64,000 nt of DNA from Methylobacter sp. Lineage in GTDB: Bacteria; Pseudomonadota; Gammaproteobacteria; Methylococcales; Methylomonadaceae. How positions within the stretch are numbered: position 1 is the stretch's first letter; each line of letters begins with the position of its first letter. The stretch spans positions 62,001 to 126,000 of the forward strand of contig JAUYMY010000057.1 of NCBI GenBank assembly GCA_030699385.1, given 5' to 3'. Shown here one piece after another: positions 1 to 64,000 of the stretch. The notes beneath the pieces are model-generated. The model searched no databases and had not been told where the DNA came from. It saw nothing but the letters and a program-made list of their open reading frames with translations. Position numbers and translations under genes: made by a program.

Positions 1-75
1 TTGTTTCAGGTGCGCGGCGCGTTTCAGGCCTTTAATGGCGTCAGTCTGCCCAGTTTTTTGCCGGAAACCGGCTGA
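1..75 (+). CDS. C-terminal end of an unidentified protein (partial)
   Basis: An open frame runs from the window edge to a TGA at 73-75 and gives about 24 residues ending in PSFLPETG. It is on the same strand as gltX. It is too short to assign to a family. The reading frame is open from base 1, but coding status cannot be proven from this fragment. Confidence 0.4.
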   Translation: MFQVRGAFQAFNGVSLPSFLPETG

Positions 76-204
76 GTTTCAGCGAAGAATTGGCTTCAGC
101 CAAGAATGTTAAAATAGCTGTAATTACTCAGTCCCAGCTAAAAATAATTAAATGGAACTCGGCAATTGCTCCTGCATTGCTCTACCTCCTGCATCCCTGC
201 AGTC

Positions 205-288
205 GACGGATTACACTGATAAGACAGATTTTTAAATAGGTTTTTAATCAGTCATTATCCGTCTAATCAGTGGCATCCGTGTTCTATT
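205..288. repeat. Dispersed repeat, copy 1
   Basis: This AT-rich spacer segment before gltX contains the words ATTATCCGTCTAATC and ATCCGTGTTC. On the opposite strand it reads like the segment at 6641-6683 (ACGGAT..GGATTAGACGGATAAT). The two copies are in opposite orientation. The segment also has partial internal symmetry (ACTGAT / ATCAGT). No gene is visible between 76 and 347. Confidence 0.45.
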
Positions 289-347
289 GCTTTTTCGCTG
301 AGTAGTTACAAATAGTCAAGAATTTTTACTAACAAAAATAATATTTT

Positions 348-1751
348 ATGAGCATAAAAACACGTTTTGCCCCGAGTCCTACGGGTTATCTGCATGTCGG
401 CGGCGCCCGCACCGCTTTGTTTTCCTGGTTGTATGCGCGCAAACACGGCGGCAAGTTTATTTTACGCATTGAAGATACCGATTTAGAGCGCTCCACGCAG
501 GCATCGGTCGACGCCATTTTGGAAGGCATGACTTGGTTGGGTCTGGAATATGACGAAGGGCCTTTTTACCAAACCCATCATTTCGACCGCTACAAAGCGG
601 TGATCCAGCAGTTGCTCGACCAGGGCGATGCTTATCATTGTTATTGCAGCAAGGACGAGTTGGAACAGTTGCGCACCGAGCAAATGGCTAATAAGGAAAA
701 GCCGCGTTATAACGGCAAATGCCGCGATTTGACCGAGGCAAAAGGCGACCGTGAAGCGGTGATCCGCTTTAAAAATCCGGTCGATGGCGCGGTCACTATT
801 CCCGATTTGATTAAGGGCGATATTGTTGTTGCCAATAAAGAGCTGGATGATTTGATTATCGCGCGCGGCGACGGCACGCCGACTTACAATTTGACCGTGG
901 TGGTTGACGATATGGATATGGAAGTCACGCATGTTATTCGTGGTGATGACCATATTAACAACACGCCTAGGCAGATGAATATCCTCAAAGCCTTGGGTGC
1001 AAAATTGCCGAAATACGCGCATTTGCCGATGATTTTGGGGCCTGATGGCGCTCGATTATCCAAGCGCCACGGTGCGGTCAGCGTGATGCAGTTCCGCGAT
1101 GACGGCTATTTGCCGGAAGCTTTGCTGAATTATCTGGTGCGGCTCGGTTGGTCGCATGGCGATCAGGAAGTGTTTTCCATTGATGAAATGGTTGAGCATT
1201 TTGCCTTGGAAAATGTCAATGTGTCGGCATCGGCGTTCAACACCGAAAAACTGCTCTGGCTGAATCATCATTACATCATGAACAGCGATCCCGCTCACGT
1301 AGCGCGCCATTTAAGTTGGCACATGGGCGAGTTGGGCATTGATCCTAGCGACGGCCCGAGTCTGGTCGATATGGTCAAGGCGCAACGCGAACGCTGCAAG
1401 ACGCTGGTCGAAATCGCGGCTGCCAGTGTGTATTTCTACAAAGATTTTGATGCTTATGATGAAAAAGCGGCAAAAAAGAATTTCACGCCTGCCGCCGCCG
1501 ATGTGTTGGCGCGGCTGCATGATGAATTTGCCGAGATTAGTGACTGGAATGGCGAGGCCTTGCATCAGCTTGTGCTGGATTTGGCCGAAACTTTGGAGCT
1601 GGGCTTGGGCAAAGTGGCGCAGCCCTTGCGTGTTGCGGTTTGCGGCTCAGCAGTGTCGCCTGCGATTGACATTACTTTGTCGTTGCTGGGCAAGGAAAAA
1701 ACCCTGGCCAGAATAAAGCGCGCCATACTGCATATAAAAAATATAAATTAG
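348..1751 (+). CDS. gltX: Glutamyl-tRNA synthetase
   Basis: Class I aminoacyl-tRNA synthetase that charges tRNA-Glu in the cytoplasm. At 467 aa it has the normal bacterial GluRS length. The HIGH-type signature appears as [14 protein letters not shown] at residues 9-22, and the KMSKS-type loop as LSKRHG near residue 238. The C-terminal anticodon-binding helical domain is complete. The ATG at 348 gives the canonical N-terminus ([10 protein letters not shown]). Two tRNA-Glu genes follow within 300 bp, so the enzyme and its substrate are neighbours. The ribosome-binding site is weak and AT-rich. The assignment is secure; a non-discriminating GluRS cannot be excluded from sequence alone. Confidence 0.97.
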
Positions 1752-1754
1752 TGC

Positions 1755-1782
1755 TGGACTCAATTCATATTTGCTGTAGAAT
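1755..1782 (+). promoter_or_regulatory. Candidate sigma-70 promoter of the tRNA cluster
   Basis: TGGACT at 1755-1760 and TAGAAT at 1777-1782 are separated by 16 bp. A GC-rich discriminator (GCCCG) follows, which is typical of stable-RNA promoters under stringent control. It lies directly after the gltX stop and 17 bp before tRNA-Ala. This is inferred by pattern only. Confidence 0.45.
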
Positions 1783-1798
1783 GCCCGTTCTCAACTTC

Positions 1799-1874
<76 letters not shown>

Positions 1875-1898
1875 AAAAGTTTGTTTGAGACAGTTTTA

Positions 1899-1974
1899 GT
1901 CCCCATCGTCTAGTGGCCTAGGACACCGCCCTTTCACGGCGGTAACGGGGGTTCGAACCCCCCTGGGGACGCCA
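1899..1974 (+). tRNA. tRNA-Glu (anticodon TTC), copy 1
   Basis: 76-nt tRNA with acceptor GTCCCCA/TGGGGAC. The anticodon stem CCGCC/GGCGG has loop CTTTCAC, giving anticodon TTC, and CCA is encoded. It is identical in sequence to the copy at 2055-2130. The few bases before it (CAGTTTTA) are also shared, which suggests a recent tandem duplication. Confidence 0.97.
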
Positions 1975-1981
1975 TTATATT

Positions 1982-2007
1982 AAGGCCTATTTTTATAGGC
2001 CTTTTTT
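1982..2007 (+). terminator. Rho-independent terminator after tRNA-Glu copy 1
   Basis: Perfect stem AAGGCCTAT / ATAGGCCTT with a TTTT loop, followed by a run of T. It would end transcription between the two tRNA-Glu copies. Confidence 0.75.
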
Positions 2008-2054
2008 ATTATTTTGTTTGATTGTGAAGTACAGGCCGGACTAAGCCAGTTTTA

Positions 2055-2130
2055 GTCCCCATCGTCTAGTGGCCTAGGACACCGCCCTTTCACGGCGGTA
2101 ACGGGGGTTCGAACCCCCCTGGGGACGCCA
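2055..2130 (+). tRNA. tRNA-Glu (anticodon TTC), copy 2
   Basis: Same 76-nt sequence as copy 1, with loop CTTTCAC and encoded CCA. It lies 80 bp downstream, beyond a terminator. It may need its own promoter or rely on read-through. Confidence 0.97.
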
Positions 2131-2137
2131 TTAAATA

Positions 2138-2169
2138 AAAGGGTTATCAGCGATGATAACCCTTTTTTT
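2138..2169 (+). terminator. Rho-independent terminator after tRNA-Glu copy 2
   Basis: Stem AAGGGTTATCA / TGATAACCCTT with a GCGA loop, followed by seven T. It ends the tRNA transcription unit before the efflux gene. Confidence 0.75.
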
Positions 2170-2274
2170 ATGCCCGGCGCTTTTTCAGCAACAGACAATC
2201 CTTACCAAAAACAGTCGTTTTCTATATTATAAGCGCGCATATAGATGATTTTAACGAAGCAAAATAGGTTCGGA

Positions 2275-3222
2275 ATGCACACGCACACACTCAGCCTTCT
2301 AAAACACGAGCACAATTTTTCAGCTATCAATAAAAAAGGCGAGCGGCGAACTAAGCTGGTTCTGGTGCTCACTTTTTTCACTATGCTGTTGGAAATAGCC
2401 GCCGGCACCGTATTTGGCTCAATGGCGCTGCTGGCTGACGGCTGGCACATGGGCACGCATGTTGCCGCCTTCATCATTACGCTGATTGCCTACCGTTATT
2501 CCCGCGTTCATGCGCATGATCAGACTTTTGCCTTTAGCCCGGCCAAAGTCGGCGTATTGGGCGGTTATACCAGCTCCATCGTGCTGGGCGTGGTCGCGTT
2601 GATCATGTTGGTTGAGTCGGGGCAGCGCATTTTGCATCCGCACATTATTCATTTTGATGAAGCCATTGCCATTGCCGCTTTCGGCTTGTTCATTAACTTG
2701 ATTTGTGCGCTATTGCTCAAGGGGCATCACGGCCACGATCACGCCGGACATCATCACCATGACCACAACCTTAAAGCGGCTTATTTGCATGTGCTTGCCG
2801 ATGCGCTGACCTCGGTGCTGGCGATTGTGGCGTTGGGGTTAGGTAAATATTACGGCTGGCACTGGATGGACCCCGTCATGGGCATGGTCGGTGCGTTGAT
2901 TATCACGCAATGGTCGTATGCTTTGCTGAAAGAGACCAGTCCGGTTCTGCTGGATGAAAGCATCGCGTTGAAATACAAATTGGCGATTAAAGAAAAAATC
3001 GAAAGCGATGCCGATAACCGCATTTCCGACCTGCATATTTGGCGGGTGGGGCCGGGGCATTTTGCGCTGATTGTCGCCGTGGTGTCGCATCATCCTAAAG
3101 CACCAGACTATTACAAAGAATTGTTAAAAGAACTCGATGGCTTTGGTTGTGTGAATAAGCTATCGCATATTACCGTTGAGGTTAATCAATGTGACGGTGA
3201 TTTATGCCTCAAATCTAACTGA
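2275..3222 (+). CDS. dmeF: Cation diffusion facilitator, DmeF-type Co/Ni efflux protein
   Basis: Inner-membrane CDF transporter of about 315 aa that exports divalent metal in exchange for protons. Residues 25-200 hold about six hydrophobic segments. The metal-site motifs of the family are visible as ADGWHMGTH in TM2 and HVLADALTS in TM5. A histidine-rich loop (HHGHDHAGHHHHDH) lies between TM4 and TM5. The N-terminal HTHTLSLLKHEHNF segment is typical of the DmeF subgroup, whose characterised member exports cobalt and nickel. I chose the ATG at 2275 because it gives that conserved N-terminus and has an AGG 7 bp upstream; an in-frame ATG at 2245 has no ribosome site. Substrate is by family analogy only; no metal regulator gene is adjacent. 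Confidence 0.88.
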   Translation: MHTHTLSLLKHEHNFSAINKKGERRTKLVLVLTFFTMLLEIAAGTVFGSMALLADGWHMGTHVAAFIITLIAYRYSRVHAHDQTFAFSPAKVGVLGGYTSSIVLGVVALIMLVESGQRILHPHIIHFDEAIAIAAFGLFINLICALLLKGHHGHDHAGHHHHDHNLKAAYLHVLADALTSVLAIVALGLGKYYGWHWMDPVMGMVGALIITQWSYALLKETSPVLLDESIALKYKLAIKEKIESDADNRISDLHIWRVGPGHFALIVAVVSHHPKAPDYYKELLKELDGFGCVNKLSHITVEVNQCDGDLCLKSN

Positions 3223-3317
3223 GGCTGTTTGTCATGGAAATGTCATTATAGCGTCATCATATTTTAACGGAGTAGGCTCAGAATCAAGTCCTAATAGTTA
3301 ATCGAGGGCTAGCTGTC

Positions 3318-3440
3318 ATGAATAAATTCGCATCGCATAATCTCAACATAATATCGGTATCATTAGCCTTATTTGTTTCTGCATTATTGGTGACTTACGG
3401 CGTTGAGCTATTAGTCAGTACTTTGCTTGGGTTGGGCTAG
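3318..3440 (+). CDS. Possible 40-aa single-span membrane peptide
   Basis: A short frame in the 358-bp gap between two convergent genes. It begins with ATG, has GAGGG nine bases upstream, and encodes MNKFASHNLN followed by about 25 hydrophobic residues (VSLALFVSALLVTY..) ending in LLGLG. The composition fits a one-span inner-membrane microprotein. I recognise no family. It could also be chance, since the frame is short. Confidence 0.4.
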   Translation: MNKFASHNLNIISVSLALFVSALLVTYGVELLVSTLLGLG

Positions 3441-3520
3441 GTGATGTAATTGAATAAGGTAACCCCTCGGCTGGGCCGTGGGATCACAGAAACGAATTAT
3501 CTTTCAGACTATTGCACGTT

Positions 3521-3553
3521 AGACCTTCCAGGTTTTTAAAACCTGGAAGGTCT
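3521..3553. repeat. Perfect palindromic element between convergent genes
   Basis: A 33-bp inverted repeat with 16-bp arms (AGACCTTCCAGGTTTT and its complement) around one T. It sits between the ends of dmeF and nirJ. It may act as a bidirectional terminator. The word ACCTTCCAGGTTTT looks like a dispersed palindromic unit rather than a locus-specific terminator; I see no other copy in this window. Confidence 0.6.
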
Positions 3554-3580
3554 GCATATCGGCATGTTCCGTAAGGCATC

Positions 3581-4717
3581 TTAAGCTATTTCACTATCGG
3601 TCAAATAGCAGCCTGGGTCTTCTGCCCAAAAATTACCGGTGGTTTGCGCCGCACGGACGCGGGTGTTGCCGTTGCAAATGGCTTGATAATGGCAACTTGC
3701 ACAGCGCCCTTCGAGCGGTCTGGGCTGTTGCTTAAGTCCCGCCATTAAGGGGTCACTCACATCTAACCATATCTCTGAAAATGGCCGTTCTTTGACATTG
3801 CCCAGCTCATAATGCCACCAGAACGTATCAGGATGGACATTGCCCAGATTGTCGATATTGGCGACATTGACGCCGGAGGCATTGCCGCCCCATTGTTCCA
3901 ATTTGGCTTGAATATGCTCGACTTTATCGGGGAAATGTTTAGCGACCCAATGTAAAAAATAAACCGCATCGGCATCGTTATTGCCGGTGACAAATTCCCG
4001 GTCTTTGCCCGCTTTGAGCCAGTCATAGCTGGTTTCAAACAGCAAATCCATCGCCTCACGGGTCATCGCAAAATGGGCATCGTCTTTGCGGTTTTTATTG
4101 CCGCGACCGCCGTAATTCAAATGCGACAAATAGAATTTATCAATGCCGTGCTGATCCATTAACTGCAACAGCGCCGGAAAATCCTGCGCGTTATCTTGCG
4201 TCAAGGTAAAACGCAAGCCGACTTTGATGCCTTTTTCCAGACACAAATGAATGCCGTGCAAGGCTTGGTCGAAAGAGCCTTTAACCCGCCGAAATTGGTC
4301 GTGGGTGTCCTTGATGCCGTCCAGGCTGACGCCGATATATTGATAATCGATAGCGGCAATTTCATCGATATTGGCCGCCGAAATCTTGGTGCCGTTGGTC
4401 GACAGCGCGACATAAAAACCCATGTCCTTAGCGCGGCGCGAAATGGCGAAGATGTCGGGATGCAGCAACGGTTCGCCGCCGGATAAAATCAGCACCGGCA
4501 CTTTAAACGCTTTCAGGTCATTCATGACCTTATAAATGTCCGGCGTACTCAATTCATTAGGAAAATTGATGTCGGTGGACGTTGTGTAGCAATGCTTGCA
4601 GGTCAGATTGCAGCGGCGGATCAGATTCCAGATGACCACCGGCGCTGCCGGTTTGCGTGTGGGTTTTAACGGTGTCGGGTCTATCAGTTCCCGCATATAA
4701 TGGCTGAGTCTAAACAT
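3581..4717 (-). CDS. nirJ: Heme d1 biosynthesis radical SAM protein NirJ
   Basis: Radical SAM enzyme (378 aa) that removes two propionate side chains from didecarboxysiroheme during heme d1 synthesis. The SAM cluster motif is C36-x3-C40-x2-C43 (RRCNLTCKHCYTT). The C-terminal SPASM-like region has CASCHYQAIC for additional Fe-S ligands. The open frame extends upstream, but those residues overlap nirH in another frame and are not NirJ-like. The ATG at 4717 gives the conserved MFRLSHYMREL start, 10 bp after the nirH stop. It is the last gene of nirF-D-L-G-H-J. The related AhbC/AhbD enzymes of the alternative heme pathway are the main alternative, but nirF upstream argues for heme d1. Confidence 0.92.
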   Translation of the reverse strand: MFRLSHYMRELIDPTPLKPTRKPAAPVVIWNLIRRCNLTCKHCYTTSTDINFPNELSTPDIYKVMNDLKAFKVPVLILSGGEPLLHPDIFAISRRAKDMGFYVALSTNGTKISAANIDEIAAIDYQYIGVSLDGIKDTHDQFRRVKGSFDQALHGIHLCLEKGIKVGLRFTLTQDNAQDFPALLQLMDQHGIDKFYLSHLNYGGRGNKNRKDDAHFAMTREAMDLLFETSYDWLKAGKDREFVTGNNDADAVYFLHWVAKHFPDKVEHIQAKLEQWGGNASGVNVANIDNLGNVHPDTFWWHYELGNVKERPFSEIWLDVSDPLMAGLKQQPRPLEGRCASCHYQAICNGNTRVRAAQTTGNFWAEDPGCYLTDSEIA

Positions 4718-4727
4718 AGTCAGTTTC

Positions 4728-5234
4728 CTAGTCAGTAACGGGACGGCAGTCCTTGAATTTTTTGCTGCTCTGAAAGCCGGTTTTTTTGAGGATTTTGCTG
4801 CTGTATAACACATCGCAACCCAGATTATAGTCACCCAGCAATTCAGCAATCTGCTGGATTTGTGCATCGACGGCTTGCTGGCTTTTGCCATGCACCATCG
4901 CAAACAGGTTGTACAACCATTCGGGCGGATGCCTTGGGCGATGGTAGCAATGGCTGACAAAGTCCAGTTGCCCGACTTTTTGTCCCAGCTCGTCGATGAA
5001 TTCATCGGGAATGTTCCACACCGTCATGCCGTTAAAGCGGTAGCCCAGTTTGTAATGGTTGGGCACGGCGCCGATGCGGCGAATGATGCCGTCGTTTTGC
5101 ATGGCTGTTAATCGGGCCATAACCTCATTGGCGGTCAGTCCCAATGGTTCGGCAATGGTTTGATAAGGCTGCGGCGTCAGCGGTAAGCCGGTTTGGGTGG
5201 CTTGGATGATTTGGCGGTCGATGTCATCAAGCAT
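4728..5234 (-). CDS. nirH: Siroheme decarboxylase subunit NirH
   Basis: 168-aa member of the AsnC/Lrp-like siroheme decarboxylase family. It has an N-terminal helix-turn-helix-like segment (residues 1-55) and an AsnC-type domain with the family motif CYHRPRHPPEWLYNLFAMVHG. Together with NirD, NirL and NirG it forms the complex that decarboxylates siroheme to 12,18-didecarboxysiroheme. The gene starts 2 bp after the nirG stop and ends 10 bp before nirJ. Position fourth in the Pseudomonas order D-L-G-H supports NirH rather than NirL, which shares the same motif. Unlike true Lrp regulators these proteins are enzymes. Confidence 0.88.
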   Translation of the reverse strand: MLDDIDRQIIQATQTGLPLTPQPYQTIAEPLGLTANEVMARLTAMQNDGIIRRIGAVPNHYKLGYRFNGMTVWNIPDEFIDELGQKVGQLDFVSHCYHRPRHPPEWLYNLFAMVHGKSQQAVDAQIQQIAELLGDYNLGCDVLYSSKILKKTGFQSSKKFKDCRPVTD

Positions 5235-5236
5235 GG

Positions 5237-5680
5237 TCAGGCTTCCAGTTTCAGGTTGACAAAATACTCTTTATTTTTCGGCATGTTGTAAACGGTCAAG
5301 CCGGTTTGTTGCTCTATCGCGCTGATGGTTTGCTGGATTTGTCCAGGCGTTTCGGTGGCCAGCACAAACCACATGTTTAATTCATGGTTGCGTGCGTAAT
5401 TATGCGCCACTTCGGGGAAGGCGTTGATGATGTCGGTGATTTCATCGTAGCGTTCTTTCGGCGCTTTAACGGCTGCCAGGGTCAAGGCGCCGCCCATTTG
5501 TTCAGCATTATATAAAGGGCCGAAGCGGGTGAGGGTGCCGTTATCCAGTAATGCTTTGAGCCGGTTTAGCAGTTCTTGTTCGCTTAACCCTAATTGCTCG
5601 GCGACTTGCCGATAAGGCGCGTCGCAGATGGGGAAGCCGTCTTGCAGAGTGTTGATGATAAGCTTGTCCAGTTCATTCAT
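5237..5680 (-). CDS. nirG: Siroheme decarboxylase subunit NirG
   Basis: 147-aa AsnC-like subunit of the siroheme decarboxylase complex. The helix-turn-helix-like N-terminus (YRQVAEQLGLSEQELLNRL) is followed by the motif VAHNYARNHELNMWFVLATE, which is typical of the NirD/NirG branch. Its start overlaps the nirL end by 8 bp, so translation is probably coupled. Length equals that of the Pseudomonas protein as I recall it. Third position in D-L-G-H supports the letter assignment. Confidence 0.87.
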   Translation of the reverse strand: MNELDKLIINTLQDGFPICDAPYRQVAEQLGLSEQELLNRLKALLDNGTLTRFGPLYNAEQMGGALTLAAVKAPKERYDEITDIINAFPEVAHNYARNHELNMWFVLATETPGQIQQTISAIEQQTGLTVYNMPKNKEYFVNLKLEA

Positions 5681-6164
5681 GTGTTAAAACCTTGGCTGTA
5701 TAAATTGCGCCGCGTTGTTTAAAACAGCGGGTGCTGAATAGGATTTCTTTGTCAAAACTGCTTAAACCGCAGGCATCAACCAGCTGTTCGAGTTGCTGTA
5801 ACACCGTGGCTCGGTCTTTGCCGTGTATCATGCAATACAGGTTATACGGCCATTCGGGCTGCCGGGGGCGTTGGTAGCACAAGGTTACAAAGGCAAAGCG
5901 GCTGATGTGTCCGCCGAGTTGTTTAACCAAATGATCCGGCACATTCCACACGGTCATGGCGTTGGCGCGGTAGCCCAGTTGCCGGTGTTTGACGATAACG
6001 CCTAGGCGCTTGATTAGGCCTTGCTGTTTCAGTCGGCCTAGGCGCTCTATCACTTCGGTTTCGGCCATGTCGCACAGCCGCCCGATTTCGGCATAAGGCT
6101 GTGGGCAAATCGGCAGGCCCAATTGAATGTGTTCAAGCAACTGGCGGTCTTGTGCATCAAGCAT
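5673..6164 (-). CDS. nirL: Siroheme decarboxylase subunit NirL
   Basis: 163-aa AsnC-like subunit. It carries the NirL/NirH-branch motif CYQRPRQPEWPYNLYCMIHG in the C-terminal half and a helix-turn-helix-like N-terminus. It overlaps nirD by 8 bp and nirG by 8 bp. It acts with NirD, NirG and NirH to decarboxylate siroheme. The C-terminus ends in FKQRGAIYTAKVLTHE. Confidence 0.87.
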   Translation of the reverse strand: MLDAQDRQLLEHIQLGLPICPQPYAEIGRLCDMAETEVIERLGRLKQQGLIKRLGVIVKHRQLGYRANAMTVWNVPDHLVKQLGGHISRFAFVTLCYQRPRQPEWPYNLYCMIHGKDRATVLQQLEQLVDACGLSSFDKEILFSTRCFKQRGAIYTAKVLTHE

Positions 6165-6615
6165 GGTTCAGCTCCAGTTTAAAGCCTAAATCGATGAAAA
6201 AATCATCCAGCATCGGCAGCAGCATGGCGGGATAGCCGGTGTCTTGTTCAATCGATTTGATGACGGCGTGTAAGTGTTCGGTATCGTTGGCGATAACGAC
6301 AAACCAAAGGTTGAGCCGGTGTTCGCGCTCGTAATTATGATTGACTTCCGGGTAAGCGCTGATTTTGTCGGCAACCGCTTGCAATTGCGTTTCGGGCACG
6401 GCCATCGCGACCAGGGCGCTGATGCCGATATGGTTAGGCGGGATCACCGGGCCGATGCGGCTGATAAAACCGTTGTCATTCAGTTCGTTAAATGCGGTTA
6501 AAACGGCGGCTTCGCTCACGCCCAGCTGCTCGGCAATGTCCTGGTAAGGCCGTGCCGATAGCGGGAAATCGTGCTGATAGTCGTTGAGCAGCTGTTTGTG
6601 TAGAGGGCTTAGCAT
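6157..6615 (-). CDS. nirD: Siroheme decarboxylase subunit NirD (heme d1 pathway)
   Basis: 152-aa AsnC-like protein with the NirD/NirG-branch motif EVNHNYEREHRLNLWFVV. It is not the nitrite reductase small subunit, which shares the symbol and is encoded at 20371-20733. The ATG at 6615 yields MLSPLHKQLLNDYQ, which matches the N-terminal pattern of the other three subunits (short helix, then DFPLSARPYQDIAEQLG). The longer open frame upstream has no homologous residues. About 100 bp separate it from nirF, and that spacer contains a dispersed repeat. Confidence 0.88.
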   Translation of the reverse strand: MLSPLHKQLLNDYQHDFPLSARPYQDIAEQLGVSEAAVLTAFNELNDNGFISRIGPVIPPNHIGISALVAMAVPETQLQAVADKISAYPEVNHNYEREHRLNLWFVVIANDTEHLHAVIKSIEQDTGYPAMLLPMLDDFFIDLGFKLELNHA

Positions 6616-6640
6616 AGTCTTCGATATTAAAAAGTGGCAC

Positions 6641-6683
6641 ACGGATGGCGCGGATTAGACGGATAATCACCGATAAAACACGG
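6641..6683. repeat. Dispersed repeat, copy 2
   Basis: The segment includes ACACGGATGGCGCGGATT and AGACGGATAATCACCGAT. It matches, in opposite orientation, the spacer repeat at 205-288. It lies between nirF and nirD inside the operon. Confidence 0.5.
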
Positions 6684-6721
6684 TATATACTTTGATTGCC
6701 GAGTCCTATTAGATTTTGCTG

Positions 6722-7885
6722 TCATAAACCGGTTTTATGCGCGCGCGAGCTAAAGAAAATGCCGTTAGGTTGGTGGGCGGGCAGGCGGGTGATTTCCTGC
6801 AAGGTTTCGGTGTCGTAAACCACCAGTTGATTGTCGTCCCTGACCGCCAGCCAGACTTGTTCGCCGCGAGGGGTAAATTCCAGATGCAAAACGGCTTTGC
6901 CGGGCGACAGGGTTTTCAACAGCGATAAGTCTTTGACATCGATAATCTGTACTTGATTGTTATCGGGGAAGGCGAAATTGACCCAGACTTGCCGTCCGTC
7001 GGGCCGCGCCATGACAAAAACCGGTTGTCCAGCGACCGCGATGGTGTCGCGGAGTTCCCAAGTGTTTTTGTCGATAACCAACACTTTGTGCTGGCCTATC
7101 GCCGGTGCAAACAGGTAATCGCCAGCCATTGCCCAGCCTTCAAGATGCGGCATTTTATAAACCGGCAGTTTTTCGTCGTCTTTGCCGTAGTCGGGCAAAA
7201 TGCGTTTAACGCCCACTTCAGTGTTCCATAAATCAAGCAGCGCCATGCCGGATTCGCCAAACAAACCGGCGATGTAATAGCGCCCATCCGAGGAAACTAG
7301 CGCGTCGTAAGGCTGCTTGCCGATGTTAGAGAATTTTTTAATCACCGGCGCTTTTGGGTTTTTAAAATCGGCCAGCCAGATTTCACCGGCATCGAACAGA
7401 CTAAAAACAAAGCGCTGTCCAGGCGCGTCAACCAAACCAACCACTTTAGAACGCAAGCCATCGCCATAGTCGGATGGAATATCGGCAACCAGTTCCAGCG
7501 TGTCTGCCGAGAAAACTTTAATGCCGCCGGGCGTGTAGTTGGATACCGCGATGAGTTTGCCATCTTGCGAAATCGCCCCGCCAATGCTGTTGCCCGCCTG
7601 AATGATGCGTTTATCAATCGCATCCTTGAGCATATCGATTTTAGTCAAACCGCCGTCCCGACCGAAAACGTAGGCGTAACGCTGATCGCGGGAAAAAACC
7701 ACCGAAGCATGGGACAAATCGCCCAGCTTTTCGATTTTGGCTAAGCGTTTATGTTCGGTGGTGTTGATAATCAGCGCATTGCCGTCTTCGCGTTCGATGA
7801 CGATGCCCAGGTCGCCGGTGGCGCGTAGGTCTGCGCTGGCATTGAAAGAGAATAATAAAGCGGCAAGGGCAATTAGTTTTTTCAT
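6722..7885 (-). CDS. nirF: Heme d1 biosynthesis protein NirF
   Basis: 387-aa cytochrome d1-like beta-propeller with a cleavable Sec signal (MKKLIALAALLFSFNASA, cut near residue 18), so it acts in the periplasm. NirF takes part in the late steps of heme d1 assembly; its exact reaction is not firmly settled. Blade-like repeats such as VVFSRDQRYAYVFGRDG and RPDGRQVWVNFAFPD recur through the protein. It resembles the d1 domain of NirS and NirN but lacks any N-terminal cytochrome c domain or CxxCH motif, which separates it from both. It is the first gene of the operon. I see no obvious FNR/Dnr-type box in the roughly 100 bp upstream. Confidence 0.9.
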   Translation of the reverse strand: MKKLIALAALLFSFNASADLRATGDLGIVIEREDGNALIINTTEHKRLAKIEKLGDLSHASVVFSRDQRYAYVFGRDGGLTKIDMLKDAIDKRIIQAGNSIGGAISQDGKLIAVSNYTPGGIKVFSADTLELVADIPSDYGDGLRSKVVGLVDAPGQRFVFSLFDAGEIWLADFKNPKAPVIKKFSNIGKQPYDALVSSDGRYYIAGLFGESGMALLDLWNTEVGVKRILPDYGKDDEKLPVYKMPHLEGWAMAGDYLFAPAIGQHKVLVIDKNTWELRDTIAVAGQPVFVMARPDGRQVWVNFAFPDNNQVQIIDVKDLSLLKTLSPGKAVLHLEFTPRGEQVWLAVRDDNQLVVYDTETLQEITRLPAHQPNGIFFSSRAHKTGL

Positions 7886-8070
7886 AGAGGTGAGTCCGTT
7901 AAATAGTCAGCGAAATGATAGACTGCAATTTTAGATTTGACCTTGGCAGCGCATAGCAATCGGTTCGGCAATTATACCTATTGCTTCAAAGAACAGGGCA
8001 CGACTTTAACGCCTTTATTCAGAACATGTGTATAAATCATCGGGCAGACAGCCGGGAAAGACGGGGGCAG

Positions 8071-8287
8071 GTCTTGCATTGTGCATTTATCTCGTTCCCA
8101 AGTTCCAACTTGGGAACGCATACCTTCAAGCTCTGCTTGATGTTATCTACCCAGCAAGCAGAGCTTGAGGGTAGTCACTTCCAAGCTAGAGAGGCTGTGA
8201 AAGTATTATCAAAATCACTAGAAAATAGCAGAAAATGCGCTGTAAGCTATTGATTATTGGTTGTCGAAATTGGCAATTCCGCCTAAT
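8071..8287 (+). repeat. Composite dispersed palindromic repeat, copy A
   Basis: This block carries GTTCCCAAGTTCCAACTTGGGAAC (a palindrome in two parts), then CAAGCTCTGCTTGATGTTA and its inverted partner CAAGCAGAGCTTGAGGG. It continues with AGAGGCTGTGAAAGTATT and ATTGATTATTG. The same order of words occurs inverted at 17388-17622, with a shorter copy at 17707-17788. The leading GGTCTTGCATTGTGCATT also matches an inverted word near 17850-17877. The 90-codon frame through it is not a real gene. The 700-bp gap 7886-8585 holds only this, the next repeat and the promoter elements. Confidence 0.75.
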
Positions 8288-8289
8288 AA

Positions 8290-8345
8290 CACTCACCAAG
8301 CTGGGGCTTGGTGTTCCCTGCTACTCGCTTAAAACTGTTCCGGTT
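8290..8345. repeat. Partial copy of the palindromic element at 10128-10251
   Basis: The words CACTCACCAAGCTGGGG and CTTGGTGTTCCC match the right half of the miniature element at 10128-10251 (CACTCGCCAAGCTGGGG, CTTGGCGTTCCC). A degenerate GCTTAAAACTGTTCCGG follows. It appears to be a decayed fragment. Confidence 0.5.
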
Positions 8346-8378
8346 TAAGTGATTAGCCCATTTTCCGGCCAGTTGCCT

Positions 8379-8436
8379 TGCACTATTTTGCCCGGTTAAC
8401 TGTGCCGATAAATTATTTTCGCACTATTTTGGCGCG
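8379..8436 (+). promoter_or_regulatory. Two candidate NtrC enhancer sites
   Basis: TGCACT-ATTTT-GCCCGG at 8379-8395 and CGCACT-ATTTT-GGCGCG at 8420-8436 resemble the NtrC consensus TGCACY-N5-RGTGCA. The second site is the better match; the first keeps only its left half. They lie roughly 85-140 bp upstream of the sigma-54 promoter at 8519, the usual enhancer distance. The repeated word GCACTATTTTG is itself unusual. This is inference by pattern. Confidence 0.5.
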
Positions 8437-8518
8437 CAAAAAATTTAAGCGCAGGCAGGCATAAATGTGAACCCTTCGGCTTGCCTGTCGTGGACAGTTT
8501 TCAACTATTGGTTAAAAT

Positions 8519-8534
8519 AGGCATGTAGCTTGCT
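8519..8534 (+). promoter_or_regulatory. Sigma-54 promoter of the nitrate reductase operon
   Basis: AGGCAT-GTAGC-TTGCT has GG at -24 and GC at -12 with exactly 10 bases between. The predicted start is near 8545, leaving a leader of about 40 nt with no hairpin. The same form precedes nirB and nrtA. The only deviation from TGGCA is the first base. Confidence 0.65.
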
Positions 8535-8585
8535 TATGAATTGCAATCAGCCTGATTTGAGGGCATTCAATCATAAGGAATACTG

Positions 8586-9827
8586 ATGAAACAACGCTTG
8601 GTCGTGGTCGGCAACGGCATGGCGGGTATGCGTACCGTCGAAGAATTGCTATCCGCCGCGCCGGACAAATACGATATTACCGTATTCGGTGCCGAACCTT
8701 ACGGCAACTACAACCGTATCATGTTGTCCTCGGTGCTGTGCGGCGAGAAAACCATCGAGGATATTGTGATCAATGACCGCCAATGGTACATCGACAACGG
8801 TATAAAACTGTATGCGGGCGAAGGCAAAACCGTGGTGTACATCGACAGGAAAAATCGCGATGTCTATGCCCAAGACGGCACGGTTGCAGGCTATGACCGC
8901 CTGCTGATCGCAACCGGTTCCAAAGCCGTAATACCCGAAGTTCCGGGGAATGACTTGGCTGGCGTCATCAGCTTTCGGGACATAGTTGATGTCAATAAAA
9001 TGCTGAGCTACAGCCGTAGCCATAACAAAGCCGTGGTGTTGGGCGGCGGCTTGCTCGGTTTGGAAGCCGCTAACGGGCTGGTGTTAAGAGGCATGGCGGT
9101 GACCGTGATTCATAACCATGAAGTCTTACTGAACCGGCAGCTGGATAGGCCGGCAGCAAAAATGCTGCAAACAGAGCTGGAACAGCGCGGCCTGAAATTT
9201 AAAATGGGCGCCAAACTCAAGCAATTATTGGGCGATGAAAACGGCCATATCACGGCGGTCAATTTAGCTGACGGCAGCCAGCTGGAATGTGACCTGTTCA
9301 TTACCGCCATCGGCGTGCGCCCCAATATGGAACTGGCTCAACAAGCGGGGATTTATTGCCAGCGCGGCATCGTGGTCAATGACACTTTGCAAAGCTACGA
9401 CCCCTGCATTTACGCGGTCGGCGAATGTATTCAGCATCGCGGCGCCACTTTTGGCTTGGTCGCGCCGCTGTTTGAACAGGCCAAAGTTTGCGCCAACCAT
9501 CTGAGTGCGCATGGCGCGGCGGAATATGTCACTTTACCGACAGCGACCAAGCTCAAAGTAACCGGCATCAACCTGTTTTCGGTCGGCGATTTTCAGGGCG
9601 ATGAACATAGCGAAAGCATCTGTTTTAGTGATCCGGCTTTGGGCATTTATAAGAAGCTGGTGATTAAAGCCGATAAGCTGATTGGCGCGGTGCTGTACGG
9701 CGACACCGCGGCTGGCAGCTGGTATCAGCAATTACTAGAGCAAGGAGAAAACATTTCCGGGATAAGGGATAGTCTGGTTTTTGTTGACATCCTCCCCCAG
9801 CTAAAGCAAGGGGATTCCTTAGTGTAG
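8586..9827 (+). CDS. FAD/NAD(P)H oxidoreductase, electron-transfer subunit of assimilatory nitrate reductase
   Basis: 413-aa flavoprotein resembling the N-terminal half of NirB. It would pass electrons from NADH to the adjacent NasA. The FAD-binding Rossmann motif is GNGMAGMRTVEEL (residues 9-21). The NAD(P) motif is GGGLLGLEAANGL near residue 155, and a second FAD contact is YAVGEC near residue 280. It lacks the BFD-type [2Fe-2S] domain, which NasA supplies at its own C-terminus. It is called nasC in Klebsiella and nasB in Bacillus, so no symbol is assigned. The natural C-terminus probably lay near ISGIRDSLVF; the last 13 or so residues (DILPQLKQGDSLV) are encoded by an IS605-like end. NasA follows after a 560-bp repeat-filled gap. 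Confidence 0.88.
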   Translation: MKQRLVVVGNGMAGMRTVEELLSAAPDKYDITVFGAEPYGNYNRIMLSSVLCGEKTIEDIVINDRQWYIDNGIKLYAGEGKTVVYIDRKNRDVYAQDGTVAGYDRLLIATGSKAVIPEVPGNDLAGVISFRDIVDVNKMLSYSRSHNKAVVLGGGLLGLEAANGLVLRGMAVTVIHNHEVLLNRQLDRPAAKMLQTELEQRGLKFKMGAKLKQLLGDENGHITAVNLADGSQLECDLFITAIGVRPNMELAQQAGIYCQRGIVVNDTLQSYDPCIYAVGECIQHRGATFGLVAPLFEQAKVCANHLSAHGAAEYVTLPTATKLKVTGINLFSVGDFQGDEHSESICFSDPALGIYKKLVIKADKLIGAVLYGDTAAGSWYQQLLEQGENISGIRDSLVFVDILPQLKQGDSLV

Positions 9828-10007
9828 CCCTTCATGCCCGAAGGGGACGACTCTGAAAATCGTCTTACTTCACACCATCTCAGTGTGAACCTGATGGCAG
9901 GAGATACGCAGCAACAGCGTACCCAACGGAGAGAACAATAGGTGAACAAACAAAATAAATCAAGAGCATCCTTACATCCCCCACCTGAAGGAAGGGGCTT
10001 TACGGAC
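9786..10007. mobile_element. IS200/IS605-family remnant or PATE-like non-autonomous element
   Basis: The left end ACATCCTCCCCCAGCTAAAG plus AAGGGGATTCC, and the right end TTACATCCCCCACCTGAAGG plus AAGGGGCTTTACGG, each fold into the imperfect CCCC/GGGG hairpins seen at IS605-family ends. About 170 bp lie between them and no transposase or tnpB frame is present. The left end supplies the stop codon of the upstream flavoprotein gene. It could be a decayed IS or a miniature relative mobilised in trans. Confidence 0.65.
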
Positions 10008-10067
10008 TTTTTTGGTAAAGCTTATGTGCAAAATGCCTGTAATACGTGATTTCAACATTGAACATGT

Positions 10068-10348
10068 ATCGTTCCCACGCTCCGGCGTGGGAATGCATCC
10101 GGCAACGCTCCAGCGTTGCGAAAGAAGGCTACCAACTTAAGCCGGGACAGTTTTAAATGGGTGGCCGGGAACGCCAAGCCCCAGTTTGGCGCGAACACTC
10201 GCCAAGCTGGGGCTTGGCGTTCCCAGTTTGTCCCGGCTTAAGTTGGTAGCCCGAAAGAAGGAATTATTTTGGACGGAAATAGTCACTGCAGTGATAAGGG
10301 ACGCGGAGCGTCCATGGCTGCATTCCCACGCTGGAGCATGGGAACGAT
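10068..10348. repeat. Palindromic element interrupted by a nested insertion
   Basis: The outer ends ATCGTTCCCACGCTCC..GGGAATGCA and GCATTCCCACGCTGGAG..GGGAACGAT are inverted repeats of each other. The middle is split by the miniature element at 10128-10251. No gene is present in the gap 9828-10387. Confidence 0.65.
10128..10251. mobile_element. Miniature inverted-repeat element with 9-bp target duplication
   Basis: Perfect terminal inverted repeats of about 22 bp (GCTACCAACTTAAGCCGGGA and its complement) flank an inner hairpin of GGGAACGCCAAGCCCCAG type. The sequence CGAAAGAAG occurs directly on both sides (10119-10127 and 10252-10260), as expected for a target duplication. No coding capacity. 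The parent transposase family cannot be named from this alone. Confidence 0.75.
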
Positions 10349-10387
10349 GTGTCATCCGTGTTCCCTATCCCTAACGGCCTATTTCTA

Positions 10388-13039
10388 ATGACTAAAACGA
10401 TACAAACCACTTGCCCCTACTGCGGCGTAGGCTGCGGCATTAGCGTTAAAGCCGATGAAGCACAGCATCATCTTAAAGTCAGCGGCGACACCGCACATCC
10501 GGCCAATTTCGGGCGGCTTTGCTCGAAAGGTTCGGCGCTCGGCGAAACCATAGAACTCAAAGGCCGATTGTTACAGCCGAAAGTTTACGGGCGTGAAACC
10601 AATTGGGCGGAAGCACTCGATCTGGTAGCCGATTCTTTCACCAGCACCCTCAAAAAATACGGCCCGGATGCGGTGGCAATTTACGGCTCGGGGCAATTGC
10701 TGACCGAAGATTATTATGTCGCCAACAAGCTGATGAAAGGCTTTATCGGCAGCGGCAATATGGATACCAACAGCCGGCTGTGCATGTCGTCGTCGGTCGC
10801 CGGGCATAAACGTGCGTTCGGCTCGGACACCGTGCCGGGTTGCTATGCCGATTTTGAACAGGCCGAGATGATCGTATTAATAGGCTCGAATGCCGCATGG
10901 TGCCATCCGGTCAGTTTTCAGCGCATACGCGCCGCGAAGGAAGCCAATCCTTCGTTAAAAATCGTGGTGATAGACCCGCGCCGCACCGTCAGTTGCGACA
11001 TTGCTGATTTGCATTTACCGTTGGCAAGCGGCAGCGACGCGGTCTTGTTTAACGGCCTGTTGCATTTTTTAAGCGAGAAAAACGCGCTGGATTCGGCTTA
11101 TATCTTAGCCCATACCGAAGGGTTTGAGGCTGCCCTGAGCACCGCCAATATTGATAGCGAACAGGTTGCAGCGCTTTGCGGCCTGAACAAAGACGACGTA
11201 CAACGCTTCTATCAATGGTTCGCCAGTCATGACAAAGTCGTTAGCCTGTACAGCCAAGGCATCAACCAATCGTCGTCCGGCACCGACAAGGTTAATGCGA
11301 TTATCAACTGCCATTTGGCGACCGGAAGGATCGGCAAGCCGGGAATGGGGCCGTTCTCACTGACCGGCCAACCCAATGCAATGGGCGGGCGCGAAGTCGG
11401 CGGCTTGTCGCACCAATTAGCTGCACACATGGATTTTTCCAATGCCGACGATATAGACCGGGTCGCCCGCTTTTGGGGCGCGCAAAACATTGCCCAAAAG
11501 CCGGGTTATCCCGCCGTGGAATTATTCGACGCGATTTACGACGGCAAAATCAAAGCGGTGTGGATTATGGGTACCAATCCCGTGGTCAGTTTGCCTAATG
11601 CCGACAAAGTCAAACACGCCTTGCAGCGCTGCGAGTTTGTCGTGGTGTCTGACTGCATAGAAAACACCGATACCACCGCGCTGGCGCATGTGCTGTTACC
11701 CGCGCAAGGCTGGAGCGAAAAAGACGGCACGGTGACCAATTCCGAACGGCGCATTTCGCGGCAACGGGCGTTATTTCAACCGGCAGGCAGCGCCAAACCG
11801 GACTGGTGGATTATCACCCAAGTGGCGCGGCGTATGGGGTTTGAACAGGCCTTTCATTATCAAAGCCCGGTGGAGATTTTTCGCGAACATGCCGCACTGT
11901 CCGGTTTTGAAAATGACGGGACACGCGATTTTGATCTATCGGCGTTTGCGGACATCACCCAACAAGATTACGAGCAACTGCAGCCGACCCAGTGGCCGGT
12001 CAATCAGGCCTATCCGCAAGGCCGGGCCAGGCTGTTCGATGACGGACGATTTTTTACCCAATCCGGCAAAGCGCAATTTATTGCAGTTACGCCGCGCCCG
12101 CCGGTCAACCGGCCAGACCAAGATTATCCGCTGATTTTAAATACAGGCCGTTTGCGCGACCAGTGGCACACCATGACGCGCACCGCGATTGCGGCGAAAT
12201 TAAACCAGCATAAGCCCGAGCCGTTTGTTGAGTTGCATCCGCTTGATGCTCAAAGTTACGGCTTGGTTGCAAACAGTCTGGCAATGATTGAAAGCCGGTT
12301 AGGATCAATGCTTGCGCGGGTGCAGATTACCGACAGCCAGCTTCCGGGCAATCTCTTCGTGCCGATGCACTGGACTGGACAATACGCCAGCCGGGGACGC
12401 ATGGGCGCGTTGGTCAACCCGATAGTCGATCCGATTTCCAAACAGCCGGAAAGCAAGCACACACCGGCGCGCATCAAAGCCTATCAACCTAGCTGGCAGG
12501 GTTTTATCCTGTCCTGCCGCGAATTGACCATCAACGAGCCGGAGTATTGGGTAAAAATCAAAGGCGAACATTTTTACCGTTATGAAGTGGCTGGGCTTAG
12601 TTTGCCTGACAACTGGCAGGATTGGGCGAAAAAAAGTCTTTGCGACAATGAGAGCGCAACGCCGCAGTGGCAGGAATATCAAGACCCCGGCTTAGGCAAT
12701 TACCGGGCGGCGCGGTTCATGGGCAATCGACTGGAAAGCGTAGTGTTTATCGCCAAAGAATCCATGTTGCCGGAGCGCAACTGGCTCAGTGGCCTGTTTA
12801 CAAAAGCGGAATTGGACAAAGCCGAACGCATGGCGCTATTGACCGGCAGGCCGCCCGTAGGCATTGCCGATGTCGGCATCCTCGTTTGCGCCTGTTTTAA
12901 TGTCGGCGAAAAAACGATTCAGGCCGCGATCAGGGAAAAAGGCCTAAAAACCCATCAGGAAGTCGGCCTTTGCCTAAAAGCCGGAACCAACTGCGGCTCT
13001 TGTGTGCCGGAAATTAAGGCGTTGTTGTATAAGGGGTGA
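10388..13039 (+). CDS. nasA: Assimilatory nitrate reductase catalytic subunit
   Basis: 883-aa cytoplasmic molybdoenzyme reducing nitrate to nitrite. The N-terminal [4Fe-4S] site is CPYCGVGC plus LCSKG about 27 residues later. The Mo-bis-MGD domain follows, with NSRLCMSS supplying the likely cysteine Mo ligand. A MopB C-terminal binding domain spans residues about 570-690. A BFD-like [2Fe-2S] domain ends the protein (CACFNVGEKTIQ..CGSCVPEIK), which accepts electrons from the flavoprotein subunit. The ATG at 10388 gives the canonical MTKTIQTTCPYCGVGC start; the upstream extension is translated repeat. Expression probably comes from the sigma-54 promoter before the flavoprotein gene, through the 560-bp repeat region. 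Confidence 0.95.
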   Translation: MTKTIQTTCPYCGVGCGISVKADEAQHHLKVSGDTAHPANFGRLCSKGSALGETIELKGRLLQPKVYGRETNWAEALDLVADSFTSTLKKYGPDAVAIYGSGQLLTEDYYVANKLMKGFIGSGNMDTNSRLCMSSSVAGHKRAFGSDTVPGCYADFEQAEMIVLIGSNAAWCHPVSFQRIRAAKEANPSLKIVVIDPRRTVSCDIADLHLPLASGSDAVLFNGLLHFLSEKNALDSAYILAHTEGFEAALSTANIDSEQVAALCGLNKDDVQRFYQWFASHDKVVSLYSQGINQSSSGTDKVNAIINCHLATGRIGKPGMGPFSLTGQPNAMGGREVGGLSHQLAAHMDFSNADDIDRVARFWGAQNIAQKPGYPAVELFDAIYDGKIKAVWIMGTNPVVSLPNADKVKHALQRCEFVVVSDCIENTDTTALAHVLLPAQGWSEKDGTVTNSERRISRQRALFQPAGSAKPDWWIITQVARRMGFEQAFHYQSPVEIFREHAALSGFENDGTRDFDLSAFADITQQDYEQLQPTQWPVNQAYPQGRARLFDDGRFFTQSGKAQFIAVTPRPPVNRPDQDYPLILNTGRLRDQWHTMTRTAIAAKLNQHKPEPFVELHPLDAQSYGLVANSLAMIESRLGSMLARVQITDSQLPGNLFVPMHWTGQYASRGRMGALVNPIVDPISKQPESKHTPARIKAYQPSWQGFILSCRELTINEPEYWVKIKGEHFYRYEVAGLSLPDNWQDWAKKSLCDNESATPQWQEYQDPGLGNYRAARFMGNRLESVVFIAKESMLPERNWLSGLFTKAELDKAERMALLTGRPPVGIADVGILVCACFNVGEKTIQAAIREKGLKTHQEVGLCLKAGTNCGSCVPEIKALLYKG

Positions 13040-13109
13040 CATTTGTTAAAACAGTATCGATTTAGCAGTACAATTGCACCCTGCCGCCCCATTAACACAC
13101 AGGATAAAA

Positions 13110-13421
13110 ATGACCGAAAACTTACCCGCAACAAACAAACTGACCTACTGGCAACCGTCAGCAGGCGAAACCATCGCAGGCGTCATCCAAAACAGCGGCA
13201 CTTTTAACAACCCAGTCTATGACGAACAGAAAACCATGCTTTTACAGGATGATGACCGCTCGGTTGTGGGTGTTGTCCTCAACCGTTATTTGATACACAG
13301 CCTGAAACAAAATAACGCCACGCCGGGGGATTTGGTGACCGTGACGTTTCACGGCAAAGAGCAGAAAAACAACGGGCGTTCTTTCAATCGATACACGCTG
13401 CTGGTTGATAAGCTTGCTTAA
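13110..13421 (+). CDS. Small conserved-looking protein of unknown function
   Basis: 103-aa protein, mainly beta, without signal peptide or membrane span. It starts at ATG 13110, 70 bp after nasA, so it may be the third gene of that operon. The pattern WQPSAGETIAGVI.., LLQDDDRSVVGVVLN, and GDLVTVTFHGKEQ.NGRSFNRYTLLV recalls small OB-fold-like proteins known from phages and plasmids, but I cannot name a family. The ORF in the same frame extends upstream by 12 codons with no ribosome site. No function is assigned. Confidence 0.7.
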   Translation: MTENLPATNKLTYWQPSAGETIAGVIQNSGTFNNPVYDEQKTMLLQDDDRSVVGVVLNRYLIHSLKQNNATPGDLVTVTFHGKEQKNNGRSFNRYTLLVDKLA

Positions 13422-13468
13422 TAAATGCAAGCCCCTGTTACACATCTCTTTGTTCCGGGACAACTTGC

Positions 13469-13493
13469 CGGATGGGGCATGTTGCCCCGTCCG
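13469..13493. terminator. Stable hairpin after the nitrate reductase operon
   Basis: An 11-bp stem CGGATGGGGCA / TGCCCCGTCCG with a TGT loop, 48 bp after the stop at 13421. No clear T-run follows, so it is either a weak or factor-dependent terminator or a palindromic repeat. Confidence 0.4.
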
Positions 13494-13553
13494 AAACGTT
13501 TTAAATTGGGGAAAAACAGCAGGGTAAATAAAGCCGAAATTTATCCGCGAGTA

Positions 13554-13589
13554 GCGTAAAAGTCCGGCGTTCAGGGCGGGGATGTAAGC
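13554..13589 (-). mobile_element. Second IS605-like end fragment
   Basis: Read on the minus strand, the segment gives CTTACATCCCCGCCCTGAAC and a trailing CTTTTACGC. This parallels the right end of the element at 9786-10007 (CTTACATCCCCCACCTGAAG, CTTTACGG). No other end is found nearby. The rest of the 380-bp gap 13422-13801 shows nothing I can identify. Confidence 0.45.
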
Positions 13590-13801
13590 GGCTCAGTTTC
13601 GTATTTTTCATAATGTTAAATTGTTCCGCCGTATTAAAATCAACTGCTTAGCGGTATCGATACGCACTCACTCTTGATTAATCCCCTTGCTTTACAGAAT
13701 AATCTGTACCTGACTCCAGTTCTCACCAGTTATCATTTGTCCGTTACCTGCCAGAATTTCTGGCCATTCGTGCCCGTCATCCCGAACCGTAAGCATTACT
13801 C

Positions 13802-16800
13802 ATGTTAAACCTACAACTGCTGTCAGCTATTACCCATGCCCAATCCCTGTTCATTGCCGATGCCGATAACCGGTCAGTCTTTGAACAATTATTGCAGGAT
13901 TTGCTGTCGTTAACCGACAGCGAATATGGCTTCATTGCTGAAGTGCTCTATCAAAACGACGGCACGCCGTATTTAAAAACCCATGCCATTACCAATATAG
14001 CTTGGGATGAAGAAACCCGGGGCTTTTATCAACAATACTCGCCCAGCGGCATGGAATTTTACAATTTGGATACCTTGTTTGGCGCGGCGATTACCAGCGC
14101 CCAGCCGGTCATCGCCAACCAACCGGATACCGACCCAAGACGGGGCGGTTTGCCGCCAGGGCACCCGGCGCTCAATGCTTTTTTAGGTATTCCCATTCAC
14201 TACAATGGCCAGCTTAACGCCATGGTTGGCATGGCCAATCGCCCGGAAGGTTATGACCAAGCCTTGATTGATTTCCTCGCGCCCTTAACCACCACCATCG
14301 GCCAATTATTGGCCGCCTTGCAAAATACCCGGGCACGCCGCCAAACAGAACACGCATTGGCACAGGCCAATAACCTGCTGAACAATGTCTTAAGCGCCGC
14401 GACGGAAATAGCCATCATCGCTACCGATCCGGCGGGGCTCATTACCTTGTTCAACACAGGGGCGGAGCAATTGCTGGGCTATCCTGCCGCTGAAATAGTA
14501 GGCCAAGCGACACCGGCGGTGTTTCACGATCAGGATGAAGTCCGCACACGGGCAAGCGAACTGAGCGCGGAACTCGGCTATGCCGTTGACGGCTTTCAAA
14601 CATTTACTGCAAAGCCTTTATTATACGGATCGGAACACCGCGAGTGGACGTATATTCGTGCGGATGGCCAACGGATACCGGTCAGCTTAACCGTCACTGC
14701 CATTAAAGACCAAGACCGCGTTACCGGCTACCTGGGTATTGCGCACAACATCAGCAAACGCAAAGCGATAGAGCAGTCCTTGCAGCAAACCAATCAGCGC
14801 TTTTCTTTAGCGACGGATGCCGCTGGCATTGGCATTTGGGAATATGACCTGACCACCCAGGCGTTAGTTTGGGATGACTGGATGCTCCGCTTGTACCAGA
14901 TAGAACCTAGCCAGTTTGCCAATCGTTATCAGGATTGGGCCCGCTTCGTACACCCTGAAGACCGTGCCGAGGTGGAAGCCAGCTTGTTACAGGCACAAAT
15001 GACCAACAGCACCTGGGATAGCAGTTTTAGAATTGTGCTCGATAGCGGCGAGCTTCGCTACATACAAGCCTTTGCTCGCATGACCAGCGCGACAGCAGGC
15101 AAAAATGCCCGCATCATCGGGGTTAATTACGATGTCACGGAGCGGAAACAAAATGAACAAAAACTGATAGAAAGTGAAATTCGTTTTAGAGTAATGGCAG
15201 ATTCTGCGCCTGTACTCATTTGGGTGTCAGAACTTGATAAATTGTGTTCTTGGTTTAACCAAGTCTGGCTAGATTTTTCCAGTCGCACAATGGAGCAGTT
15301 GGTGGGCAACGGTTGGGCAGAAGATGTTCATCCTGACGATTTTGAGCGTTGTTTGGATATTTATAGCAGTCATTTTGATGCACGACAATCGTTTACAATG
15401 GAATACCGCCTAAAACGCCATGATGGAGAATACCGTTGGATATTGGATTCCGGTGTGCCGCGTTTTGATAACAAAGGCAACTTTGCAGGTTATATTGGCT
15501 CGTGCATTGATATTACCGAGCGCAAACAAGCTGAATCCCGCTTGCGCGGCTTGTTTGATTTATCGCCGATGGGTATTGCCCTAAACGATTACCAAACCGG
15601 CCAATTTTTAGAGATCAACGATGCCTTGCTGGCACCGACCGGTTATTCACGCGAAGAATTTTTAGCCTTGAGTTATTTTGAAATCACGCCGATAGAATAC
15701 GCACAACAGGAACAGCAGCAAAGCGAAAGCATGGTCGCAACCGGGCGCTATGGCCCCTTTGAGAAAGAATATATCCGTAAGGATGGTAGCCGCTATCCCG
15801 TGTTATTGCAGGGCATGGTGATAGAAGAACTCTCCGGGCGCAAACTGATTTGGTCGATTATCGAAAATATTTCCGAACGTAAAGCGGCTGAACACGCCTT
15901 GCGGGCCAGTGAAACGCGCTTCCGCGATGTGCTGGATGCGGCTGGGGAATATATTTGGGAACTCGACACCCAAGGACTGTACACCTTCGTCTCCCCCCGT
16001 ATTAGTGAATTATTGGGCGATGCGCCGGACGCAATCATCGGCCATTCGCCTTTTGAATGGATGCCGACAGAAGAGGCCGAACGGGTTAAAGCCTATTTTT
16101 TTACCATCCAGGCGCAACAACTCCCTTTTCATGACTTAGAGCATTGTTCCATCCATCGGGACGGGCACTTGGTTTGGCAGCGGGTGGCGGGCTTGCCCAT
16201 GTTCGATGAGCACGGCCAGCTCATCGGTTATCGCGGCGCCGGTTTGGATATTTCCGAGCGTAAAGATGCAGAAATGCAACTACAAGAGCAAGCCCAACAT
16301 ACACAAACCATTTTGGATAATATCTTCGACGGCATTATCACCATTAACCATCATGGCCTCATCACCAGTTTTAACCACAGTGCCGAGCGGATCTTCGGTT
16401 ATCAGGCCGATATGGTCATTGGCCGTAATGTCAATATGCTCATGCCAGAGCCTTATCACAGTGCGCATGACCAATATTTGCTTAACTATTTAAGAACTGG
16501 CGTACCTCGGGTGATTGGTAATGGCTGCGAAGTTGAAGGCCTACGTCAGAATGGCTCGGTATTTCCATTGGATTTGGCGGTGTCGGAAATTTTTCATCAT
16601 GGTGAACCGGTATTCATCGGCGTCGTGCGGGATATTACCGAACAAAAACGCGCTGAACGCATGAAAAATGAGTTTGTTTCTACGGTCAGCCATGAATTAC
16701 GCACCCCCCTGACCGCCATTAACGGTACGCTCGGCTTATTACAAGGTGGAGTATTAGGGGAGCTGCCTGAGCTGGCATTGAAAATGATTACCATGGCGTT

Positions 16801-17359
16801 TGAAAACAGCCAGCGTTTAGCGCATCTGATTAATGATTTACTCGACATGGAAAAAATTGCCGCCGGCAAATTGGAATTTAATATGGAAACGCTGGCGTTG
16901 ATGCCGCTCATTGAGCAAACCCTGGCCAGCACGCAAGCCTATGCCGACCAATTCCAAGTACGTTTTGTCTTGGTCGGGCGCGTGGATGATGCCAAAGTAC
17001 AGGTGGATAGCCAGCGGTTATCGCAAGTCTTGGCTAATTACTTGTCTAATGCGGCCAAATTCTCGCCGACGGGGGGAACAGTAGAAGTGAGCGTGATCCG
17101 TATCGAGGATAACTGGTTGCGAATCGCCGTCCAAGATCACGGGCCTGGCATCGACAATGCGTTTCGTGAACGCATTTTCCAGAAATTTTCCCAAGCCGAT
17201 TCGTCAGATACCCGGCAAAAAGGCGGTACGGGGTTAGGTCTGGCGATTACCAAAGAATTGGTTGAACGCATGGGTGGGCGCGTTGGCTTTGACTCAACGC
17301 CCGGCCAAGGCGCAAGCTTTTATGCCGATTTGCCACCGATTTCTGAGCCAGAACAATAG
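13802..17359 (+). CDS. Multi-PAS/GAF sensor histidine kinase
   Basis: 1185-aa kinase with no transmembrane segment. Order: GAF domain (about 1-180), six PAS/PAC units (about 185-325, 325-450, 450-578, 578-695, 695-825, 825-950), HisKA and HATPase_c. The phospho-acceptor is the His in STVSHELRTPLTAI near residue 964. ATP-binding boxes are NYLSNAAKFSP (N), DHGPGI (G1) and GGTGLGLAI (G2). There is no receiver domain and no response regulator gene nearby, so it is an orphan kinase. The last PAS resembles FixL: it has MPEPYHSAHDQYL with the histidine equivalent to the heme ligand, but Cys where FixL has the distal Arg (IGNGC versus IGIGR). The N-terminal PAS units contain PAC motifs ITERKQ. Signal and output are unknown. 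Confidence 0.9.
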   Translation: MLNLQLLSAITHAQSLFIADADNRSVFEQLLQDLLSLTDSEYGFIAEVLYQNDGTPYLKTHAITNIAWDEETRGFYQQYSPSGMEFYNLDTLFGAAITSAQPVIANQPDTDPRRGGLPPGHPALNAFLGIPIHYNGQLNAMVGMANRPEGYDQALIDFLAPLTTTIGQLLAALQNTRARRQTEHALAQANNLLNNVLSAATEIAIIATDPAGLITLFNTGAEQLLGYPAAEIVGQATPAVFHDQDEVRTRASELSAELGYAVDGFQTFTAKPLLYGSEHREWTYIRADGQRIPVSLTVTAIKDQDRVTGYLGIAHNISKRKAIEQSLQQTNQRFSLATDAAGIGIWEYDLTTQALVWDDWMLRLYQIEPSQFANRYQDWARFVHPEDRAEVEASLLQAQMTNSTWDSSFRIVLDSGELRYIQAFARMTSATAGKNARIIGVNYDVTERKQNEQKLIESEIRFRVMADSAPVLIWVSELDKLCSWFNQVWLDFSSRTMEQLVGNGWAEDVHPDDFERCLDIYSSHFDARQSFTMEYRLKRHDGEYRWILDSGVPRFDNKGNFAGYIGSCIDITERKQAESRLRGLFDLSPMGIALNDYQTGQFLEINDALLAPTGYSREEFLALSYFEITPIEYAQQEQQQSESMVATGRYGPFEKEYIRKDGSRYPVLLQGMVIEELSGRKLIWSIIENISERKAAEHALRASETRFRDVLDAAGEYIWELDTQGLYTFVSPRISELLGDAPDAIIGHSPFEWMPTEEAERVKAYFFTIQAQQLPFHDLEHCSIHRDGHLVWQRVAGLPMFDEHGQLIGYRGAGLDISERKDAEMQLQEQAQHTQTILDNIFDGIITINHHGLITSFNHSAERIFGYQADMVIGRNVNMLMPEPYHSAHDQYLLNYLRTGVPRVIGNGCEVEGLRQNGSVFPLDLAVSEIFHHGEPVFIGVVRDITEQKRAERMKNEFVSTVSHELRTPLTAINGTLGLLQGGVLGELPELALKMITMAFENSQRLAHLINDLLDMEKIAAGKLEFNMETLALMPLIEQTLASTQAYADQFQVRFVLVGRVDDAKVQVDSQRLSQVLANYLSNAAKFSPTGGTVEVSVIRIEDNWLRIAVQDHGPGIDNAFRERIFQKFSQADSSDTRQKGGTGLGLAITKELVERMGGRVGFDSTPGQGASFYADLPPISEPEQ

Positions 17360-17387
17360 AGGCATGACAACGGATAACAATGTCTCG

Positions 17388-17622
17388 CTCCCAAGCTCTA
17401 GAGACTGTGAAAGTATTCTGAAATTAGGCAGAGTTGCCAGTTTTAGCAGGCAATAATCAATAACTTATAGTGTGTTTTCTACTATCTTTTAATGATTTTG
17501 ATAATACTTTCACAGCCTCTCTAGCTTGGGAGTGACTACCCTCAAGCTCTGCTTACCGGTTAGGTAACATCAAGCAGAGCTTGAAGGTATGTGTTCCCAA
17601 GTTGGAACTTGGGAACAAGATA
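17388..17622 (-). repeat. Composite dispersed repeat, copy B (MITE-like)
   Basis: Inverted arms CTCCCAAGCTCTAGAGACTG..AAAGTATT (17388-17416) and AATACTTTCACAGCCTCTCT..GGGAG (17503-17532) enclose 86 bp without coding capacity. They are followed by the same palindromic words as copy A at 8071-8287 in reverse order. The inverted pair suggests a miniature transposable element of about 145 bp joined to a palindromic repeat. Confidence 0.7.
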
Positions 17623-17706
17623 ATAGATTGGGCTGAAAAAGCATATTTTGAGATATAATTTGACAATATGGTTGTTTGATTATATCTCAAAAAAGTGAAT
17701 AATGCC

Positions 17707-17788
17707 TCACTCCCAAGCTCTGCTTGCCGGGTAACATCAAGCAGAGCTTGAGGGTATGCGGTTCCCAAGTTAGAACTTGGGAACGAGA
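17707..17788 (-). repeat. Composite dispersed repeat, copy C (short)
   Basis: Contains CTCCCAAGCTCTGCTTG, CATCAAGCAGAGCTTGAGGG and GTTCCCAAGTTAGAACTTGG. These words are shared with copies A and B, without the TGTGAAAGTATT arm. The following 17850-17877 carries the word TGCACGATGCAAGACTTGAC shared with copy A. The 566-bp gap 17360-17925 is filled by these repeats and no gene is seen. Confidence 0.65.
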
Positions 17789-17925
17789 CATATTAGCAGT
17801 GTCATCGTTCCACGTGGGCAAAAAAGCGTTGCCCACTCTGGCTTCTCTATGTAATGCACGATGCAAGACTTGACCCCGTATTTCCCGTTTCCCTAATCAG
17901 GCATATACCATGCGCGTAACAAGCA

Positions 17926-19236
17926 ATGCAAGAAAAATATTTCTCTGAATTCAAGCCGTTCTCGGGTTTTCTTCAAGCAGATGGCCGCACCGTTCCAGTG
18001 ACTTTTCGCGCTCGCATTAATTCTTCTTCAGGGGAGGTAGAGTTTGAATTTGACGAAATTGCCTTAACGAAAGAAACCTATTTCATAAGGGAGTACTGGC
18101 GCCCTGAGGGGGAAATGGTCAATTATTTTTCTTTGTCTGGTAAATTCGAAGAAGGCAGTGCCGAATTAACAACGGAGACGCTTTGCTTTTCCAGCTTGGG
18201 AAGTGACCATATAAATCCTCGCGGTGGTTGCTGTTCGCAAGTTACGTTCCATCACAAATTTGCCGATGCAATATCGAAACCATGGATGCGCATGTCATTG
18301 AAAGGATTTCGGAGTTCTCATCCCTTAAAATCGGAGTGTCGCCTTGGAACTATCGCTATGGTCGAAAAAAGCCCTTCTGATGTTGAGTCTGATGCTATAA
18401 CAGGTTTTATTATAGTAAAATCCGACAACGAGTATGTTAATTCGTCCGTGTGGCAGGAGGAAGTCAATAAATTGATTGATCATGTTCGACGGGTAATGTC
18501 ATTTGCTTCAGGGGTTAGGCTTCAAGCGCCGGTTGTTGAATTTTATACTGGCGATAAATCGGAAATAATAGTTTACTCGCAGCTTCGACAGGCATCATCG
18601 GCATCGAACCCCGTATTTTCGTCTGGTGATCAGCAATCTATTTTCGAAGCAGCGGTGGCTTCGTTCATAAGTCCTCCATCTGAGGTGAAGAATCTTTTTA
18701 TCGCTCTAGAGTGGTATGTCATGGACTCCACGTGTAGTGAGGTTCGTTTGGTTAATGCTATGACTGTACTTGAAAACCTTATTTCTTCTAATCTTGATGA
18801 AAACGACACATTGATACGACCATCCAAGGAATTCGAAAATCATAGACGAACCTTGCGTAGGGTGCTTAAACAATGCATCGATAAATGGTCAATAGATGAA
18901 ACGAAAAAGCCGGAAGATATTTTGTCGGATATTAACGAACGTCTTGCGGATTTAAACCGTCGATCACTCAAGCAAAAGCTTGATATTTTGGTTGAACGTT
19001 GGTCGGTTCCTCTTGATGGAATTGGTGAGGATAAGATCAAAGCTGCCAAAAAAGCCCGAGACTTGATTGTGCATCAAGGTCACTACCACAAGAATGATCT
19101 ATGGGAGCACGGCACAGTTATACGAGAAATAGTTGTTCGTTTTATATTGACGGCAATTGGCTATCAAGGTCGATATATTTCCTACCTTGGCGGATATCAC
19201 TTTGCACAGTTCCCACCAAAAATAAGTGGTGACTAG
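17926..19236 (+). CDS. HEPN-domain protein resembling ApeA (candidate anti-phage RNase)
   Basis: 436-aa cytoplasmic protein. The N-terminal half (1-250) is beta-rich, similar in outline to the ApeA N-terminal domain. The C-terminal half (about 255-430) is helical and contains the HEPN nuclease motif R378-D-L-I-V-H383 (KKARDLIVHQGH), i.e. R-x4-H. A segment LFIALEWYVMD..VRLVNAMTVLENL precedes it, as in HEPN/ApeA proteins. HEPN proteins usually cleave RNA as dimers, and ApeA itself was described as an anti-phage protein. The gene is richer in A/T than its neighbours and is flanked on both sides by repeat clusters, suggesting horizontal arrival. It is a single gene with no obvious antitoxin (no MNT gene beside it). 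Family assignment is by motif, not by search. Confidence 0.72.
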   Translation: MQEKYFSEFKPFSGFLQADGRTVPVTFRARINSSSGEVEFEFDEIALTKETYFIREYWRPEGEMVNYFSLSGKFEEGSAELTTETLCFSSLGSDHINPRGGCCSQVTFHHKFADAISKPWMRMSLKGFRSSHPLKSECRLGTIAMVEKSPSDVESDAITGFIIVKSDNEYVNSSVWQEEVNKLIDHVRRVMSFASGVRLQAPVVEFYTGDKSEIIVYSQLRQASSASNPVFSSGDQQSIFEAAVASFISPPSEVKNLFIALEWYVMDSTCSEVRLVNAMTVLENLISSNLDENDTLIRPSKEFENHRRTLRRVLKQCIDKWSIDETKKPEDILSDINERLADLNRRSLKQKLDILVERWSVPLDGIGEDKIKAAKKARDLIVHQGHYHKNDLWEHGTVIREIVVRFILTAIGYQGRYISYLGGYHFAQFPPKISGD

Positions 19237-19430
19237 TGTAGCCCTGTAGGTCAGGGTAATTCACCTGATAGCCTATCGCACTTTCAAAAAACACCTTGCT
19301 GAGAATATGAATATCCCGACCGTTCAAGCCCTGTAGGTCGGGTTAGCGTAGCGTAACCCGACATTTTTGCGTGAATAAGTCGGGTTACGGCTAGCGCCTG
19401 ACCTACCTGGCTTGGGAACGAGATATAGAT
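19237..19430. repeat. Repeat cluster downstream of the HEPN gene
   Basis: It contains CCTGTAGGTCGGGTTAGCG and TAGCGTAACCCGACA, an inverted pair, followed by GTCGGGTTACGG and GCGCCTGACCTACC. A degenerate first unit (CCCTGTAGGTCAGGG) is at 19243. CTTGGGAACGAGATA at the end is shared with the repeats at 8091 and 17770. It reads as a dispersed palindromic unit, not a gene. Confidence 0.6.
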
Positions 19431-19453
19431 AGCGTTGTTTCATACAATCGCCC

Positions 19454-20374
19454 TTATAGTTCAGGAATAGTCATAACCCCTTCCGCCACCATAACCGCCG
19501 CGCCGCCAACCCGAATGGTTAAGGTATTTCCACCCTTATGATCCATTTCCAGATTCAGCACGCTGCGGCGGTTATATTCATCGCCGCGATCCACGGTAAA
19601 GGTATAAGTGCCTTTTTGCATGAATTCAAATGAGCACAAATACGAGGCAAATGCAGGCATTGCGCTGCCGACCGGCGGGTCTTCGTGCATGGCAATTCTC
19701 GGCCCGAGCAGGCGGGCGTTAAAATCGGCATCCGCATACGGCGTTTTTGGGGAAAACAGCAGGATTTCCTGGGCGGCGGTTTGCGGGGCGGTCGATTGGC
19801 TCCAGGCCGCGTAATTGAATTTTGCATTCCTCACGCTTTCGTAACGCCAAACCGGGATGATCAGATAAGGAACGCCGCAGGACACCAAACGCGTGGCATA
19901 TTTTTTATGGTCGAATTCCGACGGCTGGAGCGACAGGAAGCTTGCCAACTCGTCATCACTGGGTGTGAAGCGGTCGATGATGGAATTCACTTTGCGGGTG
20001 AACTGCACAAAACTGGGCAGGCCGTTTTCGGCGGTAATGTTGACGTTGACTGGGCCGGTGTTTTGCTCGAAAACCATCGGCGTAATCGTCTCGGTCAGTT
20101 GAATATCACCGCAATGCGCTAACACGAAAGCGGTGGCGATTATCGGATGCCCAGCAAAATCGATTTCGTCTAGCGGCGAAAATATCCGCATCACGCGGCT
20201 GGTGTTTTGTTTGTCGGGATGAAATATAAATACCGTTTCCGATAGATTCAATTCCCTGGCGACCAATTGCATTTGCTGTTGACTTAAGCCCTCGGCATTG
20301 GGGAAAACGGCTATTTGCGCGCCGTTGAAAATCTGTTTGGTGAAGACATCGGCGATGTAATAGTTGTATTTCAT
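19454..20374 (-). CDS. PhzF-family isomerase-like protein
   Basis: 306-aa protein of the PhzF / diaminopimelate-epimerase fold. Family marks are the N-terminal DVFTKQIFNGAQIAVFPNA, the catalytic Glu region ELNLSETVF and DFAGHPIIATAFVL. PhzF of phenazine producers isomerises a dihydro-hydroxyanthranilate, but most family members have unknown substrates. No other phenazine gene is present. It overlaps the end of nirD by 4 bp, so it is the third gene of nirB-nirD-phzF and is translated with them. What an isomerase does beside nitrite reductase is not clear. Confidence 0.85.
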   Translation of the reverse strand: MKYNYYIADVFTKQIFNGAQIAVFPNAEGLSQQQMQLVARELNLSETVFIFHPDKQNTSRVMRIFSPLDEIDFAGHPIIATAFVLAHCGDIQLTETITPMVFEQNTGPVNVNITAENGLPSFVQFTRKVNSIIDRFTPSDDELASFLSLQPSEFDHKKYATRLVSCGVPYLIIPVWRYESVRNAKFNYAAWSQSTAPQTAAQEILLFSPKTPYADADFNARLLGPRIAMHEDPPVGSAMPAFASYLCSFEFMQKGTYTFTVDRGDEYNRRSVLNLEMDHKGGNTLTIRVGGAAVMVAEGVMTIPEL

Positions 20375-20733
20375 AACGCGGGCTCTTGGTGATGCGACAA
20401 TGAGGAAAGGTCGAGTTGAACGCTGCCGTTTTCTATACGAATCGCATAAACGGGTATTTTCACGCTTTCATCTTCCAGGCAAACGCCGGTTTGCAGGTTG
20501 TAATGTTGTTTGTACAGCGGCGATGAGACCACCGGCTGGCCGCCAATGTCGCCGATTATACCGCGTGACAACACATTGGCCTTGCCGAACGGGTCATAAT
20601 TGCCGACTGCATACACTTTTACATCGGCTTCCGGCATCCAGAAAATCGCCACCTGCTCGCCTTCGAACAAGGCGCAAACGCCGGAATCAGGCTGCAAATC
20701 GTCAACGCTGCAAACGTCTATCCACTTAGCCAT
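20371..20733 (-). CDS. nirD: Assimilatory nitrite reductase (NADH) small subunit
   Basis: 120-aa Rieske-fold subunit of the siroheme nitrite reductase. The NirD hallmark stretch is NYDPFGKANVLSRGIIGD followed by SPLYKQHYNLQTGVCLED. As in other NirD proteins, the Rieske cysteine and histidine ligands are absent, so it carries no cluster. It starts directly after the nirB stop. It is distinct from the heme d1 gene at 6157-6615 that bears the same symbol. Confidence 0.94.
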   Translation of the reverse strand: MAKWIDVCSVDDLQPDSGVCALFEGEQVAIFWMPEADVKVYAVGNYDPFGKANVLSRGIIGDIGGQPVVSSPLYKQHYNLQTGVCLEDESVKIPVYAIRIENGSVQLDLSSLSHHQEPAL

Positions 20734-23271
20734 TTACGCAATCTCCATCAATTTAAAATGTTTCCGCTCGTCACTATCAGCCGGGCGAATTTGGCCGCGC
20801 TCTTCGACAAAAACAATATTGTCATCGGGCTGGTCGCTGTTAATAAAATGCCGGAAACGTTTGAGCTTGGCTTCATCTTCAATCGCGGTCTTCCATTCGC
20901 ATTGATAGGTGTCGATTACATACTGCATTTGTTGCTCCAGTTGCTCGCACAAGCCCAGTTTGTCATCAACGATGACCGATTTCAGGTAATCCAAGCCGCC
21001 TTCCATGTTTTCCATCCAAACCGAGGTGCGTTGCAAACGGTCTGCGGTGCGCACATAAAAGCTCAAAAAACGGTCGATGGTTTTAATCAAAGTAGGTTTG
21101 TCCAAACCGGTGGCGAATAAATCGGCATGGCGCGGTTTCATGCCGCCGTTGCCGCAGACATATAAATTCCAGCCGTTTTCGGTGGCGATAATGCCAACAT
21201 CTTTGCTTTGCGCTTCGGCGCATTCGCGGGTACAACCGGACACCGCGAATTTGATTTTATGCGGGGAGCGCAGGCCTTTGTAGCGGTTTTCCAGTTCTAT
21301 CGCGAGACCGACGCTGTCATCGACGCCGTAACGGCACCAAGTGCTGCCGACGCAGGATTTAACCGTGCGCAGCGATTTACCGTAAGCGTGGCCCGATTCA
21401 AAACCGGCGTCTATCAGCTCTTTCCAGATGTGTGGTAATTGATCGACCCGCGCACCAAATAAGTCCACGCGCTGGCCGCCGGTGATTTTGGTGTAAAGTT
21501 TGTATTTTTTGCCGACCTGGCCTAAAGCAATCAACATATCGGGGCTGATTTCGCCGCCGGTGATGCGCGGCACGACCGAATAAGTGCCATCCTTTTGCAT
21601 GTTGGCTAAATAGGTGTCGTTGGTGTCTTGTAGACCCAAATGGTCTGTTTCCAGGATATGTTCGTTCCATTGTGAAGCGAGGATATTGCCAACGGCGGGT
21701 TTGCAGATTTCGCAACCCAAGCCCTTGCCGTGTGTATGTAGCAAGTCGGCAAAAGTTTTGATCTCTTCAACCCGAACCAGATTAAACAAATCCTGCCGGG
21801 TGTAGGCAAAATGTTCGCAAATGTCGGTATTGACTGCAAAACCCTGTTTCGACAGCTCTGAGTCCAACACCGATTTAAGCAGCGCGGAACAACCGCCGCA
21901 ACCGGTCGCGGCTTTAGTTTCGGCTTTTAACTCGCCCATGGTCATGCAGCCGTTTTCAATCGCCGAGCAAATCGCACCTTTGGTCACATCGAAGCAGGAG
22001 CAAATTTGCGCCGAAGCTGACAAGGCATCAGGGCCTAAGCCAACCGATTCGTCGGAACGGTGCGGCAAAATCAGTGCATCGGGATTTTCGGGCAGTTCGA
22101 TGTAGTTTAGGCAATATTGCAATAATGTGCCGTAACCCGAGGCGTCGCCGACCAGCACCGCGCCGAGTAAAAACTTTTTATCTTCGCTGACCACCAGCCG
22201 TTTATACACTTCGCTGTCGCCGTTTTGGTAGCTGTAAACCATCGCGCCCTGGGTTTTGGCATGAGCATCGCCGATGCTGGCAACATCGACGCCCATCAAT
22301 TTCAGCTTGGTGCTCATGTCCGCACCGGTAAAGTTCGCATAACCGCCTTTTAAATCGGCCACAACGGTGCGCGCCATCGTATAGCCGGGCGCGACCAAGC
22401 CGTAAATCATGCCGTTCCACAAGGCGCATTCGCCGATGGCATAAATGCTGGGATCGGAAGTGCGGCACTGGTTATCGATGACAATACCGCCGCGCTGTCC
22501 GACTTCCAGCCCGCACGTTCTGGCTAGTTCGTCGCGTGGACGAATCCCCGCCGAAAACAGCACGATGTCGGTTTCCAATTCTTCGCCGTCGGCAAAACAC
22601 ATCTTGTTCACGCAGTGCTCGCCGTCGGTAATGATGCTGGTATTTTTGCCGGTATGCACGGTGACGCCCAAGTTCTCAATCTTGCGCCGCAACATCTCGC
22701 CGCCTGCGTCATCGAGCTGCACCGCCATTAAGCGCGGCGCAAATTCGACCACATGAGTTTTTAAGCCTAAATCCATTAACGCTTTGGCCGCTTCAAGCCC
22801 CAATAAACCGCCGCCGACCACGGTGCCGACCTTGCCGGTTTTGGCCGCAGCGGCCATAGCTTCGAGATCCTCAATGGTGCGGTAAACCAGACATTGAGGC
22901 CTATCATGTCCAGGAACGGGCGGCACGAATGGATAAGAACCGGTCGCCAACACCAGCTTGTCGTAAGCAATGCTGACACCTTTTGCCGAGGTCACGGTTT
23001 TAGCCGTCCGGTCGATACTGGCGGCCTTGTCGCCCAAATGAAGCGTGATGCCGTGCCGCTCAAAAAAACCGTCTTCAACTAATGACAATTCCTGTGCTGT
23101 GGTGCCGGTGAAAAAAGACGACAAATGCACCCGGTCATAGGCGGCTCTGGGCTCTTCGCAAAAAGTGATGATTTCGTACTGCTCTTTAAGGGGGCTGTCG
23201 ACCAAGTTAGCCAGAAAATGCTGTCCAACCATGCCGTTGCCAATGACAACCAATGTTTGTTTTTCGCTCAT
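20734..23271 (-). CDS. nirB: Assimilatory nitrite reductase (NADH) large subunit
   Basis: 845-aa cytoplasmic enzyme reducing nitrite to ammonium. The N-terminal FAD (GNGMVGQHF) and NAD (VGGGLLGLEAAK) domains span about 1-400. A BFD-type [2Fe-2S] domain follows (CSCFDVTKG..GCGGCSALL, about 425-475). The ferredoxin-like half domains and the [4Fe-4S]-siroheme site are last (CVGSTWCRYG and CTRECAEAQ). The ATG at 23271 gives MSEKQTLVVIGNG with GGGG 8 bp upstream; the longer frame adds 15 unrelated residues. The siroheme it needs is also the precursor used by the nirFDLGHJ genes at 3.6-7.9 kb. The promoter is the sigma-54 site at 23312-23327. Confidence 0.95.
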   Translation of the reverse strand: MSEKQTLVVIGNGMVGQHFLANLVDSPLKEQYEIITFCEEPRAAYDRVHLSSFFTGTTAQELSLVEDGFFERHGITLHLGDKAASIDRTAKTVTSAKGVSIAYDKLVLATGSYPFVPPVPGHDRPQCLVYRTIEDLEAMAAAAKTGKVGTVVGGGLLGLEAAKALMDLGLKTHVVEFAPRLMAVQLDDAGGEMLRRKIENLGVTVHTGKNTSIITDGEHCVNKMCFADGEELETDIVLFSAGIRPRDELARTCGLEVGQRGGIVIDNQCRTSDPSIYAIGECALWNGMIYGLVAPGYTMARTVVADLKGGYANFTGADMSTKLKLMGVDVASIGDAHAKTQGAMVYSYQNGDSEVYKRLVVSEDKKFLLGAVLVGDASGYGTLLQYCLNYIELPENPDALILPHRSDESVGLGPDALSASAQICSCFDVTKGAICSAIENGCMTMGELKAETKAATGCGGCSALLKSVLDSELSKQGFAVNTDICEHFAYTRQDLFNLVRVEEIKTFADLLHTHGKGLGCEICKPAVGNILASQWNEHILETDHLGLQDTNDTYLANMQKDGTYSVVPRITGGEISPDMLIALGQVGKKYKLYTKITGGQRVDLFGARVDQLPHIWKELIDAGFESGHAYGKSLRTVKSCVGSTWCRYGVDDSVGLAIELENRYKGLRSPHKIKFAVSGCTRECAEAQSKDVGIIATENGWNLYVCGNGGMKPRHADLFATGLDKPTLIKTIDRFLSFYVRTADRLQRTSVWMENMEGGLDYLKSVIVDDKLGLCEQLEQQMQYVIDTYQCEWKTAIEDEAKLKRFRHFINSDQPDDNIVFVEERGQIRPADSDERKHFKLMEIA

Positions 23272-23311
23272 GTAAAACCCCGATAGCGTTGTTTGTTGTT
23301 TGGAGTTGTAG

Positions 23312-23327
23312 AGCAATGGCTATGCCA
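23312..23327 (-). promoter_or_regulatory. Sigma-54 promoter of nirB-nirD-phzF
   Basis: On the minus strand the sequence is TGGCAT-AGCCA-TTGCT, with GG-N10-GC spacing. The predicted start is near 23301, about 30 nt before the nirB ATG. Upstream there are only half-sites for NtrC (GGTGCG on the plus strand at about 23404). No ANTAR-type hairpin pair or terminator is visible in this leader, unlike nrtA. Confidence 0.7.
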
Positions 23328-23520
23328 GAACAGATAAAGCTTTGGATTTAAAGGCTTGATGCCTTATCCGCTTGAGTCATTCAGTTTGCTGCCGGGCTAG
23401 AATGGTGCGCAATGAAAAATAATGCTCGATAATTGTGCGTGACTGATTGTATTTTTTATCGTGGTCGGCTTAGATGTCTCTGTTGTAATAAATGGCGCAG
23501 TTTGTGCTGTTATATTTGAA

Positions 23521-24096
23521 ATGAACGCACTCAATATATTACTTATCGAAGATGAAGCGACTAAGCCGTTATTAGCAAAACAATTGCTCAGTAACGGCTA
23601 TGCAGTCGTCTGTGCGGCAACGCCTGAAGTTGATATTTACACATTAATAACCAAGCACAACCCAAACCTGATTATTTATCAGATCGACAGTCCGCAAAAA
23701 TATTTACACCAGCTTCATTTTATTAAACAGAACCATCCGCTACCCATTATTATTTTTGCCGCCGACGATAGCCTAGATAGCATTAATCAGGTTATTGACG
23801 CCGACGTTAGCGCCTATCTTATTAACGGCCTGGAAATCAGTCGTATTGACAGCATTATTAAGGTCGCCGTGGCCAGATTTAACCGGCAACAGCAACTTAA
23901 CAACGAATTGGAAAAAACCAAAGCCCGGTTGGAAGAACGCAAACTCATCGACCGGGCAAAAGGCATCTTAATCAAAACCCGAGGCTTTAGCGAAGACGAT
24001 GCTTATCACACCCTGAGAAAATTGGCGATGGATCGCACGATTACCATCGGCGAAATGGCGAAAAACGTTATCGCCATGGCCGAGCTGCTTAGGTAA
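23521..24096 (+). CDS. nasT: NasT-type ANTAR antitermination regulator
   Basis: 191-aa protein. A pseudo-receiver domain (about 1-120) is followed by a coiled segment (QQLNNELEKTKARLEERK) and a C-terminal ANTAR RNA-binding domain (IDRAKGILIKTRGFSEDDAY..). NasT proteins bind paired hexaloop hairpins and prevent termination in nitrate-assimilation leaders. Such a leader lies at 25553-25667 before nrtA. The usual phospho-acceptor Asp after the third strand seems replaced by Gln (LIIYQIDSP). I chose ATG 23521, since it gives the receiver start NILLIEDE; the upstream 20 codons look untranslated. The usual partner nasS is missing. It faces the triple GAF gene convergently. Confidence 0.9.
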   Translation: MNALNILLIEDEATKPLLAKQLLSNGYAVVCAATPEVDIYTLITKHNPNLIIYQIDSPQKYLHQLHFIKQNHPLPIIIFAADDSLDSINQVIDADVSAYLINGLEISRIDSIIKVAVARFNRQQQLNNELEKTKARLEERKLIDRAKGILIKTRGFSEDDAYHTLRKLAMDRTITIGEMAKNVIAMAELLR

Positions 24097-24142
24097 TTTC
24101 TAATAAAAAATGTCCCCGATAATTGAAAACTGTAGAAAAAAA

Positions 24143-24302
24143 GAGTCCATGCTTATCACGAAAGCCACGAAAAAAAGAAGTAAAAGTAATAGCTTTGATT
24201 AGGCCATTTCCGAGAAATAACATCCTTTGATGATCATGACCTGTAAAAAATAAAGTCCACGAAAAACACGAAAGACACGAAATTTTCGTGCTTTTCGTGG
24301 AC
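24143..24302. repeat. Inverted CACGAAA-type repeats
   Basis: GTCCACGAAAAACACGAAAG and TTTCGTGCTTTTCGTGGAC at 24255-24302 form a hairpin between two convergent genes. A degraded copy (GTCCATGC, CACGAAAGCCACGAAAA) lies at 24146-24176. It may serve as a bidirectional terminator. Nothing else is seen in 24097-24359. Confidence 0.55.
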
Positions 24303-24359
24303 AATTATTTGGGACTGTTTTTTTCAGGAAAGCGTCTTAAACAAAACGGCAGCGGCGCG

Positions 24360-25277
24360 CTAAAATAAAAAAGCAACAACCGCTTTTAACGTCCCGCTTT
24401 CTATAACGGGCAGGGCAAGCATGGAATTGACCCCGCCTGCCGCTAGAACCGTTTTTGCGTTATTCCTGATAAGCGGAACGCCGGTCAACCAGACTCGGCC
24501 CAATAGCCCTTCACCTTTACGTACTGACATCGTTTCAAAGATTTCCGCCAATTCATCATTTTGTTTGCTATATCCTGATCGGCATACCAAATTCTGACCG
24601 CTGGCATCCGGCGCCCATATCTGTATGCGCCGGGCAATGGGCGTGGCTTTAGCCGACAGGAAAGTCATAATATAAACCTGCTGTGTCGCAACCGAAATCG
24701 GGATGCCCAGCGCCGTCGTGATTCCGGCCTTTTTGGCCTCTGCGCTACGGATGAATGTCGGCGACACGCCCAGGTCTTCTATCAGCATCGGCATACCTTG
24801 TTGCCATACTTGCCCCGGCAAACCGGCGCCTTTGCAGAAGGTCATGTTTCTGGATAGGCTGGCAAAATCATCCAGCGTGCCGTAATAGCCGTCAACAACC
24901 GCCAAGTCGGCATTGTTCCCCGAACTATGACTCCACACTTCTATGGCGCCTGCATGATGCTGGTCGTCTCCGCACAAAAAAACCACCACGGCCATTAAAA
25001 ACTCGCCGGAAAAAATCGGCATGGCAATCGCGCAAGTTAAACCGGCTTTTTTAGCCGATGTTGTCCGCTTGAAATAAGACTGATCGAATTCGGTCAATAC
25101 CACAGGATGGCCTGCGGCCCATGCTTTGCCGGGCAAACCTTCATCATAAGCGAAAGATTCCTTTTCGCTGGCGACGCGAAATTCATGCAAAGAGCCATAC
25201 AGCCCGGCGCTAAACTCCAAACGGGTGCGGTCTTTTGTTGGTATCCATATTTCCGTGACTTTAATAAATGTTTTCAT
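24360..25277 (-). CDS. Protein of three tandem GAF-like repeats, candidate nitrate/N-status sensor
   Basis: 305-aa soluble protein made of three similar units of about 100 residues (about 1-101, 109-207, 215-305). Each begins with a strand ending in W (TEIW, IEVW, IQIW) and has a G-Y/LYG turn. Each then has GEGLPG/GAGLPG/GEGLLG followed by W and G-P, an AKKAG-like helix in the first two, and a hydrophobic strand VVFL/MTFL/VAFL. These are GAF features, but the units are short. No catalytic or DNA-binding domain is present. I chose ATG 25277 (MKTFIKVTEIW); the upstream extension is not repeat-like. It lies between nasT and nrtA, in the place where nasS would be expected. Ligand unknown. Confidence 0.75.
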   Translation of the reverse strand: MKTFIKVTEIWIPTKDRTRLEFSAGLYGSLHEFRVASEKESFAYDEGLPGKAWAAGHPVVLTEFDQSYFKRTTSAKKAGLTCAIAMPIFSGEFLMAVVVFLCGDDQHHAGAIEVWSHSSGNNADLAVVDGYYGTLDDFASLSRNMTFCKGAGLPGQVWQQGMPMLIEDLGVSPTFIRSAEAKKAGITTALGIPISVATQQVYIMTFLSAKATPIARRIQIWAPDASGQNLVCRSGYSKQNDELAEIFETMSVRKGEGLLGRVWLTGVPLIRNNAKTVLAAGGVNSMLALPVIESGTLKAVVAFLF

Positions 25278-25410
25278 CAAATTGTTTGTTTTAGTGGCGT
25301 TGTTCAAGCAACAGCAGGTTTTATGCCGAATGCCAGTAACGCTCAGGACGGCGGTTGCGTCCTCATGGTGCCGGTCAGAAGAACTTAATTGGTGCAATTT
25401 GCAGAAAACG

Positions 25411-25427
25411 CGCACTCATTCGATGCA
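25411..25427 (+). promoter_or_regulatory. Candidate NtrC enhancer upstream of nrtA
   Basis: CGCACT-CATTC-GATGCA resembles TGCACY-N5-RGTGCA with two mismatches. It is about 100 bp upstream of the sigma-54 promoter at 25525. A further half-site GGTGCA lies at 25391-25396. This is weak pattern evidence on its own. Confidence 0.4.
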
Positions 25428-25524
25428 TAGTTTTCAGTTGCTCGCTCTTATTGTGCCTCAAGAGCATGATTTTAAGTTGCTGTATTTATTAGATAATTTA
25501 CATAAAAAAGCCAGAAGGAAATTT

Positions 25525-25540
25525 TGGCATAACGATTGCT
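25525..25540 (+). promoter_or_regulatory. Sigma-54 promoter of the nrt operon
   Basis: TGGCAT-AACGA-TTGCT with GG-N10-GC spacing matches the -24/-12 consensus closely. The expected start near 25551 places the first ANTAR hairpin at the very 5' end of the transcript, so promoter and leader positions support each other. Confidence 0.78.
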
Positions 25541-25552
25541 TTTAATCCAACA

Positions 25553-25667
25553 GAGGCTCCAATGGCGGAGCGCTAAAAAATCTTGGTTCAATGCTGAACC
25601 AAAACAGACAAAGGCGTCTACCCGGCTGAGTACAGTGTGTATTCCGTAGGGTGGCGCTTTTTTTTTT
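25553..25667 (+). promoter_or_regulatory. ANTAR (NasT) antitermination leader of nrtA
   Basis: Hairpin P1 has stem GCTCC/GGAGC with hexaloop AATGGC (25556-25571). Hairpin P2 has stem TTGGTTC/GAACCAA with hexaloop AATGCT (25583-25602). Both loops have A at position 1 and G at position 4, the known ANTAR recognition bases. The linker is 11 nt (GCTAAAAAATC). An intrinsic terminator follows at 25610-25667. This is the arrangement described for NasT and NasR targets. In the model, NasT binding to P1 and P2 prevents termination when nitrate or nitrite is present. Confidence 0.85.
25610..25667 (+). terminator. Leader (attenuator) terminator before nrtA
   Basis: 5' arm AAAGGCG-T-CTACCC (25610-25623) pairs with GGGTGGCGCTTT (25649-25660). 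The stem is about 13 bp with one bulged T, and ten T follow to 25667. The nrtA ribosome site GAGG and ATG 25697 come 20-30 nt later. Confidence 0.8.
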
Positions 25668-25696
25668 ACTGATTTTTCAAACTTGTTGAGGTCGAT

Positions 25697-27094
25697 ATGA
25701 AACAAACCGGACGATTTACTATCAAAAAAGGGGTTGCGGCACTGGTTGTAGCGGCGTCGCTGTTAACTTTTTCAATCACCGTTTATTCCGCTGAAAAGCT
25801 GGAAAAAGAAAGCCTTAAACTCGGCTTCATTAAACTAACCGATATGGCGCCGTTGGCGGTTGCTTTGGAAAAAGGTTATTTCGAAGACGAAGGCCTTTCC
25901 GTACAAGTCGAGGCGCAAGCCAACTGGAAAGTGTTATTAGACCGTGTGGTCAGCGGCGAACTGGACGGCGCGCACATGCTGGCAACGCTGCCTTTTGGTG
26001 CGGCCATCGGTTACGGCACCAAAGCCGATATTGTCAGCGCATTCACTATGACCTTAAACGGCGATGCGATAACGGTATCCAACGATGTCTGGAATCAAAT
26101 GAAGCCGCAGATTCCGGTCAAAGACGGCAAGCCGGTGCATCCGATCAGCGCCGATACCTTAAAACCGGTGCTGGAAAAATACAAAGCGGCAGGCAAGCCG
26201 TTCAACATGGCGATGACCTTCCCGGTCGGCACCCACAATATGAAATTGCGTTACTGGCTGGCGGCTGGCGGCATTAAGCCCGGCTTTTATGCGCCGCCTG
26301 AAGATACCTCCGGCAATATTGATGCCGAAGCCATTTTGTCAGTCACGCCGCCGCCGCAAATGCCCTCGACTATGGATTCGGGCACGATAGTCGGCTACTG
26401 CGTCGGCGAACCGTGGAACCAGCAAGCGGTGATTAAAGGCATCGGCGTACCGGTCATCAGCGATTATGAATTGATGAAAAACAGCGCGGAAAAAATCTTC
26501 GGCGTGAACAAAGAATGGGCGGAGAAAAATCCCAATACCCACAAAGCGGTCATCAAAGCCTTGATCCGCGCCTCAATGTGGCTGGATGCGGAAAATAACA
26601 AGAACCGCAACGAAGGCGTGGAAATGCTGTCGCAAAAACAATATGTCGGCGCTGATTACGAAGTTATCGCCAACAGCATGAACGGCACCTTTGAATATGA
26701 AAAAGGCGACAAGCGCGACTTGCCCGATTTCAACGTATTTTTCCGTCATAACGGTTCTTACCCTTATTACAGCGATGCAGTCTGGAGCCTGACCCAAATG
26801 CGCCGCTGGGGACAAATTAACGAATTCAAACCCGATTCATGGTATCTGGAAACCGCTAAAAAAGTGTATCGCCCCGATGTTTATAGGGCGGCGGCTAAAG
26901 CACTGATTGCCGAAGGTAAAGCGAAAGCCAGCGATTTTCCGGCCGACAGCGAAACCGGCATCAAACCGCCTAGTGCTGACTTTATTGATGGCGTTAGTTT
27001 TGACGCGAGCAAGCCTAATGATTATCTGAGCAAGTTTGCTATCGGGCTTAAAGGAAAGCAAAAAGTAGTCGGCGGCAAGGTGGTTGACGGATAG
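25697..27094 (+). CDS. nrtA: Nitrate ABC transporter substrate-binding protein
   Basis: 465-aa periplasmic protein of the NrtA/CmpA family that captures nitrate for the NrtB/NrtCD importer. An N-terminal Sec signal (about 1-31, ending TVYSAE) follows a basic start. The family core includes LKLGFIKLTDMAPLAVALEKGYF, MLATLPFGAAIGYG and GYCVGEPWNQQAV. The signal peptide separates it from NasS, the cytoplasmic sensor of the same fold. GAGG lies 6 bp before ATG 25697. It is the first gene of the operon behind the sigma-54/ANTAR leader. Confidence 0.94.
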   Translation: MKQTGRFTIKKGVAALVVAASLLTFSITVYSAEKLEKESLKLGFIKLTDMAPLAVALEKGYFEDEGLSVQVEAQANWKVLLDRVVSGELDGAHMLATLPFGAAIGYGTKADIVSAFTMTLNGDAITVSNDVWNQMKPQIPVKDGKPVHPISADTLKPVLEKYKAAGKPFNMAMTFPVGTHNMKLRYWLAAGGIKPGFYAPPEDTSGNIDAEAILSVTPPPQMPSTMDSGTIVGYCVGEPWNQQAVIKGIGVPVISDYELMKNSAEKIFGVNKEWAEKNPNTHKAVIKALIRASMWLDAENNKNRNEGVEMLSQKQYVGADYEVIANSMNGTFEYEKGDKRDLPDFNVFFRHNGSYPYYSDAVWSLTQMRRWGQINEFKPDSWYLETAKKVYRPDVYRAAAKALIAEGKAKASDFPADSETGIKPPSADFIDGVSFDASKPNDYLSKFAIGLKGKQKVVGGKVVDG

Positions 27095-27138
27095 TCATGC
27101 CATTGTTCCCAAGTTCCAGCGCTCATCGTTACACATAA

Positions 27139-27206
27139 GTTGTGGGAGCGGCCACCCGGCCGCGAACAGCGCACGATTGTTCGCGGCCGGTGACCGCTCC
27201 CACAAC
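27139..27206. repeat. REP-like GC-rich hairpin between nrtA and nrtB
   Basis: A 68-nt inverted repeat with arms GTTGTGGGAGCGG-CCA and its complement, inner arms CCGGCCGCGAACA / TGTTCGCGGCCGG, and loop GCGCACGAT. It is of the GTGGGAGCGGCC type of REP. Its position after the binding-protein gene could stabilise nrtA mRNA and lower nrtB expression. A piece of the CCCAAGTTCCA repeat precedes it at 27105-27118. Confidence 0.75.
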
Positions 27207-27241
27207 TTTTCACCTTTCACCTGCTCTCAAAGGTACCGACC

Positions 27242-28258
27242 ATGCATAAGCAACTGATAAAGTTTTTAAACATCACCGGACTGACTTGGTTTGTCCCGCT
27301 GGTAAAAATAGCTGCCGGTGAAAATGCCACGCTGCAAATCCGTCAATTGTGGCTGATTATGGGCGTGCCTATTCTCGCCTTCATGGTCTTTCTGGGGCTT
27401 TGGAGTTTTTCCGCATCGAAGGTCAACACCAGTCTGGGCACTATTCCCGGCCCGGTTGCGGTCTGGCACGAGGCGGGCGGGTTGCTGCACGACCATTACG
27501 CCGAACGCGCCAAAGAGGCCGAGTATTACCAACGCCAGCAAGCGCGTAATGAGCAAAAGCTTGCGGAAGACCCGGCGGCTGAAATCAAAATCCGCCCCTA
27601 TAACGGCCAAGCCACCTACCTGGATAAGATTTACACCAGTCTGTACACGGTGTTTGCAGGCTTTGTCATTGCGACCTTGATCGCCGTGCCGCTGGGTTTA
27701 TTCTGCGGCATGAATCCGGTGTTCAACACCGCGATCAACCCGCTGGTGCAGATTTTCAAGCCTGTATCGCCGTTGGCATGGCTACCCATCGTCACGTTGG
27801 TGGTCAGTGCGGTGTATGTGAGCGGCGACGATGCCTGGTTTGAAAAATCGTTCCTGACTTCAGCGGTGACCGTCACCTTGTGTTCGCTGTGGCCGACGTT
27901 AATTAATACCGCCATCGGCGTATCCTCGATAGACAAAGATTTGATCAATGTCGGCAAGGTGTTGCGGCTTAGCTGGAGCACACAAATCAAGAAAATCGTG
28001 TTGCCGTCTGCCTTGCCGTATATCTTCACCGGAATGCGTTTGTCGCTGGGCGTGGGCTGGATGGTGCTGATTGCGGCGGAAATGCTGGCGCAAAATCCGG
28101 GGCTGGGTAAATTCGTTTGGGATGAATTCCAGAACGGCAGTTCCAATTCCTTGGGTCGGATCATGGTCGCGGTGTTTACCATCGGACTGATCGGCTTTGC
28201 CCTGGACCGGATCATGCACTCTTTACAGAACCTGTTCTCTTTCGGTAGGGCACTTTAA
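27242..28258 (+). CDS. nrtB: Nitrate ABC transporter permease
   Basis: 338-aa inner-membrane permease. A first span lies at about 36-56 ([19 protein letters not shown]). A charged loop at about 85-125 ([20 protein letters not shown]) follows. The BPD-transporter core occupies about 130-335, with the EAA-type loop around [21 protein letters not shown]. Paired with NrtA and the double ATPase NrtCD. The start at ATG 27242 has GGTACCGACC upstream and no strong Shine-Dalgarno; the REP hairpin lies just before it. Confidence 0.93.
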
Positions 28259-28307
28259 ATATTTATACACGTCCTACCGAATAATTATGTTTAACCGGGA
28301 GCCGAAG

Positions 28308-30149
28308 ATGTCAGTCGTAAACCTTAACATTGTCAATAAACGTATGCCCAACAACCCAACAGAGCCCTCGAATGACGCCTATCAGCCTTTACTGGAATTA
28401 AAAGCGGTCTGCAAAAGCTATGGCGCGAATTCGATTCTGAGCAACATCAACCTGAGCATAAAAGAAGGCGAGTTTGTTGCCATCGTCGGTTTTTCCGGCA
28501 GCGGCAAAACCACGCTGATTTCAACCATTGCCGGTTTGATACAGGCCGATAGCGGCGAAGTGCTGAAACAAGGATCGCCGATTACCGAACCGGGACCGGA
28601 TCGCGGCGTGGTGTTCCAGAACTATTCGCTGATGCCGTGGCTAACCGTGTTTGAAAACGTGGCGTTGGCGGTTGACCAGATTTTCAAACACTGGCCAGCC
28701 GAACAGCGTCGGGCGCATACCGAAAAATACGTCAGGATGGTGAACCTTGGTGCGGCGATGGACAAAAAACCGGCTGAACTGTCCGGCGGCATGAGGCAAC
28801 GGGTCAATGTCGCGCGCGCCTTGGCTGCCAGCCCCGATATTTTATTGCTAGACGAACCGCTTAGCGCGCTGGATGCGTTGACGCGCGGCAATTTGCAGGA
28901 CGAGATTTTGCAAATCTGGGCGCAGGAAAAGAAAACCGTCATCCTGATTACTAATGATGTCGATGAAGCCATCTACATGGCAGACCGGGTCATCCCGCTG
29001 AATCCCGGCCCCGATGCGACTTTCGGCCCGGATTTTGCCGTCAATATCGAGCGCCCACGGGACCGCACCGCGTTAAACCACAACCCTGAATTTAAACGCT
29101 TGCGCGCCGAAATCACCCGTTATTTGATGGATATTGGCATTGAGAAAAATACAGGGACGGCGAGCAATAAAATCATTTTGCCTAAAGTAAAGCCGAACAC
29201 TGACGTGGATTGGAATCGTACTTATTCGGTTATCGCCGCGCCTGTTCCCGACAGGCTTGCGGCATACACACCATCCCTGGCGATTGCCGCGCCTGTTCCC
29301 GACAGGCTAGCGGCATACACACCATCCCTGGCGATAAAACCCACGACGGAGGGTTTAGCCCGTCCGCGTTACCTGGAGTTTTCAAAATTATGCAAAACCT
29401 ACCCGACACCCGACGGCAATAGCTCGGTCAAGGTCGTGGACGGTTTCGACCTGAAAATGAAAAAAGGCGAATTCATCTCAATCATCGGCCATTCCGGCTG
29501 CGGCAAGTCCACCGTGTTGTCGATGACCGCAGGCCTGAACAGCATATCCGAAGGCGTCATTATCCTGGACAACAAGGAAATCGACAGCGCCGGGCCTGAT
29601 CGCGGCGTGGTGTTCCAATCACCCAGCCTGTTTCCTTGGCTGACCGCGTTTGAAAACGTGATGCTGGGCGTCGATAAGGTCTATCCCCATGCGTCCAAAT
29701 CGGAGCGCGATGATATTGTTGAATATTATTTGACCCGCGTCGGCTTGGGCGACTCGTTGCGCAAAAAAGCCGCCGACCTGTCTAACGGCATGAAGCAACG
29801 GGTCGGTATCGCCCGCGCCTTTGCCTTGTCACCCAAGTTACTGTTATTGGATGAGCCGTTCGGGATGCTGGATTCGTTGACCCGCTGGGAATTGCAGGAA
29901 GTGTTGATGGAAGTCTGGGAGCGGACACAGGTCACCGCGATTGTGGTTACCCATGATGTCGATGAGGCCATATTGCTGGCCGACCGGGTAGTGATGATGA
30001 CCAACGGCCCGCATGCCAAAATCGGTAAAATCCAAGAGATTGATCTGCCAAGGCCGCGCAGCCGCAAAGCCTTGCTGGAACATCCCGATTACTACAAATA
30101 CCGGGAAAGCATCTTGAGCTTCCTGACCGAATGCGACCATACGCATTAA
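28308..30149 (+). CDS. Nitrate ABC transporter, two ATPase domains fused in one chain
   Basis: 613-aa protein. Domain 1 (about 25-270): Walker [10 protein letters not shown], signature LSGGMRQR, Walker [13 protein letters not shown]. Domain 2 (about 355-600): Walker [10 protein letters not shown], altered signature LSNGMKQR, Walker [13 protein letters not shown]. In cyanobacteria NrtC and NrtD are separate, and NrtC has a substrate-binding extension that is absent here. The fusion gives the importer its ATPase pair from one gene. The linker (about 309-343) holds a tandem 17-residue duplication ([17 protein letters not shown] twice) encoded by a 51-bp DNA repeat. Start ATG 28308 has GGGAG 7 bp upstream. 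In domain 1 the switch His appears as Asn (LITNDVDEA), while domain 2 keeps His (VVTHDVDEA), so the two sites may differ in activity. Confidence 0.92.
29235..29335 (+). repeat. In-frame 51-bp tandem repeat in the nrtCD linker
   Basis: Two copies (29235-29285 and 29286-29335) differ at only a couple of positions. Each contains CCTGTTCCCGACAGG, a small palindrome, and CATACACACCATCCCTGGCG. The unit is a multiple of three and has no stop in the used frame. It looks like an extragenic repeat that entered coding sequence. Confidence 0.85.
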
Positions 30150-30182
30150 TAACTTTTTAAAATCAATACATCAGGAGGCTTT

Positions 30183-31433
30183 ATGCCGCAGAAAAAATTA
30201 TCTTCAATATCACTGCTGGCGCTCTCTGTGATCAGCGGCTCGGCGATGGCCGACTTGACCAAGCAAGTTGAAGACGCGCTCAATTTTTATCATTACGGTA
30301 AAAACGGCGCAGTCAAAATCGACCTGAATTACCGTTACGAAAACGTCGACCAGGATCGGGGTCCGCAGAAAACCGCCAATGCCAACACCGCACGTCTGCG
30401 GGCAGGTTTGCTGTCGCCGACCTTCTACGGCTTTCAAGGTTATGCCGAATACGAAGGCAACCTAGCGATGCAGGAAGATTTCAACAGCACGCGCAACGGC
30501 AATACCGCTTATTCGACGGTGGCCGATCCCGAAAAAAGCGAACTCAACCAACTGTGGATCAGCTATGACGGCATCCCCGATACCGTAATTAAAGGCGGAC
30601 GGCAACGCATTAAATTGGATGACGACCGTTTTATCGGCAACGTCGGCTGGCGGCAAATGGAAACCACTTTCGATTCGGTGCTGGTCACCCACAACAACCA
30701 GCAGCTGTTCGGCCTGACCATCAATGCAGGCTACATCGGCAACGTACAAACCTTTACCGCCACCAATGAGCACATCGAAGCCCCGATTTTGAACATCAGT
30801 TATAAGGTCGGCGATTACGGCAATCTGATTGCTTACGGCTACTGGCTGGATTACACCGAGCGGGAAAATTACGAAAAATCCAGCCAAACCTACGGCTTGC
30901 GCATGAGCAATTTTAAAAAACCGGGGGATTCGTTAAAGCTGAGTGACAACTACGGCCTGGTCTATACCGCCGAATGGGCCTATCAGGAAGATTACGGGCA
31001 CGGCGCGACCCGTTATGACACGAGCCGCATCAACCTAATGGGCGGTATTACCGCCTACAACTTCACTTTCCAAGGGGCGGTTGAACAGCTTGACGGCAAA
31101 GGAGCCAATAAAACCTTTGATACGCCGCTAGGCACCAACCATGCGTTCCAGGGCTGGGCGGACTTATTTTTGATTACACCAAGAGACGGCATCCGCGATG
31201 TATCCGGCGCAGTACATACCGTACTGGATAGAGGTGATGTTGTATTGACCGGTGTTTACCATGATTTTACCGATGACAGCGGCAGCCTCCATTACGGTAA
31301 GGAATGGGATTTTCAGGCCACCAAAAAATTCGGCAAGCATTATTCGCTGCTGGCCAAATACGCGTATTACGATGCCGACCAATTTGGCACCGACACCCAA
31401 AAAATCTGGGTGCAGGGGAATATCAGTTTTTAA
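30183..31433 (+). CDS. Outer-membrane porin linked to nitrate uptake
   Basis: 416-aa beta-barrel protein with signal peptide (about 1-23, ending SAMA). Alternating amphipathic strands run throughout, and the chain ends in ..WVQGNISF with the terminal Phe required by the BAM machinery. The pattern (IKGGRQRIKLDDDRFIGNVGWRQME) resembles alginate-export/OprD-like barrels. It starts 33 bp after nrtCD with a strong AGGAGG site, so it is the fourth gene of the nrt operon and probably lets nitrate cross the outer membrane. Substrate is inferred from context only. Confidence 0.85.
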   Translation: MPQKKLSSISLLALSVISGSAMADLTKQVEDALNFYHYGKNGAVKIDLNYRYENVDQDRGPQKTANANTARLRAGLLSPTFYGFQGYAEYEGNLAMQEDFNSTRNGNTAYSTVADPEKSELNQLWISYDGIPDTVIKGGRQRIKLDDDRFIGNVGWRQMETTFDSVLVTHNNQQLFGLTINAGYIGNVQTFTATNEHIEAPILNISYKVGDYGNLIAYGYWLDYTERENYEKSSQTYGLRMSNFKKPGDSLKLSDNYGLVYTAEWAYQEDYGHGATRYDTSRINLMGGITAYNFTFQGAVEQLDGKGANKTFDTPLGTNHAFQGWADLFLITPRDGIRDVSGAVHTVLDRGDVVLTGVYHDFTDDSGSLHYGKEWDFQATKKFGKHYSLLAKYAYYDADQFGTDTQKIWVQGNISF

Positions 31434-31446
31434 GCCCTTAGGCAGC

Positions 31447-31480
31447 ACCGTAATGACGCAACCGGCATTAGGGTGCTTCT
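31447..31480 (+). terminator. Weak candidate terminator after the porin gene
   Basis: GCACC (31447-31451) and GGTGC pair around a 20-nt loop with an inner ATG/CAT match, followed by TTCTTATTT. Low stability. Confidence 0.3.
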
Positions 31481-31561
31481 TATTTCATCAATACAGAAAT
31501 CGGCGTGACTGCTCAGCGCAGTAGATTTAGTTTGAAAGTTGACCAGAAAAATTTGAACAAT

Positions 31562-31593
31562 AAAAAAGGCCTTAGATTTGTACCTAAGGCCTT
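31562..31593 (-). terminator. Terminator of tRNA-Thr
   Basis: On the minus strand the stem AAGGCCTTAG / CTAAGGCCTT with loop GTACAAAT is followed by six T. It lies just downstream of the tRNA-Thr gene on that strand. Confidence 0.75.
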
Positions 31594-31601
31594 GATATTC
31601 T

Positions 31602-31677
31602 TGGAGCTGGCGATGGGAATCGAACCCGCGACCGGCTGATTACAAATCAGCTGCTCTACCGACTGAGCTACACCAGC
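31602..31677 (-). tRNA. tRNA-Thr (anticodon TGT)
   Basis: 76-nt cloverleaf on the minus strand: acceptor GCTGGTG..CGCCAGC with encoded CCA. The anticodon stem GCTGA/TCAGC encloses loop TTTGTAA, giving TGT. The T-loop GGTTCGATTCC is canonical. It lies between the porin and ygiQ genes. Confidence 0.95.
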
Positions 31678-31730
31678 GAAGAAGCGGGTATTATATACAA
31701 CATAATTTTCTTGGCAAGCCCTTTTATAAA

Positions 31731-33896
31731 TTATTTGGGCTTTCTTTTTGTTTTGCTCTTATTAATCGGATGCGGTTTGCTTTTTTCGGAGCGGATGTTG
31801 TCCGACCCGGTATATTTGGTTTTAAATCGCTGGATTTTATCGGGCGTTTCTACTGTACCTTTGGGCTGGAAACTGGGGATCAAATGCTGTTTGCCGTTTC
31901 CGATTAAATCGCTGCGACCCATGTCTGTTAAGGCTTCGCGTAATAACGGCCAGTTTTTGGGGTCGTGATAACGCAGGAAGGCTTTGTGCAGGCGGCGCTG
32001 CTTGACGCTTTTAGGTATTGGGATGTTAGCTACGTTGCGGCTGACTTTGTGCAGGGTGTCTTTGCCGGAATGGTACATGGCGGTGGCGATTGACATTGGC
32101 GACGGCAGGAAGGCCTGCACTTGGTCTGCCCTGAAACCGTTGCGTTTTAGCCATAAGGCTAGGTTGAGCATGTCGGTGTCGGTGGTGCCGGGATGCGCGG
32201 CGATAAAGTACGGGATCAAATATTGCTCTTTTCCCGCCTCTTTGGAAAATTGGTCGAACATCTCCTTGAAGCGGTCGTATGTGCCCATGCCCGGCTTCAT
32301 CATTTTGGATAATACGCTTTGCTCGGTGTGTTCTGGGGCGATTTTAAGGTAGCCGCCGACGTGATGGGTGACCAGTTCTTTGACGTATTCGGGGGATTCT
32401 ACGGCCAAGTCATAACGTAGGCCTGAGGCGATAAATATTTTCTTGATGCCGGGCAAGGCACGAGCCCGGCGGTAGAGTTTAATCAGCGGGGTGTGGTCGG
32501 TGTTCAGGTTGGGGCAAATGCCGGGATAAACGCAAGACGGTTTGCGACAGGCGGCTTCGATTGCCGGGTCTTTGCAGGCCAGCCGGTACATGTTGGCGGT
32601 GGGTCCCCCTAAGTCGGATATATGGCCGGTAAACGCGGGTGAGGTGTCGCGGATGGCTTCGATTTCTTTGATGATCGAATCTTCCGAGCGGCTTTGTATG
32701 ATGCGGCCTTCGTGTTCGGTAATCGAGCAGAAGGTGCAGCCGCCAAAACAGCCGCGCATGATGTTGACCGAATGCTGGATCATTTCAAACGCGGGCACGT
32801 TGGCGCTGCCGTATGCTTTGTGCGGCACGCGGGAGTAAGGTAGGTCGAATACGCCGTCCATTTCTTTGGTGGTTAGTGGAATGGGCGGCGGATTAATCCA
32901 CACTTGCCGGTTGCCGTGCAGTTGAATCAATGCGCGCGCATTGCCGGGGTTGGTTTCGCCGTGCATGACGCGTGAGGCGTGGGCGTAGAGTATCGGGTCA
33001 TCTTTGACCGCTTCGTAGGCCGGCAGGCGGATGACGGTTTGTGAACGCTGGTTTCGGATTAGTAATTTATCAAACTGAATGACTTTTTCATCAGTATCAC
33101 TCGATTCCGGTTTCTTATCGCAAGCAGGCTGTTCTTGATATGGGTCGATAGGCAGCATGGCTGCGCCGGGTTTATCAATGTCGGTAGAATCTTTAACCGC
33201 CCAGCCTTCGGGAATTTGTTTAACGAAATGCACGGTGCCGCGTATGCCTTTCAGCTCTGAGATGGCTTCGCCGTTGGCCAGTCGATGGGCGATTTCGACG
33301 ACTTGGCGCTCGGCATTGCCATAAACCAGCAGGTCGGCTTTGGAATCCAGTAACACCGATTTTCTGACTTTGTCCGACCAGTAATCATAATGCGCGATGC
33401 GCCGCAAACTGGCTTCAATACCGCCAATGATAATCGGCACGTCTTTGAATGCTTCGCGGCAGCGGTGCGAGTAGACATTGACTGCACGATCAGGGCGTTT
33501 TCCCGCCGCGCCGTCTGGGGTGTAGGCATCGTTGGAGCGGATTTTTTTGTCCGAGGTGTAGCGATTGACCATTGAATCCATGTTGCCGCCGGTCACCCCG
33601 AAAAACAGGTTCGGGCGGCCGAGTTTGCCGAAGTCTTTGGCGCTAGTCCAATCGGGTTGCGAGATGATGCCGACCCGGAATCCTTGCGCTTCAAGCAGTC
33701 GTCCAATCAGTGCCATGCCAAAGCTCGGATGGTCGATGTAGGCGTCGCCGGTCACCAGGATCACGTCGCAGGCGTCCCAGCCGAGTTCATCCATTTCGGC
33801 CTTGCTCATCGGCAAAACGGGGGCAATGCCGAAGCGTTGCGCCCAGTATTTGCGGTAGCTGAACAGGTTGGGTTCGGTGTGTAAGGCAGTAGACAT
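31731..33896 (-). CDS. ygiQ: YgiQ-family radical SAM protein
   Basis: 721-aa protein of the UPF0313/YgiQ family. The N-terminal B12-binding-like domain includes [24 protein letters not shown]. The radical SAM core has the [10 protein letters not shown] cluster motif (C-x3-C-x2-C) in the middle. A family-specific C-terminal region ends in a basic tail ([17 protein letters not shown]). Function in the cell is unknown. A variable linker rich in polar residues occurs near residue 240-275. Its start codon shares one base with the end of the upstream spermidine-synthase-like gene, so the two are co-translated. Confidence 0.93.
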
Positions 33897-34705
33897 TATT
33901 TTTTAATCGAGTTGTTGATGACGCTGGAATTGTGTTTGATGAGCTCTTTTAAATAAGCGATAAATTCGATCTGGTAAAGCTGCTCAAGAATGATGGCGCG
34001 GGTTCTTAAATCTTTCATGTCATGTAGCGGGGTCTGTTCGTTAAAGGCCAGACCGATGATATTGCCCCGGTCTTTTACCGGCAAAAATAAAATTTTCCAG
34101 TCAAACGATTGTCCCAGCCACAGCGCGATTTGCTGGAATTGGGGTTTATTGACGCCGCCCCACAGATTAATGACTAACATGCCGTCTTTTTTCAGCAAGG
34201 CTTTGCAGGCATCAAAAAAGGCATGATTACAAATGGATGGCGCCATGCCTTCGTGATCGAAGGCATCAACGAACATTAGGCTGTATTGCTCACTTTGGCT
34301 TTCGGTACGCTGACGCACATATTTCGCGCCGTCATCGATAATCACTTTTAGTCGCGGGTCGAGCGGCAGGCCAAAATGGCTGCGCGCTATTTTGACTACG
34401 CTTTCCCGGTATTCCACGACTTTTAGGCGACAATCGGGGAAGTGATGCAACAAATGCTTGGCTAAGGAGCCGCCGCCCAAGCCGATAATTAAGGCTTGGT
34501 CATCAAGCGTCGGTTTGAATAACAGCCAGCTGGTCATGGCGCGCACGTATTCCAAATGTAGCTTGTCCGGCTCGGCCAGCAACATGCTGCTTTGTCTGGG
34601 AAAAGAGCCAAAATGTAGCGACCTGACGCCATCTTGCTCAATGACTTCTAAAATGCCGTCATCATCGTGGCTTTCGTGGATGATCCGGCCTTGATATCTA
34701 TACAT
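33896..34705 (-). CDS. Spermidine synthase-like methyltransferase-fold protein
   Basis: 269-aa Rossmann-fold protein. The SAM/dcSAM-binding motif is [18 protein letters not shown] (about 72-89), with acidic [10 protein letters not shown] next and [11 protein letters not shown] as the catalytic-region motif. True SpeE proteins have an N-terminal beta-barrel domain; here it is short and divergent. The substrate could therefore be another amine, and an untested polyamine role should not be assumed. It is upstream of ygiQ, overlapping by one base. Confidence 0.82.
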
Positions 34706-34924
34706 AATCGAGGTCAGTGTTAAAAGGTTGATAAAACATTATACAGGACTGATGGCTGCTGATGGCCTTTGTCGTAACGGCAGCAGAGGATTTTTTAAGG
34801 GTGTTTTAGCGTGTTGGTGTAAAATCGAAAATCGCTTAATAGGGGAGGGCGGCTATATGACGACGCCTTTTTTACCATTTATCCGAACCAACGAATAGCG
34901 CCAAATCGACAGGGGATATACCGA

Positions 34925-35692
34925 ATGAAAATATATAGTTATGCGTTAGCAGCCTTATTTTGTCTATCGGCATCGGCCGCCGAGCTTGACCGGTCTGCCG
35001 TGCAGCAGTTACTGGCTACGGCTGATAACAGCCATCCGGCGCAGTTGCGGCGCCTGGATTTAACCGGGCTGGATCTGTCCGGCCTGAATTTTAAACAGGC
35101 CGACTTGTGGGGCGCGGATTTACGTAATGCCAATTTAAGCAACAGCGATTTGTCCGGTTTGAATTTGGATTTAACGGTGATGTCGAAAATCAATCTTGCC
35201 GGCGCCAATTTGTCCAATACCAGTATTTTCGGCGTCCACATGGGCGGTGCCGATTTGAGCAACGCTAATCTGAGCGGCAGCCGGTTTATTGCCAATCTGG
35301 ATCGTGCCAATCTCAGTCACGCCGATTTGTCCCATGCCAATTGGGGCGTGGATATGAAAAATCAGCCGATGGGTTTAATGCGGGTCAGTTTGAATAATGT
35401 CAATTTGACCGGCGCTAATTTGACTGATGCCAACCTCAATAGGGCGCTGCTGCGTCATGCTAATTTATCCGGCAGTGTGCTGAGAAACACCGTGTTATTT
35501 GGCGCTGATTTGTCCGGGGCAAAGTTGACCGGTGCTGATCTGTCGGGGGCGGATTTATCCGAGAGCAAGTTGGAAGAAACCGATTTTACCGGTGCTAATC
35601 TTACCGGCACGCGGTTTGGCGCGGTCAGCAATAAAGCTGTTTTGAAGGGCTTAAATGCGGCTAAAAATCTTGATGCGGCGATTTTTGAGTGA
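34925..35692 (+). CDS. Exported pentapeptide-repeat protein
   Basis: 255-aa protein with a signal peptide (MKIYSYALAALFCLSASA, cut near residue 19). From about residue 45 it is almost wholly A(D/N)LXX pentapeptides (ADLWGADLRNANLSNSDLSG..), which form a right-handed quadrilateral beta-helix. The repeat is interrupted around residues 140-152 by NWGVDMKNQPMGLM. A good AGGGGATAT site precedes ATG 34925. Export makes a DNA-mimic role as in MfpA/Qnr unlikely. Function unknown. Confidence 0.88.
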   Translation: MKIYSYALAALFCLSASAAELDRSAVQQLLATADNSHPAQLRRLDLTGLDLSGLNFKQADLWGADLRNANLSNSDLSGLNLDLTVMSKINLAGANLSNTSIFGVHMGGADLSNANLSGSRFIANLDRANLSHADLSHANWGVDMKNQPMGLMRVSLNNVNLTGANLTDANLNRALLRHANLSGSVLRNTVLFGADLSGAKLTGADLSGADLSESKLEETDFTGANLTGTRFGAVSNKAVLKGLNAAKNLDAAIFE

Positions 35693-35707
35693 TGGGCTAA
35701 GGCTTAC

Positions 35708-35735
35708 AAAAACCAGTCAGCATCAAACTGGTTTT
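35708..35735 (+). terminator. Terminator after the pentapeptide-repeat gene
   Basis: Stem AAAACCAGT / ACTGGTTTT with a loop of about 9 nt and a short T stretch, 16 bp after the stop codon. Confidence 0.6.
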
Positions 35736-35753
35736 GACAGTACAGCATAAATT

Positions 35754-35781
35754 ATGCCCATAGCCATAAAGATATGGGCAT
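35754..35781. terminator. Hairpin after the carbonic anhydrase gene
   Basis: ATGCCCATA and TATGGGCAT form a 9-bp stem around 10 nt, 15 bp beyond the end of the minus-strand carbonic anhydrase gene. No good T-run follows. It may be a weak terminator. Confidence 0.4.
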
Positions 35782-35795
35782 GTTTGAACGGGGTG

Positions 35796-36377
35796 TTAGC
35801 TAGCGCGGCCCGCTGCTGTTGCCGCAGGTACTTCAATTAACCGGCCTGAAGCGCAGTCGTAGATATAGCCGTAAACAGGAATATCGGAAGGCACCAGCGG
35901 ATGACCTTTGATGCGGGTGACATCTTCCAAAACACTTTCTTGCTGATCTTTAATCGTCAACCAATCGATATATTTACCTTCGGCAGAGCCAGGGCCTTGG
36001 CCGCCGTCATGCCAACCGTCGGCATCAACCGAGGCGGTTTTTAAGCTGCTGCTTAACAGATCGCGCATGATGTCGTCGGTAAATGTTTCCATGCCGCAGT
36101 TAGTGTGATGAATGACGAACCATTCACGGGTGCCCAATAATTTATAGGAGATGACCAAGGAACGAATGGCATCATCACTGGCACGGCCGCCCGCATTGCG
36201 GATGACATGCGCGTCGCCTTCGGATAAGCCTGCGTATTTGGCAGGATCCAGACGGGCATCCATACAGGTCAGAATAGCAAAATGGCGTCCTGGCGGCATA
36301 GGCAATGCACCTTTATCACCAAAATCATTCACATAATCCCTGTTTGCCGCTAAAACTTCATTAACAATTTTACTCAT
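35796..36377 (-). CDS. Beta-class carbonic anhydrase
   Basis: 193-aa zinc enzyme interconverting CO2 and bicarbonate. The metal ligands and Asp-Arg dyad are visible as C38-M-D40-A-R42 and H-T-N-C ([10 protein letters not shown]). The short form with CMDARLDP resembles the clade containing mycobacterial Rv1284. I chose ATG 36377 because GAGGTGG lies just upstream and [15 protein letters not shown] is family-like; the longer frame adds 17 residues of leader sequence. It is divergent from a LysR regulator, which may control it. Confidence 0.93.
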
Positions 36378-36530
36378 AAACCACCTCTTATTATTGTTGG
36401 GCAAAAAAAACCGCTTGGTTTTTATCACTAAGGGGGAATGAAAAAGACCAAGCGGCAGTTAGACTACTATCTCCGAGCGAAAGTGTACCGCAATAAATCA
36501 AGGTTTCAAATAGCGATATAAGTTATACAA

Positions 36531-36549
36531 TATAAACTTTAAGTTTATA
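36531..36549. promoter_or_regulatory. Perfect palindrome, candidate LysR operator
   Basis: TATAAACTT-T-AAGTTTATA is a 19-bp palindrome 11 bp before the LysR start codon. A related half (AAGTTATA) lies about 10 bp further upstream. It fits the T-N11-A pattern of LysR boxes and would suit autoregulation and control of the divergent carbonic anhydrase gene. Confidence 0.5.
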
Positions 36550-36560
36550 AACTAAGCAAT

Positions 36561-37463
36561 ATGGCCAAATTAACTAATATGCAGGTATTCTGCCGCATTG
36601 TTGAACTGGGCACTTTTGCGGCCGTTGCCCGCGAAATGAACCTTTCAGCGATGATGATCAGCAAATACATGGCTCAACTGGAAGAATCGCTAGGTGTAGC
36701 CTTATTAAACCGCACCACCCGGCAACTGAGCATGACAGAAGCGGGAAAAATCTACTATTACCGCAGTAAACAATTGCTGGATGATTTCGCGGAACTGGAA
36801 GAATACACCTCACAGCTTGGCCGTCAAGTCAAAGGCACCTTAAAAATCAGCGCCCCGATTGATTTTGGTGGGCTTTATATGGTGCCTGCGATTGACGCTT
36901 ACCAGCGCGCCTATCCCAAGGTTAAAATTTTAATGACCCTGCACAACAGTAAGGTTAATTTAAGCGAAGGTCATTTTGATCTGTCTATTTTAGTGACCAA
37001 CGACCTCGATTTAGGCGTAGTCGCCCGAAAAATCGCCCAAACCCGCTTGTGTACTTACGCCTCGCCCTGCTATATCGCCGAACATGGCGAACCGAAAACC
37101 ATCGACGAATTAAGTTTGCATCGCTGCCTGCATTATATGGATACCCCGCATAAAGATTATTGGCTGTTTAATGTCGCCGGTGAAGAAGTTAAAATCAAGA
37201 CCAGCTGGCACTTTGCTTCAAACAATGGCCGGGCATTGTGTCAGGCGGCCACCTTGGGCATGGGCATCACTCAGGCGCCGGATTTATCGGTGATGAATTA
37301 TTTGGAACAGGGGAAATTGGTAGAAATTTTGCCTGACTTTCGCATTCCCTCTCTGGACATTTACGCTATTTATCTGCAAAGACGCTTTTTACCCGCCAAG
37401 TTAGCAACATTCGTCGATTTTTTAATCCACTATTTTGGCGAAAACAATAAGCTCGGTAAATAA
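36561..37463 (+). CDS. LysR-family transcriptional regulator
   Basis: 300-aa regulator. The N-terminal winged helix-turn-helix (MQVFCRIVELGTFAAVAREMNLSAMMISKYMAQLEESLGVALLNRTTR, about 8-55) is typical of the family. A type 2 periplasmic-binding-protein effector domain covers about 92-295. It has features of the subgroup with FRRVKGTLKISAP-like linker (GRQVKGTLKISAP). Effector unknown. It is divergent from carbonic anhydrase with 183 bp between the start codons. Confidence 0.9.
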   Translation: MAKLTNMQVFCRIVELGTFAAVAREMNLSAMMISKYMAQLEESLGVALLNRTTRQLSMTEAGKIYYYRSKQLLDDFAELEEYTSQLGRQVKGTLKISAPIDFGGLYMVPAIDAYQRAYPKVKILMTLHNSKVNLSEGHFDLSILVTNDLDLGVVARKIAQTRLCTYASPCYIAEHGEPKTIDELSLHRCLHYMDTPHKDYWLFNVAGEEVKIKTSWHFASNNGRALCQAATLGMGITQAPDLSVMNYLEQGKLVEILPDFRIPSLDIYAIYLQRRFLPAKLATFVDFLIHYFGENNKLGK

Positions 37464-37562
37464 GGCTGTCGCCATGCGGTAGAATAAATCCCCCTATACT
37501 TAATTCGTTGTGTGGGAACGATAATAAATAAACGGTTAAATTTTTTGTAAAGGCTATTGATT

Positions 37563-38072
37563 ATGTTGAAACTATTAAGATTTAATTCGAGAATCTGGTT
37601 TTTTTTGGGCTTTCTCGGTTGTGTTTTTTTGCTGGCGATGGGCGCTTATTTTCAGTTTGTCGGTGGCCTTGATCCGTGTCCGTTGTGTATTTCCCAGCGT
37701 ATTGCCATTTTATTGACCGGTCTGGTTTTCTTGGCGGCTGCTATCCATAATCCGGGGCAAATGGGCGTTACTGCTTATGCTATTGCCGGCGCGGTGACGG
37801 CTTTGTGTGGCGGCGCGATTTCCACCCGCCATGTCTGGATACAGCACTTGCCGCCTGATAAAGTGCCTGAATGCGGCCCCGGATTAGATTATGTGCTGCA
37901 AAACTTTCCTCTGCTGGAAACGGTCAAACTGATGCTCAGCGGCACCGGCGATTGCGCCAAGGTGGATTGGACGCTGCTTGGTTTCAGTATGCCGGCCTGG
38001 ACGCTGTTGGCCTTTTTGATGCTGGCGACGCTAAGTTTGTTGCAAATATGGAATTATAAACCGGTGGATTAA
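37563..38072 (+). CDS. dsbB: Disulfide bond formation protein DsbB
   Basis: 169-aa inner-membrane protein with four hydrophobic spans that reoxidises DsbA using quinone. The first active pair is C39-P-L-C42 after TM1. The second periplasmic pair is VPECGPG and GTGDCAKVDW. The C-terminal span LLAFLMLATLSLLQI ends the protein. ATG 37563 has AAAGG 9 bp upstream; the nearby TTG at 37557 would add two residues. No dsbA is adjacent. Confidence 0.93.
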   Translation: MLKLLRFNSRIWFFLGFLGCVFLLAMGAYFQFVGGLDPCPLCISQRIAILLTGLVFLAAAIHNPGQMGVTAYAIAGAVTALCGGAISTRHVWIQHLPPDKVPECGPGLDYVLQNFPLLETVKLMLSGTGDCAKVDWTLLGFSMPAWTLLAFLMLATLSLLQIWNYKPVD

Positions 38073-38101
38073 GGGCGTTGCGGCGGCGGTCGGATTCGCT
38101 T

Positions 38102-40072
38102 TTAGGCCTTGTCGTCAAACAGTTTTTTTCCGCTTAATGGATGAGGCGGTGGCGTTTTTTGGCTGCCGTCATGGGCGTCCATGTGTCCTATCGTTAAGCC
38201 GGCGGTCTCGAGTTGATTTTTCAAATAATCCAGGTTGTGTTTGATCAGTTCAGTCGTTTGGCTGTTTTGGCTTTTGAAAAAAGTATTGATGGTAGCGTTC
38301 CAATAGGACACGGCGCAATGAATGGTGCCCAGTTCGGGCGGGGTAATGGTGATATTAACCGACCAGTCGCCGTTATCGGCCTGCTGTTCGTTGTCTTTGT
38401 CCCGCTGTATTTCAATTTTCACCGTTTCCGCCTGTTGTCGGTCAATGAAAGGGATGTCGATAACCCATAATTGTTTGGGATTGTCTTCTTTGGGCAGCGA
38501 CATCAACTGATCCAGCACCACTTTGGCTACGGTGTTTTCGCTTTTATTTTGCAGGTTTTTGAGCAGTTCGACATCCGCTTGATTGGCTTTTTGTTCGCTT
38601 TGCTGTGTCAGTTCCTGCTTTAGCGCATGAATAAATTTAAGCAAACTGGCTTTAAAATCTTCGCTGATGGCCGCTGGTGTTGCAGTTTTAGTGTCTCCTG
38701 TTGTTTCACTTAAAACCGCCGGTTTGAGTGTTTTCGCTAGCGTTTGTTCTAGCTCTTGGGCGTCCGGCGTTAATGAAGTGGGCGCCGCTGCTGGATTTTT
38801 TTGCGTCAGGTTCTGCAATATTTCGGCGGCAATGCGTTGCAGTGATTGGGGCACGCTCTCATTTTTTATCAGTTCGGGCAACGCATTAATTAACTCGCTT
38901 TGATTCATCATCGACGGCAACTTGGCTTCAAGAAACAGCCCGGAATTGGCAATGGATTGTTTAAGACCTTGGCTGGTAATCAATTGCTCTTTGGGCGGCA
39001 AATTCTGGATTATTTTTGCGGCAATATCTTTTAGAGTTTGAGAAACGCTTTGATTTTCCAGGAGTTGCGGTAAATCTTTTATTAGTTGATTGAGCAAGAT
39101 AGGCGACGCCTCATGCCGTGGCAGAAACTGCGTGATAAATTCCGCGACTTTGGCTTCTGGAATGTGCGCCGAGGATGCAATTATTTTAAATTCGGGTGTG
39201 CCGCCGGTTTTAGCGACTTCCAGGTTCAGGCTTTGCCCGATTTTTAACGTTGAGGGCGCATTAACGAGCTGGCTGCGTTCAATGTTGAGTAAGGTGGGTT
39301 GTTTTGAGCCGGGTTCTGTCACCAGCTGTAACTGGATTTTGTTGCCGGCGATAGCGATTATTTTTGCATCTATGGCTTGTTTTTCGACTAAGGAGAGGGG
39401 CTTTTCATTCACCGTTAAGTTGCCGTTTGCAGCATTTACGCTGAGGTTCAGGTTTTGCCCGATTTTTAATATTGAGGGCGCATTAATCAGTTGGCTGCGT
39501 TCAATGTTGAGTAAGGTGGGTTGTTTTGAGTTGGGTTCTGTCATGAGCTGTAACTGGATTTTGTTACCGGCGATGGCGATTATTTTTGTGTCTATGGGCT
39601 GTTTTGCGAGTAACGAGAGCGTCGCGCTGTCGGTTTTTTCATTCAGTGTTAAGTTACCCATTGCGACACTTCCACCATCCTTGGCGGTCGGTCGCATGGG
39701 TTCCGTACCCATTGCGACACTTCCATCATCCTTGGCGGTCGAGTTTAAGGTTAGGCGTACTTCGGTTAACGGGTTTTTGGGTATTTGAGCGGCCGCAGTT
39801 TGGCTCTTTAGCTCAGGCTCGATAATTTTAAATTCTATGCTGGGCGCAATTTGGGTGACTTGAATTTTTAACGGCTGTCCGGAGGTGAGCGCTATCGGCT
39901 GGCTGCTTTCTACGCTGATGTTTTTATTACCTATGGATAAGGTAATGGCATTTTTTGCGGCCTGAATATCGGCTTTTATCACTTTAACATCAAGCTGTTG
40001 TCCGACTTTCAGGCTTAACGTTTTGGTCGGCATTAACTGGGTCTTAGGGCTTATTAACGCGTTAATATCCAT
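38102..40072 (-). CDS. FliK-like hook-length control protein
   Basis: 656-aa protein. The C-terminal 110 residues resemble the Flg_hook domain of FliK (ITPPELGTIHCAVSYWNATIN.. and LKNQLETAGLTIGHMD). The long N-terminal part is repetitive and low in structure, as in molecular rulers. It contains a near-exact duplication of 56 residues (158-213 and 231-286, period 73). Residues about 112-139 are encoded by two copies of a 51-bp repeat. No other flagellar gene is in the window; the HDOD gene is directly upstream (8 bp). The assignment rests on the C-terminal domain; it could belong to a non-flagellar family using the same domain. Confidence 0.75.
   Translation of the reverse strand: MDINALISPKTQLMPTKTLSLKVGQQLDVKVIKADIQAAKNAITLSIGNKNISVESSQPIALTSGQPLKIQVTQIAPSIEFKIIEPELKSQTAAAQIPKNPLTEVRLTLNSTAKDDGSVAMGTEPMRPTAKDGGSVAMGNLTLNEKTDSATLSLLAKQPIDTKIIAIAGNKIQLQLMTEPNSKQPTLLNIERSQLINAPSILKIGQNLNLSVNAANGNLTVNEKPLSLVEKQAIDAKIIAIAGNKIQLQLVTEPGSKQPTLLNIERSQLVNAPSTLKIGQSLNLEVAKTGGTPEFKIIASSAHIPEAKVAEFITQFLPRHEASPILLNQLIKDLPQLLENQSVSQTLKDIAAKIIQNLPPKEQLITSQGLKQSIANSGLFLEAKLPSMMNQSELINALPELIKNESVPQSLQRIAAEILQNLTQKNPAAAPTSLTPDAQELEQTLAKTLKPAVLSETTGDTKTATPAAISEDFKASLLKFIHALKQELTQQSEQKANQADVELLKNLQNKSENTVAKVVLDQLMSLPKEDNPKQLWVIDIPFIDRQQAETVKIEIQRDKDNEQQADNGDWSVNITITPPELGTIHCAVSYWNATINTFFKSQNSQTTELIKHNLDYLKNQLETAGLTIGHMDAHDGSQKTPPPHPLSGKKLFDDKA
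39657..39741 (-). repeat. In-frame 51-bp-period repeat inside the FliK-like gene
   Basis: Two 34-bp copies of CCCATTGCGACACTTCC plus ATCCTTGGCGGTCG (39657-39690 and 39708-39741) start 51 bp apart. They encode TAKDDGSVAMGTEPMRP and TAKDGGSVAMG. They differ by one base. The sequence looks like an extragenic repeat captured in frame. Confidence 0.8.
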
Positions 40073-40080
40073 TGGTGAAT

Positions 40081-40959
40081 TTACGACAGCAGTTGCCGGA
40101 TATGTTCGATTTCATCTTTGGCGGTATCCAAAATATTAATGCTGTCATTGGCATCTAAATGTACGGCCAGTTTTTTATAAGCGGGCAGGGCGTCTATTTT
40201 AGGTATTTTTTTAATGTCCACTTTACCGATAAAGCTGTGCAATTGCGAAATCATCACAATATCCGAGTAACTCGATGGATTGTCGTCGTTACGAAACCAA
40301 TTTTCGGCATGAGTGACCACATCTTCAAAATCTTCGGGAAAATCCCAGCGGCGGATAATTTGTACGCCAATATCGGCGCGTAATTGTCTGACGGTTTGTA
40401 CCAAATCTTTAGGATTGGCAATGATGTCAGGATGGTTGTCGGCGTAGGTTAAAATCGGCACGATGCCAATGTCATGTATCAGCCCGGCCAGCATGGCTCT
40501 ATCCGGATCGAATCCCGGAATTTTATGGGCGAAGACGGCGCTGATCGAGGCAATATAACTGCTGTGAGCCCAAAGTTCGGCCATTTTTTGCCTAATAAGC
40601 GGCGATTTGGCGTTAAATACCGATTTCATCGATACCGCAGTAATAATATCCTGAGCGGCTTTTAAACCCAGTCGAGTCAAAGCTTCCGGGCAGCTTTCAA
40701 TTTTTTTTCGCCCCGCATACAAAGGGCTATTGGAAATTTGTATCAGTCTGGCGGTAATCGACGGATCGATTTGCACGACCCGCGCTATTGAGGTGATGCT
40801 GGAGTTTTCGTCATTAATGGCGCGGCGAATTTTAAACGACACATCGGGAATAGTAGGCAATGCCAGATCATCGGACTGCATGTGTCGATAGCAGTCCATT
40901 AAGAGTTTATTTTTAGCCAAACTTGCGGCGGCATCGGTGTTAGTCGTGGTTTGGCTCAT
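40081..40959 (-). CDS. HDOD-domain signalling protein
   Basis: 292-aa soluble protein whose bulk (about 30-235) is an HDOD domain (LPTIPDVSFKIRRAINDENSS.., ISNSPLYAGRKKIESC.., AMLAGLIHDIGIVPIL). It retains an HD pair (LIHDIG) but HDOD proteins generally lack the full phosphohydrolase site. Family members take part in signalling, surface motility and cyclic-di-GMP networks. It precedes the FliK-like gene by 8 bp and probably shares its transcript. Confidence 0.87.
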   Translation of the reverse strand: MSQTTTNTDAAASLAKNKLLMDCYRHMQSDDLALPTIPDVSFKIRRAINDENSSITSIARVVQIDPSITARLIQISNSPLYAGRKKIESCPEALTRLGLKAAQDIITAVSMKSVFNAKSPLIRQKMAELWAHSSYIASISAVFAHKIPGFDPDRAMLAGLIHDIGIVPILTYADNHPDIIANPKDLVQTVRQLRADIGVQIIRRWDFPEDFEDVVTHAENWFRNDDNPSSYSDIVMISQLHSFIGKVDIKKIPKIDALPAYKKLAVHLDANDSINILDTAKDEIEHIRQLLS

Positions 40960-41053
40960 GTTATGTGGGTTTAATATTCAAACAAGCTCATAAAGTTTAG
41001 TTTAAAATCTACAGTTTAGTCGAACCAAATTGCCCTATCTTACTTTTCCTGCA

Positions 41054-41983
41054 ATGAAAACAACACCTTCTGAAGTTTTAACGACGTTATCAACTATTCG
41101 CGATTATATCCGCTGGGCCGCCAGCCGTTTTACCGAGGCTGAACTGTGTTTTGGTCATGGCTCGGCAACGGCACTGGATGAAGCGGCAGCGCTGGTTTTA
41201 CATACACTGCGCCAGCCTTACAATTTGGCCGATGCCTATCTGCAAAGCGTGTTGACCCTGACTGAGCGTCAGGCGGTGGTTGATATGATAGACCGGCGCA
41301 TTAACGAGCGCATTCCGGCCGCTTATCTAACCCATGAAGCCATTTTTGCCGGGTTATCGTTTTATGTTGACGAACGGGTGCTGGTGCCGAGATCGCCGAT
41401 TGCCGAACTGATCGAACAGCGTTTTGCGCCGTGGGTGGAGGAAGAACAGGTCGAGCGGATTTTGGATTTATGCACCGGCAGCGCCTGCATTGCCATTGCC
41501 TGTGCTTATGCCTTTGCTGACGCCGATGTTGATGCGGTGGACTTGTCGGCCGATGCGCTGACCGTCGCCGAGCTGAATGTCGCCAAACATCAGCTGGACG
41601 ATGTGGTGACGCTGTACCAGTCTGATTTGTTTAACGAATTACCCGTTGCGCGCTATGACATTATTGTCAGTAATCCGCCTTATGTGAGCCTTGAAGAATG
41701 GGGGCAGTTGCCTGCAGAATTTCGCGCCGAGCCGGATATGGGGTTTAAGGGTGGGCACACGGGACTGGATTTGGTGTTGCGTATTTTGGTTGATGCCAAT
41801 CAGTATTTGACCGAGCAGGGTATTTTGGTGGTGGAAGTCGGCAGCAGCGCGGAAACTTTGCAAAACGCCTTCCCCGACGTACCTTTTTTCTGGCTGGCCT
41901 TTGAGCGCGGCGGCGATGGCGTATTTTTGCTGACGGCTGAGCAGCTCAGTCAATATCATGAACACTTTTTAGCGGCTTTATAA
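41054..41983 (+). CDS. prmB: Ribosomal protein L3 (uL3) glutamine methyltransferase
   Basis: 309-aa SAM-dependent methyltransferase that modifies a glutamine of ribosomal protein uL3. The SAM motif is [19 protein letters not shown] (about residue 140) and the catalytic motif is SNPPYV. The N-terminal helical domain (1-90) is that of the PrmB/PrmC family. I chose ATG 41054 ([12 protein letters not shown]), which gives the E. coli length of about 310; a TTG 24 bases earlier adds unrelated residues. It ends 2 bp before aroC, the same pairing as in many gammaproteobacteria. Confidence 0.93.
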
Positions 41984-41985
41984 CC

Positions 41986-43074
41986 ATGTCTGGAAACTCA
42001 ATAGGAAAATTATTTACCGTCACTTCATTTGGCGAAAGCCACGGCCCGGCGATTGGCTGTATCGTCGATGGCTGCCCTCCGGGTATGGCCTTGAGCGAAG
42101 CTGATTTGCAGGAAGATTTGGATCGTCGCAAACCCGGCACGTCGCGCTACACCACGCAGCGGCGTGAGGCTGATGAAGTCAGGATTTTGTCCGGCGTGTT
42201 CGAGGGCCTTACCACCGGCACGCCGATTGGGCTGTTGATTGAAAATACCGACCAGCGTTCCAAGGATTATTCCAATATCGTCGACACTTTCAGACCCGGC
42301 CATGCCGATTACACTTATCAGCACAAATACGGCATCCGCGATTATCGCGGCGGCGGGCGTTCATCGGCGCGTGAAACCGCGATGCGCGTGGCGGCGGGCG
42401 GCATTGCCAAAAAATACTTGAAAGAACACGCGGGCATAGGAATACGCGGTTATCTGTCGCAGTTGGGGCCGATAAAAATCGACAAAGTCGACTGGGCTAT
42501 TATCGACAGCAACCCTTTTTTCTGCCCTGATGCCGATAAAGTTGCTGAAATGGAAGCCTATATGGATGCTTTGCGCAAAGAAGGCGAATCGATCGGCGCG
42601 AGGATTGAAGTGGTCGCAAACAACGTGCCGCCGGGTTTGGGCGAGCCGATTTTCGACCGGCTCGACGCCGATTTGGCTCATGCGCTGATGAGCATTAATG
42701 CAGTTAAAGGCGTGGAAATCGGCGACGGTTTCGCCTGTATCGATAGCAAAGGCACACGGTTCCGCGATGAAATCACCCCGGACGGTTTTTTAAGCAATCA
42801 TGCCGGCGGTATTTTGGGCGGCATTTCCAGCGGCCAGCAGGTGACTGCCAGCATTGCCTTAAAACCGACTTCGAGCCTGCATTTGCCGGGTAGAAGCATC
42901 AACCTGCAAGGCGAAGCGATTGAGGTGGTCACCAAAGGCCGCCACGATCCTTGCGTCGGCATCCGTGCCACGCCGATTGCCGAGGCGATGATGGCGATAG
43001 TGATCATGGATCATTTGTTGCGCCATCGCGGGCAAAATGCGGGTGTTGATTCGGGGTTGCCGGTTTTAAGATGA
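41986..43074 (+). CDS. aroC: Chorismate synthase
   Basis: 362-aa FMN-dependent enzyme converting EPSP to chorismate, the last shikimate step. Signatures are [18 protein letters not shown] at the start, [15 protein letters not shown] (about 121-135) and the C-terminal motif [17 protein letters not shown]. Complete length for the family. It is coupled to prmB. Confidence 0.97.
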
Positions 43075-43105
43075 GTTTTATTGGAACAACAAAAGGGGAG
43101 GGAAT

Positions 43106-43372
43106 ATGGCACATTTAATTAAAATTGGGCATTCCCAATGTATCAGGGTTCCTCAAGCGTTGATTAAACAAGCTAATCTTCAAGATAAGGAGTTTGACAT
43201 TCAGGTTGTCGATAATGGTTTGTTGATAACCCCGCTAAAACAGGTAAGAAAAGGCTGGGAAGAGCAGTTTAAATGTATTCCGGCGGCCGAAATTGAGCAA
43301 GATTTTAATCTAAGGCATAGTCCTCTTGATCATAGTGCAGAGCTTGCCACAGGCGAGGCTTGGGAGTGGTAG
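43106..43372 (+). CDS. MazE-like antitoxin
   Basis: 88-aa protein with an AbrB/MazE-type N-terminal DNA-binding swapped hairpin (LIKIGHSQCIRVPQALIKQA..) and an acidic C-terminal tail (LDHSAELATGEAWEW) likely to cover the toxin. A strong GGGAGGG site precedes ATG 43106. Its stop overlaps the toxin start by 7 bp. It lies directly after aroC, so it could share that transcript or use its own autoregulated promoter. Confidence 0.88.
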   Translation: MAHLIKIGHSQCIRVPQALIKQANLQDKEFDIQVVDNGLLITPLKQVRKGWEEQFKCIPAAEIEQDFNLRHSPLDHSAELATGEAWEW

Positions 43373-43686
43373 TAAAGCGGTTTGATGTTTATCTGGTCGA
43401 ACTTGACCCTAGCATTGGCAGTGAAATCAAAAAAACAAGGCCCTGCATTATTGTTTCGCCCAATGAGATGAATGCTCTAAGAACTGTTTTAATTGCCCCC
43501 ATGACAACTAAAGGATTTTATGCGCCATCAAGAGTTGAGCTTCAGTTTCAGGGCAAGACTGGCCTTGTTTTACTGGACCAATTGCGATCGGTCGACAAAT
43601 CTAGGTTAGTTAAAAAACTAGGGGCTATAGACAGAAACACACAAAGATTGATTTCATCAATTTTGGTTGAGATGTTTGAGATGTAA
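43366..43686 (+). CDS. MazF/PemK-family mRNA interferase toxin
   Basis: 106-aa toxin with the MazF fold. The conserved GSEIKKTRPCIIVS box holds the catalytic Arg, and PMTTKGFYAPSRVEL plus DQLRSVDKSRLVKKLG complete the family pattern. MazF enzymes cut mRNA at short sequence-specific sites. I prefer the GTG at 43366, which overlaps the antitoxin stop; a TTG at 43360 adds two residues. The predicted site specificity cannot be read from sequence. Confidence 0.9.
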   Translation: MVVKRFDVYLVELDPSIGSEIKKTRPCIIVSPNEMNALRTVLIAPMTTKGFYAPSRVELQFQGKTGLVLLDQLRSVDKSRLVKKLGAIDRNTQRLISSILVEMFEM

Positions 43687-43726
43687 GTTCATAAAATCCA
43701 ATCGATACGGCAACTTGTTAATTTAA

Positions 43727-44884
43727 ATGTCTATTCCCTACTGGCGCCTTTCAGGCTTTTACTTCTTTTATTTTGCCACAGTAGGGACTTTTATCCCTTA
43801 CTGGAGCCTTTATCTAAAAGAAAGCGGATTTAATCCTGTTCAAATCGGTGAACTTTTTGCCCTGCTGGGCGGCACACGAATTATTGCGCCGATGCTATGC
43901 GGCTGGATTGCCGATCATACCGGGAAAAATTTACGCATCATCCGCATAACGTCTTTTCTAACGGCTTTGTTCTTTGCCGGTTTTATTTTCATTCAGGGTT
44001 ATTCGGGGTTTGCTTGGTTAACGCTTGCTTTTGGCATTTTTTGGAACTCCACGTTGCCGCAATTTGAAGCGGTCACTTTATACCATTTAAAGCATCAGGC
44101 ACATCGCTACAGCCAGATACGGATGTGGGGATCTATCGGTTTTATTGTTGCGGTGCTGGGTGTAGGCGGGTTATTGGACGTCCTGTCGACCGATATGATT
44201 CCGGCCATGGTGACCTCATGGATGACGTTGATATGGCTGGTCAGTCTGATAACACCCGCGACCAAGACAAGCCATCACGAGACGGACGGCGTCGGCATAA
44301 GGCAAATTATCAAAAGACCGGAGGTGCTGGCGTTTTTGCTGGTTAGTCTGTTGTTGCAGTTCGCCCATGCCCCGTATTACGTTTTTTATTCTATCTATCT
44401 GAAACATTATCAGTACTCGGCAAGCCTGACCGGATTGCTTTGGGCGCTGGGTGTTTTTGCCGAAATCGTTTTATTTATTTACATGCGCCGTGTGCTGAAA
44501 CGCTTTTCCTTACGCTCTATTTTATTGGTCAGCAGCCTGTTGTCGGTTATTCGCTGGTTGATGATTGGCTGGTGCATCGACTATTTTTGGGTCTTGGTCT
44601 TTGCCCAACTATTACATGCGGCAACCTTTGCCGGTGTGCATGTCGCTGCTATTCATTTAGTCCATCAGTATTTTGGCGACCGGCATCAGGGTAAAGGCCA
44701 AGCGCTCTATGCCAGTTTAGGTTTTGGCTTAGGTGGAATGCTCGGTAGCTATTACAGTGGTTATTATTGGGAGACCTTGGGCTCGGCTATTGTCTATTCC
44801 ATAGCGGCACTTTGTTGTGGTTTTGCTTTTGTTATCGCTTATGCTTGGGTGGGGCGGGAAAAAACCGTTTCTAGTGCGGCGTAA
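43727..44884 (+). CDS. MFS transporter, HcaT-like
   Basis: 385-aa membrane protein with about 12 spans. It belongs to the MFS_1-like group that includes the phenylpropionate permease HcaT (YWRLSGFYFFYFATVGTFIPYWSLYL start, ARYSQ-like HRYSQIRMWGSIGFI in the middle, and HVAAIHLVHQYFGDRHQGKGQALY). The substrate is unknown; no aromatic catabolic gene is near. It is 58 bp before exbB and in the same orientation. Confidence 0.85.
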   Translation: MSIPYWRLSGFYFFYFATVGTFIPYWSLYLKESGFNPVQIGELFALLGGTRIIAPMLCGWIADHTGKNLRIIRITSFLTALFFAGFIFIQGYSGFAWLTLAFGIFWNSTLPQFEAVTLYHLKHQAHRYSQIRMWGSIGFIVAVLGVGGLLDVLSTDMIPAMVTSWMTLIWLVSLITPATKTSHHETDGVGIRQIIKRPEVLAFLLVSLLLQFAHAPYYVFYSIYLKHYQYSASLTGLLWALGVFAEIVLFIYMRRVLKRFSLRSILLVSSLLSVIRWLMIGWCIDYFWVLVFAQLLHAATFAGVHVAAIHLVHQYFGDRHQGKGQALYASLGFGLGGMLGSYYSGYYWETLGSAIVYSIAALCCGFAFVIAYAWVGREKTVSSAA

Positions 44885-44942
44885 AGGTACGGGTTAAAAT
44901 AATGCCGGGGTTATCGGTTTTGTCATTCTTTTAGGAAATCAT

Positions 44943-45557
44943 GTGTTTGAAATTATAAAAAGCGGCGGCTGGCTGATGCTGCCCATCATATTGTGTTCTA
45001 TCGGTGCCATGGGCATCATCGCGGAACGTTTTTGGTCGTTACGCAGAAAGAAAATTTTACCGCCGGAGTTGGTGCCGCAAGTATGGAAATTATCCCGCGA
45101 AAAAAAGCTGGACGATGTCACGCTACGGCATTTGAAAAACAGCTCGCCGTTGGGCTGTATTTTGGCTGCAGGGCTTGCCAATAGCCATCACGGCAGGCGA
45201 TTTATGAAAGAGTGCGTTGAAGAATCGGGGCGGATGGTGGTACATGATTTGGAACGCTTCCTGAACACCCTGGGTACTATCGCCCTGATTACGCCATTGT
45301 TGGGTTTGTTGGGCACGGTATTTGGCATGATTCAGGTTTTTTCCTCGCTGATGGAGCACGGTATCGGCAATCCCGGCGTCTTGGCGGGCGGCATTTCGGT
45401 AGCACTGATTACCACGGCGGCGGGGCTGACGGTGGCCATCCCCAGCCTGATTTTTCATCGCTATTTTGAACGCTTGGTCGATGAATATGTGGTCAGCATG
45501 GAAGAGGAGGCGGTCAAGTTGATTGATATGCTTCATGGGGATCGCGGGGAATCTTGA
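44943..45557 (+). CDS. exbB: MotA/TolQ/ExbB proton channel family protein
   Basis: 204-aa inner-membrane protein with three spans: about 7-27, 103-125 and 148-170. The family motif is TLGTIALITPLLGLLGTVFGMIQVF, with GISVALITTAAGLTVAIPSLI. With the ExbD protein it uses the proton gradient to drive an outer-membrane or envelope process. It begins with GTG 44943; an ATG two bases earlier is out of frame. Association with lpxK suggests a lipid-envelope role rather than TonB uptake, as no tonB is present. Confidence 0.88.
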   Translation: MFEIIKSGGWLMLPIILCSIGAMGIIAERFWSLRRKKILPPELVPQVWKLSREKKLDDVTLRHLKNSSPLGCILAAGLANSHHGRRFMKECVEESGRMVVHDLERFLNTLGTIALITPLLGLLGTVFGMIQVFSSLMEHGIGNPGVLAGGISVALITTAAGLTVAIPSLIFHRYFERLVDEYVVSMEEEAVKLIDMLHGDRGES

Positions 45558-45988
45558 TGAAATTTCAACGCAAAAAAAAGGAAAAAATCGATATATCGAT
45601 GACGCCGATGATTGATGTGGTGTTCTTGTTGTTGATTTTTTTCATGGTGACGACAACCTTCGACCGGCCGACAGAAATCAACATCAAACTGCCCGAAGCA
45701 GAAGGGACGCCGGCCCAGCAAGATGCCAAAACAGTGTCCCTGGTGATTGATGCCAACGGCATTTATTCGCTGATTGGCGATGATGGTTTGCTGCACCCAT
45801 TAAGCGATCAAACCCGAGCCGGCTTAAAACAGGAATTGAGCCGACTTGCGCAGCAGTCAAAAGAGCTGCCGTTTGTCATTAATGCCGATGACAAAACCCC
45901 TAACAAAGCGGTGATGACGGCGCTCGATATTGCAGGTCAAGTGGGTTTTAGCCATATCACCTTTGCGACCGTGCAACCCGCCGAATAA
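45557..45988 (+). CDS. exbD: ExbD/TolR family protein
   Basis: 143-aa single-span protein. The short basic N-terminus (MKFQRKKKEKID) is followed by MTPMIDVVFLLLIFFMV with the conserved proton-carrying Asp. The periplasmic domain covers about 45-143. Its ATG overlaps the exbB stop by one base (TGATG). It is followed by lpxK after 2 bp. Confidence 0.9.
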   Translation: MKFQRKKKEKIDISMTPMIDVVFLLLIFFMVTTTFDRPTEINIKLPEAEGTPAQQDAKTVSLVIDANGIYSLIGDDGLLHPLSDQTRAGLKQELSRLAQQSKELPFVINADDKTPNKAVMTALDIAGQVGFSHITFATVQPAE

Positions 45989-45990
45989 TC

Positions 45991-47055
45991 ATGAAAAAGA
46001 CCTTATCGCGCTGGTTACAGGACATTTGGTATAAAGACCCGTTTATCGGCGTCTGGCTGTCACCGTTCAGTTTTTTCTTCATTGATTTTGTTAAATTCAG
46101 GAAATTCTTGTACCGCATCGGCGTGTTTAAATCATACCGCCTGCCGGTTCCGGTGATTATTGTCGGCAACATCACCGTCGGCGGCACCGGAAAAACGCCG
46201 TTGCTGATCTGGCTGGCCGAACGGCTTAAAGCCGAGGGCTATACACCCGGCATTATCAGCCGGGGCTACGGCGGGCAAGCTAAAGATTGGCCGCAATGGG
46301 TCGATGCAAATAGCCGCGCTGAACAGGTAGGCGATGAAGCGGTGTTGATCGCCCGGCAAACTGGCTGCCCGATGGCGGTGGGGGCGTTACGGGTTGATGC
46401 CGGCAAATTATTGCTTGAACGCGCTGCTTGTAATGTCATTTTATCCGACGACGGCCTGCAACATTACGCGCTGAAACGGGATATTGAAATTGCCGTGATT
46501 GATGGCGAAAGGCGCTTTGGTAACAGCTTTTGTCTACCCGCCGGGCCGTTGCGCGAACCGATAGAGCGTTTACAGAGCGTTGATTTTATTGTCGTTAATG
46601 GCGAAAAATACGAAGATAACGAGCTTTCCATGCATATCGCCGGCAATACGGCGATTAATTTAGTTACCGGTGAACAAAAGCCATTGCAAGAATTTAGCGC
46701 AACGGCTTGTCATGCGCTGGCCGGCATAGGCAATCCCGAGCGATTTTTTAAGCTGCTGGCCGCTGCCGGTTTGACCTGTGAAACGCACAGCTTTCCAGAT
46801 CATCATCAGTTTCAAGTTGACGATATTTCCTTTTCTGTTGTGACAACTGATGCACAATCGCCAATGCCGGTATTAATGACCGAGAAAGATGCGGTAAAAT
46901 GCTTGGATTTTGCAGGCATTGAACACTGGTACGTGCCGGTAAAAGCGGTTCCAGAGGCGGGTTTTTCCGCACAATTATTAAGCCTGTTAAGTGAAAAGAT
47001 AGGACACTTGAACCACAGTCATTCATCTTTAAAAAAGAAATCTCATGAAAATTAA
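45991..47055 (+). CDS. lpxK: Tetraacyldisaccharide 4'-kinase
   Basis: 354-aa inner-membrane-associated kinase that adds the 4' phosphate to the lipid A precursor. The P-loop [18 protein letters not shown] (about 57-74) and [15 protein letters not shown] are family hallmarks. An N-terminal hydrophobic segment ([14 protein letters not shown]) anchors it. The usual order lpxK-(Trm112)-kdsB is interrupted here by a chemoreceptor gene whose start overlaps the lpxK end by 11 bp. Confidence 0.95.
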
Positions 47056-49864
47056 CATGCCGATCACTAATGTTGAACATGCTCTAAGTGAGACTGATTC
47101 GATTGTGACCAAGACCGACCTGAAAGGGATGATTACTTATGCGAATGAGGATTTCATTCAAATTTGCGGGTTTAGCAAAGAAGAGCTGATGGGGGCATCG
47201 CACAATATCATTCGCCATCCGGATATGCCGGCAGAGGCTTTTGAGGATTTGTGGAGGTCAATGAAGGCAGGACGCCCGTGGACTGGCGTGGTCAAGAACC
47301 GCTGCAAAAACGGTGATTTTTATTGGGTGCTGGCTAATGTGACGCCTTATTATGAAAATAATAAGTTGGTCGGCTATATGTCGGTACGTAGCAAACCCAG
47401 CCAACAGCAGGTTGCCGAAGCCGCCAAGGCTTATCGGAAATTTCGTGAAGGCAATGCGGATGATTTAAAAATACAGTATGGAAAAGTTGTCAAAAAAACC
47501 TTGTTAGGGCGCTTTCCAAACTTAGAAAATGTCAGTATCAAAGCCCGTTTGTTGATGGTGATTGCTATCATGTCCAGTCTGCTGCTCATTATTGGCGGCA
47601 TGGGCCTGTTCGGTATGAGTAAGGCTAGCGAGGGCTTGCGCACAGTCCATGATGATCGCATGTTGCCGTCAAATTATATTTTTCAAGTTCAGAAACTGCT
47701 GCTGACTAATCGCTTGCATATTGGTGCCGGTTTGGTTCACGCTAATTCTGAGTTGATTCAGAAAAAGCTCATCGAAGTGGAGCAAAATATTGCAGACAGT
47801 AACCGAATTTGGGCGGCGTATATTGGCAGTGGCCTGGATTCAAGCGAAAAAAAGCTGGCCGAGCGGGTCGAAAGTGACATAAACCGCTTTGTTAACGAAG
47901 GCTTGCGGCCGGTTATTTTAGCCTTACGTAATAGCGATATTGCACTGGCCAGTCAACTTATTGATAACAAAGTCAATCCTCTTTACGAACCGCTCAGCGA
48001 AGGCATTCAAAACTTATTGCAGCTACAGGTCAGTATAGCCAAACAAGAATCCGAAGCCAGTCAGTCGCGCTATTACAATACCCGCGAGCTTGCTGGCATT
48101 TTAATGCTATCGGGCGTGGTGCTGGTCTTGTGGTTGAGTTTTTCTTTGTTGCGCTCGATTGCGCGCCCACTGAATGCCGCTATCAGTCATTTTGGTCAAA
48201 TTGCCCAAGGCAATTACAATAATGATATTGAGATTAAGTGCATGGATGAAGTCGGCAAGGTCTTGGCGGCGCTTAAAGCCATGCAAATCAAGCTCGGTTT
48301 TGATGTTGCCGAAGCTAAACGTATTGCCGATGAGCATGTGCGGATAAAAATTGCGCTGGATAATGTCAGTACCGGGGTGATGATTGCTGATAACGACCGC
48401 AACATCATTTATGCCAATAAATCAGTGGAGCGCATATTTAGTAATGCGGAGGCGGAAATTCGCAAACTGATGCCAGGATTTTCTATTGCTAATCTGGTGG
48501 GTATGAATATGGATGCTTTTCATAAGAATCCATCACATCAGGCGCAGCTACTCGCTAACGCTACCGAATCCAACACGGTCAGCGTTAATTTAGGCGAACG
48601 ATTCTTAGTTGTAACGGCCAGTCCGGTCATTAATGAGCAAGGTAAGCGTACGGGCTCGGTAGCCGAATGGTTGGATCGTACCGCTGAAGTGATGGTAGAA
48701 AAAGAAGTGGCGGTTATTTTGGTGGCGGCGGTTATGGGCGACTTTAGCCAACGTATAGCGATGCAGGGTAAGAGCGGCTTTTATCGGGAGTTGAGCGAAT
48801 CCATTAATCAGCTGATGCAAACCAGTGACAGCGGTCTCAATGAAACCGTGCGGGTATTCAATGCCTTATCTCGTGGCGATTTGACTGAGAAAATAACCAA
48901 TCATTATTCAGGCACTTTCGGCCAACTTAAGGAAGATGCCAATTCCACCGTCGATGAACTGACTTATGTTATCCGCCAAATCAAGGATGTCGCTGAGTCT
49001 ATTCATGCGGCGGCCAAAGATATTGCTCACGGCAACACCTCGTTATCGCATCGTACCGAAGAACAGGCGACCAGTTTGCAGCAAACTGCCGCCAGTATGC
49101 AAAAGCTGACGGCAACCGTGCAGCAAAACACCGATAACGCGACTCATGCCAGTGAGTTGGCGGTAAGTGCATCGAATACGGCGGGCAAGGGCGTCACCGT
49201 CATTGGTCAGGTGGTCAGGATGATGGAAGGCATTAATGAATCCTCACGCAAGATTGTCGAGATTATTACGGTGATAGACAGCATTGCGTTTCAAACCAAT
49301 ATATTAGCGCTTAATGCGGCGGTAGAAGCCGCAAGAGCCGGCGAACAAGGCCGTGGTTTTGCGGTGGTGGCAGGTGAAGTCCGTAGCTTGGCGCAGCGTG
49401 CGGCATCGGCAGCTGGAGAAATCAAAAAACTGATTGGCGATTCGGTGGAGAAAGTTGAAGACGGCAGCAAATTGGTCAGTCAAGCCGGAAAAACCATGGA
49501 AGACATTGTTAATTCCATTCATGGCGTCACCGCGATCATGACCAACATTAGTGCCGCGTCGGTGCAGCAATCCTCGGGCATCGAGCAAGTGAACATGGCC
49601 ATTTGCCAGATGGACGATGTCACTCAGCAAAATGCCGCCTTGGTAGAGCAGGCGACCGCCGCCGCAGAATCGCTGGAAGAACAAACGCAACAACTGGCCG
49701 TCTCAGTGACGCACTTTAAAATGGAAGGTGATACGCGGGCGGCAGACGATTTCGTTGATGCCGAACCGGTCATCAAGGAAACTAAAGGCTCCTCTGCCCC
49801 CATCGGCCATGTGGTCAAACTAGACCCGCAATCTTCCAATAGCGGCGGTTGGGAAGAGTTTTAA
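47045..49864 (+). CDS. Methyl-accepting chemotaxis protein with Aer-like PAS domain
   Basis: 939-aa receptor. Order: Aer-type PAS (about 10-115, [33 protein letters not shown]), TM1 (about 168-192), a periplasmic helical region (about 193-350), TM2 (about 352-372), HAMP, a second PAS (about 440-545), then HAMP-like linker and the MCP signalling domain. The hairpin tip is [37 protein letters not shown] (split here from its flanks). The chain ends in GGWEEF, like the pentapeptide that tethers CheR/CheB. Aer-type PAS domains often bind FAD and report redox state. It is inserted between lpxK and kdsB, an unusual setting. No che genes are in the window. Confidence 0.92.
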
Positions 49865-49959
49865 CGGATTGAGGACGCGCCTTTAGCTTAGTGCCCTTTG
49901 CCTTGTTTTAGTTAAAAAATATTCAAAAATAAAATCCACTTTTTAATGACGAGAAAACC

Positions 49960-50154
49960 ATGATAGATAAAAAACTGCTTGATATTTTGGCCTGTCCTTT
50001 ATGCAAGAGCCCGTTGATTTATGACAAGTCCAAGCAGGAATTGATCTGCAAAGCTGACCGTATTGCATTTCCTATCCGCGACGACATCCCTGTCATGTTG
50101 GAAGATGAAGCCCGTGAGTTATCTCTCGATGAAGTCGATGCATTCAGAAAATGA
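49960..50154 (+). CDS. Trm112/YcaR-family protein
   Basis: 64-aa protein with [19 protein letters not shown] and a C-terminal half that includes [18 protein letters not shown], as in YcaR. It keeps the first C-x2-C pair (ACPLC), but only one later Cys is seen (LICKADR), so zinc binding may be incomplete. Usually found directly before kdsB. It overlaps kdsB by 4 bp. Confidence 0.93.
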
Positions 50155-50927
50155 GCGTGAATTTCAAGGTGGTTATTCCGGCACGCTACGGCTCGACACG
50201 CCTGCCGGGTAAACCGCTATTAAACATCGCCGGCAAACCGATGATAGCCCATGTCTGCGAGCGTGCAGCTGAAGCCGGTGCTGACGAAATTATTGTCGCG
50301 ACCGACGATGAACGGATTGTTCAGGCAGTCGGCGACTTAGGTTTTAAAGCGCTGATGACCCGTAGCGATCACCAAAGCGGCACCGAAAGGATTGCCGAAG
50401 TTGCACGATGCTGCGGTTGGGCGGATGAGCAAATTATCGTTAATCTGCAAGGCGATGAACCATTGATTCCACCGGTTTATATTCGTGATGTTGCCGAGGC
50501 TTTGGCGAGTCAGCAGCAGGCGGGTATTGCGACGCTGGCCGCTCAAATCAACGATACTGAAGAAATTTTTAACCCCAATGCGGTCAAAGTGGTATTGAAC
50601 AAAAACGGCTACGCGCTTTATTTTAGCCGTGCGCCGATTCCTTGGGAAAGGGATGCATTCACCCGCTCAGGCGGCATGCCAACGGGTAAATTGCCCTATC
50701 TTCGGCATATCGGCATGTATGCTTACACGGTGGATTTTTTAAACCGCTACTGCACTTGGGACGCGTCATTGCTGGAATCGGTCGAAGCGCTGGAGCAGTT
50801 GAGGATATTGTGGCAGGGTGAGGCTATTCGGGTAACAATCGTAGCTAAAACACCGGCTGCCGGTGTTGATACCCAGGAAGATTTATTACGCGTAGAGCAG
50901 GTGTTACGGCAAGTTCATTCATTTTAA
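50151..50927 (+). CDS. kdsB: 3-deoxy-manno-octulosonate cytidylyltransferase
   Basis: 258-aa cytosolic enzyme forming CMP-Kdo for lipopolysaccharide core synthesis. The nucleotide-binding start is [16 protein letters not shown]. Further marks are [22 protein letters not shown] and [12 protein letters not shown]. Normal length. With lpxK upstream, it shows that this is an envelope-lipid locus. Confidence 0.96.
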
Positions 50928-50968
50928 AGCGGCCAGTAGGCCAAAGTTGTTTTTCAATCGCTTTAAAC

Positions 50969-51005
50969 AAAACAGGGGCGGAATAATAATTCCGCCCCTG
51001 TTTTT
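50969..51005. terminator. Strong terminator after kdsB, possibly bidirectional
   Basis: Stem AAACAGGGGCGGAAT / ATTCCGCCCCTGTTT with loop AATA and five T. It separates kdsB from the convergent SmbP-like gene, and A/T runs on both sides would allow use in both directions. Confidence 0.85.
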
Positions 51006-51027
51006 CCATCAGCTTCAATAATGACTA

Positions 51028-51363
51028 TTACTGACCGGCTTTAATGTGTTCCACAGCGGTCTCTGCATGAGTTGTTGCTACATCGGTATGGCCCAAGTTG
51101 CCATGATCAATGGCTTCTTGCAGTTCTTTAGCGCCTTCATCCAGATGGTTTTTGGGGACGCCTTTGGCGACGATAGAGGCTGCGAGTGCATGTTCTAATG
51201 CCAATTTTGCGTGCTCAACTAAAACCGGCGCGTGGCCGGCTTTGCCATGCGTTACTGCATCAGTGGCGTGTTTTAATGCGGCGACGGCATGTTCTTCAGC
51301 GAAAACAGAAGTACTTAAAAGAAGTAGTAAAGTTGCACATAGCGATGCTAATTTTTTCATCAT
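51028..51363 (-). CDS. SmbP-like small periplasmic metal-binding protein
   Basis: 111-aa protein with a signal peptide (MMKKLASLCATLLLLLSTSVFA). The mature part of about 89 residues is helical with regularly spaced His (HAVAALKHATDAVTHGKAGHAPVLVEHAKLALEHALAAS.. and HGNLGHTDVATTHAETAVEHIK, read as separated His). This matches the style of SmbP from Nitrosomonas, which binds copper and other metals. Copper handling would be relevant to a methanotroph, but that is inference. Confidence 0.82.
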   Translation of the reverse strand: MMKKLASLCATLLLLLSTSVFAEEHAVAALKHATDAVTHGKAGHAPVLVEHAKLALEHALAASIVAKGVPKNHLDEGAKELQEAIDHGNLGHTDVATTHAETAVEHIKAGQ

Positions 51364-51510
51364 TCTTTCCTCATAGTTATGTTTTTGTTTGATTGATTGT
51401 CAATGTTGTCTTTTAAATAACGGCTAAAACTGCCATTAATTGACGGGCGTATTTTTACCATTATGCGATTTATTTTGCAATCCTTTAACGTCACTTAAAT
51501 GCGTAAGCGG

Positions 51511-51531
51511 GCTCCGCTAAATTAGCGGAGC
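51511..51531. terminator. Hairpin after purB
   Basis: GCTCCGCTAA and TTAGCGGAGC form a 10-bp stem 14 bp beyond the purB stop on the minus strand. There is no T-run, so its role as a terminator is uncertain. Confidence 0.4.
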
Positions 51532-51544
51532 GGTGTGTCAACGT

Positions 51545-53656
<2,112 letters not shown>

Positions 53657-53660
<4 letters not shown>

Positions 53661-54958
53661 TCTTCCGCGTTTCCTTCCACGGCTTGACGCTCCATCTTTA
53701 AAAAAGCTTGAAAAGCCGGGTCATCGCTATAAGGCAGCAATAATTCATCGAGTCGTTGCCGCAAGCGATGTTTTTCGTCTTCACCGGCGGGAGGAATTTG
53801 TTTTAATACGGCGTAATAGTCTTCAGCGGCTTCTTCCATATCCAAAAAGCGCTGGCTTTGTTGGGGAATTTCTACGCCTTGTTGGTTTTCGGCAATATCT
53901 TCGATACTTTTGCTGTCAACTTCAACGGGCGCATTTTTCTCTAAATCCCACAACAAACAATCGTCACGACGATACAGTGACTGGATAATAAACGGGGAAT
54001 GGCTGCTGGCGACAAATTGTACTTTAGGAAAAGTATCTAATAAGCGTTCGACGACCTGCTTCTGCCATTTAGGATGCAGATGCAAATCGATTTCGTCGAT
54101 TAATACGATGCCTTCGGTTTGCTTGATGACGTCCGCTTCCAGTTGCGGGTTTAACGTCGCCATCCGGTAAGCAATATCGGCAACCATGCCTATCATGTTT
54201 CTGTAGCCGTCGCTTAGTAGGTGAAAAGGGATGGTTTGTGACTTTCCTTGAATAGCCGTTTCAATGAGAATTTCGTTCCAATCTACATCCCACCATACTT
54301 TTTGCGCTCCAGGAATCATGCTGACGATAGCCTCACGAACAGCCTCTAAAACATGGCGACGTTCTTTTTTCTGTAGAGCGCCCCATTCTTGGGTTTTAAA
54401 CCAGCTGAATAATTGTTCTAAATTAGAGGCAGGATTTAAACAATCTCGGTAACCCAATAACCTGGAATCAGGACTTAAGAATTCAATTTCTTCATTATCT
54501 ATTTTTTTCCATAATCGGCCTGTGCCGTAATAAGCAAGCAAGGGCAATAAAGTATCATTTTGAATTATTTTTTCAGCTATTTTAGAAGTGATAGCTGCAA
54601 TTTCCTTATCTGAATCGTACCCAGGCGCATCCAATATATCCCAATCAAAAGGCTCCTTACTAATGATACCCTGTGCAGAAATCATTAAAAAAAAATTACC
54701 TGTTTCTTTAATGACGGTTTGACCCATTTTTTTTGTTACATAGCGAATATCATCTGGACAAACGAGACGTAAATCGGTTGTTTTTATAATTCTTGGGAAT
54801 CCTTTTAAAAATCCGCTAACAGCCAATGCAAGTGCATCCAAAACAGCGGTTTTACCGCTAGCGTTATCGCCAATCAGTAATGTAAAGCGATCAGAAAAAT
54901 CCAACTTGTATTCCTCAAAACAACGGAACTCTTGAAGTTTTAAAGTATTTATCTTCAT
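53657..54958 (-). CDS. AAA/ABC-type ATPase of a Septu-like defence pair (PtuA-like)
   Basis: 433-aa SMC/OLD-like ATPase. It starts with LKLQEFRCFEEYKLDFS and has Walker A GDNASGKTA (about 30-38). The signature-like helix is LLSDGYRNM, followed by Walker B GIVLIDEIDLHLHPKWQ and the D/H switch SSHSPFI. There is no nuclease (Toprim) domain, unlike OLD proteins. A compact coiled insert separates the lobes. Together with the overlapping HNH gene this fits a type I Septu system. No reverse transcriptase or retron ncRNA is seen beside it. It starts 15 bp after mnmA. Confidence 0.8.
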
Positions 54959-54973
54959 AGATTTTTTCTACAT

Positions 54974-56065
54974 TTATCCATTCGATTTTGACTCAATAAT
55001 CCCGCCGCCCAAGCATATTTCCCCATTGTAAAAAACGACGGATTGTCCTGGTGTAATAGCGCGTTGCGGCTGGTCAAATGTGGCTTTGCATCTGTCGTTA
55101 CCTAGCGGTTCCAAATAACAGGCTTGATCGGCTTGGCGATAGCGAGTTTTTGCGCTGCAACGTATCGCTTCTGTCAACGGCCTATTGCTGCACCAATCAA
55201 GCTGGCTGGCTTCCAGCGTGTTATGCAGCATCAACGGGTGATCGTGGCCTTGGCCGACAATCAGTACATTGTTTTCCAAATCTTTTTCCAGTACATACCA
55301 CGGCTCATCCGGCGCATCTTTAACGCCGCCTATGCCTAAACCTTGGCGTTGGCCGAAGGTGTAATACATCAGGCCGTGATGCTGGCCGATGTACTGGCCT
55401 TCCGGGGTGCGCATTTCGCCGGGTTGAGTTGGCAAATAACGCTGCAAAAATTCGGTGAATTTGCGTTCACCGATAAAACAAATGCCGGTGCTGTCTTTTT
55501 TGCGGCTGTTGGCGAAACCAGCTTTATCCGCCATGGCACGGATTTCGGGTTTATGCAGATGGCCTATCGGAAACAGGGTGCGCGCCAGCTGTTTTTGCCC
55601 CAGCGTGTACAGAAAATAGCTTTGCTCTTTATTGGGGTCTAAGCCCTTGAGCAAAAAGTATTCGTCATTTCTTTCAGCAACTTGCGCATAGTGGCCGGTG
55701 GCGATATATTCCGCGCCTAAATCTTCTATCGCATAATTTAAAAAGGCTTTAAATTTAACGTGTTTGTTGCACAAAATATCGGGGTTAGGCGTGCGTCCAG
55801 CTTTAAATTCGGACAAAAAAACTTCAAACACCTCGTCCCAATATTCGGCGGCAAAATTGACGGTTCTCAGTTCAATGCCCAATTTATCGCAAACTTGTTG
55901 CGCATCGGCTAAATCTTCCATTGCGGTGCAGTATTCGGTGCCATCGTCTTCTTCCCAGTTTTTCATAAACAAACCTGTGACTTGATGGCCTTGTTTTTGC
56001 AGCAATAATGCGGTTACCGAAGAATCGACACCGCCGGACATGCCGACGATTATTTTTTTACTCAT
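54974..56065 (-). CDS. mnmA: tRNA 2-thiouridine(34) synthase MnmA
   Basis: 363-aa enzyme thiolating U34 of tRNA-Glu, -Gln and -Lys. The PP-loop is [15 protein letters not shown] (about 8-22). The catalytic cysteines lie in [12 protein letters not shown] and [12 protein letters not shown]. The start at 56065 gives [12 protein letters not shown]; it overlaps the nudJ end by 8 bp. Normal length. Confidence 0.96.
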
Positions 56066-56519
56066 GGTCAATATCGATAAAAGATTTAAGCAAAGATAAG
56101 GGGTGGCGTTGCCCGCTGAGATATTCGTCTATACTAATCATCACCAAGGGACTGCGCAAACGCTGTTGTTCGGCTTTGAGCTCATCGCGTGTCAGCCAGT
56201 GCGTGGCGACGATGCCCTCATCCAGCGGTTGCGCGGGGTTATGTGAATGGCAACGGCCGGAAAAACACACGCGGACAAAGCTCGGGGCATCAGGTTTTTT
56301 CCGCCAGAGCTGTATGGAAATAATGTGCTCGGGTTCAAATTCCCAGCCGGTTTCTTCCTGCACTTCGCGCTTGACGGCGGCAATCAGATCTTCGCCTGCT
56401 TCAAGATGGCCGGCGGGCTGGTTAAATTGTAAACCGCTGGTAGTCTCTTCTTCTACGAACAAAAAGTGTTGGTCTCGCTCAATAACGGCGGCAACGGTAA
56501 CGTGCGGTTTCCAAACCAT
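56058..56519 (-). CDS. nudJ: Nudix hydrolase, NudJ-type phosphatase
   Basis: 153-aa protein, the same length as E. coli NudJ, which also precedes mnmA. The Nudix box is GHLEAGED followed by [13 protein letters not shown]. NudJ removes phosphate from thiamine pyrophosphates and nucleoside di/triphosphates. The ATG at 56519 gives [14 protein letters not shown]. It is the first gene of nudJ-mnmA-ptuA-ptuB-purB. Confidence 0.9.
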
Positions 56520-56721
56520 GATGCTAAATTCCAACTGCAAAAAGCTGATATTTTACTGGATTTAAAGATATTATGCTGGCAAAAAAAAACCGCCACCAGA
56601 CGTAAAGGCGGCGCTTATTTGGCCTTGACTGGAGTCTGGTTTATTTTGTTGTCATATTAGAGTTGAAATTCGTAGGGATTGGCACTATGTTAGTGCTCAA
56701 CGTATTTTTATTATTACTATT

Positions 56722-57045
56722 ATGTCCGATTTTGAACCATTTAAAGATAGAGACGGTGGCTTGGCGCTGCAGGAAGCTAAGCCTAAGTTAAAAAAACCGC
56801 CTTTATATAAAGTGATCCTGTTAAATGATGATTTTACGCCGATGGATTTTGTCATTGAGATTTTGATGAATTTTTTTGCCATGTCTGAAGAAAAGGCGAC
56901 GCAGGTGATGTTGCAAGTCCATACGCAAGGGGTTGGTGTGTGCGGTCTGTATTCCAAAGATGTTGCCGAAACCAAGGTTTATATAGTTAACGATTATTCA
57001 CGAGAGCATCACCATCCGTTGATGTGCTCGATGGAAGAAGTGTAG
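56722..57045 (+). CDS. clpS: ATP-dependent Clp protease adaptor ClpS
   Basis: 107-aa adaptor that delivers N-end-rule substrates to ClpA. The core [23 protein letters not shown] contains the conserved NDD(Y/F)TPM patch, and [12 protein letters not shown]-like [14 protein letters not shown] follows. The gene is 11 bp before clpA. The 202-bp gap to nudJ includes CCAGAC/GTCTGG symmetry but no clear promoter. Confidence 0.95.
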
Positions 57046-57056
57046 GTGGAGAACTT

Positions 57057-59330
57057 ATGTTAAGCAAAGAACTTGAAATTACGTTAAATAACGCTTTTAA
57101 AAATGCGCATGACAAACGCCATGAATTCATCACGGTTGAACATTTGCTGTTGGCATTGCTCGAAAACGTGTCGGCGCAACCGATTCTGATTGCCTGCGGT
57201 TGCGATATTAAGGTGCTGCGCGGCCAGTTGACGCAATTTATCGATGAAACTACTTCGCTGATTCCGATGGGTATACAACGGGAAACACAGCCGACCTTGG
57301 GTTTTCAGCGGGTGCTGCAGCGTGCTGTCTTTCATGTGCAAGCCTCTGATAAAAAAGAAGTGTCCGGCGCCAATTTGTTTGTCGCTTTATTCAGTGAGCA
57401 GGATTCTCATGCGGTTTACTTACTGAATAAACAGGATATTTCAAGGCTGGATGTAGTCAATTATCTGGCTCACGGCATTTCAAAAATCGATCCCGATAGT
57501 GATTCGTTAAATAACGCGTCGCCGGAATCCGGCAATGCCGAAGCGGAAGCATCTGGCAGTCCGCTGGATAAGTACGCGACTAATCTTAATGAGCAAGCCT
57601 TGAAAGGCCGGATTGACCCGTTAATTGGTCGGGATGCGGAAGTTGACCGTACTATTCAAACACTGTGCCGTCGCCGCAAAAATAATCCTTTGTTGGTTGG
57701 CGAGGCGGGCGTGGGCAAGACGGCTATTGCCGAAGGTTTGGCTAAGCGAATTGTCGAGGAGCAAGTGCCCGAAGTGCTGATGCACAGCGTGATTTATTCG
57801 CTGGATTTGGGCGCGCTGGTTGCCGGCACTAAATACCGGGGTGACTTTGAAAAGCGGCTGAAAGCCTTATTGAATCAACTGAACAAGGAACCGGATTCGA
57901 TTTTATTCATTGATGAAATTCATACTATTATCGGCGCGGGTTCCGCTTCCGGCGGGGTGATGGATGCGTCTAATTTAATCAAACCGGCGTTGGCTTCCGG
58001 CCAGTTACGTTGCATCGGTTCGACCACATATCAGGAGTTTCGCGGGGTTTTTGAAAAAGATCATGCACTGGCGCGCAGATTCCAAAAAATCGATGTGCTG
58101 GAACCTTCGGTTGAAGATACGATTCTGATTCTGAAAGGGCTTAAATCGCGTTTTGAAGAACATCATGACGTTAAATATTCTTCCGAGGCTCTGCGCGTGG
58201 CGGCGGAATTGTCGGATCGCTATATCACCGACCGACATTTGCCCGATAAAGCCATTGATGTGATCGACGAGGCGGGCGCGAAACAGCGGATGACGGCCGA
58301 GGCTGAGCGCAAACAGCTGATTGATGTGGCTGAAATAGAGGACATCGTGTCCAAAATCGCCAGAGTGCCAGCAAAATCGGTGTCGTCCAATGACATAGAC
58401 AAGTTGGGCAATTTGGAAAAAAACCTGAAAATGCTGGTGTTTGGTCAGGACGAGGCGATTTCTGCGTTGGCATCGGCGATAAAATTATCGCGCGCCGGTC
58501 TGAGAGACAGCCAAAAAACGATAGGTTCATTTTTGTTTGCAGGACCCACAGGCGTCGGCAAAACCGAAGTGACGCGGCAGTTAGCCAAAGTACTTGGCGT
58601 CGAGCTGATTCGTTTTGATATGTCCGAGTACATGGAACGGCATACGGTGTCGCGGTTAATTGGTGCGCCTCCAGGTTATGTCGGATTTGACCAGGGCGGC
58701 TTGTTGACCGAACAAGTGACTAAACATCCTCATGCGGTGTTGCTGCTGGACGAATTGGAAAAAGCCCATCCTGACGTATTCAATTTGTTATTGCAGGTGA
58801 TGGATCACGGCTCATTGACCGATAATAATGGCCGCAAGGCGGATTTTCGTAATATTATTTTGGTGATGACCACTAATGCCGGGGCAGAGGAGGGTAGTCG
58901 CGCTTCTATCGGTTTTACTCAACAGGATCATGCCACCGACAGCTTGAAGGTTATCGAAAAAGGCTTTTCGCCGGAATTTCGCAACCGTCTGGATGCCATT
59001 ATTCAATTTAAGCCGTTGGATATTTCAATTGTCGGGCATGTGGTTGATAAATTTATCTTTGAATTGGAAGCTTTGTTGACAGACAAGCACGTCACGCTGG
59101 CATTAGATCCCGATGCCCGCTTATGGTTGGCGGAAAACGGTTGCGATCCCAAAATGGGCGCTAGACCGATGGCGCGACTCATTCAAGAGAAAATCAAAAA
59201 ACCACTGGCTAATGACTTGCTATTTGGCGATTTGGCGCACGGTGGCCATGTACGGATTTACGTGAAGGATAATGAGCTGAGTTTCGCTATAGAAAGTGCT
59301 GAGGCGATTGTTCCTGAAGCCAATTTTTAA
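57057..59330 (+). CDS. clpA: ATP-dependent Clp protease ATPase subunit ClpA
   Basis: 757-aa AAA+ unfoldase, the E. coli length. The N-domain (about 1-150) docks ClpS. D1 has Walker [11 protein letters not shown] and Walker [12 protein letters not shown]2 has Walker [11 protein letters not shown] and Walker [13 protein letters not shown]. The ClpP-binding IGF loop is visible as [10 protein letters not shown] chose ATG 57057 ([14 protein letters not shown]); the upstream extension overlaps clpS and is not ClpA-like. Confidence 0.96.
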
Positions 59331-59403
59331 GACAACGGCAAATCGGTTATTCAAGAAACTGGCGTTACAAATTTGTCTGGAACAGATTTGTATTTACCCG
59401 AAG

Positions 59404-59450
59404 GGCGTCAGGCAGTAGAGCCTGACGTTAATCCTGTTAACAACAGGATT
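59404..59450. terminator. Two hairpins between clpA and infA
   Basis: GCGTCAGGC/GCCTGACGT (hexaloop AGTAGA, 59405-59428) and AATCCTGTT/AACAGGATT (59430-59450) lie between the convergent ends. The second reaches into the infA stop codon. Neither has a strong T-run, but together they may end transcription from both sides. Confidence 0.45.
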
Positions 59451-59667
59451 AACGCATACGGAAAGTGATGCGGCCTTTGGTTAAATCGTAAGGCGTCATT
59501 TCAACCTTAACGCTGTCGCCGGTCAGGATGCGGATGTAATGCTTGCGCATTTTGCCGGAGATATGTGCAGTCACGATGTGACCATTTTCCAGTTCGACGC
59601 GGAACATGGTATTAGGAAGTGTGTCAATCACTTTTCCTTCCATTTCAATCTGATCTTCTTTAGCCAT
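59449..59667 (-). CDS. infA: Translation initiation factor IF-1
   Basis: 72-aa S1/OB-fold protein that occupies the ribosomal A site during initiation. The sequence [18 protein letters not shown] and [14 protein letters not shown] is highly typical. It lies convergent to clpA, as in E. coli. Confidence 0.98.
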
Positions 59668-59897
59668 TTATAGTGTCCTAGTAATTAAAACCGCCAATCA
59701 TAACATAAGCCCGTTTTTAACAACAGAAGTCTGTTTATTTGTTGTTAATAAACCATCGTTCCCTGTAACTTTTCATTACCTGCAGGAGCATTGGAGCAGG
59801 CTCCAAACAGGCTATTAACGTTTCACTTAATAACCGTGTTTGTAGAATATAAGATGCCGATATTCCAGTCTATTAGTAAGGTTACCTATGAGTGGCT

Positions 59898-60437
59898 TTA
59901 TGGCACTTCAGTGGCAGCAATCAGTTTAAAAAACTCGCTTTCCGCAATAATATCCACATTATCCTGAACCCTGTCCAGATAGGTTTTTCCTTGCAGATGG
60001 TCGAATTCGTGCTGAAAAATTCTTGCCACAAATCCATTTAGTTGCGTTTCCACTAAAGCGCCGCACTGATCGGTATAGCTGATTGCGATGTTTCTATGCC
60101 TTGGTACCAATGCGCGTATGCCCGGAATGCTCAAACAGCCTTCCCAATCTTTTTCCTGTACATTTGTTAGCGCTTGAAAAGCGGGATTTATCATCACCGT
60201 CGGTGCTATCAAGGGTGCCGACGGATAACGCGGCGTAGGCCGTGAGGCGATAATGATAATTTGTTTTGATTCGCTGATTTGCGGCGCGGCAATGCCAACG
60301 CCCGACGTTGCGGCGAGGGTGCTTTGCATCGTTTCGATAATATGCCGGATTTCACTCGATTGCGTATCAACGACGGCTTCGGCGTGTTGCCGGAGTATCG
60401 GATTACCCAATTGCACAATGTCGTGTGCCGCCATCAT
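59898..60437 (-). CDS. def: Peptide deformylase
   Basis: 179-aa metalloprotease removing the N-formyl group from new proteins. All three motifs are present: GVGIAAPQ (motif 1), EGCLSIPG (motif 2, metal Cys) and QHEFDHLQG (motif 3, metal His pair and catalytic Glu). A second ATG follows immediately (60434). It overlaps the ppk stop by 3-4 bp and so follows ppk in an operon, not fmt as is common. The window shows no other def, so whether it is the main or an accessory copy is open. Confidence 0.93.
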   Translation of the reverse strand: MMAAHDIVQLGNPILRQHAEAVVDTQSSEIRHIIETMQSTLAATSGVGIAAPQISESKQIIIIASRPTPRYPSAPLIAPTVMINPAFQALTNVQEKDWEGCLSIPGIRALVPRHRNIAISYTDQCGALVETQLNGFVARIFQHEFDHLQGKTYLDRVQDNVDIIAESEFFKLIAATEVP

Positions 60438-62533
60438 TGTAATTCCTGCATCAGCACCGATTGCGCGTGAATCGGTTCTTCAGTTTCGGCTTTTTGCAAA
60501 CGCTGATAGCTGCCGTCAGGCTGTAACAACCAGGCTTGGCTATTGTCGTTTAAATACAAATTCAAATTCTGCAAAATACGGCTTTGCAATTTCTTATTTT
60601 CAATCGGAAAGCAGACTTCAACCCGCCGGAACATATTGCGGTTCATTAAATCGGCGCTGGATGCGTAAACTTCGCTGTCGCCGTCATTGGCAAAGGCATA
60701 CACGCGGGCATGTTCTAGAAATCTCCCGATGATGGAGCGCACTTCTATATTTTCAGACACGCCCGGAACGCCGGGTCTTAAGCAGCACACACCTCGGACA
60801 ATTAATTTGACCTCAACCCCAGCCTGCGATGCACGGTAAAGAGCCTGGATAGATTGCTCCTCAACCACGGCATTCACTTGAATAATAATTTTTGCCGGTT
60901 TGCCGTTTTTGGCATGGCGTATTTCCCGTTCAATCTTCTCCATCAAACCGCGATGCAAGGTGAACGGCGATTGCAGCAATTTATTCAATTTGGTCACTTT
61001 GCCTAAACTGGTCAGCTGGGCAAAGACGCGGCGCACATCTTCGCCTAATTCCTTGTCACAGGAAAACAAACCGTAATCGGTGTAAATCTGCGCCGTTTTC
61101 GGGTGATAGTTGCCGGTGCCTAGATGCACATAATTGCGCAATTCTTTGCCTTCCCGCCGTAAGACCAGGCACATTTTGGCATGGGTTTTATAGCCGACTA
61201 CGCCATAAACCACATGCACCGCAGCTTCCTGCAATTTTGCCGCTAGGTCGATATTGGCTTTTTCGTCAAACCGCGCCCTTAATTCTATAACGACGGTCAC
61301 CACTTTGCCGGCTCTGGCTGCCTTGATTAAGGCGCTGACGATAGGCGAATCGGCGCCGGTGCGGTACAGCGTTTGTTTAATTGCCAGCACATCGGGTGAA
61401 ACCGCCGCCTGACGGATAAATTCAACGACCGGGGAAAAAGACTCAAACGGGTGATGCAGTAAAATATCGTGGCGTTTAATGGCCGCAAATATATCTTTGC
61501 TCCGTTCCAGTTGCTGCGGAACCACCGGCTTGAACGGGGTGAATTTAAGATCGGGTCGGCCAATCAGGTTGTTGATTTCCTGAATTCGGTTGAGATTGAC
61601 TGGCCCATTAACCAAAAATAAACGGTCGCGGTTCATTTCAAAGCGATCTAGTAAAAAGGTCACTGTTTCATCCGGGCACTTAGCGTCAATCTCCAAACGC
61701 ACTTCATCGCCGTAATTACGCATGGCCAGCTCGCCTTCGACGGCCAGCAGTAAGTCGTCAATGGCATCGTCGTCGACAAAAAAATCGCTATTTCGGGTGA
61801 CCCGGAATTGATAGCAGCCTTTGACATTCATGCCGTTAAACAACTGACCGACAAAGGCGTGAATAATCGATGACAAAAAGACAAAATCTGCCGCTCCGCT
61901 AGCTGTATCTTCGGCATGTAGTTGAATGATGCGCGGTAAGGCGCGGGGCGCTTGTAAAATAGCCCGACCGCTGTTTCGGCCGAAGGCGTCTTTTCCGGTT
62001 AGGGAAATAATAAAATTCAGACTTTTGTTGAGTATGCGCGGAAAAGGATGGGCAGAATCCAGGCCGACCGGCGTTAAAATCGGCAACAATTCATTGTTAA
62101 AATAAGCCTCCAGCCATTTGTGTTGCGCTTCAGACCATTCCTTTCGGCGAATAAAACGGATATTTTCTTCGGCCAGTTTGGGGATTAGTATTTCGTTAAG
62201 CACTTGGTATTGTTCATCAACCAATTGATGCGCATGAACCGAAATCAGTTCCAGTTGCTCGGCTGGCGTCAGTCCATCAGGGCCGATGGCTTTAGGGTCC
62301 ATCGCCGCCATTTGTATGACACTGGCGACACGCACCTCAAAAAACTCATCAAGATTGGAGCAGGAAATGCACAAATAATTAAGTCGTTCCAGTAGCGGCA
62401 CTTTTTCATCTTTCGCTTGGGCTAAAACGCGCTTGTTAAATTCCAGCAGGCTCAATTCGCGGTTAAGATAAAGTTCCGGTTTTTGCAGGTCGATGACTTG
62501 TTCGGTTTCGGTTGGGTTTTCGTTTATGTCCAT
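60434..62533 (-). CDS. ppk1: Polyphosphate kinase 1
   Basis: 699-aa enzyme making polyphosphate from ATP. The N domain starts YLNRELSLLEFNKRVL, the family mark. The catalytic phospho-histidine region is VVGYKTHAKMCLVLR, and the ATP-site motifs HLGTGNYHPKTA and NRNMFRRVEVCFPI follow. Normal length. It starts 13 bp after the PLP enzyme gene and overlaps def. Confidence 0.96.
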   Translation of the reverse strand: MDINENPTETEQVIDLQKPELYLNRELSLLEFNKRVLAQAKDEKVPLLERLNYLCISCSNLDEFFEVRVASVIQMAAMDPKAIGPDGLTPAEQLELISVHAHQLVDEQYQVLNEILIPKLAEENIRFIRRKEWSEAQHKWLEAYFNNELLPILTPVGLDSAHPFPRILNKSLNFIISLTGKDAFGRNSGRAILQAPRALPRIIQLHAEDTASGAADFVFLSSIIHAFVGQLFNGMNVKGCYQFRVTRNSDFFVDDDAIDDLLLAVEGELAMRNYGDEVRLEIDAKCPDETVTFLLDRFEMNRDRLFLVNGPVNLNRIQEINNLIGRPDLKFTPFKPVVPQQLERSKDIFAAIKRHDILLHHPFESFSPVVEFIRQAAVSPDVLAIKQTLYRTGADSPIVSALIKAARAGKVVTVVIELRARFDEKANIDLAAKLQEAAVHVVYGVVGYKTHAKMCLVLRREGKELRNYVHLGTGNYHPKTAQIYTDYGLFSCDKELGEDVRRVFAQLTSLGKVTKLNKLLQSPFTLHRGLMEKIEREIRHAKNGKPAKIIIQVNAVVEEQSIQALYRASQAGVEVKLIVRGVCCLRPGVPGVSENIEVRSIIGRFLEHARVYAFANDGDSEVYASSADLMNRNMFRRVEVCFPIENKKLQSRILQNLNLYLNDNSQAWLLQPDGSYQRLQKAETEEPIHAQSVLMQELQ

Positions 62534-62546
62534 GTTGCGCTCAGAT

Positions 62547-63458
62547 TTAAAATCGGTTTAATGAGTGTCTTTTTCCCTGCAAACCGCCGGTATGTAACGC
62601 GATAATACGTGTGCCGGGTTTGAAGTAGTGTTTTTTAATTAGATCGTAGATGGCGTACATCATTTTTCCGGTATAAACTGGCTCAAGAGGGATTGTAGTT
62701 TTTAATTCAAAGTCTTCAATAAATGCGTTTAATTCGGCATTGGTTTTGGCAAAGCCGCCAAAAGAGTAATCCAAGTTTATCTGCCAGTTATTACGGGATC
62801 GTGACAGCAGTGCTGCAACGTCTGCGGTTAAGAAGCTGGCATTTTTTAAGGCAGCAAAGCCTAGTACCGAGACGGGTTCCGGTGCCTCCTCAGCAATACC
62901 CGCTAACGTTGTTCCGGTGCCGCAAGGCAGGCACAGAGTGTCGTAGTGTATGTCTATTTCGGCGACCAGTTCCGCTACGCCGTTCAAGGCCAAGACCTGC
63001 GCGCCACCTTCCGGCAGCCAGAATTGTCCTTGTTTCAAGTCAGGCAAATCATGCCAGCCTTTATGCTGTCTGAGCAAGCGGTAATCGCTGCGGGAGACAA
63101 ATTTCAAGACCATGCCCCAGGTTTTCATGTCTCGTAACGCTGGGGTTAAAACGGGCGGTTGCTCGCCGCGAACCAAGCCGATCGTTTTTAATCCTAACAC
63201 CTTGCCTACATAAGCCAAAGCATGTAGATGGTTGGAATAAGCGCCGCCCATGCTGATTAGTGTGTCAGCGTTTAGCGATAGGGCGTGGTCGATAATATAT
63301 TTAAGCTTGCGCCATTTGTTGCCGGAAATGACAGGATGCAATAAATCATCGCGCTTCATCCATAATTCGATGTGCTGCGGCGCAAGCAGCGGATCATCAA
63401 TTTTTGTTAGAATCGACGGCGAGAAGGTTTTTTCCAGTTTTATCAGTTTGGGGTGCAT
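62547..63458 (-). CDS. PLP-dependent D-cysteine desulfhydrase / ACC deaminase family protein
   Basis: 303-aa fold-type II PLP enzyme. The Schiff-base Lys lies in VISGNKWRKLKY, SMGGAYSNHLHALAY is the substrate loop, and PCGTGTTLAGIA binds the phosphate. D-cysteine desulfhydrase and ACC deaminase share these features; the substrate cannot be decided here. The ATG at 63458 is 2 bp from the divergent SRAP start, so the longer frame with 10 more residues is unlikely. Confidence 0.85.
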   Translation of the reverse strand: MHPKLIKLEKTFSPSILTKIDDPLLAPQHIELWMKRDDLLHPVISGNKWRKLKYIIDHALSLNADTLISMGGAYSNHLHALAYVGKVLGLKTIGLVRGEQPPVLTPALRDMKTWGMVLKFVSRSDYRLLRQHKGWHDLPDLKQGQFWLPEGGAQVLALNGVAELVAEIDIHYDTLCLPCGTGTTLAGIAEEAPEPVSVLGFAALKNASFLTADVAALLSRSRNNWQINLDYSFGGFAKTNAELNAFIEDFELKTTIPLEPVYTGKMMYAIYDLIKKHYFKPGTRIIALHTGGLQGKRHSLNRF

Positions 63459-63460
63459 GT

Positions 63461-64000
63461 ATGTGTGGACGTTATAACTTGATCGCAACCTGGCAGCAGC
63501 TCATGGAGCATTTTAGATTGCTGAGTTTACCTGTACACCGGCCCGACTACAACATTCCGCCGGGACAACAGATTATTGCTATTGTGCAACTGGACGACGG
63601 CAGTAATAGAGCGGTTAATCTGCATTGGGGCTTGATTCCGTCGTGGGCAAAAGCTTCCGCTCCTGCTCACGCCCCTTACTTACGTCCTGTAGGCAAAGAT
63701 CGCGTCATGTCCAGCCATTTGATCAATGCCCGGGCGGAAACGCTGGCTGAAAAGCCGTCGTTTAAATCGGCTTACCGGCAGCGGCGCTGTTTGATTCCTG
63801 CTACTGGCTTCTTTGAATGGCAAAGCACTGAGTCCGGCAAAAAGCCTTATCACATACACTTGCCTAATCAGGCGCTATTTGCTTTTGCCGGCTTGTGGGA
63901 GCACTGGCAGCATGATCAGGAAACAGTGTATTCGTGCGCGATTATCACTACCGCTGCCAACGCCACGATCGCGCCTATCCATGAGCGGATGCCGGTCATT
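63461..64000 (+). CDS. SRAP-domain abasic-site-binding protein (YedK/HMCES family), 3' truncated
   Basis: 180 codons to the window edge. The catalytic Cys2 (MCGRYNL) crosslinks abasic sites in single-stranded DNA. LHWGLIPSWAK, LINARAETL, CLIPATGFFEWQ and the HERMPVI motif follow in order. Between WAK and INARAET there are 23 residues instead of the usual handful, with an insertion ASAPAHAPYLRPVG that looks like translated repeat DNA (63652-63693). The gene is divergent from the PLP gene with only two bases between the start codons. Confidence 0.93.
   Translation, partial: MCGRYNLIATWQQLMEHFRLLSLPVHRPDYNIPPGQQIIAIVQLDDGSNRAVNLHWGLIPSWAKASAPAHAPYLRPVGKDRVMSSHLINARAETLAEKPSFKSAYRQRRCLIPATGFFEWQSTESGKKPYHIHLPNQALFAFAGLWEHWQHDQETVYSCAIITTAANATIAPIHERMPVI

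Follow-up and report, generated by a model that had tools for sequence, protein, structure and literature searches.

The stretch of DNA analysed here, referred to as the window, has a length of 64 kb and carries an operon for a nitrate-binding ABC transporter, which is preceded by the genes for a nasT-like regulator and a triple-GAF protein as well as by a leader with hexaloop hairpins and an intrinsic terminator. The features of this locus are given in the order of their coordinates:

23521-24096 (longer ORF from 23461), plus strand: nasT-like ANTAR regulator (ANTAR, 69 bits)
24360-25277, minus strand: triple-GAF protein of 305 residues, candidate nitrate-sensing partner of NasT (GAF_2, three stretches)
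25525-25540, plus strand: predicted sigma-54 promoter (-24/-12), TGGCATAACGATTGCT, read directly from the sequence
25551 (about ±2), plus strand: predicted transcription start, placed 12 nt past the -12 GC
25556-25571, plus strand: P1, hexaloop hairpin GCTCC-AATGGC-GGAGC (sequence and fold)
25583-25602, plus strand: P2, middle hexaloop hairpin TTGGTTC-AATGCT-GAACCAA, the extra one in comparison to dual-hairpin leaders
25606-25619, plus strand: P3, hexaloop hairpin AGAC-AAAGGC-GTCT, overlapping the terminator, putative antiterminator
25610-25667, plus strand: intrinsic terminator (stem 25610-25661, ten T 25658-25667), its 5' arm starting with the P3 loop
25697-27094, plus strand: nrtA-like nitrate-binding ABC-transporter protein, first gene of the controlled operon (PF13379, 298.4 bits; name from context)
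27242-28258, plus strand: nrtB-like permease (PF00528)
28197-30149, plus strand: double ABC ATPase, nrtC/nrtD-like (PF00005, two stretches), the true start of which is probably downstream of the first TTG of the ORF

The nrtA leader and its hairpins

An earlier note on this DNA had proposed a sigma-54 site before nrtA, and inspection of the leader located it at 25525-25540, where the pattern TGGCAY-N5-TTGC is found with the GG-N10-GC spacing (GG at 25526-25527, GC at 25538-25539). Transcription by sigma-54 RNA polymerase usually starts 12 nt after the -12 GC. In isolation, the pattern is weak evidence and not significant in 64 kb; a scan of the window with up to 1 mismatch returned 3 matches versus 3.76 expected. 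The weight of the site derives from its conservation among family leaders and not from the pattern itself, since a sigma-54-like element was found in 62 of 62 distinct family leaders (80 nt upstream searched with a loose pattern). Use of the site by sigma-54 is a prediction from sequence.

The same note had described a complete two-hairpin leader, with an A at position 1 and a G at position 4 of each hexaloop (A1/G4), followed by a terminator with ten T. Both hairpins were recovered as P1 and P2. For P2, the hexaloop sequence held, but the open loop is absent from the minimum-energy fold, in which an extra A-U pair leaves four unpaired bases; since the fold closes the loop in this way, the open hexaloop of P2 is a reading rather than a fold prediction. 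The terminator was also found as described, with 13 lower pairs, interrupted by a single bulged U (25617), and an additional stem on top of them. However, the count of two hairpins proved too low, as P3 is a third A1/G4 hexaloop hairpin. The gaps between the hairpins are 11 nt (P1-P2) and 3 nt (P2-P3). Because of its three A1/G4 hexaloop hairpins, the leader was filed as a variant of the plain dual-hairpin class: judged by sequence, it is a NasT-type antitermination leader with three tandem A1/G4 hexaloops in place of the usual two.

The leader folds at -45.6 kcal/mol, compared to -30.55 ± 3.35 kcal/mol for 200 shuffles, none of which was as low (z = -4.49). Tandem triples of A1/G4 hexaloops, defined by stems of 4 bp or more, 2 or more G-C pairs per stem, and gaps of at most 20, occur once on the plus strand of the window, namely in the leader, and not on the minus strand, while 2 of 100 random first-order 64-kb strands contained such a triple. 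Furthermore, a model built from 61 family leaders, including that of the window itself, assigned 73.5 bits to the leader and 13.7 bits to the next best site in the window.

The alignment of these leaders comprised 61 rows after the exclusion of one identical row and of L069 (genome G111), which is too divergent. Across the whole structure, 89.2% of cells pair, and the covariation score of 0.301 compares to 0.173 for shuffled alignments (0 of 500 as high; kinship ignored) and to 0.038-0.106 for slid structures. In the aligned helix of P1, both-side changes were found at 6 of 6 pairs, and A1 and G4 occur together in the P1 loop of 50 of the 61 leaders. P2 shows both-side changes at 4 of 5 aligned pairs and A1/G4 in 52 of the 56 ungapped rows (61 rows in total); of the 50 rows that have letters at both positions of its outermost aligned pair, 35 do not form this pair. 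By the same alignment, P3 is the most conserved element of the leader: the inner GAC/GTC is invariant (61/61), A1/G4 of the loop is equally present in all 61 leaders, and at the outer pair, which is present in 50 of the 61 leaders, six types of pair and 23 both-side changes were counted.

The P3 loop and the P3 3' arm make up the first ten bases of the terminator 5' arm. Part of the conservation of P3 is shared with the terminator, which also holds this loop and arm. In 58 of the 61 leaders with poly-T, all three bases of the P3 GTC pair into the terminator, and the leader of the window belongs to the 3 exceptions, since its U25617 is bulged. Folds of the growing transcript form P1 first, P2 next, and P3 last; among the 3' ends tried, those from 25619 through 25650 have P3 in their minimum-energy fold, and it is lost at 25655, when the terminator 3' arm appears. 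In RNAs ending just past P3, it is absent from the minimum-energy fold in 16 of 61 leaders. P3 alone has an energy of -2.3 kcal/mol, which is weak compared to the -26.3 kcal/mol of the terminator, and P3 therefore needs something to hold it.

In the general ANTAR model, as given in the accessible parts of PMC3369931, PMC3369936, and PMC8934654, a dimer binds two hexaloops, and the second hairpin (P2) overlaps the terminator. A second A1/G4 hairpin of this kind is found here in P3 (25606-25619), overlapping the stem at 25610-25661, so that P3 is, on sequence grounds, the counterpart of the classical terminator-overlapping P2 and the hairpin most likely to throw the switch. The distance of 7 nt between P2 and the terminator had led to the suggestion of a different switching mechanism. 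This is unsupported: P3 fills the gap and overlaps the terminator as P2 of eut and nasF does, and since it takes the place of the classical P2, no different mechanism is required.

Distribution of the leader and of ANTAR proteins

We searched 121 genomes of the same family, 76 of which contain nrtA, and parsed 74 of the 76 nrtA upstream regions (G082 and G040 are not among them; the G082 leader was seen separately). The P3 core is present in 63 of the 74. Among the 11 regions without it, 2 (G027 and G052) are leader matches lacking the poly-T run, and 9 have no leader match. The P1-P2-P3 model gave strong matches in 66 of the 121 genomes and weak matches only in G104 and G111. In the window's own genome it finds a single site, and a second leader there was therefore rejected. 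Leader and ANTAR protein occur together in 64 of the 76 nrtA genomes, while 2 have the leader only (G040 and G067, without an ANTAR match), 1 has the ANTAR protein only, and 9 have neither (counts that ignore shared ancestry). In G111, the genome counted as ANTAR-only, the leader is divergent and matches the model weakly (E 0.0143), and the 9 genomes with neither do not represent nine independent events, because they are from four genera (g8, g14, g22, and g26). The conservation, the co-occurrence with ANTAR genes, and the likeness to described leaders lend good support to the original proposal of a sigma-54-driven, ANTAR-controlled antitermination leader.

Among 25 family sites that do not precede nrtA, 22 were read (7 and 15; G038, G090, and G104 were left out). 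Of the 7 sites, which lie in the surroundings of the nas cluster in four genomes of the same genus, three are associated with ORFs for EAL proteins (one of these sites has no terminator) and another three with chemotaxis receptors, while no ORF of 80 or more codons starts within 400 nt of the seventh; one EAL and one receptor gene were named using Pfam and the others by resemblance. The 15 further sites comprise 10 before nirB-like ORFs, 1 before an MFS ORF, 1 before a 96-codon EAL-protein-like ORF, and 3 (L349, L350, and L352) that look like chance. A leader before the window's own nirB was considered and rejected: a sigma-54 match is present at 23312-23327 (minus strand), but from the predicted start to the ATG at 23271 there are only approximately 30 nt, too few for a leader.

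Named genomes were scanned for exact copies of GACAAAGGCGTC that precede a matching arm of a terminator and a run of T, and at least 120 stretches were returned. Among the matches listed, which comprise 80 stretches, 81 sites were sorted by upstream A1/G4 hexaloop hairpins: one at 32 sites, two at 18, and, by the criterion applied, none at 31. The last group, among the matches listed, includes leaders of Pseudomonas and Comamonadaceae in which the P1 stem is short or interrupted, as well as sites of the Lachnospiraceae type, where no A1/G4 hairpin is visible upstream. An example with one upstream A1/G4 hairpin and GAC-AAAGGC-GTC is the Buttiauxella leader L232. Since the P3 core with its terminator follows a single upstream hexaloop at 32 of the 81 sites among the matches listed, the middle hairpin is an optional part. 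Two upstream hairpins, again among the matches listed, were found in Methylococcales (L196, L206, L213, L220, L226, and L262), in Thiodiazotropha (L188), and in Rhodoferax, Limnohabitans, and Comamonadaceae records (L203, L204, L214, L242, and L260); the occurrences in the latter four groups indicate that three-hairpin leaders are not limited to this family. A class-level sample of 25 genomes, in which 13 sites were examined (L165-L177), yielded 7 two-hairpin-like sites (L165, L166, L167, L170, L171, L173, and L174, with the last loop of L167 starting with G), one site with three hairpins (L172), one with the last hairpin and terminator only (L176), and 4 chance-like sites (L168, L169, L175, and L177).

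The Rfam family RF03032 (narK RNA) has a consensus of a sigma-54-like site, a hairpin with the hexaloop AACGGC, and CGACAAAGACGUCG. Positions 25526-25620 of the window align to model positions 1-72 as promoter, P1, and P3, differing by a 25-nt insertion (25581-25605), which holds P2, and by two 1-nt gaps; the score of 24.3 bits is below the gathering score of 43.2. This threshold was reached by 4 of 12 leader-bearing loci (three Pseudomonas and one Pseudomonadaceae MAG, 57.1-77.5 bits), 3 of which overlap sites of the P3-core scan, while the fourth (L189) represents a separate leader of its locus. The structure line in Rfam draws the first hairpin alone. By sequence, this suggests that narK RNA is a sigma-54 promoter with a dual-hexaloop ANTAR leader; neither name, narK RNA nor RF03032, occurs in any paper of the literature searched. 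The Rfam matches to HOXA11-AS1_6, mir-1322, and P11 were under their gathering scores and were taken as chance.

NasT and its candidate partner

The window's own genome (87.8% complete) has one ANTAR match, the NasT-like protein (71.7 bits), which is encoded approximately 1.5 kb upstream of the leader. Its receiver carries Q where three NasTs of genus g15 have D, and the Asp is absent in 9 of 12 aligned NasTs. We take this position to be the phospho-acceptor, and NasT therefore probably cannot be phosphorylated in the usual way; because of the missing Asp, a partner of NasT is expected. In a search of the same genome for NasS, the only PF13379 match was NrtA, although absence from a genome of 87.8% completeness is no proof. 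NrtA itself was rejected as NasS, since this sole PF13379 protein heads the controlled operon and has, by eye, a signal-like hydrophobic N-terminal stretch.

Where no NasS was found, the triple-GAF protein is, as far as sequence and gene position can tell, the best candidate for the partner of NasT. Its gene is located between nasT and nrtA, and its start was reassigned to 25277; this start and a length of 305-308 aa are common to 26 aligned proteins. The protein is present in 39 of the 121 family genomes, all of which have an ANTAR match. In 29 of the 39, its gene lies directly downstream of nasT (on the same strand and 36-78 nt past the ANTAR domain), in 2, including the window's own genome, it lies beside nasT on the other strand, and in 8 it is far from nasT or on another contig. 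ANTAR proteins were found in 69 family genomes and the GAF protein in 39, so that many nasT genomes are without a GAF match. Other genera of the family have a NarK-like MFS gene or an NrtA/NasS-like gene beside nasT.

At E ≤0.001, the sole NCBIfam match of the GAF protein is the nitrate receptor NreA (NF038250), with 28.1 bits, far below the cut-off of 175, and this likeness is no more than a lead; the model was matched at E ≤0.01 by 17 of 26 GAF relatives. When the PDB sequences were searched with the GAF profile, 6 weak matches were obtained, of which NreA was the weakest (E = 0.41), and a search with the third GAF domain alone gave 3 weak matches, with NreA not among them. Relatives of the GAF protein outside the family were found in 4 of 367 sampled genomes of the class. 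One of these 4 encodes an NrtA/NasS-like protein, NasT, the GAF protein, and NirB in succession, and hence the GAF protein need not replace NasS; the other three had no NasT match in the stretch fetched. In the literature searched, the one paper returned for NasT, GAF, and nitrate assimilation was PMC7496416, the available portion of which describes GAF domains within ANTAR proteins, and no paper on an ANTAR domain and nitrate in methanotrophs was found.

Proposed mechanism and likeness to described systems

We consider it very probable, based on these sequence features, that the leader acts as a transcription attenuator of the NasT type, in which three ANTAR hexaloop hairpins stand in tandem and P3 serves as the classical P2. 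Sigma-54 RNA polymerase would start at approximately 25551, with P1, P2, and P3 folding in turn as the RNA grows. Once the RNA is made to approximately 25655, the terminator would take over P3, since the loop and the 3' arm of P3 belong to the terminator 5' arm, and transcription would stop near 25667. In the presence of nitrate or nitrite, free NasT would bind to the hexaloops and keep P3 in place; the terminator would then be deprived of its base and of its closeness to the U tract, and nrtA would be read. NasT would most likely be held by a partner, with the triple-GAF protein as the best candidate. The middle hairpin P2 may be an extra NasT site, which could load a second dimer and in this way increase affinity or cooperativity. 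On one reading, one dimer binds P1 and P2 while a second binds P3, and on another, P2 and P3 are bridged. In the accessible text of PMC3369931, a 3-nt linker in eutP drastically cut induction by EutV, and a single dimer therefore need not bridge P2 and P3.

Three other explanations were weighed against this attenuator reading. NasT could bind P1 and P2 only and affect termination by another route, such as contact with RNA polymerase, with no hairpin that overlaps the terminator. Both hairpins are indeed conserved, and their gap of 11 nt is within the 5-12 nt reported for E. faecalis eut leaders in the available part of PMC3369931, whereas the 3-nt gap between P2 and P3 is outside this range. 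However, the most conserved element is P3 (61/61), and among the matches listed, the P3 core is accompanied by a single upstream hexaloop at 32 of 81 sites, so that the middle hairpin is the optional part; this explanation is therefore improbable. Even less probable is that P3 is a by-product of the terminator, in which GGCGTC pairs with GACGCC, that the upstream GAC is due to chance, and that NasT uses P1 and P2. While the P3 loop and 3' arm are also constrained by the terminator and their conservation is partly shared, the terminator includes neither the 5' GAC of P3 nor the base next to it on the outside, both of which are located upstream, and yet this GAC is found in 61 of 61 leaders and the outer pair covaries; moreover, RF03032, which was made by others, has the same element at its end.

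It is just as doubtful that the leader is governed by another signal or protein, such as a metabolite or a nitrogen regulator, and that NasT is incidental. The nitrate-sensing partner is only a candidate, and two genomes have the leader without an ANTAR match, but the leader co-occurs with ANTAR genes and contains A1/G4 hexaloops, and NasT of Paracoccus binds the nasA leader with nitrate according to the excerpted text of PMC3795266.

Beyond the attenuator itself, a more comprehensive scenario can be offered only tentatively and is, as a whole, rather unlikely. In it, NasT would have exchanged its nitrate sensor: an NreA-like triple-GAF protein (a distant likeness), mostly encoded directly after nasT, would hold the unphosphorylatable NasT until nitrate releases it; the middle hexaloop would have been gained, so that two dimers load cooperatively (P1 and P2, then P3) and sharpen the switch; and in sister species, the regulon would include, besides nitrate uptake and nirB, c-di-GMP enzymes as well as chemotaxis receptors, all within a family of probable methane oxidisers.

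With P3 included, the suspected new mechanism becomes a testable variant of a known one. The leaders form a natural series with one, two, or three hexaloops around the same GAC-AAAGGC-GTC hairpin, which bears on the question, raised in the available sections of PMC8934654, of single-hexaloop sufficiency and dimer loading. Three hexaloops with gaps of 11 and 3 nt offer a natural test of the views on ANTAR binding. Furthermore, a candidate sensor is indicated for nitrate assimilation in cases where NasS was not found.

Among the described systems, NasS-NasT of Paracoccus denitrificans shares the regulator: as stated in the accessible part of PMC3795266, nitrate releases NasT, which binds the nasA leader with its hairpins. 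The locus analysed here differs in that NasS was not found in its genome and a triple-GAF gene adjoins nasT. The nasF leader of Klebsiella, which is controlled by NasR, likewise has a P1 hexaloop with A1/G4 and a P2 that overlaps the terminator (PMC3369936, in part), but it has two hairpins, and its regulator is a NIT-ANTAR protein instead of a receiver-ANTAR protein. The eut leaders of Enterococcus faecalis, which are recognised by EutV, resemble the present leader in their A1/G4 hexaloops, the second of which overlaps the terminator, and differ in having two hairpins 5-12 nt apart and in being under the control of a sensor kinase (PMC3369931, PMC3369936, and PMC8934654, as far as their available sections go). 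Finally, the EutX sequence carries an additional single hexaloop beside the dual motif in the portion of PMC8934654 at hand, and three hexaloops in one RNA thus have a precedent.

Sigma-54 match, leaders and other features at nirB and elsewhere

Two features of the window were located as follows:

23312-23327, minus strand: perfect sigma-54 match, approximately 40 nt upstream of the nirB ATG (23271)
1799-2127: three consecutive tRNA genes (matches to Rfam RF00005)

No leader lies between this sigma-54 match and the window's nirB. In relatives, nirB is preceded by the three-hairpin leader. In same-genus genomes, leaders close to the nas cluster also precede genes for EAL-domain proteins and for methyl-accepting chemotaxis proteins (loci L103, L105, L107, and L114), and motility may be under the influence of nitrate there. 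Within the window, the double ATPase gene (28197-30149) contains two copies of a 17-residue direct repeat, located in the linker joining both ATPase halves.

Neighbourhoods of nasT

In several genera without the triple-GAF gene, a gene for a NarK-like MFS transporter is immediately followed by nasT (L033, L043, L054, and L078), a pairing that could represent another sensor arrangement. L356, from another gammaproteobacterial family, carries a NrtA/NasS-like gene, nasT, the GAF gene, and nirB in a single row.

Possible single-hexaloop sites and the Rfam narK RNA

Among the matches listed, the GAC-AAAGGC-GTC plus terminator sites of Lachnospiraceae and other non-proteobacterial records (L193, L207, L222, L227, L230, L237, L246, L250, L256, L258, L263, and L264) lacked an upstream A1/G4 hairpin by the criterion used. 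Several downstream genes were, as judged by eye, of glutamine-amidotransferase-like types. These sites are possibly single-hexaloop attenuators.

The narK RNA family (RF03032) was compared with window positions 25526-25620 and with positions 3060-3200 of L189, a leader-bearing locus. The family resembles a sigma-54 promoter followed by a dual-hexaloop ANTAR leader, of which the structure drawing in Rfam omits hairpin 2, the one overlapping the terminator.
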